From a virus, in the IMG/VR virus record IMGVR_UViG_3300044612_000539, positions 1-40,453 of that record: DNA of 40,453 nt; one strand, 5' to 3'. The notes beneath the pieces are model-generated. The model saw only the letters and a list, made by a program, of their open reading frames with translations, searched no databases and was not told the origin of the DNA. Shown one piece after another: positions 1 through 40,453 of this stretch (the first letter of the stretch is position 1; the number at the start of each line of letters is the position of its first letter). The translations under genes and the position numbers were made by a program.

Positions 1-175
1 CCCTTTCAAGCAAGACACTTTCTAGTGCAACTTTAGGTACAGACCTTGCTGCTGGTGGATACAAGGTAACCGGTCTTGGTACCCCATCTGCTAACACAGA
101 TGCTGCTACTAAGGCTTATGTGGATACACAAGTTTCAAATCTTGTTGATGCAGCACCGGGTGCTTTAGATACTCT
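1..175. repeat. Terminal overlap with 40279-40453 (circular junction)
   Basis: Bases 1-175 match 40279-40453 with a single difference (G at 48, A at 40326; Ala versus Thr codon). The overlap lies in mid-gene and keeps the reading frame, as expected when a circularly permuted or circular genome is assembled with overlapping ends. A real end-to-end packaged terminus inside a tail-fibre gene would be unusual. Confidence 0.9.
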
Positions 176-1424
176 CAATGAGTTGGCTGCTGCAATCAAT
201 GATGATGCAAGCTTCTCAACCACGGTAACTAACTCGATTGCTACCAAGGTTTCCAAGGCTGGCGACTCAATGACTGGTGCCTTGTCAATGGGTAACAATA
301 AGATTACTGATCTTGGTACCCCATCAGCATCTACCGATGCTGTACCTAAGTCATACATCGATACAGTCTTTGGATCGACATCTTCGGCTGCTACATCTGC
401 TACCTCTGCGGCAAACTCTGCTTCGAGTGCAGCAACCTCTGCAAGCTCTGCTGCTACCTCAGCGACCTCAGCCCAAACCTCTGCTACTTCGGCTGCTACA
501 TCTGCTTCTTCAGCGGCAACATCAGCCACATCAGCAGCCAATAGCTTCACATCTATTACTGGTCTAACAGGATCTGGTCTTGTCCGTGATATGGGATCAA
601 TCACCGTTGCAGATACAACGACATCGACCTATATCAACATCTCAACCATTGCATCTAATGCTCAGACATCTGCCAATAGTGCAGCGACTTCTGCTTCTAG
701 TGCAGCCACAAGTGCTTCATCGGCTGCAACCTCTGCAACAGCAGCAAGTACTTCAGCATCTTCTGCAAGTACCTCAGCATCTAGTGCTTTGACATCTGCG
801 ACCTCTGCTTCAACAAGTGCATCTAGTGCAAGCACATCTGCTTCTAGTGCATTGACCTCAGCAAACTCTGCAAGTACTTCGGCTACCTCAGCAGCATCAT
901 CGGCTACAGCCGCTGCATCATCTGAGACAAGTGCTTCTAGTTCTGCCACAGCGGCGGCTTCGTCTGCCACGGCTGCATCTACTTCTGCTACCTCTGCTGC
1001 AACCTCAGCAAGTTCGGCAGAAACAAGTGCAACCTCAGCAGCCACCTCGGCATCAAGTGCAAGCACTTCTGCATCGTCTGCCTTGACCTCTGCTAACTCA
1101 GCATCTACTTCTGCTACATCTGCTGCTAACTCAGCAGCCTTGCTTGGATCTGCTCTTCTGGCTACATCATTCAATGCCAAAGGTGATATTTTCGTAGCAA
1201 GTGCAAATGATACTGCGGCTGTACTTTCAGTAGGTTCAGACGGATATCTACTCACAGCTTCTTCTACAGCCACCAATGGAATTACTTGGGCAGCAGCCCC
1301 GGTAAGCCTTCCAAGCCAAACTGGCAATGGTGGTAAATACTTAACCACCGATGGATCGACAGCATCTTGGGCAACCATTACTACCGATCCATTGACAGAT
1401 ATATTTATGATGATGGGAGCCTAA
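1..1424 (+). CDS. Tail fibre protein, 3' part (gene begins at 39723 across the circular junction)
   Basis: The reading frame is open from base 3 and continues the gene that starts at 39723; joined across the junction it would encode about 659 residues. The visible part opens with phage-tail-repeat-like units (LGTPSANTDAATKAYVDTQV, then a second LGTPSAST..YID copy near 314-365). Long Ala/Ser/Thr repeats follow, then a globular C-terminal part (about 1141-1424) ending in DIFMMMGA. Tail-repeat units of this kind occur in phage tail fibres that trimerise and bind the host surface. A GTG at 120 would be an artificial start, because the frame is coding upstream of it. The stop overlaps the start zone of the next small gene, so the two are probably co-translated. 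Receptor specificity cannot be read from the sequence. Confidence 0.85.
   Translation, partial: LSSKTLSSATLGTDLAAGGYKVTGLGTPSANTDAATKAYVDTQVSNLVDAAPGALDTLNELAAAINDDASFSTTVTNSIATKVSKAGDSMTGALSMGNNKITDLGTPSASTDAVPKSYIDTVFGSTSSAATSATSAANSASSAATSASSAATSATSAQTSATSAATSASSAATSATSAANSFTSITGLTGSGLVRDMGSITVADTTTSTYINISTIASNAQTSANSAATSASSAATSASSAATSATAASTSASSASTSASSALTSATSASTSASSASTSASSALTSANSASTSATSAASSATAAASSETSASSSATAAASSATAASTSATSAATSASSAETSATSAATSASSASTSASSALTSANSASTSATSAANSAALLGSALLATSFNAKGDIFVASANDTAAVLSVGSDGYLLTASSTATNGITWAAAPVSLPSQTGNGGKYLTTDGSTASWATITTDPLTDIFMMMGA
380..1140 (+). repeat. Ala/Ser/Thr low-complexity repeats in the tail fibre
   Basis: Two blocks (about 380-540 and 661-1140) encode imperfect repeats of SSAATSA, SASTSA and SALTSA type, built from near-identical triplet strings (gct, tct, tca, aca). 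They are interrupted at about 541-660 by a non-repetitive segment (FTSITGLTGSGL...). Such repeats usually form an extended stalk in tail fibres and are prone to copy-number change by slippage or recombination. Confidence 0.8.
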
Positions 1425-1425
1425 G

Positions 1426-1623
1426 ATGTCGTCATTTGCAATACAACTGCGTAGAGGTACAACAGCTCAACACGCAACATTTACAGGTTTGGTCGGTGAA
1501 ATAACTGTTGACACCGACAAAGACACCCTCGTAGTACACGATGGTGTAACGGCTGGAGGGTATCCTTTAGCCAAGTCAACTGACACAAGTGGACTCGATC
1601 CATTCCTTCTGATGGGAGCATAA
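1426..1623 (+). CDS. Small tail-fibre-associated protein, Mtd N-terminal-like
   Basis: This is a 65-residue protein starting one base after the tail-fibre stop. Its body (IQLRRGTTAQH..TFTGLVGEITVDTDKDTLVVHDG) follows the pattern of the N-terminal domain of phage tropism-determinant and hyaluronidase-type tail proteins (Mtd_N family), a small beta domain that attaches fibres to the virion. Here the domain stands alone with no receptor-binding part. It ends in LDPFLLMGA, echoing the DIFMMMGA end of the tail fibre just upstream. It is probably a structural adaptor or decoration of the tail fibre. The family call is from memory of the motif and the precise role is inferred. Confidence 0.6.
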   Translation: MSSFAIQLRRGTTAQHATFTGLVGEITVDTDKDTLVVHDGVTAGGYPLAKSTDTSGLDPFLLMGA

Positions 1624-1626
1624 CAA

Positions 1627-1959
1627 ATGGCATATAAGGTACTTGGTCGCAAAGCAGCGGCCGCAACAACTGAAGAGGAACTTTACACAGTTCCATCTTC
1701 TTCCGCAGCAGTAGTTTCAACGATCGTTATTGCTAATCGTTCTGCTTCTGCTCGTACATATCGTATTTCAGTAAAGCCAACATCTGGCACAACCATTGCA
1801 GATGAGCATTACCTTGCATACGATGTAGCAATCGCTGCTAATGATTCGACTGCATTGACACTTGGTGTCACCCTTGCTGCTGGTAATTCAATTAGATGCT
1901 ACGCCTCTGCTGCATCGTCTTTGACATTTACCGCATTTGGTTCTGAACTAGCTGCTTAA
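1627..1959 (+). CDS. Small putative tail/virion protein
   Basis: A 110-residue protein, rich in Ala, Ser and Thr, starting four bases after the preceding stop. The central part alternates small and hydrophobic residues (VSTIVIANRS, YRISVKPTSG, LTFTAFGSEL), consistent with an all-beta domain. There is no signal peptide, membrane segment or catalytic motif. Its place between tail-fibre and glycine-rich adhesin-like genes argues for a virion component, perhaps a baseplate or fibre accessory protein. I do not recognise a named family with confidence. Confidence 0.55.
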   Translation: MAYKVLGRKAAAATTEEELYTVPSSSAAVVSTIVIANRSASARTYRISVKPTSGTTIADEHYLAYDVAIAANDSTALTLGVTLAAGNSIRCYASAASSLTFTAFGSELAA

Positions 1960-1983
1960 TCTAACCGTTAGGAATTAAACACC

Positions 1984-2952
1984 ATGGCCGTATCACGCTT
2001 CTCTAACTCTCGCATAGGTGCAGGGTTTCCTAAATATCAAAACTTCTGGGATCAAACAACCGCAATTACTATTTCTGTTGACTACCTTGTAGTTGCGGGT
2101 GGTGCTGCTGGTAGTGGAAACATTGGTGGCGGAGGTGGTGCAGGTGGTTTAAGAAGTACTGTAACTGCAACAGGTCGTGGCGGAGCTTTAGAAACTGCTT
2201 TTTCTGCAACTCCTGGAACCACCTATACAGTTACCGTAGGTGGTGGTGGCACTGGAACAAGTGGTTTTACACGAGGAAATAATGGTGGTAATTCATCAAT
2301 ATCGGGTACTGGTTTAACAACCATTACTGCTACTGGCGGTGGAGCTGGTGGCTCTTGGAACGCAGGTTCATCACACGCTCCTTCTAGTGGTGGTTCTGGT
2401 GGTGGTGGTTCTGAGTCTGGTTACACAGGCGGAGCTGGAACTACTGGGCAAGGTTATGATGGCGGTGACGATGGAACTTCAACACCTTATGGTGGTGGCG
2501 GTGGTGGTGGAGCTGGTTCTGCTGGAATTAGTAGAGATGCTGGAAGTAATCAAGCAAACGGTGGCAATGCATTAGCAGTAGCAATAACTGGTTCATCTAT
2601 TTACTACGCAGGTGGTGGAGGTGGTGGTGGTTACAATTTTCCTAGTTATGGTGGAACAAGAGGAATAGGTGGCGGAACAACCACAACATCTCAAAAAGGT
2701 GGTGGTGGAGATGCTGGTGCTACTGGTGGAAACAACCAAGGAGATGCTGGCACTTCTAACACTGGTGGTGGTGGTGGTAGTGGTTATTTTAACAATAACT
2801 ATCCAAGTGGAAATGGAGCAAATGGTGGCTCTGGAGTAGTTATCCTTCGTACAACACAAGCTGCAACTTCAACTACAGGAAGTCCTACCTATACAACTTC
2901 TGGTTCATACCACATTTATCAATTTAATGGTGATGGGAGTATTACTTACTAA
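1984..2952 (+). CDS. Glycine-rich tail adhesin-like protein, copy 1
   Basis: This 322-residue protein has a short N-terminal anchor (FWDQTT), a DYLVVAGG segment typical of glycine-rich phage domains, and about 230 residues dominated by runs of glycine (GGGGGG, GGSGGGG) between short Ser/Thr/Asn stretches. The C-terminus (TTGSPTYTTSGSYHIYQF.GDGSI) is shared with the next gene. Long glycine runs of this sort in phage adhesins can form polyglycine-II helices, as in gp38 of T4-like phages. A receptor-binding role at the fibre tip is inferred from this and from location. The gene starts with ATG after a weak AGGA site and its stop overlaps the start of copy 2 by one base. Confidence 0.65.
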   Translation: MAVSRFSNSRIGAGFPKYQNFWDQTTAITISVDYLVVAGGAAGSGNIGGGGGAGGLRSTVTATGRGGALETAFSATPGTTYTVTVGGGGTGTSGFTRGNNGGNSSISGTGLTTITATGGGAGGSWNAGSSHAPSSGGSGGGGSESGYTGGAGTTGQGYDGGDDGTSTPYGGGGGGGAGSAGISRDAGSNQANGGNALAVAITGSSIYYAGGGGGGGYNFPSYGGTRGIGGGTTTTSQKGGGGDAGATGGNNQGDAGTSNTGGGGGSGYFNNNYPSGNGANGGSGVVILRTTQAATSTTGSPTYTTSGSYHIYQFNGDGSITY

Positions 2953-3860
2953 TGGCTATTCGTAAATTTTCTACAGCTTCCATTAAAACTGGTGTTAAAT
3001 CATCTAAGTTTTGGGATCAAACTACAACCTTAATTAACCCGCCGACATCTATTGATTACCTTGTTGTTGCAGGTGGTGGAGGTGGTGGCTACTCAACTGG
3101 TAATGGTTGCGGTGGTGGAGGCGGTGCTGGTGGATATAGAACATCAACCCTAAGTTCATTTGCTGGTAATACTTACACCATAACAATCGGTGGTGGTGGT
3201 ACTTCTGTTATCAATAATGGCAATCAAGTTAGGTCAAATAATGGAACTGTTTCATCTGTAAAAAATGGAGCAACTACAGTACTTGAATCGTCTGGTGGCG
3301 GTGGCGGGGCTGCTGGAGACAACTACTCTGGTGCATCGGGCGGCTCTGGCGGTGGTGCTTCTGGCAACGGTACTGCTAGTGGTGGTTCAGGAAACTCTGG
3401 AGGATATAGTCCGTCTGAAGGAAATAGCGGTGGTTCTGGTGCTTCTGGTGGTGATGGAAACTCTGGTGGAGGTGGTGGTGCTAATGCTGCTGGTCAAAAT
3501 TCACCCGGTGGTAGCGTAGCAGGTAATGGCGGTGCAGGAAAACAATGGGATGATGGCAACTACTACGCAGGTGGTGGTGGCGGTGGTAATCAATCTGGCT
3601 CTACTGCAGGAACTGGTGGAACTGGAGGTGGCGGTGACGGTGGAGGTAGCTCAGGAACTGCCAATACAGGCGGTGGGGGCGGTGGTAACTTGAAAGGTAC
3701 AAACGCTGGCGGAGCTGGCGGTTCAGGAGTAATCATATTTAGATATGCCGATACTTTTGATGTAGCAATATCCACAACTGGTTCACCAACAGTAACAACA
3801 TCTGGTGGTTATCGTTACTATAAATTTACTGGCGATGGCACAATCAAGTTTTCAAACTAA
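2952..3860 (+). CDS. Glycine-rich tail adhesin-like protein, copy 2 (tandem paralogue)
   Basis: This 302-residue paralogue of the preceding protein has the same order of parts: N-terminal FWDQTT, then DYLVVAGGGGGG, a glycine-rich body, and a C-terminal TTGSPTVTTSGGYRYYKFTGDGTI. The ends are conserved between the copies, while the glycine-rich middles differ in loop content. That is the pattern expected if the middle carries the variable binding surface. It is translationally coupled to copy 1 by a TAATG overlap and followed by a strong AAGGAG site for the next gene. The function is inferred from architecture and position. Confidence 0.65.
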   Translation: MAIRKFSTASIKTGVKSSKFWDQTTTLINPPTSIDYLVVAGGGGGGYSTGNGCGGGGGAGGYRTSTLSSFAGNTYTITIGGGGTSVINNGNQVRSNNGTVSSVKNGATTVLESSGGGGGAAGDNYSGASGGSGGGASGNGTASGGSGNSGGYSPSEGNSGGSGASGGDGNSGGGGGANAAGQNSPGGSVAGNGGAGKQWDDGNYYAGGGGGGNQSGSTAGTGGTGGGGDGGGSSGTANTGGGGGGNLKGTNAGGAGGSGVIIFRYADTFDVAISTTGSPTVTTSGGYRYYKFTGDGTIKFSN

Positions 3861-3869
3861 GGAGAATAA

Positions 3870-4232
3870 ATGGCACACTTTGCAAAACTAGATGAGAATA
3901 ACAATGTTATTAGCGTTCATGTTGTAGTTAATGATGTTATTACTATTGATGGTAATGAGTCAGAGCAAGCAGGTATTGACTTTCTAACATCACTACATGG
4001 ACACGCATTATGGAAGCAAACTTCCTACAATGGCAACATCCGTAAGAACTATGCAGGTGTTGGTTATACCTATGATGCAGGGCGTGATGCCTTTATTGCA
4101 CCAAAGCCTTATGGCTCTTGGACTCTTAATGAAACAACTTGCCAATGGGAACCACCTGTTGCTTATCCAACTGATGGTAAGCGTTATGGCTGGTTTGAAC
4201 CAAACCAAGAGTGGATTGAAGTCAAATCTTAA
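3870..4232 (+). CDS. Conserved phage protein of unknown function (MAHFAKLDENN type)
   Basis: This 120-residue protein starts behind an AAGGAG site. The N-terminal MAHFAKLDENN..VI and the central blocks WKQTSYNGNIRKNYAGVGYTYD and DAFI.PKPY.SW.LNE..CQWE correspond to a small protein common in aquatic phages (cyanophages, pelagiphages and others), usually beside tail genes. No enzymatic motif or membrane segment is visible. A virion or tail-associated role is likely from its usual context, but the biochemical function is unknown. Confidence 0.65.
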   Translation: MAHFAKLDENNNVISVHVVVNDVITIDGNESEQAGIDFLTSLHGHALWKQTSYNGNIRKNYAGVGYTYDAGRDAFIAPKPYGSWTLNETTCQWEPPVAYPTDGKRYGWFEPNQEWIEVKS

Positions 4233-4326
4233 ATCAAAGTTCGAAACAGAGGCAGTTTCAAGGGTGTCCTCGCCTAATGTCGTAAGTAAGAACCCTTATC
4301 AATCTTTCTAACCCAAGGAGTCTGGC

Positions 4327-6336
4327 GTGGTATTAAAGGTATCTAAGTCACCGGATATTACAGAATCCGTCATTGTCGATCTTACTGGTCGTACATCTCA
4401 GTACTACGATCCAGATACCTATGCCTTTGATGTTGCTATTGGTGGTTTGCCATTCCTCTATAACATCACAGACACAGTTCCTTATCGTAGATCGACTGCC
4501 CGATGGAAGTACGAGCGTGTTGACCAAGCAAGAGAGCCGGGTGAGCAGACCCTTGACTCAGGTCTTTGGGTTAGATCTCAGACATCGTGGCATCTTGGTG
4601 CAGGTATCCAATTCCAAGAAGCTCTTGAGGGTAATCCCGATCTTCTTCGTTTCCGTTACTTCACATCTACAGGTATCAATCCATGGAATACAGGTGAACT
4701 TTCTCTCCTTAAGGACACCTCAAAACTCTACAATGTAACCAGTACTTCATCTACTGCCAGAACTATTGCTATTCCAGCAACTCTAAATGGTACAGATTTC
4801 GTTCTTGCTGTTAACTGCACATCTACTTCTACATCATCATCTGCTATTCGTGTATCCAAGGTAACTGCTGCTGGATCTGCTACAACAGTTCTTACTGGTG
4901 CAGATTTATCTGCTGAAATCCTTGCTGCTGAAACAGATGGATCGACTCTTTACCTTGCTACTGCAAGTTATATCTATGACATTGATCTGACTACTGGTGG
5001 TGCAACCCTGCATCAGCATTACGACATCACATCAGTTGCCTCTGCTTCCAGCGTTACCTTAAAATTTGTCAAGAACAGAATCTTGGCAGGTATTACCTTT
5101 GCTTCAGGATCGACTATTGCTGGAGTCTATGAACTTACATTTGCTGCCCATGGTGGTGTTGCTAACCTTTCATCAGTAACTGCCATTGCTAATACTAAGA
5201 CAGTACCAATCGGTTGGAAATGGACAGGTATTGCCGATGGTCGTGGTGCCATTTATATCTCTGGCTATGCTGGAGATAAGTCTTCAATCTTTAAGATTCA
5301 ACCAGATGCAACGACAGGTAATCTTGGCCCTGCCATTTCCGTAGCAGATATCCCATTGGGTGAAACTGTTCGTACAATCTTTGGTTATCTCGGCACTTAT
5401 CTTGCAATCGGTACATCTCGTGGTGTTCGTATTGCAGCTATTGCTGATGATGCAACCATTGTCTATGGCCCAATCATCTTTGAAACAACTAACCCAGTAG
5501 TATCCTTTGCAGCTCGTGACTCATATATCTGGGCAGGAGTAAGACAAGGAATCGGTGGTGCATCTGGCACCTACCGAATCTATCTAGGTCAGTTACTCGA
5601 TGATGGTGGCTACCCATATGCCAGCGATATCTATGCTTCTGGTACTACAGGATCTGTAGATAACCTTGGCTTCTTCCCAACAACTGGTCAGTTGTTCTTC
5701 TCAATCACAGCAAGTGGTGTGTGGATTGAACACGCAACACAACTGGTAGCAGAAGGAACAATCCAGACAGCAATCGTTAACTGGGGAACTCTTGAGAAGA
5801 AAGCGTGGAAGCGTGTTCGTATTGAGACTGAGACTCTCCAAGGAAAGATTGAAGTCTATGGTGACTCCATTGAAGGAAGATCACAGATTGTTACCCTGAC
5901 TGAAGGCAACGAATACAACACAGACTTTGATATCTCTGCTGCATTCGTTCAACCACAGGTTAATGGTCAACTAACATTTACTCTTTATCGTAACTCCACA
6001 GATGCAACTAAGGGTGCAGAACTTAGGGGTTATGCAATCAAGGCGATCCCATCGCCTACTCGTTCACGACTTATCCAAATGCCTATTATGTGTTACGACT
6101 TTGAGACCGATCGAAGAGGTGTCAGATTCGGAACTGAAGACGGAGCTAAGATCCGTTTGGCAGCACTTGAGCAACTCGAGTCATCGGGTGCCACCGTTCT
6201 CGTACAGGATTTCACCTCTGGTGAAAACTTCGATACTGTCATCGAAGAAATCGCATTCACTCGCATGACTCCTCCATCTCAGAATAATGAGAACTTTGGA
6301 GGAATCATCACTATCACAATGAGAACGGTTGTCTAA
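4327..6336 (+). CDS. Large putative tail-tip/minor tail protein
   Basis: This 669-residue protein starts with GTG behind CCAAGGAGT, after a 94-base gap that may be a leader: it contains the inverted repeat GAAAC/GTTTC and the longer-range pair AAGGGT/ACCCTT, and I see no gene in it. The body is rich in beta-strand and repeated short motifs ending in DG or TG (for example LAAETDGSTLYLATASYIYDI), compatible with a beta-propeller. The C-terminal 100 residues (MCYDFETDRRGVRFG..DGAKIRLAALEQL) look like a compact globular domain. It lies in the tail module, so a tail or baseplate role is inferred. No catalytic residues were recognised. Confidence 0.6.
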   Translation: MVLKVSKSPDITESVIVDLTGRTSQYYDPDTYAFDVAIGGLPFLYNITDTVPYRRSTARWKYERVDQAREPGEQTLDSGLWVRSQTSWHLGAGIQFQEALEGNPDLLRFRYFTSTGINPWNTGELSLLKDTSKLYNVTSTSSTARTIAIPATLNGTDFVLAVNCTSTSTSSSAIRVSKVTAAGSATTVLTGADLSAEILAAETDGSTLYLATASYIYDIDLTTGGATLHQHYDITSVASASSVTLKFVKNRILAGITFASGSTIAGVYELTFAAHGGVANLSSVTAIANTKTVPIGWKWTGIADGRGAIYISGYAGDKSSIFKIQPDATTGNLGPAISVADIPLGETVRTIFGYLGTYLAIGTSRGVRIAAIADDATIVYGPIIFETTNPVVSFAARDSYIWAGVRQGIGGASGTYRIYLGQLLDDGGYPYASDIYASGTTGSVDNLGFFPTTGQLFFSITASGVWIEHATQLVAEGTIQTAIVNWGTLEKKAWKRVRIETETLQGKIEVYGDSIEGRSQIVTLTEGNEYNTDFDISAAFVQPQVNGQLTFTLYRNSTDATKGAELRGYAIKAIPSPTRSRLIQMPIMCYDFETDRRGVRFGTEDGAKIRLAALEQLESSGATVLVQDFTSGENFDTVIEEIAFTRMTPPSQNNENFGGIITITMRTVV

Positions 6337-6530
6337 TGAACTACTTGGACTGGGCTGGCCTTGCGGTCGCCGTAACAACAATCGTCACCGCATTCGCTGG
6401 TGCAATCCGATGGTTAGTAAAGCATTATCTTGCTGAACTTAAACCCAATGGTGGATCTTCGATCCGAGATAAGGTCGACAGGTTAGAGGCAAAGGTTGAC
6501 AAACTATACGAGTTTCTGATTCAGAAATGA
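6336..6530 (+). CDS. Small membrane protein with C-terminal coiled coil (holin-like candidate)
   Basis: A 64-residue protein with one membrane segment (about residues 8-28, LAVAVTTIVTAFAGAIRWLV) followed by a charged helix (IRDKVDRLEAKVDKLYEFL) with heptad spacing. Its start overlaps the previous stop (TAATG). The arrangement resembles small phage membrane proteins found beside lysis genes. With an endolysin two genes downstream, it could be a holin, a holin partner or a virion membrane protein. A second holin-like gene at 7582 is the alternative main holin. Confidence 0.5.
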   Translation: MNYLDWAGLAVAVTTIVTAFAGAIRWLVKHYLAELKPNGGSSIRDKVDRLEAKVDKLYEFLIQK

Positions 6531-7099
6531 CTTACCCTAACTGGTTCGCAAGCTATGCAGTTGCATACTTTGATAAGCACCTATCTAAGTTCAAGGATCA
6601 AGAGAGCCTGAACTATCTACAGATAGGGGCATTCACAGGCGATGCCAGTTTGTGGCTAATGCAGAATGTACTGACTGGTAAGGGATCAGTCCTGACCGAT
6701 GTAGACACTTGGCAGGGATCTGACGAAGAGGTTCATCATAAGATGGACTTCACCGATGTCGAGAAAACCTACGACTGGAAGACTAAGGATTACCACAGGA
6801 TTATTAAAGCCAAGATGCCTAGCCTTAAGTTCTTTACCGATCTTGATGAGGTTGCCATATACGACTTTATCTACATCGATGGGGATCATACGGCTCAGGC
6901 TGTCTTCTACGATGCCATAAACGGCTGGAAAGCCCTTAAACCGGGTGGAATTATGGCCTTTGATGATTACCTTTGGGGGGATGGATTACCTCTCGAGAAG
7001 CGGCCACAGCCAGCCATAGACCTGTTTGTGACCTTACTGAAGGAAGAGATGGAGTTGATTGACTCTGGCTCCCAGATATGGATTAGGAAGAATGAATGA
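6527..7099 (+). CDS. Class I SAM-dependent methyltransferase
   Basis: This 190-residue protein carries a motif-I-like stretch (YLQIGAFTGDASLWL, about residues 30-45), an acidic strand end (VLTDVDTW) and the typical later motif YDFIYIDGDHTAQAVFYDA followed by LKPGGIMAFDDY. These match the Methyltransf_24 type Rossmann methyltransferases that phages often carry. The substrate is not evident: sugar, small-molecule or protein methylation are all possible. The start overlaps the preceding gene by four bases, so it is co-translated with the small membrane protein. Its place between tail and lysis genes is common for phage cargo enzymes. Confidence 0.8.
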   Translation: MTYPNWFASYAVAYFDKHLSKFKDQESLNYLQIGAFTGDASLWLMQNVLTGKGSVLTDVDTWQGSDEEVHHKMDFTDVEKTYDWKTKDYHRIIKAKMPSLKFFTDLDEVAIYDFIYIDGDHTAQAVFYDAINGWKALKPGGIMAFDDYLWGDGLPLEKRPQPAIDLFVTLLKEEMELIDSGSQIWIRKNE

Positions 7100-7581
7100 A
7101 ACCTGTTGCAAAGACGGCGACACCTGCTGCCAAATCAGTCTTGAGACAAGCCACCAAGCTGTGGCCAAAGAGGGCGAAAGCCAGCGATGGATTACTCCCT
7201 TCGGCTGCACATCTTGCGGCCAGTCCTGACTCAGACCACAACACAGGACACGCAGTAGATCTCACCCATGATCCTAAGTCAGGGGTAGACTGTCACGAAC
7301 TGTTTCAGAAATTTAAGCAAGACAAGAGAGTTGTCTACTTGATTTTTGATAGCAAGATCTGGTCTCGTGCCAGAGCAAGTGAGGGTGACCGCCGGTACAC
7401 CGGATCGAACCCACACTCAAAACATATGCATATATCCATCGATCCAAAGCACGACAAAGACACAAGCTCTTGGTTCCCTTGGACAAAGAAGAAAGTGTTC
7501 AGTTCTCCAGATGCTGTCATTCAAAGTCTGAAGAATCGAAACCCACAGAAATGTGAAGTACCAAGTCCTAAGGAGGGCTAA
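7096..7581 (+). CDS. Endolysin, M15-like D-Ala-D-Ala/L-Ala-D-Glu peptidase
   Basis: A 161-residue protein with a zinc-peptidase signature: SDHNTGHAVDLT (S-x-H-x(n)-G-x-A-x-D, about residues 46-57) and the C-terminal HSKHMHISI (H-x-H, about residues 110-118). These correspond to the metal ligands and catalytic residues of M15-type peptidoglycan peptidases that cut the peptide stems of the cell wall. There is no signal peptide, so release to the wall needs a holin. The small 7582 protein directly downstream fits. The start overlaps the methyltransferase stop (ATGA). No wall-binding domain is visible, although the basic N-terminus (KPVAKTATPAAKSVLRQATKLWPK) may contact the envelope. Confidence 0.8.
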   Translation: MKPVAKTATPAAKSVLRQATKLWPKRAKASDGLLPSAAHLAASPDSDHNTGHAVDLTHDPKSGVDCHELFQKFKQDKRVVYLIFDSKIWSRARASEGDRRYTGSNPHSKHMHISIDPKHDKDTSSWFPWTKKKVFSSPDAVIQSLKNRNPQKCEVPSPKEG

Positions 7582-7803
7582 ATGGAAAAGATCAAATCAT
7601 TGATCCACCGCAACCCTGCTCGAGTAGCTGCATTCATCTCCTCGGCTGTTGCATTGATAGTCTCTTACATCTCACCAGAGATCCCAGTAGAGCAAGCCGT
7701 TATCTTCGTCTTGTCATCTTTGGGTCTGGGTGAGTATGCTCAGAGAGTCGAGAATGAAAAGACTGAAGCAGCCCTTTGGACTGATCCAGAGGATCTCGAC
7801 TAA
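7582..7803 (+). CDS. Holin-like small membrane protein
   Basis: A 73-residue protein immediately downstream of the endolysin (no gap). It has a basic N-terminus, one clear membrane helix (AAFISSAVALIVSYIS, about 16-32), a second moderately hydrophobic segment (AVIFVLSSLGLGEYA, about 38-53) and an acidic tail ending WTDPEDLD. Size, topology and position are those of phage holins that form membrane lesions and release the endolysin. It is the last gene of the tail-lysis unit, with a strong terminator 24 bases downstream. Confidence 0.65.
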   Translation: MEKIKSLIHRNPARVAAFISSAVALIVSYISPEIPVEQAVIFVLSSLGLGEYAQRVENEKTEAALWTDPEDLD

Positions 7804-7826
7804 CAACTTAATATCGGCAAAACATT

Positions 7827-7855
7827 GGGGCCACCTTCGGGTGGCCCCTTTTTTT
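7827..7855 (+). terminator. Rho-independent terminator after the lysis genes
   Basis: A perfect 9-bp stem (GGGGCCACC/GGTGGCCCC) with a TTCG tetraloop is followed directly by seven T residues. This is a textbook intrinsic terminator ending the structural-lysis transcript. Confidence 0.95.
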
Positions 7856-8049
7856 GTTGCCTAAAACTACACCGGCAGGAGAGCCTAAGAAATGCCCCCC
7901 TACCCCCCATAAAAAACTTATGGTTGGTTAGGTGCTACACCGTATAGTGTCGCCTGAAGTTTCTGCCCCACCTCTTACGAGGTGACCCAACAATATCACG
8001 ACACGCCGAAATCCCACACTTTGTCAGACCCCTGTGTCACACTTATGGC
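7856..8049. promoter_or_regulatory. Intergenic region upstream of the replication module
   Basis: This stretch holds no gene. It contains a C-rich run (7894-7908), inverted repeats CCATAA/TTATGG (7907-7923), GGTG/CACC (7931-7941) and CACCTC/GAGGTG (7969-7984), and a TATAGT hexamer (7943-7948) that could be a -10 box but has no well-spaced -35. It must carry the promoter for the plus-strand early genes unless transcription enters from elsewhere. The exact promoter cannot be assigned. Confidence 0.4.
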
Positions 8050-8409
8050 ATGAGTGAAAAACTTATCGAAGTCGACAACATCTATGCACAGATGTCTGAA
8101 CTGTCGGAGACTTCGTTGCGGCCACATCCTTGGGTCATGGGCTTTTCTTATGGCAGAGATGGTGGTATATCTATCTGGTGGGATCATGCCTATGAGTCCA
8201 GCCAGTACCTACTGGGCAAGCTCGATCTTGTGGATTGGTTCCATGAGGGGTTTCTTATTGCCGACAAAATGGTTACCCTTGTTCCATTGCCCGAAGAGAA
8301 AAACTTAATACTGCCGGGAACTATGATCATTTGGAAACCTATTGATGGTGAAGCCAAGATTTCCAAACTCGTAGAGGACTACATCAAGGGATATCAGAAT
8401 GTTACTTAA
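8050..8409 (+). CDS. Hypothetical protein, first gene of the replication module
   Basis: A 119-residue acidic, mixed alpha/beta protein with Trp/His-rich patches (WVMGFSYGRDGGISIWWDHAYESS) and no membrane segment. ATG is preceded by only a weak ribosome site, which could mean a very short leader. The family is not recognised. As the first gene after the promoter region it may be expressed early. Confidence 0.6.
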   Translation: MSEKLIEVDNIYAQMSELSETSLRPHPWVMGFSYGRDGGISIWWDHAYESSQYLLGKLDLVDWFHEGFLIADKMVTLVPLPEEKNLILPGTMIIWKPIDGEAKISKLVEDYIKGYQNVT

Positions 8410-8560
8410 GGATTTCTACATCGATAAGTTTTGCAAGAAGATCAAAGAAGCAGAACCGCTACCAGATACTGAGTACAAACAAGGTTTAGTAGATGGCTTG
8501 GAATATGCGATAGGTGTACTCAAGAAAGAGAGAAGCGATGGGCAAACCGAAGAGAGGTAG
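8399..8560 (+). CDS. Small hypothetical protein, 53 aa
   Basis: A short frame (start MLLKDFYIDKF, end ERSDGQTEER) overlaps the previous gene by 11 bases and the next start by 23. It is charged and helical, with the segment YKQGLVDGLEYAIGVLKKE. Overlap spacing matches the tightly packed style of this operon, which supports it being real. No family is recognised. Confidence 0.5.
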   Translation: MLLKDFYIDKFCKKIKEAEPLPDTEYKQGLVDGLEYAIGVLKKERSDGQTEER

Positions 8561-8765
8561 TGGCAAAGGTGATCGAAATTCGAACAGGCCAAATGGAAAA
8601 GCTTGGAAGAAAAACCCAAGACAACCAAAGACCAACAGCGATACAGTTAATGGCAGGTCTCCTGCGAATCACGCAAAGCGAGAAGCTTGGAAAGCGTGGA
8701 AGGCTACACAACCTGAAGGTAAAGATGTTCCGCATTGGAAGGAGTGGAAAGTAAATGCCGCATAG
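8538..8765 (+). CDS. Small basic protein
   Basis: A 75-residue protein, very rich in Lys, Arg, Asn and Trp (KPKRGSGKGDRNSN; AKREAWKAWKATQ; HWKEWK). I choose the ATG at 8538 behind a purine-rich AAAGAGAGAAG stretch over the GTG at 8514. The charge suggests nucleic-acid binding and the spaced Trp residues give a distinctive C-terminal half, but no known domain is evident. The stop overlaps the glycosyltransferase start by 11 bases. Confidence 0.5.
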   Translation: MGKPKRGSGKGDRNSNRPNGKAWKKNPRQPKTNSDTVNGRSPANHAKREAWKAWKATQPEGKDVPHWKEWKVNAA

Positions 8766-9516
8766 CAGCAAAGAGACTCTCTCAATCGGTTGGTGTGACA
8801 ATGGTATGACTGATGGAAAGTTTACCGAAGGTTTACTTTACACATCTCTAACATCTGCAAAGCATGGGATCTTTATCAACAATGCTATTCGAGTGCAAGG
8901 CAATCAGATTGCAAGACAGCGTATGGATCTTCTCGAGCTGTGGGCTGATCATGTAGGTACTGACTGGTTATTGTGGGTTGATTCTGATGTAGTTCTCACA
9001 GCAGATATCTTGAAGAAACTTTGGGATACTGCCGACAAGATGACACGACCTGTCGTAACCGGGGTGTACTTTGTATCCAAGGCAATGGAAGGAACATTGA
9101 TGACACCGATGCCAGCGTTGTTCCTCGATCATCCAGAGGATGAGTACTTGATGAACTTCATCCATCCTATGCCCTATAATGAGATCATTCCTGTTGATTC
9201 AGCAGGTATGGGTTTAGTTCTAATGCACAAGTCAATAGTTCCAGTACTTCGCAAGAAGTTCCCGGATCAATCATTCTTTGCTGAGAAAGATCTTGGCAAT
9301 GAAAAGTTTGTGGGTGAAGACATCATCTTCTTCCGTAAACTAAAGCAAGCCGGTATCAAAGTCTTTGCACACACCGGTGCATTGGCTCAACATATGAAGC
9401 GATTTAGTTTCGATGTGGCGTACTATGGTTTGTATTGGAAAGAGTACGAACGGCAGATGCAAGCGAAGGCAGAAGCTGAAGCAGAACAAGTGGAAGGATC
9501 AAATGAAGGAAATTAA
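8755..9516 (+). CDS. GT-A fold glycosyltransferase (family 2/Anp1-like)
   Basis: A 253-residue protein with the signature of nucleotide-sugar glycosyltransferases: WLLWVDSDVVL (DxD metal site, about residues 74-84), an acceptor-loop region VDSAGMGLVLMHKS and the late motif GEDIIFFRKLKQAGIKVFAHTG containing the ED pair. The donor and acceptor are unknown. Phage enzymes of this sort modify host surface glycans, DNA bases or virion proteins. It sits in the replication module, not by the tail genes. An AAGGAGTGG site precedes the ATG. The C-terminus is Glu/Ala rich. Confidence 0.75.
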   Translation: MPHSSKETLSIGWCDNGMTDGKFTEGLLYTSLTSAKHGIFINNAIRVQGNQIARQRMDLLELWADHVGTDWLLWVDSDVVLTADILKKLWDTADKMTRPVVTGVYFVSKAMEGTLMTPMPALFLDHPEDEYLMNFIHPMPYNEIIPVDSAGMGLVLMHKSIVPVLRKKFPDQSFFAEKDLGNEKFVGEDIIFFRKLKQAGIKVFAHTGALAQHMKRFSFDVAYYGLYWKEYERQMQAKAEAEAEQVEGSNEGN

Positions 9517-10459
9517 AGAGATCGTAGTTGATCTCCTCAAAGCAAAGGATGCTTCTCGAGGTCGATCATTACAGACTCAAGTCGGGCCATCAGAACTTGG
9601 TGGCTGTGCAAGAAAGGTTTGGTACAGGTTGAACCAACAACCTGAAACCAATAACAACGAGTTGAAACTCGCTGCAATTATGGGTACTGCAATCCACGGA
9701 GCCATCGAGGAGGCAATCGAACTTGCAGATCCAGAACACAAAGAGTATCTCGTTGAGCAAGAGGTCGAAGCATTTGGGATCAAAGCCCATGTCGATCTCT
9801 ATGTCCGATCTACTGGTGCAGTTGTGGACTGGAAGAGTGTTAAGTCAAAGAACCTTAACTTCTTCCCATCGAAGCAACAGCGTTGGCAGGTTCAAGTTTA
9901 TGGTCTGCTTCTCAATGAAGCTGGATACACAGTCAAGACCGTAAACCTCGTAGCAATCCCACGAGATGGGGATGAACGAGACATCAAGGTTCACTCAGAA
10001 CCATACGATAGATCAGTAGCGGAGGAAGCACTTGAATGGTTGCAAGCCATCAAGAACTCTACTGAAGCACCAGCACCCGGAAAGGATGCTAGTTACTGCC
10101 AGTTCTACTGCAAGTACTTTGATGCAAGCGGTGAGCTTGGTTGTTCTGGTCTAAAAAAAACTGGAATCACTCCGTCAGAAGTTCTGATTGATGATCCCAA
10201 CATTGACTCCAACGCCTTGGAGTACCTACAAATCAACAACGAGTTGAAGAAACTCGAAGCGAAATCCGATGAACTCAAATCTTCTCTTGAGGGTGTCTTC
10301 GGTCGTACATTGTCTGGTGTAGAAATCAACTGGACAACTGTGGCTCCACGCCAAACGATTGATGAGAGTGAAGTGCTTGCTAAATTGGGTTTCGTTCCAA
10401 AGAAGACAGCCGGAAAAGAATCAGTACGGTTGTCGATCAAACACACGGAGGTAAAGTAA
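9503..10459 (+). CDS. Cas4/RecB-like PD-(D/E)XK exonuclease
   Basis: A 318-residue protein. I use the ATG at 9503 (GGAAGGATCAA upstream) and not a TTG/GTG 30 codons earlier inside the glycosyltransferase. A first cysteine occurs at GGCARKVWYR (about 34), then GTAIHGAIEEAIE (nuclease motif His), EVEAFGIKAHVDLYV and VVDWKSVKS (D-x-K active-site lysine), QQRWQVQVYGLLL (Q-x-x-x-Y motif), and a C-terminal cluster CQFYCKYFDASGELGC. Four cysteines flanking a RecB-type core are the hallmark of Fe-S Cas4/AddB-like nucleases. It likely processes DNA ends in replication or recombination. Its stop overlaps the next start. Confidence 0.8.
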   Translation: MKEIKEIVVDLLKAKDASRGRSLQTQVGPSELGGCARKVWYRLNQQPETNNNELKLAAIMGTAIHGAIEEAIELADPEHKEYLVEQEVEAFGIKAHVDLYVRSTGAVVDWKSVKSKNLNFFPSKQQRWQVQVYGLLLNEAGYTVKTVNLVAIPRDGDERDIKVHSEPYDRSVAEEALEWLQAIKNSTEAPAPGKDASYCQFYCKYFDASGELGCSGLKKTGITPSEVLIDDPNIDSNALEYLQINNELKKLEAKSDELKSSLEGVFGRTLSGVEINWTTVAPRQTIDESEVLAKLGFVPKKTAGKESVRLSIKHTEVK

Positions 10460-10866
10460 TGGCCGAACTCGGCTTTCAAGTATCAACAAAGACAGCAGAT
10501 GGAACCATCTTTGTCATTGCTGATGCAACATACACAGGCTTTGCACAGAAGTTGGCAGAAGCCTTGGATCCTGCTGGTGCAGATGCTGTACTAAATGCGA
10601 TGCAGACAGCGTTTGCAGGACAGCCAATGAATACTGCACAGATCGCCCAAGCATTGGGTGGAACTGTGATCTCAACAGATAAATGGGGTGGTGCCGCCAA
10701 TCAGGTAGCTTCAGCCCCTGCTTCTGGCCCTGTTTGTAAGCATGGAGAACCAGCAAAGTTAGTTCCTGCTGGTGTATCTAAATCTTCAGGAAAGCCTTAT
10801 CGTGCTTTCTATGCTTGCCAACGACCACAGGGTCAGCAATGCGACTACAGAGCCAACGCTTCTTAG
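10459..10866 (+). CDS. Zinc-finger protein, possible ssDNA-binding partner of the nuclease
   Basis: A 135-residue protein. The N-terminal 85 residues are an unrecognised alpha/beta domain. After an Ala/Ser-rich linker, the C-terminus has a GRF-like zinc finger pattern: CKHGEPAKLVPAG..., FYACQRP and QQCDYRA (C-x-H, C, C). GRF-type fingers bind single-stranded nucleic acid in repair proteins. Placement directly after a Cas4-like nuclease and before a helicase supports a role in recombination or replication. This is an inference from the motif and context. Confidence 0.6.
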   Translation: MAELGFQVSTKTADGTIFVIADATYTGFAQKLAEALDPAGADAVLNAMQTAFAGQPMNTAQIAQALGGTVISTDKWGGAANQVASAPASGPVCKHGEPAKLVPAGVSKSSGKPYRAFYACQRPQGQQCDYRANAS

Positions 10867-10874
10867 CTCAGTTG

Positions 10875-11144
10875 GTGGAGCCGGGTACACCAAAGTACCC
10901 GGCATTCACCGGCAAAGAACCCTGTGCCTCCATCGGATCAGAGATGTTCTGTACCGATGAGAAAGACTTCAGTCACTATGAAGTTCTTCGAGGTGTCTGT
11001 AGTCAATGTCCACTATTGAAGGCTTGCTTCAACTGGGCATTACATAATGAAGACTTCCATTATTGGGGAGGATCTTCTGCACATGATCGAAAACATATTC
11101 GTAGGATTTACAATATCGAAAGAAAGCGAAGCATAGCCGCATAA
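10875..11144 (+). CDS. whiB-like: WhiB-like [4Fe-4S] transcription factor
   Basis: A protein of about 89 residues with the WhiB pattern: a first cysteine in EPCASIG, then MFCTD, GVCSQCPLLKACFNWAL (C-x2-C-x5-C) and the WGG turn (YWGGSSAHDRKHIRR) followed by a basic tail. The family is restricted to Actinobacteria and their phages; it binds an iron-sulfur cluster and regulates transcription, often by contacting the primary sigma factor. The start is uncertain: TTG at 10815 would overlap the previous gene by 52 bases, so I prefer GTG at 10875. A 9-bp perfect hairpin (10880-10903) lies right at this start and could limit translation. This is the strongest single clue to the host phylum. Confidence 0.85.
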   Translation: MEPGTPKYPAFTGKEPCASIGSEMFCTDEKDFSHYEVLRGVCSQCPLLKACFNWALHNEDFHYWGGSSAHDRKHIRRIYNIERKRSIAA

Positions 11145-11992
11145 TGTTGAACCTACTTCAAGCAGTACACAGTACAAACTCATCAGCGAAACCATTGCCC
11201 GATGTGTGGGAATCATTGAAGAGCTATGGGATGAGGTTCCGTCAATCACAATTATGCCTAATCGCTGGGCAACCAAACTCCGGTAAGAGTCTTATGGCAT
11301 TGGTCTACGCTCTCAAGAGTGGAGTACCAACGCTTTACTTCTCTGCCGATACGGATCCAATCACACAGATGTTTCGTACCGTTGCAGCTTTGAGTGGGAT
11401 ACCACAACAACAAGTAGAAACGAACCTAGATCAAGACTCACACTTCTTCGATCTGATGTTGCATGAGAAAGGCTCACACATTAGGTGGGTCTTTGATCCG
11501 TCACCCGACATCGATACGATTGAACTAGAGATCCTTGCCTATGGTGAGGTCTACGGCATGGCACCGGCACTTGTCGTGATAGATAACCTGATGAATTGCG
11601 TGTCCGTTACAGGGGAAGAATGGTCAGGTATAAGGGCAATCATGTCCGAACTTCATCATGTTGCTAGAAAGACAGGTGCCTGTGTCCTTGCTCTTACACA
11701 TATGTCTGAGCAAAGAGACTACGAAGCAGATAAGCCAGCACCACGAAGAGCAATCTTAGGTAAGGCATCTCAGTTGCCTTCGATGATTCTGTCCATTGCA
11801 ATGAACCCTGAATATGGGCAACTCAAAGTTGCCGCAGTCAAAAACCGATTCGGTGAACACTCAGCAGATGGCACTAAGTATGCAACCCTACTCATCGATC
11901 CATCGAGGGTACAGATTGCAGACGGAGATGCACAAGGTCGAGCTGATGTAAGACCGGGATTGATTTACTGGCGTGGACACGAAGCAATCTAG
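11144..11992 (+). CDS. DnaB/RecA-like replicative helicase ATPase
   Basis: A 282-residue RecA-fold ATPase with Walker A LIAGQPNSGKS (about residues 39-49), Walker B ALVVIDNLMN (about 144-153), a switch-like ALTHMSEQ and a late basic segment AVKNRFGEH that fits the arginine-finger region of DnaB-type helicases. It lacks the N-terminal DnaB domain, as in compact phage helicases. It probably unwinds DNA at the phage fork together with the primase encoded 0.6 kb downstream. The start overlaps the WhiB-like stop by one base. RadA-like recombinase activity is an alternative. Confidence 0.75.
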   Translation: MLNLLQAVHSTNSSAKPLPDVWESLKSYGMRFRQSQLCLIAGQPNSGKSLMALVYALKSGVPTLYFSADTDPITQMFRTVAALSGIPQQQVETNLDQDSHFFDLMLHEKGSHIRWVFDPSPDIDTIELEILAYGEVYGMAPALVVIDNLMNCVSVTGEEWSGIRAIMSELHHVARKTGACVLALTHMSEQRDYEADKPAPRRAILGKASQLPSMILSIAMNPEYGQLKVAAVKNRFGEHSADGTKYATLLIDPSRVQIADGDAQGRADVRPGLIYWRGHEAI

Positions 11993-12335
11993 GGCAAACA
12001 AACGCAAGGGGTCTCAATGGGAGACCGACCTTGTTGAGTATTTCCGATCATTGGAATTGATATCGGAGAGGTTACGACTCTCTGGTAATTATGACGAAGG
12101 GGATCTTTGGTTCTATGCCAATCAGATCTACTTCGTAGTAGAAGCAAAGAATGAAAAAGGTTTCAAGCCCGGGCCTTGGATGCAAGAAGCGGTGCTTGAA
12201 AGGGATAACTGGAAGAAGCGAAGAAAGAATGGCGGAAAGGTTGTTCCTCTGGTCATTGCCAAGCGTAGGCAAAGCAATGTCAGTAAAGCGTTTGTCATAA
12301 TCCAACTAGACGAATTTATGGAGTTAATACAATGA
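11973..12335 (+). CDS. Holliday-junction resolvase-like PD-(D/E)XK nuclease
   Basis: A 120-residue protein starting at GTG inside the end of the helicase gene. The N-terminal KGSQWETDLVEYF (motif Glu), GNYDEGDLWFYANQIYFVVEAKNEK (D and E-x-K catalytic residues) and a C-terminal strand AFVIIQLDEF fit the small Hjc/VRR-NUC type of resolvase fold. It would cleave branched DNA formed during replication or packaging. Short length and position next to helicase and primase support this. Confidence 0.65.
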   Translation: MDTKQSRANKRKGSQWETDLVEYFRSLELISERLRLSGNYDEGDLWFYANQIYFVVEAKNEKGFKPGPWMQEAVLERDNWKKRRKNGGKVVPLVIAKRRQSNVSKAFVIIQLDEFMELIQ

Positions 12336-12535
12336 ATGAATCATTAGCGTTAATCCTGTCAGTAACGGCAGGTGTTGCCCTTTATCACTTCCTTGAGTGG
12401 GGCTATTACAAGATTGAACACAAGTTCTATGAGTGGAAACACGAAGAAGAGATCTCAAAGTTTGAGGAGTACATCAAGAGTCTTGAGAAGGTAGCTAAGA
12501 CTCCTGCTAAGAAAACCGCAGCTAAGAAGAAGTAG
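12332..12535 (+). CDS. Small membrane-anchored lysine-rich protein
   Basis: A 67-residue protein with an N-terminal hydrophobic segment (LALILSVTAGVALYHFLEW, about 5-23), a charged helix (KFYEWKHEEEISKFEEYIKSLEK) and a Lys/Ala tail (AKKTAAKKK) like histone H1 tails. It could tether DNA or the replication machinery to the membrane. That role is a guess from architecture. Start overlaps the resolvase stop (ATGA). Confidence 0.55.
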   Translation: MNESLALILSVTAGVALYHFLEWGYYKIEHKFYEWKHEEEISKFEEYIKSLEKVAKTPAKKTAAKKK

Positions 12536-12540
12536 GAACC

Positions 12541-12921
12541 ATGGCTGCCGATGCAGAACTATTGAAGGCAGTCATTCGCCACTACGGTGGCGAGGTAAGA
12601 GATGGCTACTCCAGAGCAGTAAAGTGTTGTTTCCACGATGACACTAGAAGGTCGGCTGTTATGTCGACCGATGGAGAAAAAGCTGGTCTCTACTTTTGTC
12701 ACACTTGTGGCATAGGTGGAGATGCATATTCGTTGTTGATGTGGAAAGAGGGAGTTGATTTTCGTGTTGCTATCGATAGAGCGGCTGACATTGCTAAGCG
12801 ATCTGGCTACGACTTATCACAAAAAGATAAGCGAAGAGACGGTGGCTTACTTACAGGGTCGAGGGTTCGGAAAAGAACTGGCGGAGACTCATCTGCTAGG
12901 CACCGTACCAGTCGATTGTGA
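12541..12921 (+). CDS. dnaG-like: DnaG-type primase, N-terminal CHC2 zinc-finger part (frame 1)
   Basis: This frame encodes a CHC2 zinc-binding domain (CCFHDD, then FCHTCGIGGDAYSLL) that recognises template DNA in bacterial-type primases. It continues to KRSGYDLSQK and then loses resemblance to primase. The matching continuation lies in another frame (ISEETVAYLQGRGF, from about 12827). Removing one A from the run of five at 12821-12825 would join them seamlessly. The last 30 or so residues of this frame (RRDGGLLTGSRVRK...) are therefore probably not the natural C-terminus. Start ATG follows an AGGA site. Confidence 0.75.
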   Translation: MAADAELLKAVIRHYGGEVRDGYSRAVKCCFHDDTRRSAVMSTDGEKAGLYFCHTCGIGGDAYSLLMWKEGVDFRVAIDRAADIAKRSGYDLSQKDKRRDGGLLTGSRVRKRTGGDSSARHRTSRL

Positions 12922-13411
12922 CCCGAGCCATGTGCAATTTATCGGTTGGTTATCCATCCCATACAGAGTTGTCAATGGGGTGGCAGGATTCAAGTTCCGA
13001 AGAGTCGATGGATCTCCGGGCCCTAAGTACATGGCTCCAATGCATCAGCCAGCAAGACTCTTCAATGCCATCGATCTACAGAAAGCTTCAGATGTTGTTG
13101 CAATCTGCGAAGGAGAACTCGATGCAATTATTGCCAGCCAACTGTTGCCTTCAGTTGGAGTACCGGGTGTCAAAGCTTGGCGACCACACTTCAACAGATT
13201 ATTCGGAGGATACAAACGAGTACTTGTCCTTGCAGATAATGACGAAGGAAAGAAGGATGGTAGCAATCCGGGTATGGAACTCGCCGAAAAGGTATTACAA
13301 GAAGTCGAACACGCAGAACTGATACCATTGCCACAAGGCTCTGATGTCAACTCTGTTGTACTAGAAGAAGGATTAGAAGGACTACGAAAGAGGTTAGGGC
13401 TAGATGAGTGA
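12755..13411 (+). CDS. dnaG-like: DnaG-type primase, C-terminal TOPRIM part (frame 2)
   Basis: The domain proper begins near 12827 (ISEETVAYLQGRGFGKELAE), continues through a core segment (GWLSIPYRVVNGVAGFKFRR) and the TOPRIM motifs VAICEGELDAIIA (Glu) and VLVLADNDEGKKDG (D-x-D), ending HAELIPLPQGSDVNSV. These catalyse primer synthesis with Mg2+. No good start codon or ribosome site precedes the domain in this frame; the first possible start (TTG 12755) gives a meaningless N-terminus. So this half is probably expressed with the CHC2 half, through a +1 or -2 shift, or the split is an assembly or sequencing indel. Confidence 0.75.
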   Translation: MIFVLLSIERLTLLSDLATTYHKKISEETVAYLQGRGFGKELAETHLLGTVPVDCDPSHVQFIGWLSIPYRVVNGVAGFKFRRVDGSPGPKYMAPMHQPARLFNAIDLQKASDVVAICEGELDAIIASQLLPSVGVPGVKAWRPHFNRLFGGYKRVLVLADNDEGKKDGSNPGMELAEKVLQEVEHAELIPLPQGSDVNSVVLEEGLEGLRKRLGLDE

Positions 13412-13829
13412 CCATGGAAAACCAAGAGACAATAGAGACTTTGAAAAGATTATTGGAAAGTCATGGCCTAACGGTGGTAAAGGTAAGCAATCAACCTTCG
13501 GGCCTAGAGATAACGGTTCGAGTTCCTCCGATCCAGAGATGAACCAATTTGTCACCGATGTTTGGGATATCATCGATGAACTTGGCAATCTTCTGATAAG
13601 TAAGCAGAGGGATTACGGCCCCGGCAATATCAACAATGCATTCGGTGGCCCAATGAATGGGCTACTTGTTCGTATGGGTGACAAGTTTGAACGCCTCAAG
13701 AATCTGTTTATGTTCGGTAATGGAAAGCCACAGCATGAACCAATCGAAGATTCATTCAAAGACTTAGCCAACTACGCCATCATTGCCATGATGGTTCAGC
13801 GTGGAAAGTGGCCGAAGAACAAGCTATGA
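13404..13829 (+). CDS. DUF1599/nucleotide-modification-associated domain protein
   Basis: A 141-residue protein. After a low-complexity N-terminus (KPRDNRDFEKIIGK..GKGKQST) it shows LLISKQRDYGPGNINNAF, LLVRMGDKFERLKNLF and EPIEDSFKDLANYAIIAMM, the all-alpha pattern of the PF07659-type family linked to nucleotide metabolism or base modification, related in style to MazG-like folds. The acidic/aromatic helix residues could bind a nucleotide and metal. Overlaps the primase stop by 8 bases. Confidence 0.7.
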   Translation: MSDHGKPRDNRDFEKIIGKSWPNGGKGKQSTFGPRDNGSSSSDPEMNQFVTDVWDIIDELGNLLISKQRDYGPGNINNAFGGPMNGLLVRMGDKFERLKNLFMFGNGKPQHEPIEDSFKDLANYAIIAMMVQRGKWPKNKL

Positions 13830-13945
13830 AGAAGCTCCTCTTTTTTTTGGTTCCAATTCTTGTAATTACATCGTTGTATTTCGCAGTCAGGTTTGTGATT
13901 GATGCAATCCTAGAGATAGAAGATGGGGATTTACTCGATGAGTGA
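13826..13945 (+). CDS. Tiny single-pass membrane protein, 39 aa
   Basis: The frame begins MKKLLFFLVPILVITSLYFA, a basic N-terminus followed by a hydrophobic helix, and ends in an acidic tail (EIEDGDLLDE). It starts in an ATGA overlap with the previous stop and ends in an overlap with the sigma-like gene, so it fits the operon without gaps. It could be a membrane regulator or an uncharacterised small phage protein. It was found by reading short frames. Confidence 0.5.
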   Translation: MKKLLFFLVPILVITSLYFAVRFVIDAILEIEDGDLLDE

Positions 13946-14573
13946 TCGAGCTAAAGAACATCTCACCGATCTAATCAACATCTCTTCTCATACTATCCAC
14001 CGAAGATTTGCTGGCTATGTAGAGTATAAAGATTTGGTTCAAGAGTTGAATGTTTATGTACTTCAACGACCTAAACTTGAAGAAGATCTTGATGCTTCTT
14101 ACACAGTTAGCAAAGATGAAACCAAGTGGGTTGCCCGGAAGATTATGGCTCGGTTCCGCCGCCATATCGAAAAGTATTCTCGTAAAGAGAAGGCAACGAT
14201 GCTTGGCTATTCAACAGGTGACGAGTTCTTCTACGACACAGCCAAGGTAGCAGAGCTTCTTCCTGTTGCATTTCAATTCGATTCGAAAGGCATTGTCCTC
14301 GTTGACAAGGTAGACGATGGGCAGCCACGCAGATCACCAGCTCCCAATGAGGGTGGCAATCTTCTTGCCATGGTAATCGACATTCGATCGGCAGTTGAAC
14401 TACTTGATAAAGATGAACAATACATACTCGATCTCAGATACGGAGCTTCCCCAATGACATTATCTGACATAGCAAAAGCGATGGGAGTCTCAGACTCAAC
14501 CATTGATAGAAGGGTTCAAAGAATCTTGCGAAAGATCATTGACCATCTTGGAGGCCCTACGCCATGGGCGTAA
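13938..14573 (+). CDS. Sigma-70-like transcription factor
   Basis: A 211-residue protein (ATG 13938, overlapping the previous stop; ATG 13923 is an alternative). The N-terminal half (FAGYVEYKDLVQELNVYVL) resembles a sigma region 2 helix pair. The C-terminal LLDKDEQYILDLRYG and LSDIAKAMGVSDSTIDRRVQRILRKI form a sigma region-4-type helix-turn-helix. Such phage factors redirect host RNA polymerase or bind phage promoters, and this one may switch on the late genes. No anti-sigma partner is visible. Confidence 0.65.
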   Translation: MSDRAKEHLTDLINISSHTIHRRFAGYVEYKDLVQELNVYVLQRPKLEEDLDASYTVSKDETKWVARKIMARFRRHIEKYSRKEKATMLGYSTGDEFFYDTAKVAELLPVAFQFDSKGIVLVDKVDDGQPRRSPAPNEGGNLLAMVIDIRSAVELLDKDEQYILDLRYGASPMTLSDIAKAMGVSDSTIDRRVQRILRKIIDHLGGPTPWA

Positions 14574-15037
14574 AGATCAACCTCGAAAGATATGAGGTTG
14601 TGATGGCGGTGAATACAGCAGTAGAACGATATGTATCTACGATGAAGAATCAACAGATGAGAGGGCTAGGTGATCTTGATCCTTGGCAAAGGATCCTCCT
14701 CGATGTTGATGGAGTTGGTGCAGAAATCGCTGTCGCCAAATACTTAGGTGTCTATTGGTCTGGTGCATTTGGCCAAGGCGGTGTAGACATTGAGCCAAAC
14801 ATAGATGTGAAATACACAAAGCATGAGCAAGGCAGATTACTCGTAAGACCTGATGCTAAAGATGATATTAAGTTTGTTCTCGTTCGTGGTGGTATGCCTA
14901 ACTACGAGCTAATCGGTTGGATCATGGGAGCTGAAGCCAAGAAGGAAGAGTGGTTAGATAAACCTGACTGGCGAAGACCTGAGATCTATTGTGTACCCGA
15001 AGAGAAGTTGAGAAAGTTCAGGGGTTACTATGGCTAG
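14564..15037 (+). CDS. Restriction-endonuclease-fold-like phage protein
   Basis: A 157-residue protein. GVGAEIAVAKYLGVYWSG, GGVDIEPNIDVKYTK (D and D-x-K) and a later strand KFVLVRGG are compatible with a PD-(D/E)XK-like core. The C-terminus (WRRPEIYCVPEEKLRKF) is typical of a conserved phage hypothetical group with the same order. It could be a nuclease or a degenerate relative. Overlaps the sigma-like stop by ten bases and the next start by eight. Confidence 0.55.
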   Translation: MGVKINLERYEVVMAVNTAVERYVSTMKNQQMRGLGDLDPWQRILLDVDGVGAEIAVAKYLGVYWSGAFGQGGVDIEPNIDVKYTKHEQGRLLVRPDAKDDIKFVLVRGGMPNYELIGWIMGAEAKKEEWLDKPDWRRPEIYCVPEEKLRKFRGYYG

Positions 15038-15215
15038 TTATGATTATGAATGTCCGGGTGATGGAGAGATCATCACCATTGAAAGACCTATGTCTGAACC
15101 TGAAGGTGAATATGCTTGCCCAACTTGTGGTGCAAAGCTTCGAAGAGTTTACTCAGCCAACGCTACGATCTTTAAGGCTACTGGTTTCTACTCTACAGAT
15201 AACTTCCGGAAATGA
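15030..15215 (+). CDS. FmdB-like zinc-ribbon protein
   Basis: A 61-residue protein matching the FmdB pattern: MASYDYECPGDGE with CPTCGAKLRRVYS and the C-terminal IFKATGFYSTDN. Only three cysteines are present (one in ECPG, two in CPTC), so a four-cysteine ribbon is incomplete and another ligand would be needed to complete the metal site. These small proteins are widespread in Actinobacteria and phages; the role is unproven (putative regulators). It is the last plus-strand gene before the convergent junction, with a hairpin 5 bases after its stop. Confidence 0.75.
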   Translation: MASYDYECPGDGEIITIERPMSEPEGEYACPTCGAKLRRVYSANATIFKATGFYSTDNFRK

Positions 15216-15219
15216 AGAA

Positions 15220-15237
15220 CCCCCTCCGAAGAGGGGG
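15220..15237. terminator. Bidirectional terminator between convergent operons
   Basis: A perfect 7-bp stem (CCCCCTC/GAGGGGG) with a CGAA loop on the plus strand, UUCG on the minus strand. On the minus strand it is followed by TTCTTCATTT, on the plus by CCTTCT. It lies five bases after the FmdB-like stop and downstream of the minus-strand operon. Two further hairpins sit between it and the minus genes (GTGGA/TCCAC 15251-15268, AATGCC/GGCATT 15281-15298). Confidence 0.75.
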
Positions 15238-15304
15238 CCTTCTACCTAGAGTGGAGGATCAAGTCCACTACTCGTATTGTAATGCCGCTGAAGGCATTGT
15301 CAAG

Positions 15305-15718
15305 TTACCTGCCATATTCCTCCTTGAGAAACTTTCCACAATATGGCCAAGGCTTTGCTCCCCGGTCGGCATATATGTGGAGGGCTACATGGAACTGCTC
15401 TCGTAGTGTGGCTTTCTTTGGCGGAGTGCCGCTGGCACCACCATGGGCTACCCAAGTCCGAGGGTATTCGATTTGAAATGCACCTTGGAATTGTTTACGA
15501 GTGCCGCTGACGGCATTGAGTCTTCCATTGGATTCACACTTGGCAAGTTTTTGCCAAGCTTCAGGAAGATCGGTGAGTTGAATGTCGAGAGGTATATGGA
15601 TCTCCTCCCGGATCACTATCTCTCGAGGCGGCTCGGGCAGCTCTCGAGGTAGATCACCCGGGGCCAGCCATAAGCCGGCCCCGAATGCAACGATCAAGAT
15701 AATAAGTCGGTGGATCAT
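15305..15718 (-). CDS. Rpf-like transglycosylase/lytic protein with N-terminal membrane anchor
   Basis: A 137-residue protein. An N-terminal hydrophobic segment (LIILIVAFGAGLWLAPG, about 5-21) acts as signal or anchor, followed by a Pro/Glu-rich linker. The C-terminal domain (WQKLAKCESNGRLNAVSG, FQGAFQIEYPRTWVAHGG, then EQFHVALHIYADRGAKPWPYC) matches the resuscitation-promoting-factor-type domain, with the catalytic glutamate in CESN. It would cleave peptidoglycan glycan strands. It is the last gene of the minus operon, right after a two-TM protein, so the two look like a second lysis-type pair separate from the M15 endolysin/holin. The domain is typical of actinobacterial hosts. Confidence 0.75.
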   Translation of the reverse strand: MIHRLIILIVAFGAGLWLAPGDLPRELPEPPREIVIREEIHIPLDIQLTDLPEAWQKLAKCESNGRLNAVSGTRKQFQGAFQIEYPRTWVAHGGASGTPPKKATLREQFHVALHIYADRGAKPWPYCGKFLKEEYGR

Positions 15719-15856
15719 TTATGTATCTCCTCCTAAGAAGATCGCCAAGATCCATAAGAGGATCGGGATCCCTATAAGTAATGGACTATCTTCACTTAGC
15801 CCTAGAGGTAGGGTAAAGAATGTTAGGAAGAATAGCAAGCCTCCCCATGCATTCAC
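15719..15856 (-). CDS. Two-TM small membrane protein (holin-like)
   Basis: A 45-residue frame starting with GTG that overlaps the previous stop (GTGA) and ends one base before the Rpf-like start. It contains two hydrophobic helices (WGGLLFFLTFFTLPLGL and LLIGIPILLWILAIFL) separated by a short charged turn (SEDSP). Size and topology fit a class II holin. Coupling to the following transglycosylase gene strengthens that reading. It was found by reading short frames on the minus strand. Confidence 0.6.
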   Translation of the reverse strand: MNAWGGLLFFLTFFTLPLGLSEDSPLLIGIPILLWILAIFLGGDT

Positions 15857-16005
15857 GCCATCACCTCCTCGATCCAGCCGCAGCTTTCACACTCGGGGAT
15901 CTTCGAGCCATTAGGTATCGGCTCGGGATATTCGCTGCCGCATTCGCAGCGATAGATATATGGATAGCAAGGTTTGCATTCATAGTTGCCGCAGCCGTAG
16001 GTCAT
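15853..16005 (-). CDS. Cysteine-rich zinc-ribbon protein, 50 aa
   Basis: The frame contains eight cysteines in pairs (YGCGNYECKPCYPY, YRCECGSEY, PECESCGW), enough for two zinc sites. The start overlaps the stop of the GP88-like gene (ATGA) and the stop overlaps the next GTG. No family is recognised; small zinc ribbons in phages often bind nucleic acid or a protein partner. Confidence 0.55.
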   Translation of the reverse strand: MTYGCGNYECKPCYPYIYRCECGSEYPEPIPNGSKIPECESCGWIEEVMA

Positions 16006-16817
16006 GAGGCCACCTCATAGATAAGCTTCGAGCCTATCGAATGGATAGCCTTACCCTTAGCTCGGAGGCCTACGATCACCCCTCGAGGATCCAAGGCCCG
16101 GAGATCGTGTAGATCGCCGTCTATTACCTCGAGATCATGCCACCTATCGGGCAGCGGATAACCCTTCTCGATAGGTAATACGATCGCCACATTAGCTCCG
16201 GTGCTTACCTTGCCGGTGATCTCTTCGATCGAATGGCCGGCGGCCGAGAATGTTAGGCGATACCCGGGCAATGGATCCGGATCTCGATCCCACCTCTTCG
16301 AGTAATCATAGATCGAAGCTCCTCCTAATCTAGCTCGATCGATGAGCCATGGTGCAGCGATCTCCCAAGCTAGATCCGAGGCGACATTCAAGCGGAGGCC
16401 CCAGCGATCCCAAGCTCGAGAGTATCGATCGATATCATGAGCCAGCAATACCGAGGCAGCTTCCGGAGCTTCCATAAGTAGGCTAACCCTTGCAGATCGA
16501 GCCTTGATCACATTCTCGAAAGCTCCCCGGCCATGCGTAAGTACGCATAGATCCTTGCAATGCTTGAAGAATGCACAAGTAGTTGCCGGCCCATGCGTTG
16601 CCGGTGTTAGCGTGAGGCCAGCGATCCCTTGATATCCGGGTACCTCGAGAGATAGCTTCCGATTACTATCGGATCGAATGAGATAGCCGGGTACCGATAG
16701 CCCATAAGGCTTGAAGATATCGGCCGCTATCCTCCTTGCACTCGCTACATCGAGAGCCGATATCATGCCGGGATCCGGCAGCGGTGAGGTCTCTCGTGTC
16801 TTGATTAGAGATCTCAT
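16002..16817 (-). CDS. GP88-like (DUF7227-type) actinobacteriophage protein
   Basis: A 271-residue protein whose landmarks recall a family common in actinobacteriophages: a cysteine motif (TTCAFFKHCKDLC, about residues 80-92), THGRGAFENV and ARSARVSLLM, SIYDYSKRWD, YRLTFSAAG, NVAIVLPIEKGYPLP and the characteristic VIDGDLHDLRALDPRGVIVGLRAKGKA. The biochemical role of the family is unknown to me. The cysteines may bind metal. Start overlaps the preceding gene (ATGA) behind an AAGGAGGAGG site. Base composition here is of the island type (GATC/TCGA rich). Confidence 0.7.
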   Translation of the reverse strand: MRSLIKTRETSPLPDPGMISALDVASARRIAADIFKPYGLSVPGYLIRSDSNRKLSLEVPGYQGIAGLTLTPATHGPATTCAFFKHCKDLCVLTHGRGAFENVIKARSARVSLLMEAPEAASVLLAHDIDRYSRAWDRWGLRLNVASDLAWEIAAPWLIDRARLGGASIYDYSKRWDRDPDPLPGYRLTFSAAGHSIEEITGKVSTGANVAIVLPIEKGYPLPDRWHDLEVIDGDLHDLRALDPRGVIVGLRAKGKAIHSIGSKLIYEVAS

Positions 16818-17239
16818 TCCTCCTCCTTGATCCTCTTAGCTACCTCTTCGATAGCCTCCTTGATATCGTGATAGATCCACTCTTGCCAGCTATCCGGATC
16901 CTTGCTATCGATAACCTCGAGCCAAGAGTTATTGATCCATTCAAGCTTCCCGGCCTCCTCGAGATCTCGGAGATCCTTATCGCTATTGACCCCAGCTTCG
17001 ATGAGGCGATCCGGATACCGGATAATATGATCGATCCCTTCGATCGCTATTCTCATCTCGCCAAGGCAGCGGATCTCCCACTCTCGATCGAGAGCTTCAT
17101 TAGATAATCGAGCTACGATCTCACTATCTCCGGTGTAGAAAGCCGGATCGTTACGATCTCCCCTCTCGATCCATGGATCCTCGATCTCGAGGGTAACCCC
17201 CTCCGGGATCTCGAAGCGTTGCACTATTATGTCTTCCAT
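16814..17239 (-). CDS. Acidic hypothetical protein, first gene of its block
   Basis: A 141-residue protein, strongly acidic and Ile/Glu/Asp-rich (for example PDRLIEAGVNSDKDLRDLEEAG; C-terminal DIKEAIEEVAKRIKEEE). It appears mainly helical after an N-terminal beta part. No membrane segment or catalytic motif was recognised. It begins with the shared start-associated motif (17245-17262), heading the block 17239 to 15305. Confidence 0.6.
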   Translation of the reverse strand: MEDIIVQRFEIPEGVTLEIEDPWIERGDRNDPAFYTGDSEIVARLSNEALDREWEIRCLGEMRIAIEGIDHIIRYPDRLIEAGVNSDKDLRDLEEAGKLEWINNSWLEVIDSKDPDSWQEWIYHDIKEAIEEVAKRIKEEE

Positions 17240-17244
17240 ATTCC

Positions 17245-17262
17245 TTGATCCTTATCTTCTAG
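17245..17262 (-). promoter_or_regulatory. Start-associated motif upstream of 17239 gene
   Basis: On the minus strand CTAGAAGATAAGGATCAA ends five bases before the ATG. It is identical over 18 bases to the copy at 18437-18454. It contains the AAGGA ribosome site but conservation extends well beyond it. An imperfect hairpin (AGGTG/CACCT) lies just upstream. Confidence 0.6.
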
Positions 17263-17296
17263 GTGTTGCATAGGTGAGGCGATCCCACCTCGAAGA

Positions 17297-17320
17297 GGCC
17301 CGGAGCTATTGCCCCGGGCC
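17297..17320 (-). terminator. GC hairpin separating two minus-strand blocks
   Basis: GGCCCGG and CCGGGCC form a 7-bp stem, followed on the minus strand by TCTTCG. It lies about 19 bases after the stop of the 17339 gene and upstream of the next start motif, so it may terminate or attenuate the upstream transcript. The U-tract is short. Confidence 0.45.
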
Positions 17321-17338
17321 CTATCGATACGGTACCGA

Positions 17339-17536
17339 TTACCTATCTAATGAGATCCGGTAGGTCTCTCGATAAATAAGAGAGTAAGCCTCGAGCATTC
17401 CTTCGAGGTAAGCTCGGCGGATCCCGATAGATTCCTCGATCTCTTGCTGCGTGTTATACATGAGGCTCTTCAATTCCCCATGGAGAAGATCGATATCCTT
17501 GATCTCTCGGTTAGCTAAGAGCTTCTCGGAGATCAT
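17339..17536 (-). CDS. Small helical hypothetical protein, 65 aa
   Basis: The start is taken at the ATG behind GGAGGAGG (seven bases away), not the upstream GTG. The sequence (MISEKLLANREIKDIDLLHGE...) is a predicted helical hairpin with conserved-looking Arg/Tyr at the C-terminus (YSLIYRETYRI). Start overlaps the stop of the zinc-ribbon gene (ATGA). No family is recognised. Confidence 0.55.
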   Translation of the reverse strand: MISEKLLANREIKDIDLLHGELKSLMYNTQQEIEESIGIRRAYLEGMLEAYSLIYRETYRISLDR

Positions 17537-17703
17537 GCTCGAGCCTCCTCCGGGAACCAAGCGGCCGGCGTACAGTTGAAGCAGACAGGATCTCCCTTGA
17601 TCTCATTCATGCAGCCGCTATCGTAATTATTGAAACACTTAGCACAATATGGAGGATCGAATTCGATCTCGTGATTCTTCTTACATGATCCGCAATAGTT
17701 CAT
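17533..17703 (-). CDS. Cysteine-rich zinc-finger protein, 56 aa
   Basis: The frame begins MNYCGSCKKNHEIEF and contains seven cysteines in four groups (CGSC, CAKC, GC, CFNC), a plausible two-zinc ribbon. A GAGGAGG site precedes the ATG and the stop overlaps the next start. It lies between two longer genes with only three bases to the upstream gene, so the packing supports it as real. Function unknown. Confidence 0.6.
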   Translation of the reverse strand: MNYCGSCKKNHEIEFDPPYCAKCFNNYDSGCMNEIKGDPVCFNCTPAAWFPEEARA

Positions 17704-17706
17704 GAT

Positions 17707-17988
17707 CTATTCCTCCTCTTCGATCTCGAGCCATGGCCCTAGGTGATGACCTTCGATAATTGCATGAGCCGGAGCTGCGGTCTTACCTCGCCAAGAGATC
17801 CCCTCCGGGAGATCAATTAGGCGATCGTAATCTTCCTCTCTTCCGGCCTTGATCGCTTCGATACAAGGCTCCACCATGGAGAGAGGTACCGGCGGATAGT
17901 GATTAGATCGTAATTGAATAGCGATCTGATTCTCGAGAGAGATCCCGGCCGGGCCGGAGGCTAGATCGTAAGCTAGATTCGATCCCAT
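17707..17988 (-). CDS. Conserved actinobacteriophage-type hypothetical protein, 93 aa
   Basis: The N-terminus (NLAYDLASGPAG) and the middle (NHYPPVPLSMVEPCIEAI) followed by LIDLPEGISWRG..APAHAIIEGHHL recall a small protein frequent in actinobacteriophage genomes, from memory of the pattern. It has no recognisable enzymatic motif. Its start overlaps the stop of the preceding gene (TAATG) behind GGGAGG. Confidence 0.6.
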   Translation of the reverse strand: MGSNLAYDLASGPAGISLENQIAIQLRSNHYPPVPLSMVEPCIEAIKAGREEDYDRLIDLPEGISWRGKTAAPAHAIIEGHHLGPWLEIEEEE

Positions 17989-18431
17989 TAGCGGCGGCCT
18001 CCCTTCTTCTTTAGGTGAGCCTTTAGCTCGAGCTTGATAGCTCGGGCCTCTTCTCCCTTGAAAGTTGCCATATTCGAGAGAGCATATAGAACTACACTCT
18101 CTCCACTATCGAGGCCGTATTGATCCTCGATCGTATCGAGGCAGCTCATCGCTTGGATATAATCTCGAGCATAGATCGAGGCATTAGATCTCCACCATGG
18201 AGAGCGTTTGATATCTCTAGCGATCTCGCTAATTGATCGAGGCCCGGTATCTTCCTCGAGCTTCACCGCCGGCGGAAGAGCCGGAGGTAATGCGGCCTCG
18301 AGATTCCCGGAGGTATCTCCGGTCTCGAGATCCACGATTACAAGAGAGCCGCTGCCAAGCATGGCTCGGATAAGATCTCCGGATCCTCGATTATCGGCCT
18401 CGGAGAGTAGAGCTTCTTCTAGTTTGCCCAT
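17988..18431 (-). CDS. Conserved actinobacteriophage-type hypothetical protein, 147 aa
   Basis: The N-terminal part is variable and Pro/Ala rich (LPPALPPAVKL). The C-terminal half (SISEIARDIKRSPWW..ASIYARDYIQAMSCLDTIEDQYGLDSGESVVLYALSNMATFKGEEARAIKLELKAHLKKKG) follows a helical pattern common to small actinobacteriophage proteins. The basic tail (KKKGGRR) could contact nucleic acid. It heads a block and carries the full start motif and an upstream hairpin (18461-18479). Function unknown. Confidence 0.6.
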   Translation of the reverse strand: MGKLEEALLSEADNRGSGDLIRAMLGSGSLVIVDLETGDTSGNLEAALPPALPPAVKLEEDTGPRSISEIARDIKRSPWWRSNASIYARDYIQAMSCLDTIEDQYGLDSGESVVLYALSNMATFKGEEARAIKLELKAHLKKKGGRR

Positions 18432-18436
18432 GTTGC

Positions 18437-18454
18437 TTGATCCTTATCTTCTAG
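18437..18454 (-). promoter_or_regulatory. Start-associated motif upstream of 18431 gene
   Basis: Minus-strand CTAGAAGATAAGGATCAA, five bases from the ATG, is identical to the copy at 17245-17262. A perfect 7-bp hairpin (GATACCG/CGGTATC, 18461-18479) lies seven bases upstream. Confidence 0.6.
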
Positions 18455-18486
18455 ATATTCGATACCGGCGATCGGTATCCCCGAAA

Positions 18487-18508
18487 GCTCGAGCCGGTTA
18501 GCTCGAGC
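18487..18508 (-). terminator. GCTCGAGC hairpin between minus-strand blocks
   Basis: Two copies of the self-complementary GCTCGAGC, six bases apart, can form an 8-bp stem. On the minus strand the stem is followed by TTTC. It lies 20 bases after the stop of the 18528 gene and upstream of the 18431 gene. Confidence 0.5.
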
Positions 18509-18527
18509 CCTCGAGGCTAGATACCGC

Positions 18528-18707
18528 CTAATCCTTTAGCTGCGTTAGATCGATGACCTTTAGCTTACCCGGCGGAAGCTTCTCCTCGGTGGATATCCAC
18601 CATTCGAGGCCCTCGAGCCTTCTCGCTAGATCTCCTCGAGGTATCTCTCCTCCGGGATAATAGATCGCTACCGTTAGCCGCAGCGTACCGCTCTCCTCCT
18701 TGCTCAT
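18528..18707 (-). CDS. Small hypothetical protein, 59 aa
   Basis: The start is placed at the ATG 8 bases after GGAGGTGAA. The sequence (MSKEESGTLRLTVAIYY..., then LEGLEWWISTEEKLPPGKLKVIDL) looks like a small alpha/beta domain. It overlaps the stop of the upstream membrane protein (ATGA). No family recognised. Confidence 0.5.
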   Translation of the reverse strand: MSKEESGTLRLTVAIYYPGGEIPRGDLARRLEGLEWWISTEEKLPPGKLKVIDLTQLKD

Positions 18708-18886
18708 GGTTTCACCTCCGGAAAGTAGCACTCGATCATCGAGCCCCAGCAATAGCCCCGGCCCTCGATGTACCAGAGATTCCCGGCGATCTTATAGATC
18801 GCCCAAGCTAAGAAGAGCCAGCCGATAATTGCAGCCCACCGGCGGCGATAGATCGGAGAGGATAAGATCCGGCGGATCGCTCTCAT
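18704..18886 (-). CDS. Small single-TM membrane protein, 60 aa
   Basis: A basic N-terminus (MRAIRRILSSPIYRRRW) precedes one membrane helix (AAIIGWLFLAWAIYKIAG, about 18-35) and a short Cys-containing outer part (GYCWGSMIECYFPE). The inside-positive rule puts the N-terminus in the cytoplasm. It has a GAGGAGG site and overlaps both neighbours. Possible superinfection or envelope-acting protein; no family evidence. Confidence 0.55.
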   Translation of the reverse strand: MRAIRRILSSPIYRRRWAAIIGWLFLAWAIYKIAGNLWYIEGRGYCWGSMIECYFPEVKP

Positions 18887-19119
18887 CGCTGCCCCTCCTC
18901 GATCTTATAGATCGCAGCAGCTAAGAATCGAGCAAGGCCTCGAGCCGCTCGAAGATCAAGCTCGAGCGTGATCGATGAATGATCCGGATCGTTAGCGTAG
19001 CCTCGAGCTGCCACGATCGAGACACTATCGGCCGGAGAGTTATACCAGCCGGAGACATAATCCCGGGAGCCCACCGGAAGAGTGATCGCCTCGGCGATCG
19101 ATACGATCTCGCCGCTCAT
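18883..19119 (-). CDS. Hypothetical protein, 78 aa
   Basis: An alpha/beta protein with VSIAEAITLP, VSIVAARGYA, SITLELDLRAARGLARFLAAAIY. The pattern is compatible with a small regulatory or immunity-type fold but no family is recognised. A GAGGTGAAGCC site precedes the ATG, and the gene overlaps its neighbours by four bases on each side. Confidence 0.55.
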   Translation of the reverse strand: MSGEIVSIAEAITLPVGSRDYVSGWYNSPADSVSIVAARGYANDPDHSSITLELDLRAARGLARFLAAAIYKIEEGQR

Positions 19120-19256
19120 GGCTTCACCTCTTCGAGAGCTTCGATCGATTCGATTCGATAAGGCTCATCGATCACGAGCCTATCCTCGAAGAGCCAAGAT
19201 CTCGGATCGGTCTCGGCCTCGATCTCGAGGATCATTCGAAAGCGGCGGCGGCTCAT
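19116..19256 (-). CDS. Small hypothetical protein, 46 aa
   Basis: The start is chosen at the ATG behind GGAGGTGGCAGC; the longer upstream frame has no ribosome site and runs antisense to structured sequence. The protein (MSRRRFRMILEIEAETD..) is a basic N-terminus plus an acidic helix. Overlaps the previous stop and the next start. Confidence 0.5.
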   Translation of the reverse strand: MSRRRFRMILEIEAETDPRSWLFEDRLVIDEPYRIESIEALEEVKP

Positions 19257-19570
19257 GCTGCCACCTCCTCGGATAGTGTCTCGAGGTGCTTCCGGATAGC
19301 GGCTCGAGCTGCGGCCCCGGTGGCGTATTGTTGAAAGCTTCCGAGATCCTCGATCGATCCATTGCGGCACTCTCGGATCGTGTAGAGGCGAGGCGAAGAA
19401 TCACGATCGAATTGCTCGGAGGTGATGAAGAATCGGCCGCCATAGACAGCGGATCCGATCCGGGAATTGAAGAAGCGAAGAGCTGCACGATCGAAGAAGT
19501 GGCCACCATTGCGGCGGTTTGCTTCGATGATCTCCTCGATCGAGTAGTAAATAGAGAGCTTCTCGCTCAT
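19253..19570 (-). CDS. DUF7447-like actinobacteriophage protein
   Basis: A 105-residue protein. The landmarks GGHFFDRAALRFFNSRIGSAVYGGRFFITSEQFD and RLYTIRECRNG...DLGSFQQYATGAAARAAI fit a small family seen in actinobacteriophages. No biochemical function is known to me. The ATG at 19570 is preceded by the start-associated motif (19575-19591); a GTG six codons upstream is an alternative start lying inside that motif. Confidence 0.65.
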   Translation of the reverse strand: MSEKLSIYYSIEEIIEANRRNGGHFFDRAALRFFNSRIGSAVYGGRFFITSEQFDRDSSPRLYTIRECRNGSIEDLGSFQQYATGAAARAAIRKHLETLSEEVAA

Positions 19571-19574
19571 AGTG

Positions 19575-19591
19575 TTTGATCCTTTCACTAG
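19575..19591 (-). promoter_or_regulatory. Start-associated motif, variant copy, upstream of 19570 gene
   Basis: Minus-strand CTAGTGAAAGGATCAAA is a diverged copy of the motif at the other block starts, four to six bases from the ATG. It keeps CTAG and AAGGATCAA. Confidence 0.5.
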
Positions 19592-19631
19592 GTAAATCGA
19601 TACCCCTCGGAGGTGAGTAAGTATCCGGAGA

Positions 19632-19651
19632 GCCTCGAGCTACCTCGAGGC
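19632..19651 (-). terminator. GCCTCGAG hairpin between minus-strand genes
   Basis: GCCTCGAG/CTCGAGGC is a perfect 8-bp stem with a four-base loop, located eight bases after the stop of the 19659 gene and upstream of the 19570 gene. The following minus-strand TCTCC gives only a weak U-tract, so it could be a partial terminator or a processing site. Confidence 0.5.
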
Positions 19652-19658
19652 CTACCGG

Positions 19659-19970
19659 CTACCGGCTCGCAGCTTCTCGATATTGCTCGGAGCCCCAGCC
19701 GGAGAGGTGATCGTATATCTTCCCCGATAGCTCCTCGATGATCTCGATCGCCTTCTTATAGGTCTCGATCGATTCTCTTGCGATCGTGGCATTGATCCCG
19801 GTTTGCATTACGCCATCGATGAGAGAGAGCTTCTCGAGATCGGAGATCTGAAGCTCTAAAGCTCGAGAAGAATAATCGAGAGCAGAATCGAGAGCCTCGA
19901 GCTTCTTATTGTCGATGATGATCTTGGCGTGATCGTAGCCGGCATTCGATAGGTGAATAGATAGCGTCAT
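19659..19970 (-). CDS. Helical hypothetical protein, first gene of the minus-strand cluster
   Basis: A 103-residue protein. After a short beta start (MTLSIHLSNAGYDHAKIII) the body is helical (LEALDSALDYSSRALELQ, ESIETYKKAIEIIEELSGKIYDHL). It is the first product from the promoter at 20026-20056 and carries the start-associated motif, so it may be the earliest-expressed minus-strand protein. The family is not recognised. Confidence 0.6.
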   Translation of the reverse strand: MTLSIHLSNAGYDHAKIIIDNKKLEALDSALDYSSRALELQISDLEKLSLIDGVMQTGINATIARESIETYKKAIEIIEELSGKIYDHLSGWGSEQYREAASR

Positions 19971-20013
19971 GATGTTTGATCCTTATCTCTAGGCGGCCGG
20001 TTTGATCCGGCCG
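19971..20013 (-). promoter_or_regulatory. Leader of the minus-strand cluster: start motif plus hairpin
   Basis: Minus-strand CCTAGAGATAAGGATCAAAC (19974-19993) directly follows a perfect 7-bp hairpin CGGCCGG/CCGGCCG (19994-20013, loop ATCAAA on the minus strand). The arrangement hairpin, CTAG..AAGGATCAA, start codon is repeated at the 18431 gene. Confidence 0.6.
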
Positions 20014-20025
20014 GGTTTGCCTCCG

Positions 20026-20056
20026 AGTGTAGCACGATCACAGCTCTAAAAGTCAA
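20026..20056 (-). promoter_or_regulatory. Sigma-70-type promoter for the minus-strand cluster
   Basis: On the minus strand TTGACT (20051-20056) and TACACT (20026-20031) are separated by 19 bases. TTGAC is the consensus -35 and TAnnnT the usual actinobacterial -10. The start would fall about 50 bases before the first ATG. The spacer is one to two bases longer than ideal. Confidence 0.6.
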
Positions 20057-20286
20057 GCACCTAATCGAGATTATTTCTCGAGGTGTCTCGATCCTCTTCG
20101 ATGATCCCGGGCCCAGCGTGGCCCCAGCGTGGCCGGTGATCCTCGAGCTTCTCCCGGATCACAGCTCGAAAGCTGCCAGCTCCCGGCCTCCCAGCTCTAC
20201 AGCTCCGGCCCCAGCTCCGGCCCTCCCCGGTACCCGGTAACCCTAGGCGATCGATTAGATCGAGAACATTAGAAGAGGCCCAGCTC
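20041..20286 (+). repeat. CAGCTC repeat cluster and 11-bp tandem repeat
   Basis: CAGCTC occurs at 20041, 20162, 20177, 20192, 20200, 20212 and 20281, all in the same orientation, five of them within 56 bases. An 11-base unit CCCAGCGTGGC is present twice in tandem (20112-20133). No gene is seen here. The spacing (15, 15, 8, 12) is less regular than classical iterons, but the clustering suggests protein-binding sites. Confidence 0.55.
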
Positions 20287-20309
20287 TAGCCGGAAAGCAT
20301 GGCCGGCCA

Positions 20310-20520
20310 GCCCCTAGAAAATGCCCCTAAACGGTTAGCCGATAACATGTATTATGTAAAGTAGGCCCCTCGACACACCGATAGCAAATTCACCCGGGTG
20401 CTTTATATGCCGGTGGGGCCCATGTATATGTACCCACTCTAAAATTTTTGATAGGATCTGAGACAGTAAAACCGCAGGTCAGAGCCATATTTGACTGCAT
20501 TGGATAGACTGTGAGGTAAA
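20310..20520. other. Non-coding segment with short repeats and palindromes
   Basis: There is no convincing gene. GCCCCTA is repeated 13 bases apart (20310-20316, 20323-20329) and recurs at 20613. CACCCGGGTG (20391-20400) is a perfect palindrome. GTGGG/CCCAC (20413-20437) encloses an AT-rich core, followed by an AT-rich stretch (20438-20455), which would be easy to unwind. Confidence 0.45.
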
Positions 20521-20523
20521 TCA

Positions 20524-20679
20524 CACCCCTTAGGGTGGGATAAACACCCCTTATCCCGGCTTATACATAGTAGGAGGATAATTACCGACCAAGGTAATTA
20601 GACGACCTACACGCCCCTAGGGGGGCGTAGGGAGCTTCTAGCGACCGAAGACCCCCTAACACACTCATAGTTGAGTGTG
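20524..20679. repeat. Array of five perfect inverted repeats
   Basis: In 156 bases: CACCC/GGGTG (20524-20537), GGGATAA/TTATCCC (20537-20557), TAATTACC/GGTAATTA (20579-20600), ACGCCCC/GGGGCGT (20611-20628) and CACACTCA/TGAGTGTG (20660-20679). The first two share a base and also contain the direct repeat ACACCCCTTA (20523-20532, 20544-20553), so they could form alternative structures. The position, just before DnaA-like boxes and the terminase gene, suits an origin, a packaging site or a structured leader. Confidence 0.7.
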
Positions 20680-20698
20680 GACAGGTCTGTCGTTTTCT

Positions 20699-20719
20699 GT
20701 ATCCACAGGTTTATCCACA
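20699..20719 (+). promoter_or_regulatory. Two DnaA-box-like sites
   Basis: TTATCCACA (20711-20719) is an exact consensus DnaA box, and GTATCCACA (20699-20707) differs by one base, 12 bases away in the same orientation. Host DnaA could bind here, consistent with a phage that encodes helicase and primase but no polymerase. Confidence 0.55.
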
Positions 20720-20755
20720 GACCGTGGATCCAATGAAAAGACACCGAGGAATCCA

Positions 20756-22612
20756 ATGAATAAACGGCAAGAAGAAGCCGCCAAGACTAAAGCGAAGGTG
20801 CTTGGCTACATCACCCAAGGCTATACAGTCGAAGAAGCCATGAGGGCTGTCGGCAAATCGGTCAAACTCTGGGAGTACTACCGATCCACCGATAAAGAGT
20901 TCAAAGAGAACGCCGACAAGATTCGTGCCGCCAGAGTAACTAAGGGCCGTACCCAATCTGAGGAATCTCTCACCAAAGGTTTTCGTGATTTCCGCAAGGA
21001 GTACCTAGACTCCGAAACTTTCGACCACCAGATGAACATCATCGATCTACTGGAAGGTCGTGACCCAGCGTGGATCCACAGCTCCATGCAGTATGAAAAG
21101 GGTCGCCCACAATATGTCTTGGTCAATGTTCCACCTGAACACGCCAAGTCAATGACTACCTCGATTGACTACCCGGTCTACCGGATCTGTATGGATCCCA
21201 ATGTCCGAATCATGATTGTCTCGAAGAGTCAACAGAAGGCAACAGAATTTATCTACGCCATCAAGCAAAGACTTACCCACCCCGGCTGGCAAAAGCTACA
21301 ACTTGCCTACGCTGCTGGCTCTGGCTTCAAGTCTAAATCTGCTACATGGCAAGCAACACAAGTTTACCTCGGAGATGAACTCCGTGACTCCGACCAGAAA
21401 GACCCTACCCTTCAAGCCATTGGTATTGGAGGTCAGGTCTACGGTGCGAGAGCAGACCTGATTATTCTCGATGACTGCGTAACTATGAGTAACGCTCACG
21501 AGTATGAAAAACAGATTCGTTGGATCCAGCAAGAAGTTTTAACTCGTCTTGGGCCCACCGGAAAGCTTTTAGTTTTAGGAACCCGAGTGGATTCCATCGA
21601 CTTGTATAGGGAACTCCGTAACGGAGAACGCTACCCAACAGGTCAATCTCCGTGGACATACCTAGCCATGCCGGCGGTTCTTGAGTTCGGTGAAAGCCCG
21701 AACGACTGGAAAACCCTCTGGCCAAAATCAGACCGCCCATGGCAAGGTTCCGAAGAAGAACCAGATGAGAGTGGTTTATATCCTCGCTGGGATGGACACC
21801 ACCTTTCAATGCGTAGATCAGCTCTCGATCCGAAAACATGGTCGATGGTTTATCAGCAAGCAGATGTTGATGAAGATTCGACATTTAATGTCACCTGTGT
21901 AAAAGGCTCCGTAGATCGTATGAGAATGATCGGGCCTTTGGTTTCTGGAAACCCCGGACACCCAGAGGAGACAGAAGGATTTACCATCGTTGCAGGGCTT
22001 GACCCAGCAATCGTTGGTGATACAGCGGCCGTAGTAATGGCTATAGATCGCCGCCGTAAAAAGCGTTATGTACTTGATGCGGCAACTATTACTCGACCTT
22101 CGCCACAAGCGATCCGTGATCTCATCACAACATTTACTGATAAGTACAAACCTTCCGAATGGATGGTTGAACGAAACGCATTTCAGGGCTACCTGACACA
22201 AGATGAGAATCTACGGATGTGGTTAGCCAACCGTGGAGTGATGCTCCGGGAACATACAACATCTCGCAATAAGTGGGATGTCGGCTTCGGTGTGGCAGCT
22301 ATGGCACCTCTCTTTGGATCAGCAGATCCTCAAGGGAAGCACCGTAGAGATAATCTAATTCACCTTCCATCGGATAGAAACGAAGGCGTTAGATTACTAA
22401 TCGACCAACTTGTCACTTGGTCACCAGAGACAAAGAACAAAACTGACTTGGTTATGGCACTTTGGTTCTGTGAGATTCGTGCCAGAGAGATCTGTCAGTA
22501 CGGAGATTATGGTGGCAAGTTTATGAGAAATGAGTTTTTAACTCGATCAGACCAGAATCGTCAGATGGTTGTAAACCTAGACGAGTGGGCTGCTAGTAGA
22601 AGAATCGGTTAA
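20756..22612 (+). CDS. terL: Terminase large subunit with N-terminal helix-turn-helix-like extension
   Basis: A 618-residue protein. I choose the ATG at 20756 behind GAGGAATCC; a GTG at 20675 would lie in the hairpin array. An eight-codon frame (20733-20759) ends in an overlap with this ATG. Residues about 1-50 (AKVLGYITQGYTVEEAMRAVGKSVKLWEYY) resemble a DNA-binding helix-turn-helix of small terminases. Then come a Walker-A-like VPPEHAKSMT (about 123-132), Walker B LIILDDC (about 235-241), and a nuclease domain with GLDPAIVGDTA (about 415) and ERNAFQ (about 471). It packages DNA into proheads. No separate small terminase gene is seen nearby. Confidence 0.9.
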   Translation: MNKRQEEAAKTKAKVLGYITQGYTVEEAMRAVGKSVKLWEYYRSTDKEFKENADKIRAARVTKGRTQSEESLTKGFRDFRKEYLDSETFDHQMNIIDLLEGRDPAWIHSSMQYEKGRPQYVLVNVPPEHAKSMTTSIDYPVYRICMDPNVRIMIVSKSQQKATEFIYAIKQRLTHPGWQKLQLAYAAGSGFKSKSATWQATQVYLGDELRDSDQKDPTLQAIGIGGQVYGARADLIILDDCVTMSNAHEYEKQIRWIQQEVLTRLGPTGKLLVLGTRVDSIDLYRELRNGERYPTGQSPWTYLAMPAVLEFGESPNDWKTLWPKSDRPWQGSEEEPDESGLYPRWDGHHLSMRRSALDPKTWSMVYQQADVDEDSTFNVTCVKGSVDRMRMIGPLVSGNPGHPEETEGFTIVAGLDPAIVGDTAAVVMAIDRRRKKRYVLDAATITRPSPQAIRDLITTFTDKYKPSEWMVERNAFQGYLTQDENLRMWLANRGVMLREHTTSRNKWDVGFGVAAMAPLFGSADPQGKHRRDNLIHLPSDRNEGVRLLIDQLVTWSPETKNKTDLVMALWFCEIRAREICQYGDYGGKFMRNEFLTRSDQNRQMVVNLDEWAASRRIG

Positions 22613-22622
22613 AGGAGACTAA

Positions 22623-24395
22623 ATGCTTACTCCACAGGAAGTAGCAGCAAAGGTACAACGGCTAAAGCACCGTAACATGGATCGTGATCGCCGTATGTCC
22701 GATGTACTTGCTGTACGCCAAGGAAAGATGCAGGATGTTTTCTTTGGTCAATTCTCTGATGAATATCCAAAACCACTTATCGCAAACATGGTGGATATCG
22801 CAGCTCGTGACCTAGCGGAAGTCACAGCCCCACTCCCTGCAATCAACTGCTCTTCATCTAATATGACTAGCGACTCTGCAAGGCGTAAATCAGAGATCCG
22901 TACACGCATTGCAAACCATTATGCTAACAAATCAGACCTACAACTACAGTTCTATAAGGGTGCAGACTGGTATTACACCTATGGATTCTGTGCAGGTATT
23001 GTTGATATTGACTTTGAAACCGATACTCCACGCATTCGTTTGCTCGATCCATTCGGTCTTTACTATGACAAGGATCGATTCGGCAATGTAACTTGCGTTT
23101 CTCAAACCATTATCATGGATGTTGAGTCGATTATCTACCAGTATCCAGAGCATACAAACAAGATTAAGCAGAAGTATCGTGGGCAGAACGCCAATGTAGC
23201 GATGATTCGTTACCACGATAAGTACCAAGACATGATCTTTATCCCAGATCTTGACAATCTGGTTCTCTCAAATACCCCAAATGTCATCGGTCGAGTACTG
23301 GTTGACATTGCAGAACGCCCAACTGTTGACGGTCAAGCTCGTGGTCAGTTTGATGATGTGCTTCCAGTACAGATGGCTAAGGCTCGTTTTGCTCTTCTAC
23401 AACTAGAAGCAGCGAAGAAATCAGTAGAAGCACCGATTGCTATCCCACCAGATGTCCAAGAATTTGCTCTTGGCCCTGATGCATTGCTTCGTTCTAACAC
23501 TCCAGAAAGAATCCGCCGAGTTCCAATCGAACTTCCTAGCGGAGTATTCGCAGAATCATCTAATCTTGAACGAGAACTCCGCATGGGATCTCGTTATCCA
23601 GAAGGTCGTACAGGTCAGATCGATGCATCTATCGTTACTGGTCGTGGTGTACAGGCTCTTATGGGTGGTTTTGACTCACAGGTCAAGGCTGCACAAGCAG
23701 TATTCGCTAGATTCCTAATCAATCTCATCGGTATTGCATTTGAGGTAGACGAGAAAGTCTTCCCTAATGATCGAAAAGTTATTCGTGGAACCGATGACGG
23801 TACACCTTTCGAACTAAACTACACACCATCTCGTGACATCAAGGGTGATTACACCGTAGATGTTCAGTATGGTCTCATGGCTGGACTCGATCCTAATCGT
23901 GCAGCTATCTTCGGATTACAACTTCGTGGTGACAAACTCATCAGCCGTGATTTCCTACGCCGTAATCTTCCATTCTCTATCAATGTCACACAAGAAGAAC
24001 AAAAGGTTGATATCGAAGATCTTCGTGACTCTCTACGCAACGCCGTATCGCAATATGCAACGGCTATTCCAATGCTTGCAACACAAGGTGGCGACCCAAC
24101 AGAAGCGGTTAAACGAATCGCTGACATTATCCAAGGTCGTCAAAAGGGTGAAAGTTTGGAGCAGATTGTTTCTAAAGCATTTGCTCCGCAGGAACAGCCA
24201 GCGGCGACTGCGATGGCCCCCGGTGCTTCGCAACCATTACCCCCTGAAATGATGGGTATGGTTCCGGGAGCGGCCCCGGCCGCTGGCTCCCAAATGGTGG
24301 CTGGCCCCGGTCAGTTCTCAAGACGGACAGATCTAGCACAAGGTGGATCTCCGCAAATGTCACAACTATTAGCAGCCCTAACTGGGGCCGCTTAA
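22623..24395 (+). CDS. Portal protein
   Basis: A 590-residue protein directly after the terminase, behind AAAGGAGACTAA. The length, the helical-rich middle (YYDKDRFGNVTCVSQTIIMDVESIIYQY), the long central helix region (QVKAAQAVFARFLINLIGIAFEVDEKVF) and a Pro/Gly/Met-rich C-terminus (AATAMAPGASQPLPPEMMGM) are typical of phage portal proteins that form the dodecameric DNA gateway. Assignment rests on order, length and style more than a single motif. Confidence 0.8.
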   Translation: MLTPQEVAAKVQRLKHRNMDRDRRMSDVLAVRQGKMQDVFFGQFSDEYPKPLIANMVDIAARDLAEVTAPLPAINCSSSNMTSDSARRKSEIRTRIANHYANKSDLQLQFYKGADWYYTYGFCAGIVDIDFETDTPRIRLLDPFGLYYDKDRFGNVTCVSQTIIMDVESIIYQYPEHTNKIKQKYRGQNANVAMIRYHDKYQDMIFIPDLDNLVLSNTPNVIGRVLVDIAERPTVDGQARGQFDDVLPVQMAKARFALLQLEAAKKSVEAPIAIPPDVQEFALGPDALLRSNTPERIRRVPIELPSGVFAESSNLERELRMGSRYPEGRTGQIDASIVTGRGVQALMGGFDSQVKAAQAVFARFLINLIGIAFEVDEKVFPNDRKVIRGTDDGTPFELNYTPSRDIKGDYTVDVQYGLMAGLDPNRAAIFGLQLRGDKLISRDFLRRNLPFSINVTQEEQKVDIEDLRDSLRNAVSQYATAIPMLATQGGDPTEAVKRIADIIQGRQKGESLEQIVSKAFAPQEQPAATAMAPGASQPLPPEMMGMVPGAAPAAGSQMVAGPGQFSRRTDLAQGGSPQMSQLLAALTGAA

Positions 24396-24412
24396 ACGAA
24401 CAAGGAGGAAAT

Positions 24413-24559
24413 ATGTTCGGAGTCAAGAAAGGCAAAGTAGCCCCAGCACCAGTCAAGGGCCCTATTCAGGGTGCTTCGTCTGCAAAGGGAAAGTCTGCAA
24501 TGCAGAAGCTTGGTGAAACAGGCAAGCCAGCAAAAGCTGGTGGAAAGAAAGTTAGTTAA
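24413..24559 (+). CDS. Small basic protein, 48 aa
   Basis: The frame starts MFGVKKGKVAPAPVKGP behind a near-perfect AAGGAGGAAAT ribosome site and ends AKAGGKKVS. It is Lys/Gly/Ala rich and probably disordered. Small basic proteins beside the portal may bind packaged DNA or nucleate assembly. The strong ribosome site makes it likely to be a real gene despite its length. Confidence 0.6.
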   Translation: MFGVKKGKVAPAPVKGPIQGASSAKGKSAMQKLGETGKPAKAGGKKVS

Positions 24560-24581
24560 TAACGCTTAGAAAGGTCGGGCT

Positions 24582-24827
24582 ATGGATCACGATCAAGAGT
24601 TTGATGACATAGACGATATGTTTATCTTAGCCCGACCTGCTAAGAAGATAGATTTCCTTTACGCTTTTGTTGCATTGATGTACAGCATCAGCGTTTCATT
24701 TACAGAATTTTTCTCTCTTCTCTCAAGAATCGTACATTCACATTCCGTGAACGAAGCAAAGAAGCGTTATATGTGGGAGAAGTTGTCCAAGGATATTGAA
24801 AAAATGGAGGCTAAGAAAGATGGCTGA
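24582..24827 (+). CDS. Small hypothetical membrane-associated protein, 81 aa
   Basis: An acidic N-terminus (MDHDQEFDDIDDMF), a hydrophobic segment (FLYAFVALMYSISVSFTEFFSLL, about 25-47) and a charged C-terminal helix (AKKRYMWEKLSKDIEKME). ATG lies 22 bases after the previous stop. Role unknown; overlaps the next gene by eight bases. Confidence 0.55.
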   Translation: MDHDQEFDDIDDMFILARPAKKIDFLYAFVALMYSISVSFTEFFSLLSRIVHSHSVNEAKKRYMWEKLSKDIEKMEAKKDG

Positions 24828-25200
24828 GTACACAGGAAGACAAGCAGCTCAGTACATCCCGGGTGGAGCATACGGTGAGGGTTCAGAACTCATGGCATTG
24901 CAAACTGCACCGGGTGTAAACCTTGCAGCCTCTGAAGTTTCTGCTGAACAAATGGGTGCAGTTGCTAACGCTGTTCCAGTTCAGAGACCAACACTAAGTC
25001 TTACAACACCTAACCCAAACAAAGACATCGAAATTACAGATGGTGCATCGTTTGGCCCGGGTCGTGGCCCTGAAGTTTTACCAACTCCACCTTTGGCACA
25101 AGACCCAACTGCTCAACTGATCATGTCGCTGGCAGAACTGTATCCAGATCCAGATCTCACTCGACTTGCCCAGCGAATTAAGGCAGAGGGTCGTGCTTAA
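24820..25200 (+). CDS. Structural-module hypothetical protein, 126 aa
   Basis: Start ATG 24820 is preferred (GGAGGCTAAGAAAG upstream) over a TTG eight codons earlier. The sequence (MAEYTGRQAAQYIPGGAYGEGSEL..., then PRP-type linker and AQLIMSLAELYPDPDLTRLAQRIK) is mostly disordered with a C-terminal helix. Such proteins adjacent to giant virion proteins may be assembly partners. Its stop overlaps the next ATG by one base. Confidence 0.55.
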   Translation: MAEYTGRQAAQYIPGGAYGEGSELMALQTAPGVNLAASEVSAEQMGAVANAVPVQRPTLSLTTPNPNKDIEITDGASFGPGRGPEVLPTPPLAQDPTAQLIMSLAELYPDPDLTRLAQRIKAEGRA

Positions 25201-28200
25201 TGGCAGGAGTCGGCGGAGTTAAAGGTACAGGAAGTCTGCCGAGTGTAGTTGGAAACATTCCACTACCCGGAACTCCTGAATATGATGTTTACAGAAGGCA
25301 GCAAGAAAACCGCTACCTCAACCCACAATTTGCACAGCAAGTTGCTGGAATGGCAAAGGCATATCCAAATGCTTCGCCGGGTGTAGTTATAGGTCTTGCT
25401 AAATCTGGTGCAATTCCTTATGGAAACACAGCTACTGCTGCTGCAACCATGGATGGTGAAGCACTCATCGATCAACAGCGTGAAGCAGCTAAGGCTGCTG
25501 CTGCTAAGTTGCGTGAGCAGAACAAGACACCTAAGGGATCACCTGCCGACTTTCTTGCACCACTAACTCGTACAGCATTCATGCTTTTGTCTACACCATT
25601 CGAAATGCTTGAAGCAAGCGTTCGTAATGCTGTAGCAGGTAGACCATTTTCAAATACTTTTGACGAGACACAAACTGGTCAAGCACTTAATCAGTTCTTT
25701 AGAACTGGTCGTGTTGATGTCGGTACTGGTTTTCTTGGAACAGATGTAACCTCTGAAGTAGGTAAGGCACTCCTTGCAGCAAAGATTGCTGCTGGCCCAA
25801 AGATGAAGGGTGGAGTTCCTTGGACTTATTCCACAGGACTTACTCAAGCACTCTTTGACGATCCAGAAACTAAGGCTGCTAGAACTTTCCAAGCAGTATC
25901 TGGATTCGTACTTAACCTTGCTGCTGACCCATTGACTTATGTTCCCGGTGTTGGTTTACTCAAGATCGGTAAAGAAGCAGGTAAGTTTGGTGTAACACTT
26001 CGTATTGGCCCTAAGGCAGCAGCTCGTGCAGCCGAAGCCAAGAAGGCTCCAATCAAGGCTGTGGCTCGTGAAGCAGAAGAGACATTGCCAGAGCTTGCAA
26101 AGGTTCGTGCAGGTAAGAAGGCTGCATCTGGTGATCTTCGTATGCTCGAAGGTGACTTGATCAAACTTCAAGATGATTACCAAGCATTGCTTCCAGAGTT
26201 ATCTCGTAATCGAGATCTTGTATACCAAGCAAAGTGGGATTCAGATCTACTCGATGCTACCTATGGTGACCTCGCTGGAAAGCGTAACGATCTTTTCTCT
26301 GCTCTCAAGTCTGAGACTTCTCGATCTGAAGCACTCGTTGGAGATAAGCGTAAGGCTGAAGAGTTAATTGCATTCCGTCTTGAACTCAACAATGCTGGTC
26401 GTGCAGCAGAAGTTCAAAGCGTTCTTGATAAAGGTTTTGATGTAGTCACTCAGTCTGCTGAAACTCTTGTTCGTCAAGAGCAGTTGGCTCCCGGACTTAT
26501 CCACACAGTTGAAGAAGCAGCACTCAAGAAGGGTGCAAGAGCTGCAACTCAAGGTATCCGTGATGGTGCAGATGTTGTCGTTCGTGTTGCTGCAAAGCAG
26601 AAGCCACGACTTATCAAGTGGTCTGGTCTTATCAAGGCTGGAGATTCTCCACAGGCTACTCGAGTTGGTAACGAAATTGGATCCAATCTGATTGATGTTG
26701 GAACAGCAGCAGGTATCCAAGAAGCAAAACTTCAAAATGTTCTTGATGTTATCGATACACCGGGTGCAACACATGGAGATCTAGTAGCAGCAGCTCAACG
26801 AGCAGGTGTTACAGATCAGTTATATCTGGCTTATGAAAGATCAGGTATCCAAGGTTTTAGTAATGTTGGTGCAACTCGTGGTATGGGTGGTGGCGGATTC
26901 GCTTACTTCCCACGAACAGTTGATCCATTCGATGCTAAGTTGACAGACTTTGCTCGTCTTCAGGCTGATGCTATTGCATCTCCAGATGTTCGTGACTTTG
27001 GTCTACAGGCTGATACAACTCGCATGGGTATCACCCAACAGGTTCAAGGACTTACCGAAGCAGCGGCCACACCTCGACTTACTGTTCAGCAACAGATTGC
27101 TAACCTCGACACACAGATTTCTGAAGTCGAGAAGGTTAAGGTTTTACTTAACGAAGAATATACCAAGGCTAACAAGTCTTATCTTGATAACCTCAAGATG
27201 ATTGAAGATCGAATCAAGGAGCAAAAGGCTCTACTTGAAAAGATCACAGAGACTAAGGGTGCAGAACGACTAGCTCTTGAAGCAGAGTTTGGTTTGATGT
27301 CTGTTGGTGAGAAATCACTTCTCAATTATCAGCAAGCAGCCAAGGCATTCTTTGGCCCATTGGGTCAGAATGTTGCAAAGATGGTTGCTGTTCACTTTGG
27401 CCCAGATGACTTCTATGATGTCTGGCGAGCATTCAATGGCGATCTCACAGTAGATACAGCCAAGCGACTTGCTGCTGCTACATCTGAGAAGGAAGTTCTA
27501 CAGATCCTTGCTCGTGAAGCAGGTCTTGATATCTCAACAGGTACTCGTCTTGGTCTTGCTTCTCAGTCTCGTGCATTAGAGTTCAAGTCTGGAATCTATT
27601 CTCCAAACTCACTCAAGTTGCACCATGCATTATTTGAGAATTTCTTCCTTGATGTAACCGCTAAAGGTTTTGCCAAGGTTAAGGACAGTCCTCTAGGTCG
27701 ATTTGCACCTACTAAGAATTTGATCCATCTCGATGATGTTGATGAACTTGTTCGTCAGATGAATGACACATTGCCGTTCCTAAAGGCTTCTCCAAGTCTA
27801 CAAAAGGATTCAGTCAAAGCAATGATGTCTGCGACTACATCCACCGAAAGATTCAATATCTTCATCGACACGATCAAGTCATTGGTCAAAGAGAAGGCAC
27901 CGAATCTAACCGAAGAGCAGTTGAAACTTCTTGATGATGCAGCACGAGTATTCAAGAAGGAACAAGATGCTAACAGAAGGTTTTTGGCACAAGTTGATGG
28001 AAATACAGCCTCAACCGTTGAACACATCATCGATGGACAGAAGCTCAAACTTTCCCCACTTGACCCACTACTCGACTCTCAGTTGGCTAACTTTGTTAAA
28101 TGGCCTGACCTCGATGCCTTCCGCCAGATATCTGGAAAGACTCGCTTCCTCTCAAGGAATGCATCAGCCCAACAGTTCCGAGCAGTAAGCACAGATCTTT

Positions 28201-31085
28201 TCGATTCATTCTTCAAGCAGACAGTTCTTGTATATCGTGTCTCTTATGTTCTAAGAAACATTGGCGATATGCAGGTTCGTGCATACCTTGGTGGATCGTC
28301 AACATTGTTCAACCACCCATTGCAGTTTATCGGCATGATGCTTGGTAACCCAGCAGGTACAAGATCAAAGAAGTTCCTAAGTCAGTTCTCTCGATTCGAT
28401 AAGAATGTCTTCGGTACTCGCTTTGATGAACTTGCTAAAGAGGTAGACACAGCATCTTTCAAGGGTTCACTTCTATCCGATGCAGATCAGTTTGCAGCGA
28501 TGATGACTCGTGGTATGGGTATGGGTGTTGGTCAAGGAACTATGTCCTTGTCTCAAGCACTTCGTACTGGTATGCGATTCATTGACTCCACCGAAAAGGG
28601 ATTCAATCGTGCATGGGCTGGAGCAATCCTTCAGTACCGTGAATCATCTCTTGCTCGTCTAGCAGCAGGTGGACTCACAGGTGGCCTTCGTCAACCGGGT
28701 GGAGTATTCAAGCCTTGGTTCTCAGAAGCACCAGAGTTCATTATCAAGAAGCAAGCACAAGGTTTCGATCTATCTCGTGACTACTCACGAATCATTATCG
28801 ACTTCATGTTTGAAACAAAGCAAGGTCGACTACTTCGTGAACAGATTGCTAAGGTCGATGAGACTAATCGTGCATTGTTACTTTCACCTGATGAAGCAGT
28901 AGCCAAGAAGGCTATGGCTGCATACTTTGATACCGTCAATAAGGGTATCGATAACCTTGCAGCAGGTCGTCAAGAGCTTCGTGACTTCATCTCTGGTAAG
29001 CAGATCCGTGATATCAAGGGTGATGTACAGAAGTTCGATCCAAAGGGTACAACTGCTAAGGATGTATGGCTTGGTCGAATCCTCAAGGATTACCGCCAGA
29101 CTACAGATGTCTCATCTGCTATTGGTCAGTTGAAACTTCCTGCCGATGATATTCGTGCCGTTGCTTCTCTTCGTGGTCAATGGGATAAGGGTGCAAACCT
29201 ATTCTTCCGTCTATCTGCACAGCTTGAAAAGAGAGCAGCACTTGGCCCAGAGTTCCAGCAACAGTATTGGAACGGCGTAGCAGATAACTTCAACTTGCTA
29301 TCTAAGGCAGAAGCAGAAGATATTCTCAAAGTCGCAGAACGAGAACTTCGTGACATCAAGGTATTTGGTATCAAATCTGGTACCACTAACCCAGCGTTAG
29401 TTCGTATGCGTGAAGCAGTCAAAACACTTGATGATCGAGGTCTTACAAAGACTGATATCGATGCTATCGGTCAGCGTTATGCTGCCGATCAGGTTCGTAA
29501 ACTTTACTACGATGCAACTCGCCAGAAGCAGTATGCGGCTCAGTTCCGTTTGGTTGCACCGTTTATTCAAGCATGGGCAAACACCATTGGCGTATGGAGC
29601 AAGTTGATTACTAAGGATGTGGCTAACACATTCCGTCTTCAAGGTAAAGCTCGTACCTATAAGGCTGCTAATGCTTTTGAGTTCTTGACTCATCCAGAGA
29701 CTGGTGTTATCTACGAGTGGACTAACTCCAACTGGTCAGATCCATCACAAGGATTTATCTATAAGGATCCAACTTACGGAGATCCAAGATTTGTTATGCC
29801 ACTTGCTGGCAACATTCTTGGTGCAATGCTTGGAACAGTCACAGGTGAGAAAGTTCCGGGTATGCCGGTATCTCTCTCGATCCCATCTCTGAACCTTGCT
29901 TTCTCTAACGAGTTATTGCCGGGTGTAGGCCCTGCTATTCAGCTCTCCTTGGGTCGATATATCAAGGATCAGAACGGCTGGATTGCAGACCAACTACGAG
30001 ACATCATTTACCCATTCGGGGCCCCAGAGGGCAAGGTAGGTCTCATTGAGACTTTCACCCCAGCATGGGCTTCTCGTATTCTCTACGGCCTTGGTATGGA
30101 CTCCTATGAGGCAAAGAATGTCTCTACCCTTCGACCATTGATGGCATACCTTGCATCTACTGGTGAGTACGGAGACTTCCCTCTTGACGGTCAATCTCAG
30201 GCTAGATTGCTTGAAGATGCTGGTCGAGTCAACCGAGTCCTTGCCTTATGGCGTGGTATTACCCAGAACCTTTCTCCCGGAGCTATCTCTCCACAGATCC
30301 TTGCTAAAGACAAGGAAGGGGAGTTCCATGTACAGGCATTGATGTTCAATGACTTTATACAGATGAGAGCTAACAACCCAGATAGTTACGAACTAGCGGT
30401 TGCTAAGTGGGCAGAAAAGTATGGCTACAACGCATTGTTCTCATTGGTATCTGGAACTCGTGGTGGTATTACACCTACTGATGAAGCATGGCAGTTCTAT
30501 ACATCGAACCGTGATGATGCAAACCAGTTCCCAAATGCGTTTGCCCTCTTCTTCCCCGGTGGACAATACTCACAAGAGTTTGCAAAGTGGCAAGAACAGC
30601 GTGGACAGCGATTCCGTTTATCACCTGCCGAAATGCAGATGGAAGCGGCTCGATATGTTTACACGGCTCGTAAGGCTAAACTTCAACAAGATATGACAAC
30701 AGCCATTCAGCAAGGTGCAGAACCTAAGATGGCTAATCAAGTTTACTTGACGATGAAATCAGCACTCGATGATGAGTTTGGTGGACAACCAGACTTCAGA
30801 GCTGCTGGTGTTCCTCGTGAGACACTCGTCAAGGAAGTAACTGCTGCACTAGATAATCCAAAGTTTGCAGAGACTGAATCAGGTAAGGGCTTGGCTAAGT
30901 TCTTGCTATATCGTCAAGCAGCATTGGAATCTGTGGCACAAGCAGGATTCAAGACTCTTACTGGAAAGTCAGTAGCCAATGTGGCTGAATGGCTTAACCA
31001 ATCTGCTTATCAAGTTATCGCTGAACACCCAGAGTTCTCTGTAATGTACTGGCGTGTATTTGCTACCGAGACAGGAAATAGTTAA
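25200..31085 (+). CDS. Giant internal virion/DNA-ejection-type protein, 1961 aa
   Basis: This is by far the largest gene (5.9 kb). It has a Pro/Gly-rich start (LPGTPEYDVYRRQQENRYLN), long charged helices (about residues 280-420 and 640-700), a helical core (VSYVLRNIGDMQVRAYL, about 1010) and a C-terminal region with FIQAWANTIGVWSKLI (about 1455) and LNLAFSNELLPGVGP. No tape-measure or tail-tube genes exist in this genome, so by size and place between portal and capsid genes it probably is an ejected core protein, as in T7 gp16-like or N4-like virions. I see no polymerase or lytic motif. Function is inferred. Confidence 0.65.
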   Translation: MAGVGGVKGTGSLPSVVGNIPLPGTPEYDVYRRQQENRYLNPQFAQQVAGMAKAYPNASPGVVIGLAKSGAIPYGNTATAAATMDGEALIDQQREAAKAAAAKLREQNKTPKGSPADFLAPLTRTAFMLLSTPFEMLEASVRNAVAGRPFSNTFDETQTGQALNQFFRTGRVDVGTGFLGTDVTSEVGKALLAAKIAAGPKMKGGVPWTYSTGLTQALFDDPETKAARTFQAVSGFVLNLAADPLTYVPGVGLLKIGKEAGKFGVTLRIGPKAAARAAEAKKAPIKAVAREAEETLPELAKVRAGKKAASGDLRMLEGDLIKLQDDYQALLPELSRNRDLVYQAKWDSDLLDATYGDLAGKRNDLFSALKSETSRSEALVGDKRKAEELIAFRLELNNAGRAAEVQSVLDKGFDVVTQSAETLVRQEQLAPGLIHTVEEAALKKGARAATQGIRDGADVVVRVAAKQKPRLIKWSGLIKAGDSPQATRVGNEIGSNLIDVGTAAGIQEAKLQNVLDVIDTPGATHGDLVAAAQRAGVTDQLYLAYERSGIQGFSNVGATRGMGGGGFAYFPRTVDPFDAKLTDFARLQADAIASPDVRDFGLQADTTRMGITQQVQGLTEAAATPRLTVQQQIANLDTQISEVEKVKVLLNEEYTKANKSYLDNLKMIEDRIKEQKALLEKITETKGAERLALEAEFGLMSVGEKSLLNYQQAAKAFFGPLGQNVAKMVAVHFGPDDFYDVWRAFNGDLTVDTAKRLAAATSEKEVLQILAREAGLDISTGTRLGLASQSRALEFKSGIYSPNSLKLHHALFENFFLDVTAKGFAKVKDSPLGRFAPTKNLIHLDDVDELVRQMNDTLPFLKASPSLQKDSVKAMMSATTSTERFNIFIDTIKSLVKEKAPNLTEEQLKLLDDAARVFKKEQDANRRFLAQVDGNTASTVEHIIDGQKLKLSPLDPLLDSQLANFVKWPDLDAFRQISGKTRFLSRNASAQQFRAVSTDLFDSFFKQTVLVYRVSYVLRNIGDMQVRAYLGGSSTLFNHPLQFIGMMLGNPAGTRSKKFLSQFSRFDKNVFGTRFDELAKEVDTASFKGSLLSDADQFAAMMTRGMGMGVGQGTMSLSQALRTGMRFIDSTEKGFNRAWAGAILQYRESSLARLAAGGLTGGLRQPGGVFKPWFSEAPEFIIKKQAQGFDLSRDYSRIIIDFMFETKQGRLLREQIAKVDETNRALLLSPDEAVAKKAMAAYFDTVNKGIDNLAAGRQELRDFISGKQIRDIKGDVQKFDPKGTTAKDVWLGRILKDYRQTTDVSSAIGQLKLPADDIRAVASLRGQWDKGANLFFRLSAQLEKRAALGPEFQQQYWNGVADNFNLLSKAEAEDILKVAERELRDIKVFGIKSGTTNPALVRMREAVKTLDDRGLTKTDIDAIGQRYAADQVRKLYYDATRQKQYAAQFRLVAPFIQAWANTIGVWSKLITKDVANTFRLQGKARTYKAANAFEFLTHPETGVIYEWTNSNWSDPSQGFIYKDPTYGDPRFVMPLAGNILGAMLGTVTGEKVPGMPVSLSIPSLNLAFSNELLPGVGPAIQLSLGRYIKDQNGWIADQLRDIIYPFGAPEGKVGLIETFTPAWASRILYGLGMDSYEAKNVSTLRPLMAYLASTGEYGDFPLDGQSQARLLEDAGRVNRVLALWRGITQNLSPGAISPQILAKDKEGEFHVQALMFNDFIQMRANNPDSYELAVAKWAEKYGYNALFSLVSGTRGGITPTDEAWQFYTSNRDDANQFPNAFALFFPGGQYSQEFAKWQEQRGQRFRLSPAEMQMEAARYVYTARKAKLQQDMTTAIQQGAEPKMANQVYLTMKSALDDEFGGQPDFRAAGVPRETLVKEVTAALDNPKFAETESGKGLAKFLLYRQAALESVAQAGFKTLTGKSVANVAEWLNQSAYQVIAEHPEFSVMYWRVFATETGNS

Positions 31086-31915
31086 TGGCTGATATAGACA
31101 AAGACGGTATCCCGGATTCGATTGATCCGAATCCAACGGTGCCAGATAAGAATGCTCCTGTCATTCAAGCACCTGCGGTCGGAGCTAATCCATATGCACA
31201 ATCTACTGCATTCCCTGCAAAGGGTACAAATGTTTTCAGACCCGGCGTTACCTATGTCGATCCAAAGACAGGTAAGAAGACCGATGTCACAGGTAAGTTC
31301 TTTACAGCCCTTTACTCTGGAACAAACGAAGAAGCGATTGCTATCAAGAATACTGACTTCCTAACTACAGCCGATCAGAACCAAATCAAATCTTTAATGG
31401 TTCAAGGTGGCTTCCTCAACAAGTCTGATTTCCAGACTGCCTATTGGGGTCAGAAAGATACTGAAGCGTTTCGTGAACTTCTTGCAGAAGCAAACTCTGC
31501 TGGTGGTATGTCATACCAAGAGATGCTTAAGATGATTGCAAGCGGTGATGCTGGTCGTGGTCAGCAAGGCCCAACTAAGAATATCTCCTACAACATCTCT
31601 GATCCAATAGCAGCTCGAGGAATCGTACAGAGTGGATTACGAGCAATCCTTGGTAGAGATCCATCTGAGAAGGAAAGCAAGATGCTTGTGAAAGCATTGA
31701 ATGCTGCCGAAAGAGAGAATCCATCTGTGACAACACAGACCATGGTAAGCCCGGGTGTCTACAGTTCAACCACTACTGGTGGTCTCAATGCTGCTGGAAC
31801 TCAGCAACTTATTGAAGAAACCGTTATGGAAAATCCTGCTCTGGAAGCAGAAGCAGTTGACAAGAGACTCAACTCCTATGGCGATGTTATTGGAAGATTG
31901 GCAGGTGAGTTCTAA
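31085..31915 (+). CDS. Putative virion protein with N-terminal calcium-binding-like loop
   Basis: A 276-residue protein starting MADIDKDGIPDSIDPNP, a D-x-D-x-D-G-x-x-D loop of thrombospondin type 3 or dockerin style that may bind Ca2+. Then follow a disordered stretch and a helical C-terminal domain (GIVQSGLRAILGRDPSEKESKMLVKALNAAE). Neighbours on both sides are putative ejection proteins and all overlap by one base, so it is likely part of the same complex. Confidence 0.6.
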   Translation: MADIDKDGIPDSIDPNPTVPDKNAPVIQAPAVGANPYAQSTAFPAKGTNVFRPGVTYVDPKTGKKTDVTGKFFTALYSGTNEEAIAIKNTDFLTTADQNQIKSLMVQGGFLNKSDFQTAYWGQKDTEAFRELLAEANSAGGMSYQEMLKMIASGDAGRGQQGPTKNISYNISDPIAARGIVQSGLRAILGRDPSEKESKMLVKALNAAERENPSVTTQTMVSPGVYSSTTTGGLNAAGTQQLIEETVMENPALEAEAVDKRLNSYGDVIGRLAGEF

Positions 31916-33561
31916 TGGCTGAAGATCTATTCAAGTTAGAAGAACAAAGATATAACTTCACTAGAATGCTTGGTGAAGCCAAAGCCAAGATGGATTCATC
32001 TAAGGTTGGATCTGCTGCATATAAGGCTGCTAAAAAGAATTACGATACCGCTAAGGCTGCACTTCCGGGTATTGAATCTAAGATTAAGAAGATTAAGGCT
32101 GATTCTGAGAAGGCTAAATCTGACAAGAAGACATCAGATAAACTTACAAAACTTCAAGAGAAAAGACAGCGTTTAGTCGATCAGGGTCAATCAACCGCAG
32201 ATGTTGATGCTGAGATTGAGAAACTTCAACCAAAACCTGCACCTGTTACTGCCGATGGTGGAGTGTCAATGGGTAGTAGACCATTTGGTGGTCAACCATT
32301 AGCAACCAATGTTGCTGGAGATCAGACCGTAACACCAGATGTTACAGTTGATTCAAGTGGTAACAAGAAGGTTAATAACACTAGCGGTAACATTGTTTAC
32401 AAGGGTAAAGGAAGCGACAAAGATCCTTTAACTAAAAACGGTACTCCATTTACAGGAACTTACCAAGGCAAGAAGTACACCAATGGTGTTCTTACAAAAG
32501 CCGAAGAAGAGGGAACAGGCCTTACTGCCAAGCAGGAAGCAACCCTTGGTACCTATGGATCGAAGTATCTTCTTGAGTACTTTAAGTCTAACTATCCAAC
32601 AATCTATAACAAACTTATTGACTTTGCTAAGGTCAACGAATCGACAGCCAATGTCGAAGGATTCCTTCGTAATACCACTTGGTACAAAGATGTAAACCAG
32701 AGAGTAAATGCCACTATCGGCGGATACTCATTGGCTAATGGCGTAACTCTTACATCAGATCAACAGACTGCATTTAGAGATCAACTTCTTTCTAAAGTGA
32801 AGGATCGTGAAGAGATTCAATATGACATCCGTTTGATGTCTATTCAGAAGTTCCAACTTGATACAGTCAAGCCAGATGTTGCCCGAGCAATGAGGGCAGG
32901 TCTTGATTTCAATCAAGCAGCATCTGACTATATTGAGATCTATCGGACTAACTTCCAGATTGCAGCTTCTCAATTCACAGTCAATGATCAACTCTTCCAG
33001 AGCCTTCTAACTAAGTCATCAGACCTTGGAGACTTTACTAAGCAACTTCGCCGTACTGATAAGTACTTGTCACAGCCACAGGTTCAACAGCAAATCAATG
33101 CTAACAAACTCATGGTTCAAACTAAGTATCGCCAGTATGGTTTGAGCATTACTGAGGAAGCAGCAAACAACCTTGCTAAGAATGTTTTCCTTGGTGACTC
33201 AAACAATGAGCAGATTGATGAGAACCTTCGTCAGCAAGCCGTTGCTGCTTTCCCAGCATTCCGTGATCGAATCCTTAATGGAGAATCTCCACTATCCATT
33301 GCAAGTCCATACATCCAAGCAATGGTTCGTATCCTTGAGATCCCAGAAGGTGGTCTCGATCTGGAAGATCCAACCATCCGTAAGGCTATGCAAGGCAAAG
33401 CAATTACAGATGCTAAAGGCAATTCAACCTCTTATGAAACAGTTCCGTTGTGGATGTTTGAGCAGGGCCTATACAAAGACAGTCGTTGGCAGTACACATC
33501 TAACGCTAGAGGTAAGGCAGACACAATCACCCTACAACTGAAAGAAATGTTAGGACTATAA
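31915..33561 (+). CDS. Putative internal virion protein with coiled-coil N-terminus, 548 aa
   Basis: Residues about 1-80 form a Lys/Glu-rich coiled coil (KMDSSKVGSAAYKAAKKNYD..., EKARQRLVDQ). After a Gly/Thr-rich linker (about 90-180), the C-terminal 350 residues are helical (TLGTYGSKYLLEYFKSNYP, YIEIYRTNFQIAASQF). It is TAATG-coupled to the previous gene. The helical part shares style with the LysM-containing protein downstream, which suggests that both are related ejection or core proteins. Confidence 0.6.
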   Translation: MAEDLFKLEEQRYNFTRMLGEAKAKMDSSKVGSAAYKAAKKNYDTAKAALPGIESKIKKIKADSEKAKSDKKTSDKLTKLQEKRQRLVDQGQSTADVDAEIEKLQPKPAPVTADGGVSMGSRPFGGQPLATNVAGDQTVTPDVTVDSSGNKKVNNTSGNIVYKGKGSDKDPLTKNGTPFTGTYQGKKYTNGVLTKAEEEGTGLTAKQEATLGTYGSKYLLEYFKSNYPTIYNKLIDFAKVNESTANVEGFLRNTTWYKDVNQRVNATIGGYSLANGVTLTSDQQTAFRDQLLSKVKDREEIQYDIRLMSIQKFQLDTVKPDVARAMRAGLDFNQAASDYIEIYRTNFQIAASQFTVNDQLFQSLLTKSSDLGDFTKQLRRTDKYLSQPQVQQQINANKLMVQTKYRQYGLSITEEAANNLAKNVFLGDSNNEQIDENLRQQAVAAFPAFRDRILNGESPLSIASPYIQAMVRILEIPEGGLDLEDPTIRKAMQGKAITDAKGNSTSYETVPLWMFEQGLYKDSRWQYTSNARGKADTITLQLKEMLGL

Positions 33562-33564
33562 GAC

Positions 33565-35181
33565 ATGGCAAAACCAAAAAAAGTCACGGCCAAATCTGGC
33601 GATACATTATCTGAGATTGCCAAATCGAACGGTACTACCGTTGCACAGATTCTTTCAGATAACCCAACACTTGCAGCTCGTGCATCTGCTGGTCAAACAG
33701 TCCTTTATAGCGGTACCAAAGTAAAGATTACTGCACCAGATACGGCAACTAACCCTTATGGTGCAAGCCAAGCAGGTACTGGTGCAGGTCTTGGTACTGG
33801 TTCTAATCCTGTTTCAAATGTTGCAAGTCCAACAGGTGTATTTGATATTGGTTCATTTCGTGCATATGACGAAACCGATAAAAAGATTACCGGTGTTACA
33901 GGTGTAACACCTACTGGTGTAACTGGTGATGGAACCAAAGTTGATGGTGATGGAACTAAGGTCGATGGCGATGGAACCAAAGTCGATACTGGCGGAAAGA
34001 AAATTGTTTCTCGAGTTACAAATGCTGATGGAACAGTAACCGTAACTTATGATGATGGAACTACTGAAGTAATTGGAACCCCTACAGGTAAAAAAGTTGT
34101 AAGAACTGAAATCCTTGGATCTGGTGCAAATCGTGTAATTCGTACTTATTATGATGATGGAACATTTAGCGATACTCCATCACCAGATAGTTCAACTGGT
34201 GGAATGACACCAGAAGATATCCAAAAGGCAATCGATGCTGCTATAACTAAAGCAACAGCAGGATTTGAAGCACAACTTAAAGCACAGCAAGCAGCAGCAG
34301 ATAAGGCTCGTCTCGATCAGTTAGCCAAGGAACGCAAGTCTGCTTATGACATCATTACAGAACGATTCACCCAGATGGGTGTTCCAGAGTTCGGAGATGT
34401 TATTGCCAAGATCTTCCGTGGTGAAGGTGTAGATCGCAGGGGTAATAAGTTCGATGAGATCCCTACAACCTCAGAAGGTTTCTATCTACAGTTAATCCAG
34501 ACTCAGCCATACTATGAAAGATTTGGTCAAGTAAACGAATCTCGTTTGGCTGCTGGATATCGAGCATTGGATGAGAAGACAATCGTTGGAATGGAAGACG
34601 AGTACCAGAAAGTGCTTACTTCATACAATGCACCAAAGGGATTCTACGATCAGACTAAAGACTTCCAGATGTTCCTAAAGAACAACTACACAGCAGTTGA
34701 TGTATCAAATGTATTCCAAGCATATAGAGACTTTGTGCAGTCAACTAACCCAACAATCCGTGGACAACTCCGTGACCTATACGGAATCAACGATGATATG
34801 TTGACAGCATATTTTGCTGATCCAGAGAGAGGTCAGCCAATCCTTGAGTCAATCACCGGTAAGAATCTCAATACTGCCGCTGCATTGCTAGAAGGTTTGA
34901 CTAAAGAACAAGCAGATATTGCACAGCAATACGGTGCAGGATCTCTTGCCTATGGAACTCAACGCCAGAAGTATTCACAAGTTTCACAGAACATCCAGCA
35001 ATACGGAAACCTTGCTGAGATCTATGGTGAGAACTTCGGAGCCAAGGAAGCCATTGCTGCTGAGTTCGGTGCAGATACTGCATCACAGCAGATTATGGAA
35101 AGACTAAAGGCAACTAACCTTGCACAGTTCTCTGGCACCTCAGGAGTAGGTCAGAGAGCATTGAGGCAAAGGGCCCAATAA
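33565..35181 (+). CDS. LysM-domain virion protein, 538 aa
   Basis: The N-terminus (KVTAKSGDTLSEIAKSNGTTVAQILSDNP...AGTKVKI, about 7-55) is a LysM domain that binds peptidoglycan or chitin-like glycans. A Gly/Thr/Asp linker includes three tandem VDGDGTK repeats (about 33930-33990 in the DNA), then a helical C-terminal half (PEFGDVIAKIFRGEGVD..., LRDLYGINDDMLTAYF). A virion protein that docks to the cell wall during DNA delivery is plausible. No catalytic wall-cutting motif is seen. Confidence 0.65.
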   Translation: MAKPKKVTAKSGDTLSEIAKSNGTTVAQILSDNPTLAARASAGQTVLYSGTKVKITAPDTATNPYGASQAGTGAGLGTGSNPVSNVASPTGVFDIGSFRAYDETDKKITGVTGVTPTGVTGDGTKVDGDGTKVDGDGTKVDTGGKKIVSRVTNADGTVTVTYDDGTTEVIGTPTGKKVVRTEILGSGANRVIRTYYDDGTFSDTPSPDSSTGGMTPEDIQKAIDAAITKATAGFEAQLKAQQAAADKARLDQLAKERKSAYDIITERFTQMGVPEFGDVIAKIFRGEGVDRRGNKFDEIPTTSEGFYLQLIQTQPYYERFGQVNESRLAAGYRALDEKTIVGMEDEYQKVLTSYNAPKGFYDQTKDFQMFLKNNYTAVDVSNVFQAYRDFVQSTNPTIRGQLRDLYGINDDMLTAYFADPERGQPILESITGKNLNTAAALLEGLTKEQADIAQQYGAGSLAYGTQRQKYSQVSQNIQQYGNLAEIYGENFGAKEAIAAEFGADTASQQIMERLKATNLAQFSGTSGVGQRALRQRAQ

Positions 35182-35348
35182 TTGAATGACAGGGTGATTG
35201 GCAATCATCTGGGTTCGAGACCCAGACACCCACTCCATCTCTTGAAATGCCGGAACTTGAGATGAGTATTAGCCCGGAAGTTGGAGCCAAGTAGATTCCC
35301 CGATCTATTTGAGGCCAGCGACAAACAAACAAAAAGGGAGTAGGACAA
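35182..35348 (+). ncRNA. Structured leader with a tRNA T-arm-like element upstream of the scaffold gene
   Basis: No gene lies in these 167 bases. GGGTG/CACCC (35192-35196, 35227-35231) encloses TGATTGGCAATCA, which looks like a tRNA D-arm, and a perfect TCTGGG/CCCAGA stem with loop TTCGAGA (35208-35226), a near-canonical tRNA T-arm. An anticodon arm is missing, so this is no normal tRNA. Further on are CATCTC/GAGATG (stem) and the near-repeats CCGGAACTTGAG and CCGGAAGTTGGAG. A strong AAGGGAGTAGG site precedes the next ATG. Confidence 0.4.
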
Positions 35349-35831
35349 ATGTCCAATTACGAATACGATGAGGATGACTTCGAAAACGAAGGTCAAGAAG
35401 ATAGCTTCACCAACCTACGCAAAGCAAATAAGCAAAAAGACAAGCAACTGAAAGAAATTCAGGCAGAGCTTGCCGAACTGCGTAAGGAAAAACGAGATCG
35501 AACTATCAAAGAAACCTTGTCGGCTCGAGGAGTGAATCCGAAGATTGCTTCATTCATTCCGCAGGACATCGACCTCACGGAGGAATCGTTGTCGAAATGG
35601 CTTGAAGAAAACGGAGAAGTCTTCGGTGTCTCAAGTCAAAGTTCAAATCAACCAAACCCAAACTTGCCAGAAGGTTTCAAAGAAAACTACATCAAGGCTC
35701 AGTCAACAGTCGATGCCGGTCTCACAGCCGACAGAGAACGATTGATTCAAGCCCAGATGGAGGAAGCCGCTGCAAAGGGGCCAGAAGCCCTCAAGCAGCT
35801 CTTTGCTGATCTAGGTAAGCAGGGTTACTAA
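35349..35831 (+). CDS. Capsid scaffolding protein
   Basis: A 160-residue protein with a very acidic N-terminus (MSNYEYDEDDFENEGQED), a charged coiled-coil (RKANKQKDKQLKEIQAELAELRKEKRDR), and a C-terminal helical part (ADRERLIQAQMEEAAAKG). This composition and location immediately before the major capsid gene are typical of scaffolds, which template prohead assembly and leave before packaging. It is presumably the natural substrate for any prohead protease. Confidence 0.75.
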   Translation: MSNYEYDEDDFENEGQEDSFTNLRKANKQKDKQLKEIQAELAELRKEKRDRTIKETLSARGVNPKIASFIPQDIDLTEESLSKWLEENGEVFGVSSQSSNQPNPNLPEGFKENYIKAQSTVDAGLTADRERLIQAQMEEAAAKGPEALKQLFADLGKQGY

Positions 35832-35855
35832 CCCATAGAAAGGTGGTAGTGCCAA

Positions 35856-36779
35856 ATGGCAACTACACAAATCTCTGGTCTAGGCAACCTCGTAGTCAAT
35901 GCATATGACACATATGTTCGTGCTGCACTCCGCTCACTTCCTGTTATGCGTTCTGTTGCAGATCTACGCCCTGTCTCTATGACCAACCCGGGTACAACTC
36001 TCAAGTTTGCCGTTTACGACAACTTGACTGCTGCTACCACAGCTCTAACCGAAACATCCGATGTAACTCCAGTTGCATTGGGTAACCCATCTCAAGTTAC
36101 TGTAACTGTTACCGAATACGGTAATGCAGTTGAGCAAACTGAGAAGGTAAACCTTGCAGCATTCTCTGACATTGACACAATGATCGGTGATGCTATTGCA
36201 TACAACGCTGCCGATACTCTCGACAAGCTTGTTGCTACTGCCCTTACAGGCGGAACTGTTGTTAAGTACGGCGGAACTCGTACATCAACAGCAACTCTTA
36301 CAGCATCTGATGTTCTTTCAACAACAATGCTTCGTAAGGCTCAGACCACCCTTCTTGAGGCATCAGCACAGCCTCGTATCGGTGATCTTTACACCTTGTT
36401 CATCCACCCTCGTCAGGCTTTCGACCTTCGTGCCGAAACCGGATCAGGCGGATTCGTTGACATTCACAAGTACACAACCGAGAATGTTGGCAACCTATTG
36501 ACTGGCACCATCGGTGTTCTTGAAGGATTCCAAGTTGTTCAGACAACTCGTGTACCTTCAGGTGCAGACGGTGCTTCATCTGCAACTGTTTACAAGGCTG
36601 TTGCAGTTGGTAAGGAAGCTCTTCTTGAGGCTAATGTTTATGATGTACAAACCGTCATTGCACCTCAGATCGACATCCTTCGCCGTAAGTCAGCACTCGG
36701 CTGGAAGTACTTCGGTGGCTGGGGCATCTTCCGTGATGCAGCAGTTTGCCGTTTGGAAACTGGTGCATCTGCTCTTTAA
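35856..36779 (+). CDS. Major capsid protein (N4-gp56-like, HK97 fold)
   Basis: A 307-residue protein. The N-terminal VVNAYDTYVRAALRSLPVM, the TVTEYGNAVEQTEKVNLAAFSDID region (extended loop), YTLFIHPRQAFDLRAE and the C-terminal GWKYFGGWGIFRDAAVCRLE fit the N4-gp56 family of HK97-fold capsid proteins. Codon use is strongly biased to a few codons, in line with high expression. A GC-rich hairpin (36796-36821) follows the stop. Confidence 0.85.
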   Translation: MATTQISGLGNLVVNAYDTYVRAALRSLPVMRSVADLRPVSMTNPGTTLKFAVYDNLTAATTALTETSDVTPVALGNPSQVTVTVTEYGNAVEQTEKVNLAAFSDIDTMIGDAIAYNAADTLDKLVATALTGGTVVKYGGTRTSTATLTASDVLSTTMLRKAQTTLLEASAQPRIGDLYTLFIHPRQAFDLRAETGSGGFVDIHKYTTENVGNLLTGTIGVLEGFQVVQTTRVPSGADGASSATVYKAVAVGKEALLEANVYDVQTVIAPQIDILRRKSALGWKYFGGWGIFRDAAVCRLETGASAL

Positions 36780-36795
36780 TCGGAGCTAATTAGTT

Positions 36796-36821
36796 GAGGG
36801 GGTGGGGCAACCTGCCCCCTC
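36796..36821 (+). terminator. Hairpin after the major capsid gene
   Basis: GAGGGGG/CCCCCTC forms a 7-bp stem around a G-rich loop, followed by TCTACT. The U-tract is weak, so it may attenuate rather than stop transcription, lowering expression of downstream genes relative to the capsid protein. Confidence 0.55.
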
Positions 36822-36838
36822 TCTACTAAAGGAGAGAA

Positions 36839-37150
36839 ATGGCAACTTATACCTTTTACCCACCGCAAGTGATGGAAGGTTTCCCACTACGAGACAAGTG
36901 GTGGAGGAGAGTTGTATCTCCACGAGGAGTGGCAGTCTTGATCGATGGATCAACTGTTACTACATCTCGAGCAGTAACTGAAGATGAATTGAAAGACTAC
37001 GATTATGTCTTCCTCGGTGGAAGAAGCCATGTCGTAAGCGAAGCGGTTAAAGATGTTTTGGTAGGTCTTGGATATACAATAAAGACTCAAGCAGAAGCCG
37101 ATGCAGCATCGGATGAAGCACATAGTGGATTCTTAGTATTGAGGTCATAA
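36839..37150 (+). CDS. Hypothetical head/connector-module protein, 103 aa
   Basis: An alpha/beta protein with FYPPQVMEGFPLRDKWWRRVVSPRGVAVLIDGS near the N-terminus and a helical C-terminus (VVSEAVKDVLVGLGYTIKT). Start follows a perfect AAAGGAGAG site. The position after the capsid gene suggests a head-completion or neck protein, but no family is recognised. Confidence 0.55.
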   Translation: MATYTFYPPQVMEGFPLRDKWWRRVVSPRGVAVLIDGSTVTTSRAVTEDELKDYDYVFLGGRSHVVSEAVKDVLVGLGYTIKTQAEADAASDEAHSGFLVLRS

Positions 37151-37422
37151 TGCCGTGTAGAACAGGTTGCCCCACACAAGATCATGCAAACTGGGGAGAG
37201 TGCCTAAAGGCTTCAGGTTTACAAGTTAATACTGGTGATGCCAATAGCAGGAGAACGATGTCTCAGAAGGCTTGGGATGCAGAACTCAATGCTTACAAGT
37301 CAGCGATTGACCAAGGCATTGAACCAGCAACAACGAATATGAAAGACATTCGAGGAGCTGTTGAGTTATCGAACATAGCCGGTAAGGCTTTCGATGCCAA
37401 CACCAATAGTTTTAAGGAATAG
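37150..37422 (+). CDS. Conserved phage hypothetical protein, 90 aa
   Basis: The N-terminus CRTGCPTQDHANWGECLKASGLQV has three cysteines and a His in a small motif; a helical C-terminus (AELNAYKSAIDQGIEPA) follows. It overlaps the previous stop (TAATG). The Cys/His pattern could bind metal. No function is known to me; a virion-associated role is inferred from context. Confidence 0.55.
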   Translation: MPCRTGCPTQDHANWGECLKASGLQVNTGDANSRRTMSQKAWDAELNAYKSAIDQGIEPATTNMKDIRGAVELSNIAGKAFDANTNSFKE

Positions 37423-37424
37423 AC

Positions 37425-38006
37425 ATGACAACCATCGTTGGAATCCAAGGCAAAGGCTGGGGCCTTATAGCAGCGGATTCATTGATGGTGGCAGGTGGTC
37501 AGAAGTTCATAGCGACTGGTATGGATAAGGTCATAGAAAAAGGCGAGTATGTATTTGCCTTTGCTGGCGATGCAATCGCCGGAGATATAGCAAACTTTAG
37601 TTGGACTCCACCGAAGATACCTAAGGTGGTCAACTTAGATAAATTTATGATGACGGATCTTCTTCCATCACTTCGTCAAGCGTATGCAGATTACGGATAC
37701 GATCCTTCTCCAAAGAAGGAAGATGGAATGCCAAATGAGGATGCTGGTTTTGATGCCCTTATATGTATCCGTGGCAGGATCTATCAGATAGATAATGATT
37801 TCTCTTGGTGTAGAGATGATCGAGGAATATATGCAGTTGGATCTGGCGGATCCTATGCAGCAGGTTCTCTATCAAGAGCTACGATTTCAATAACGAATAC
37901 AAAGGTAGCGGCCAATGAAGCCAGAAAAGCAATAGAGATTTCCGCTTCGTTTGACATAAACACAGGTGGAAAAGTCAAGGTAATCACTCAAAGGGAGAAG
38001 AAATAA
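37425..38006 (+). CDS. HslV/proteasome beta-subunit-like Ntn peptidase
   Basis: A 193-residue protein beginning MTTIVGIQGKGWGLIAADS, which parallels bacterial HslV (MTTIVSV..., IAGDG). After Met removal, Thr1 would be the nucleophile, Asp17 (in AADS) and Lys34 (in MDKVI) lie where HslV has Asp17 and Lys33, and YAVGSGGSYAAGSL matches the GSGG motif. NEARKAIEISASFD and FDINTGGKV follow the same fold. The protein lies in the morphogenesis operon, between the capsid gene and small basic virion genes. It may mature capsid or scaffold proteins, or act on the host. No ATPase partner is encoded. Confidence 0.85.
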   Translation: MTTIVGIQGKGWGLIAADSLMVAGGQKFIATGMDKVIEKGEYVFAFAGDAIAGDIANFSWTPPKIPKVVNLDKFMMTDLLPSLRQAYADYGYDPSPKKEDGMPNEDAGFDALICIRGRIYQIDNDFSWCRDDRGIYAVGSGGSYAAGSLSRATISITNTKVAANEARKAIEISASFDINTGGKVKVITQREKK

Positions 38007-38137
38007 TGCCAAAGGTTGGAAAGAAGGAATATCCGTATTCCGCAAAAGGTATGGCTATGGCTAAAGCAGAAGCAAAGAAGTCAGGCAAGAAGATGATTGT
38101 CAAGAAGGCAAAGAAGAGTGGCAGAAAAAAGAAGTAA
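38006..38137 (+). CDS. Small lysine-rich virion-type protein, 43 aa
   Basis: The frame (MPKVGKKEYPYSAKGMAMAKAEAKKSGKKM...) overlaps the previous stop (TAATG) behind AAGGGAGAAG. MPKVGKK.(Y/F)PY..KGM is a short motif that recurs in tailed phages near structural genes. Being so basic, it probably binds the packaged DNA or the capsid interior. Confidence 0.65.
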   Translation: MPKVGKKEYPYSAKGMAMAKAEAKKSGKKMIVKKAKKSGRKKK

Positions 38138-38393
38138 GGCAGATCCCCGGTTAAAGAAAGCCGGGGTATCTGGCTTTAATAAGCCGAAGAGAACGCCATC
38201 TCACCCAACTAAATCTCATGTGGTTGTAGCCAAAGAAGGATCAAAGGTTAAAACTATTAGATTCGGTCAGCAAGGTGTTACTGGTGATCGGCAAGCAACT
38301 AAACGACAGAAGTCTTTTAAGGCTCGTCATGCAAAGAACATTGCAAAAGGAAAGATGTCAGCAGCCTATTGGGCAGATAAGGTGAAATGGTGA
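38118..38393 (+). CDS. Conserved basic virion protein (VAEKRSKADPRLKKAGVSG type)
   Basis: About 91 residues from GTG 38118 (a TTG at 38097 is possible but gives an N-terminus inside the overlapping gene). NKPKRTPSHPTKSHVVVAKEG, IRFGQQGVTGD and KSFKARHAKNIAKGKMSAAYWADKVKW match a small protein widespread in cyanophages and other aquatic phages, often reported as a structural component. It is very basic; DNA condensation or capsid decoration is likely. Confidence 0.7.
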   Translation: MAEKRSKADPRLKKAGVSGFNKPKRTPSHPTKSHVVVAKEGSKVKTIRFGQQGVTGDRQATKRQKSFKARHAKNIAKGKMSAAYWADKVKW

Positions 38394-38548
38394 AGAAGAA
38401 AGCATTCTGGGATCAGAAGAACCCAAAGAAGAAATCAACCAAACTAACACCTACTCAGAAGGCAAAGGCTAAGGCTCGTGCCAAAGCGGCAGGTCGCAAG
38501 TATCCAAACCTTGTCGACAATGCAGCAGTTATGAGGAAGGGTAAGTAA
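38387..38548 (+). CDS. Small basic protein, 53 aa (YPNLVDN type)
   Basis: The frame (MVKKKAFWDQKNPKKKSTKL..., ending GRKYPNLVDNAAVMRKGK) overlaps both neighbours, the next by TAATG. The segment AGRKYPNLVDN recurs in small phage structural-module proteins. With the two genes upstream it makes a run of three small Lys-rich proteins behind the HslV-like gene, possible substrates or partners. Confidence 0.65.
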   Translation: MVKKKAFWDQKNPKKKSTKLTPTQKAKAKARAKAAGRKYPNLVDNAAVMRKGK

Positions 38549-38817
38549 TGGCAACAGGTACTAACGGAAGCACATTTACAGCAGAACTTAATCGTCTTGC
38601 TAATGGTGGCACTTATCCAGCGTTACAGAGTTATGTTGATGATGCATTGGCTGCAAACACTTGGGCTGGCACAACTGGTCTGGATGTCGTTGGTGCCTTA
38701 AATGTCAAGGCTGGTAATACCAGACCTAATTACAAAGACCTTCGTGGTGTATGTAATCAACTTGGTGGCACAACCGATAAGGCTCCTGCTGCTGCCCTAA
38801 GAGCAAGAGAGTCATAA
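38548..38817 (+). CDS. Hypothetical tail/connector protein, 89 aa
   Basis: The sequence (TFTAELNRLANGGTYPALQSYVDDALAANTWAG, NYKDLRGVCNQLGG) looks like a helical bundle with a small-residue-rich N-terminus. It is coupled to both neighbours by one-base overlaps (TAATG). No catalytic motif. Probably a head-tail joining component by location. Confidence 0.55.
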   Translation: MATGTNGSTFTAELNRLANGGTYPALQSYVDDALAANTWAGTTGLDVVGALNVKAGNTRPNYKDLRGVCNQLGGTTDKAPAAALRARES

Positions 38818-39719
38818 TGTCAATTACTTTTGGTCAACTCGTAGATAAGGTTGCATTCAATATCCAAAGTGGTGCAGCTCAACAAGAGACTGCTACTTGG
38901 ATCAATCAATCAGGTGGTATTGATTCATCTGCCACTACATTTGTGGTAAACGAAACCAACCAAATGGGTCGTGGTCTTATTGAGATTGGTGATGAACTCA
39001 TCTATGTAGATAAGGTCGACAACCTAACTAAGACTGTCACCGTTGCACCTTGGGGTCGAGGATTCCGTGGTACCACAGCAGCATCTGCTGCTAATAGTGC
39101 CAAGGTTCTTATTGCTCCTGTCTATCCTCGCAAACTTATCAAGGATGCAATCAACGATACTATTCAGGCTTCCTACCCAGAACTCTTTGCAGTAGGAACC
39201 CACACCTTCTCCTTCAACTCAGCAGTAACTACTTACTCGCTTCCAGCGACTACAGAATATGTTCTTGATGTTAAGTGGCAGACCATTGGATCAACCAAAG
39301 AATGGCTTAATGTTCGGCGTTACAATACCGATAAGGTAGCCAACACAACAGAGTTTGCCAATGGCAAGACAATCAATATCTTTGACTCTATCGATCCGGG
39401 TCGTACAGTTCAGGTTGTTTATGCTAAGTCTCCATCAGTACTGACTTCTGATAGTGATGTGTATGAAACCGTTACAGGTTTCCCATCAAGTTCAGTTGAC
39501 TGTATTACATACGGTGCCATGGCTCGTCTGCTTATGAATATCGATGCAGCTCGAGTACCTGCACAATCTGTCGAGTCAGATATGCTCGATCAAACCAAGC
39601 CTATTGGGGCAGGATCCTCAACGGCTCGGTTCTACCTTGGTCTTTACACTCAGCGACTTCAGCAAGAAGCTGCTGGACTACGAGATCTTTATCCTCCCCG
39701 ACTCCACTATAAGAGGTAA
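38817..39719 (+). CDS. Putative head-tail adaptor/tail tubular-like protein, 300 aa
   Basis: The N-terminal half contains a beta-rich region (ATTFVVNETNQMGRGLIEIGDELIYVDKVD, FRGTTAASA) and the C-terminal half a helical segment (ALLMNIDAARVPAQSVESDML; LGLYTQRLQQEAAGLRDLYPP) resembling adaptor proteins of podoviruses in length and style. It precedes the tail fibre gene by three bases. Assignment by context, not by a firm family match. Confidence 0.6.
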   Translation: MSITFGQLVDKVAFNIQSGAAQQETATWINQSGGIDSSATTFVVNETNQMGRGLIEIGDELIYVDKVDNLTKTVTVAPWGRGFRGTTAASAANSAKVLIAPVYPRKLIKDAINDTIQASYPELFAVGTHTFSFNSAVTTYSLPATTEYVLDVKWQTIGSTKEWLNVRRYNTDKVANTTEFANGKTINIFDSIDPGRTVQVVYAKSPSVLTSDSDVYETVTGFPSSSVDCITYGAMARLLMNIDAARVPAQSVESDMLDQTKPIGAGSSTARFYLGLYTQRLQQEAAGLRDLYPPRLHYKR

Positions 39720-39722
39720 CGA

Positions 39723-40453
39723 ATGGCACAAACTAGATACTATGCCTCAACGGCAAAGCAAGCCTCGCTATCATCCTCAATCGATGGTGTTGTTACCTCG
39801 ATTACTCTGGATCTAACGACTGGCTTCCCAACCAACTATCCATATTCTCTGGTTATCGATCCAGATACCAACAAAGAAGAGATCATTACGGTCACTTCTT
39901 CTGGTGGTGGAACGACACTCAATGTCACTCGTGGAGAAGACGGTACCTCAAATGTTGCCCACTCTGCTGGTGCAACAGTTCGTCACATTATTTCGGGTCG
40001 TGACTTCAATGAATTTTCTGCTCACCTTGGATCGACAGCAAGCCCAACAACATCTGGAATCCATGGCATCACAGGCAATGTTGTGGGTACATCCGATACT
40101 CAAACACTTACTAACAAGACACTTACATCTCCAATCATTACAGGAGATGGTGTTGTTTTTGAGGGTACAACAGCCGATGCATTTGAAACAACTCTTAAAG
40201 CTGCTGATCCAACAGCAGATCGAGAGATTACTCTTCCTAATGCCACAGGTACAGTAACCCTTGATGGAGTTGCTTCTACCCTTTCAAGCAAGACACTTTC
40301 TAGTGCAACTTTAGGTACAGACCTTACTGCTGGTGGATACAAGGTAACCGGTCTTGGTACCCCATCTGCTAACACAGATGCTGCTACTAAGGCTTATGTG
40401 GATACACAAGTTTCAAATCTTGTTGATGCAGCACCGGGTGCTTTAGATACTCT
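39723..40453 (+). CDS. Tail fibre protein, 5' part (continues at position 1)
   Basis: Starts MAQTRYYASTAKQASLSSS with ATG at 39723. The N-terminal region (DGVVTSITLDLTTGFPTNYPYSLVIDPDTNKEEIITVTS) should anchor the fibre to the tail. HGITGNVVGTSDTQTLTNKTLTSPIITG then introduces tail-repeat units (LTNKTL, VTGLGTPSANTDAATKAYVD) typical of phage fibre shafts. The frame runs through the circular junction into 1-1424. A residue difference (Thr here at 40326, Ala at position 48) marks polymorphism between the two reads of the overlap. Confidence 0.85.
   Translation, partial: MAQTRYYASTAKQASLSSSIDGVVTSITLDLTTGFPTNYPYSLVIDPDTNKEEIITVTSSGGGTTLNVTRGEDGTSNVAHSAGATVRHIISGRDFNEFSAHLGSTASPTTSGIHGITGNVVGTSDTQTLTNKTLTSPIITGDGVVFEGTTADAFETTLKAADPTADREITLPNATGTVTLDGVASTLSSKTLSSATLGTDLTAGGYKVTGLGTPSANTDAATKAYVDTQVSNLVDAAPGALDT

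Follow-up and report, generated by a model that had tools for sequence, protein, structure and literature searches.

The window (the whole 40,453-nt stretch, IMG/VR virus record IMGVR_UViG_3300044612_000539) encodes a 193-aa protein at 37425-38006 on the plus strand, within a run of head genes. The features on which our analysis draws are the following.

10815..11144, plus strand: WhiB-like regulator (PF02467, 1.2e-8)
20675..22612, plus strand: large terminase, TerL (phrog_38, 9.5e-68)
22623..24395, plus strand: portal protein (phrog_104, 6e-22)
35349..35831, plus strand: putative scaffold, 160 aa, with an acidic N-terminus (phrog_7813; weak DUF4355/Gp46 scaffold match)
35856..36779, plus strand: major capsid protein (MCP), 307 aa, with no obvious N-terminal delta domain (phrog_1357)
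36839..37150, plus strand: g103, conserved head-operon gene (phrog_8987; synteny)
37150..37422, plus strand: g90, conserved head-operon gene immediately 5' of the peptidase gene (phrog_10483; synteny)
37425..38006, plus strand: proteasome-like (BPH/HslV-type) threonine peptidase (PF00227, phrog_1040, AlphaFold, Foldseek, alignment of 228 relatives)
38006..38137, plus strand: K43, Lys-rich, 43 aa; in relatives an in-frame fusion with the peptidase (phrog_33179)
38121..38393, plus strand: K98, conserved basic protein (phrog_7595)
38387..38548, plus strand: K53, Lys-rich, 53 aa (phrog_34011; synteny)
38817..39719, plus strand: SU10-type head-tail adaptor (PF24175, 1.9e-7)

K98 more likely starts at the GTG at 38121 than at the TTG at 38097. 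In the clade of the window peptidase (the window clade) the gene order is scaffold-MCP-g103-g90-peptidase-(Lys-rich)-K98-K53-g89-adaptor, and it is retained even at an MCP identity of 46-49%. A first-pass annotation had placed the peptidase after the major capsid gene and had noted three small Lys-rich reading frames 3' of it; both observations stand, with g103 and g90 lying between MCP and peptidase. Its assumption of an actinobacterial host is borne out by the WhiB gene, which marks an actinobacterial phage, and by a cultured relative, E7, that infects Ca. Planktophila. The window phage is a freshwater actinobacterial virus. Elsewhere in the window, a long Ala/Ser/Thr repeat protein at 120-1424, with open frames on both strands, is probably a tail fibre, and a 1961-aa protein between the portal and capsid genes (25200-31085), which has no PHROG match, is probably a podophage ejection protein.

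The database entries OX376640 and OX376641 are labelled 'Caudovirales sp. ct2KA10', and OX376640 carries the name LanE43-AprE7; judged by that name, they are E7 and F5, Planktophila phages that have been cultured (PMC10202952). Under that label OX376640.1 (L083 and L365 in our set) is easily overlooked as an isolate relative of the window phage. TerL of both phages is 51% identical to that of the window, and E7 shares 49% identity in the portal, 43% in the MCP and 90% in K98.

The peptidase begins with MTTIVG (opening MTTIVGIQGKGW); AAGGAA stands just 5' of its ATG, and the upstream gene g90 stops at 37422. It matched the Proteasome family of Pfam (PF00227, E=3.4e-5; 24.0 bits, curated cut-off 22.4) and phrog_1040, 'peptidase HslV family' (E=3e-25), and a profile built from 56 varied relatives in phages matched HslV, BPH and 20S beta structures in the PDB with E ~1e-12 to 1e-8. 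The AlphaFold model (pLDDT 93, pTM 0.89) shows the expected sheets and four helices, and Foldseek gave a probability of 1.00 against BPH, HslV and 20S beta, the top PDB folds being BPH (5ovs, 5ovt; E 4.5e-11, TM up to 0.74-0.77), followed by HslV. Structure prediction, which the first-pass annotation had proposed as a check, thus returned the alpha-beta-beta-alpha Ntn fold, and BFVD holds many phage proteins with the same fold. We conclude from sequence and model that the product of 37425-38006 is a proteasome-fold threonine peptidase of the proteasome-like (MEROPS T1-type Ntn) family, with predicted activity. Searching genome contigs for a possible bacterial origin yielded a single match, on a Gammaproteobacteria MAG contig (L354).

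Alignment of the family profile to HslV, BPH and 20S beta structures brought Thr1, Asp17, Lys33 and Gly47 into register, and the Thr (in MTTIVG), Asp, Lys and GSGG motif that had been read from the sequence at first pass are intact. In the window protein the site consists of catalytic Thr2, Asp18 and Lys35, oxyanion Gly48 and Ser140, with Asp177 and Thr180 corresponding to proteasome Asp166 and Ser169. Thr1 and Lys33 were present in every one of the 228 distinct complete relatives aligned (228/228 each) and the oxyanion Gly in 225; the Asp17 position held Asp in 209 and Glu in 19, and the Ser129 position was Ser or Thr throughout. The Glu variants form a subclade of 18 proteins (L039, L048, L079, L136 and kin), plus L323, and in another subclade (L125) Asn replaces Asp166. 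A dN/dS of 0.07-0.15 against relatives indicates purifying selection.

The peptidase resembles HslV (ClpQ) in its MTTI start, Asp17, Lys33 and GSGG and matches TIGR03692/NF003964, but its C-terminal D-x-x-T-G-G is nearer to a proteasome beta subunit. The scores against the two HslV models (28.4 bits, cut-off 137; 25.7 bits, cut-off 157.75) lie far under the cut-offs, and HslU (TIGR00390) had no match in the window or close relatives in a search whose controls were positive; a host-encoded HslU is possible. We therefore rejected HslV proper: of the HslV/proteasome-like identity first proposed, membership of the proteasome-fold family holds and HslV in the strict sense does not. HslV without HslU is on record for a Salmonella jumbo phage (PMC7823757). 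The best fold match is BPH (5ovs, 5ovt, 5ovu; TM 0.69-0.77), with which the family profile aligns over its full length, yet identity is only ~21%, and BPH is bacterial and has no linkage to head genes. BPH is a compact peptidase without unfoldase regulation (PMC8665760).

Phage-borne proteasome homologs of this kind are already known, since PPH and AAH were described in phages in 2021 (Fuchs et al., PMC8665760); like the window protein, they are group I (HslV/BPH-like) homologs. We rejected membership of PPH because PPH has ~140 aa and lacks helix H2, whereas the window peptidase has 193 aa and, in the model, both helices (50-59 and 71-89). For AAH, Fuchs et al. reported no phage specific to Actinobacteria (PMC8665760); the window phage has WhiB and is actinobacterial. 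Homologs in Planktophila phages E7 and F5, DSL-LC01 and T5-like S124, belong to the same PHROG (phrog_1040) but differ in gene location.

Across phages, the gene occurs in the head module in three architectures: after the MCP as in the window, directly 3' of the portal gene in E7-type phages, and directly 5' of the portal gene in a third clade, ~3.6 kb ahead of a capsid gene that falls into the same PHROG as the window MCP. In the tree, the post-MCP peptidases form one clade (100/99), separate from the other two head-module types. In several groups, however, the gene lies outside the head operon, so that linkage to head genes recurs without being general. In one podophage group it is found between a lysin and a Cas4-like exonuclease gene, and one member of this group has an MCP 51% identical to that of the window. 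DSL-LC01 and similar phages carry it near WhiB, and T5-like S124, Vibrio R16F, Pseudoalteromonas J2-1 and Microbacterium Pumpernickel beside nucleotide-metabolism or PhoH genes. Proximity of the proteasome homolog to thymidylate synthase, RNR or PhoH genes recurs in unrelated phages (L356, L357, L086).

Most window-clade peptidases (46 of the 58 distinct complete ones) carry a C-terminal extension of 21-69 mostly lysine-rich residues. The fused tails come in several interchangeable types, and those of 45-69 aa have a net charge of ~+12. A fused tail is missing from the window copy and from several relatives; in the window, K43 is a separate reading frame whose start overlaps the peptidase stop (TAATG). 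In E7 a Lys-rich gene of the MSVKGEKY type stands free directly after g90, with the peptidase after the portal. We therefore rejected the idea that the Lys-rich genes arrived together with the peptidase; most simply, a Lys-rich gene was already resident in the operon when the peptidase gene came in upstream of it, and fusion followed later. An internal Met near the end of the core starts 33 of the fused tails, and a Shine-Dalgarno-like motif precedes all 33 (background 13%), which is a hint rather than proof of dual production because these sequences share ancestry and conserved codons coincide in part with the motif. Basic C-terminal tails also occur in other lineages, DSL-LC01 and L325 among them, and in distant relatives whose gene lies outside the head module; fused MPKVG/MSVKGEKY tails were seen in the window clade only. 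The Pseudoalteromonas J2-1 homolog (L086:9001-10167) bears the opposite, an acidic C-terminal extension of 211 aa with a net charge of -32.

No K43 homologs were found in named phages. K98 outpaces the capsid protein in conservation (~87% identity where the MCP has 48%) and occurs, annotated as hypothetical or unannotated, in many podophages and cyanophages, including SIO1, P12053L, S-CBS2, KBS-S-2A and HMO-2011. We found no HslV homolog in six K98-bearing Roseobacter-type, cyano- and Puniceispirillum phages and rejected K98 as a dedicated substrate of the peptidase on these grounds. The earlier suggestion that the Lys-rich proteins are substrates is weakened by this result and by the separation of the Lys-rich gene from the peptidase in E7. 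Frequent fusion of the Lys-rich reading frame to the peptidase points to a basic tail instead.

The first-pass annotation had seen no ordinary prohead protease; models of S78 and ClpP-type prohead proteases indeed had no match in this contig. The S77 search was silent in all controls and hence uninformative. S78 (HK97 gp4 type) has an unrelated serine-protease fold and may be a functional analogue, with a distribution complementary to that of the head-module peptidases: it was found in none of 16 head-module records and in 10 of the 37 remaining records, where two of the ten matches scored below the Pfam cut-off (Fisher p 0.023, a value that ignores the shared ancestry of the records). This mutual exclusivity is weak evidence, and T5-like S124 has both a peptidase homolog and its own S78. 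In Streptomyces Beephvirinae podophages with homologous TerL (43%) and MCP (36%), neither the peptidase nor S78 was found, so this capsid type can be built without either. Podophages commonly lack maturation proteases, and the absence of S78 therefore means little here.

Our best guess, to which we give a probability of about 0.4, is that the enzyme is a late peptidase that needs no HslU and takes part in head assembly. The gene is encoded with the head genes, as expected of a prohead protease, and the peptidase would be made late alongside the head proteins. Once the initiator Met is cleaved off, Thr2 would be free to act as the nucleophile, in a site that also comprises Lys35 and Asp18. As no HslU is found in the genome, the enzyme is probably an ATPase-independent ring, self-assembled in analogy to BPH. 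Most likely it would act in virion assembly, where it would remove the scaffold or trim internal proteins that are unfolded or basic, inside the prohead or next to it; the Lys-rich tail may serve as its anchor to nucleic acid or the acidic scaffold. Maturation of capsid or scaffold, as raised at first pass, is possible. A bolder proposal, that several lineages swapped a serine prohead protease for a proteasome-type threonine peptidase inside the prohead, targeted by swappable basic tails that are made both fused and free from the internal start, we consider unlikely.

The main rival to head assembly is amino-acid recycling or host takeover. A late position in the operon also suits roles outside the head, and a general late-infection peptidase might digest host or misfolded proteins to amino acids or remove host regulators, the head operon providing only late expression. 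The homologs among RNR, thymidylate synthase, DHFR and PhoH genes or beside WhiB, the position outside the head operon in related podophages, and the phages with homologous heads that do without the peptidase are all in keeping with such a role; the three head-module architectures, the long conserved linkage to the MCP and the basic tails common to head-operon genes are harder to reconcile with it, and we regard it as plausible, if doubtful.

The same tails could instead carry the peptidase into the head with the DNA, to act on host proteins after injection. Their length and charge, their presence also in the DSL-LC01 and L325 lineages and the location among virion genes are consistent with packaging, but a ring would be bulky cargo and the window copy and several relatives are tailless, which makes this reading improbable. 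Least likely is an Ntn-fold enzyme that is no general protease but a specific processor, a ligase or a means of regulating the Pup-proteasome of the host. The family does include a protein ligase, connectase (PMC8665760), and Asp17 is replaced by Glu in one subclade; against this, Thr, Lys and the oxyanion Gly are kept as in peptidases, the best fold match, BPH, is a peptidase, and no connectase-like insertion is evident among the elements of the AlphaFold model.

In the literature searched we found nothing relevant on phage HslV in head assembly and no function for any phage proteasome homolog, nor did we find the locking into the head operon, the tail fusions or the link to a cultured Nanopelagicales phage. 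New here are the head-module location in three architectures, including that of the cultured Planktophila phage LanE43AprE7, and the basic tail fusions. The fixed place beside head genes and the lysine-rich tails are the first concrete hints at the role of a phage proteasome homolog, and a head-locked, tail-fused lineage with the cultured relatives LanE43AprE7 and F5 makes its function directly testable. If head proteins are its substrates, the peptidase would represent a new fold among the maturation enzymes of tailed phages.
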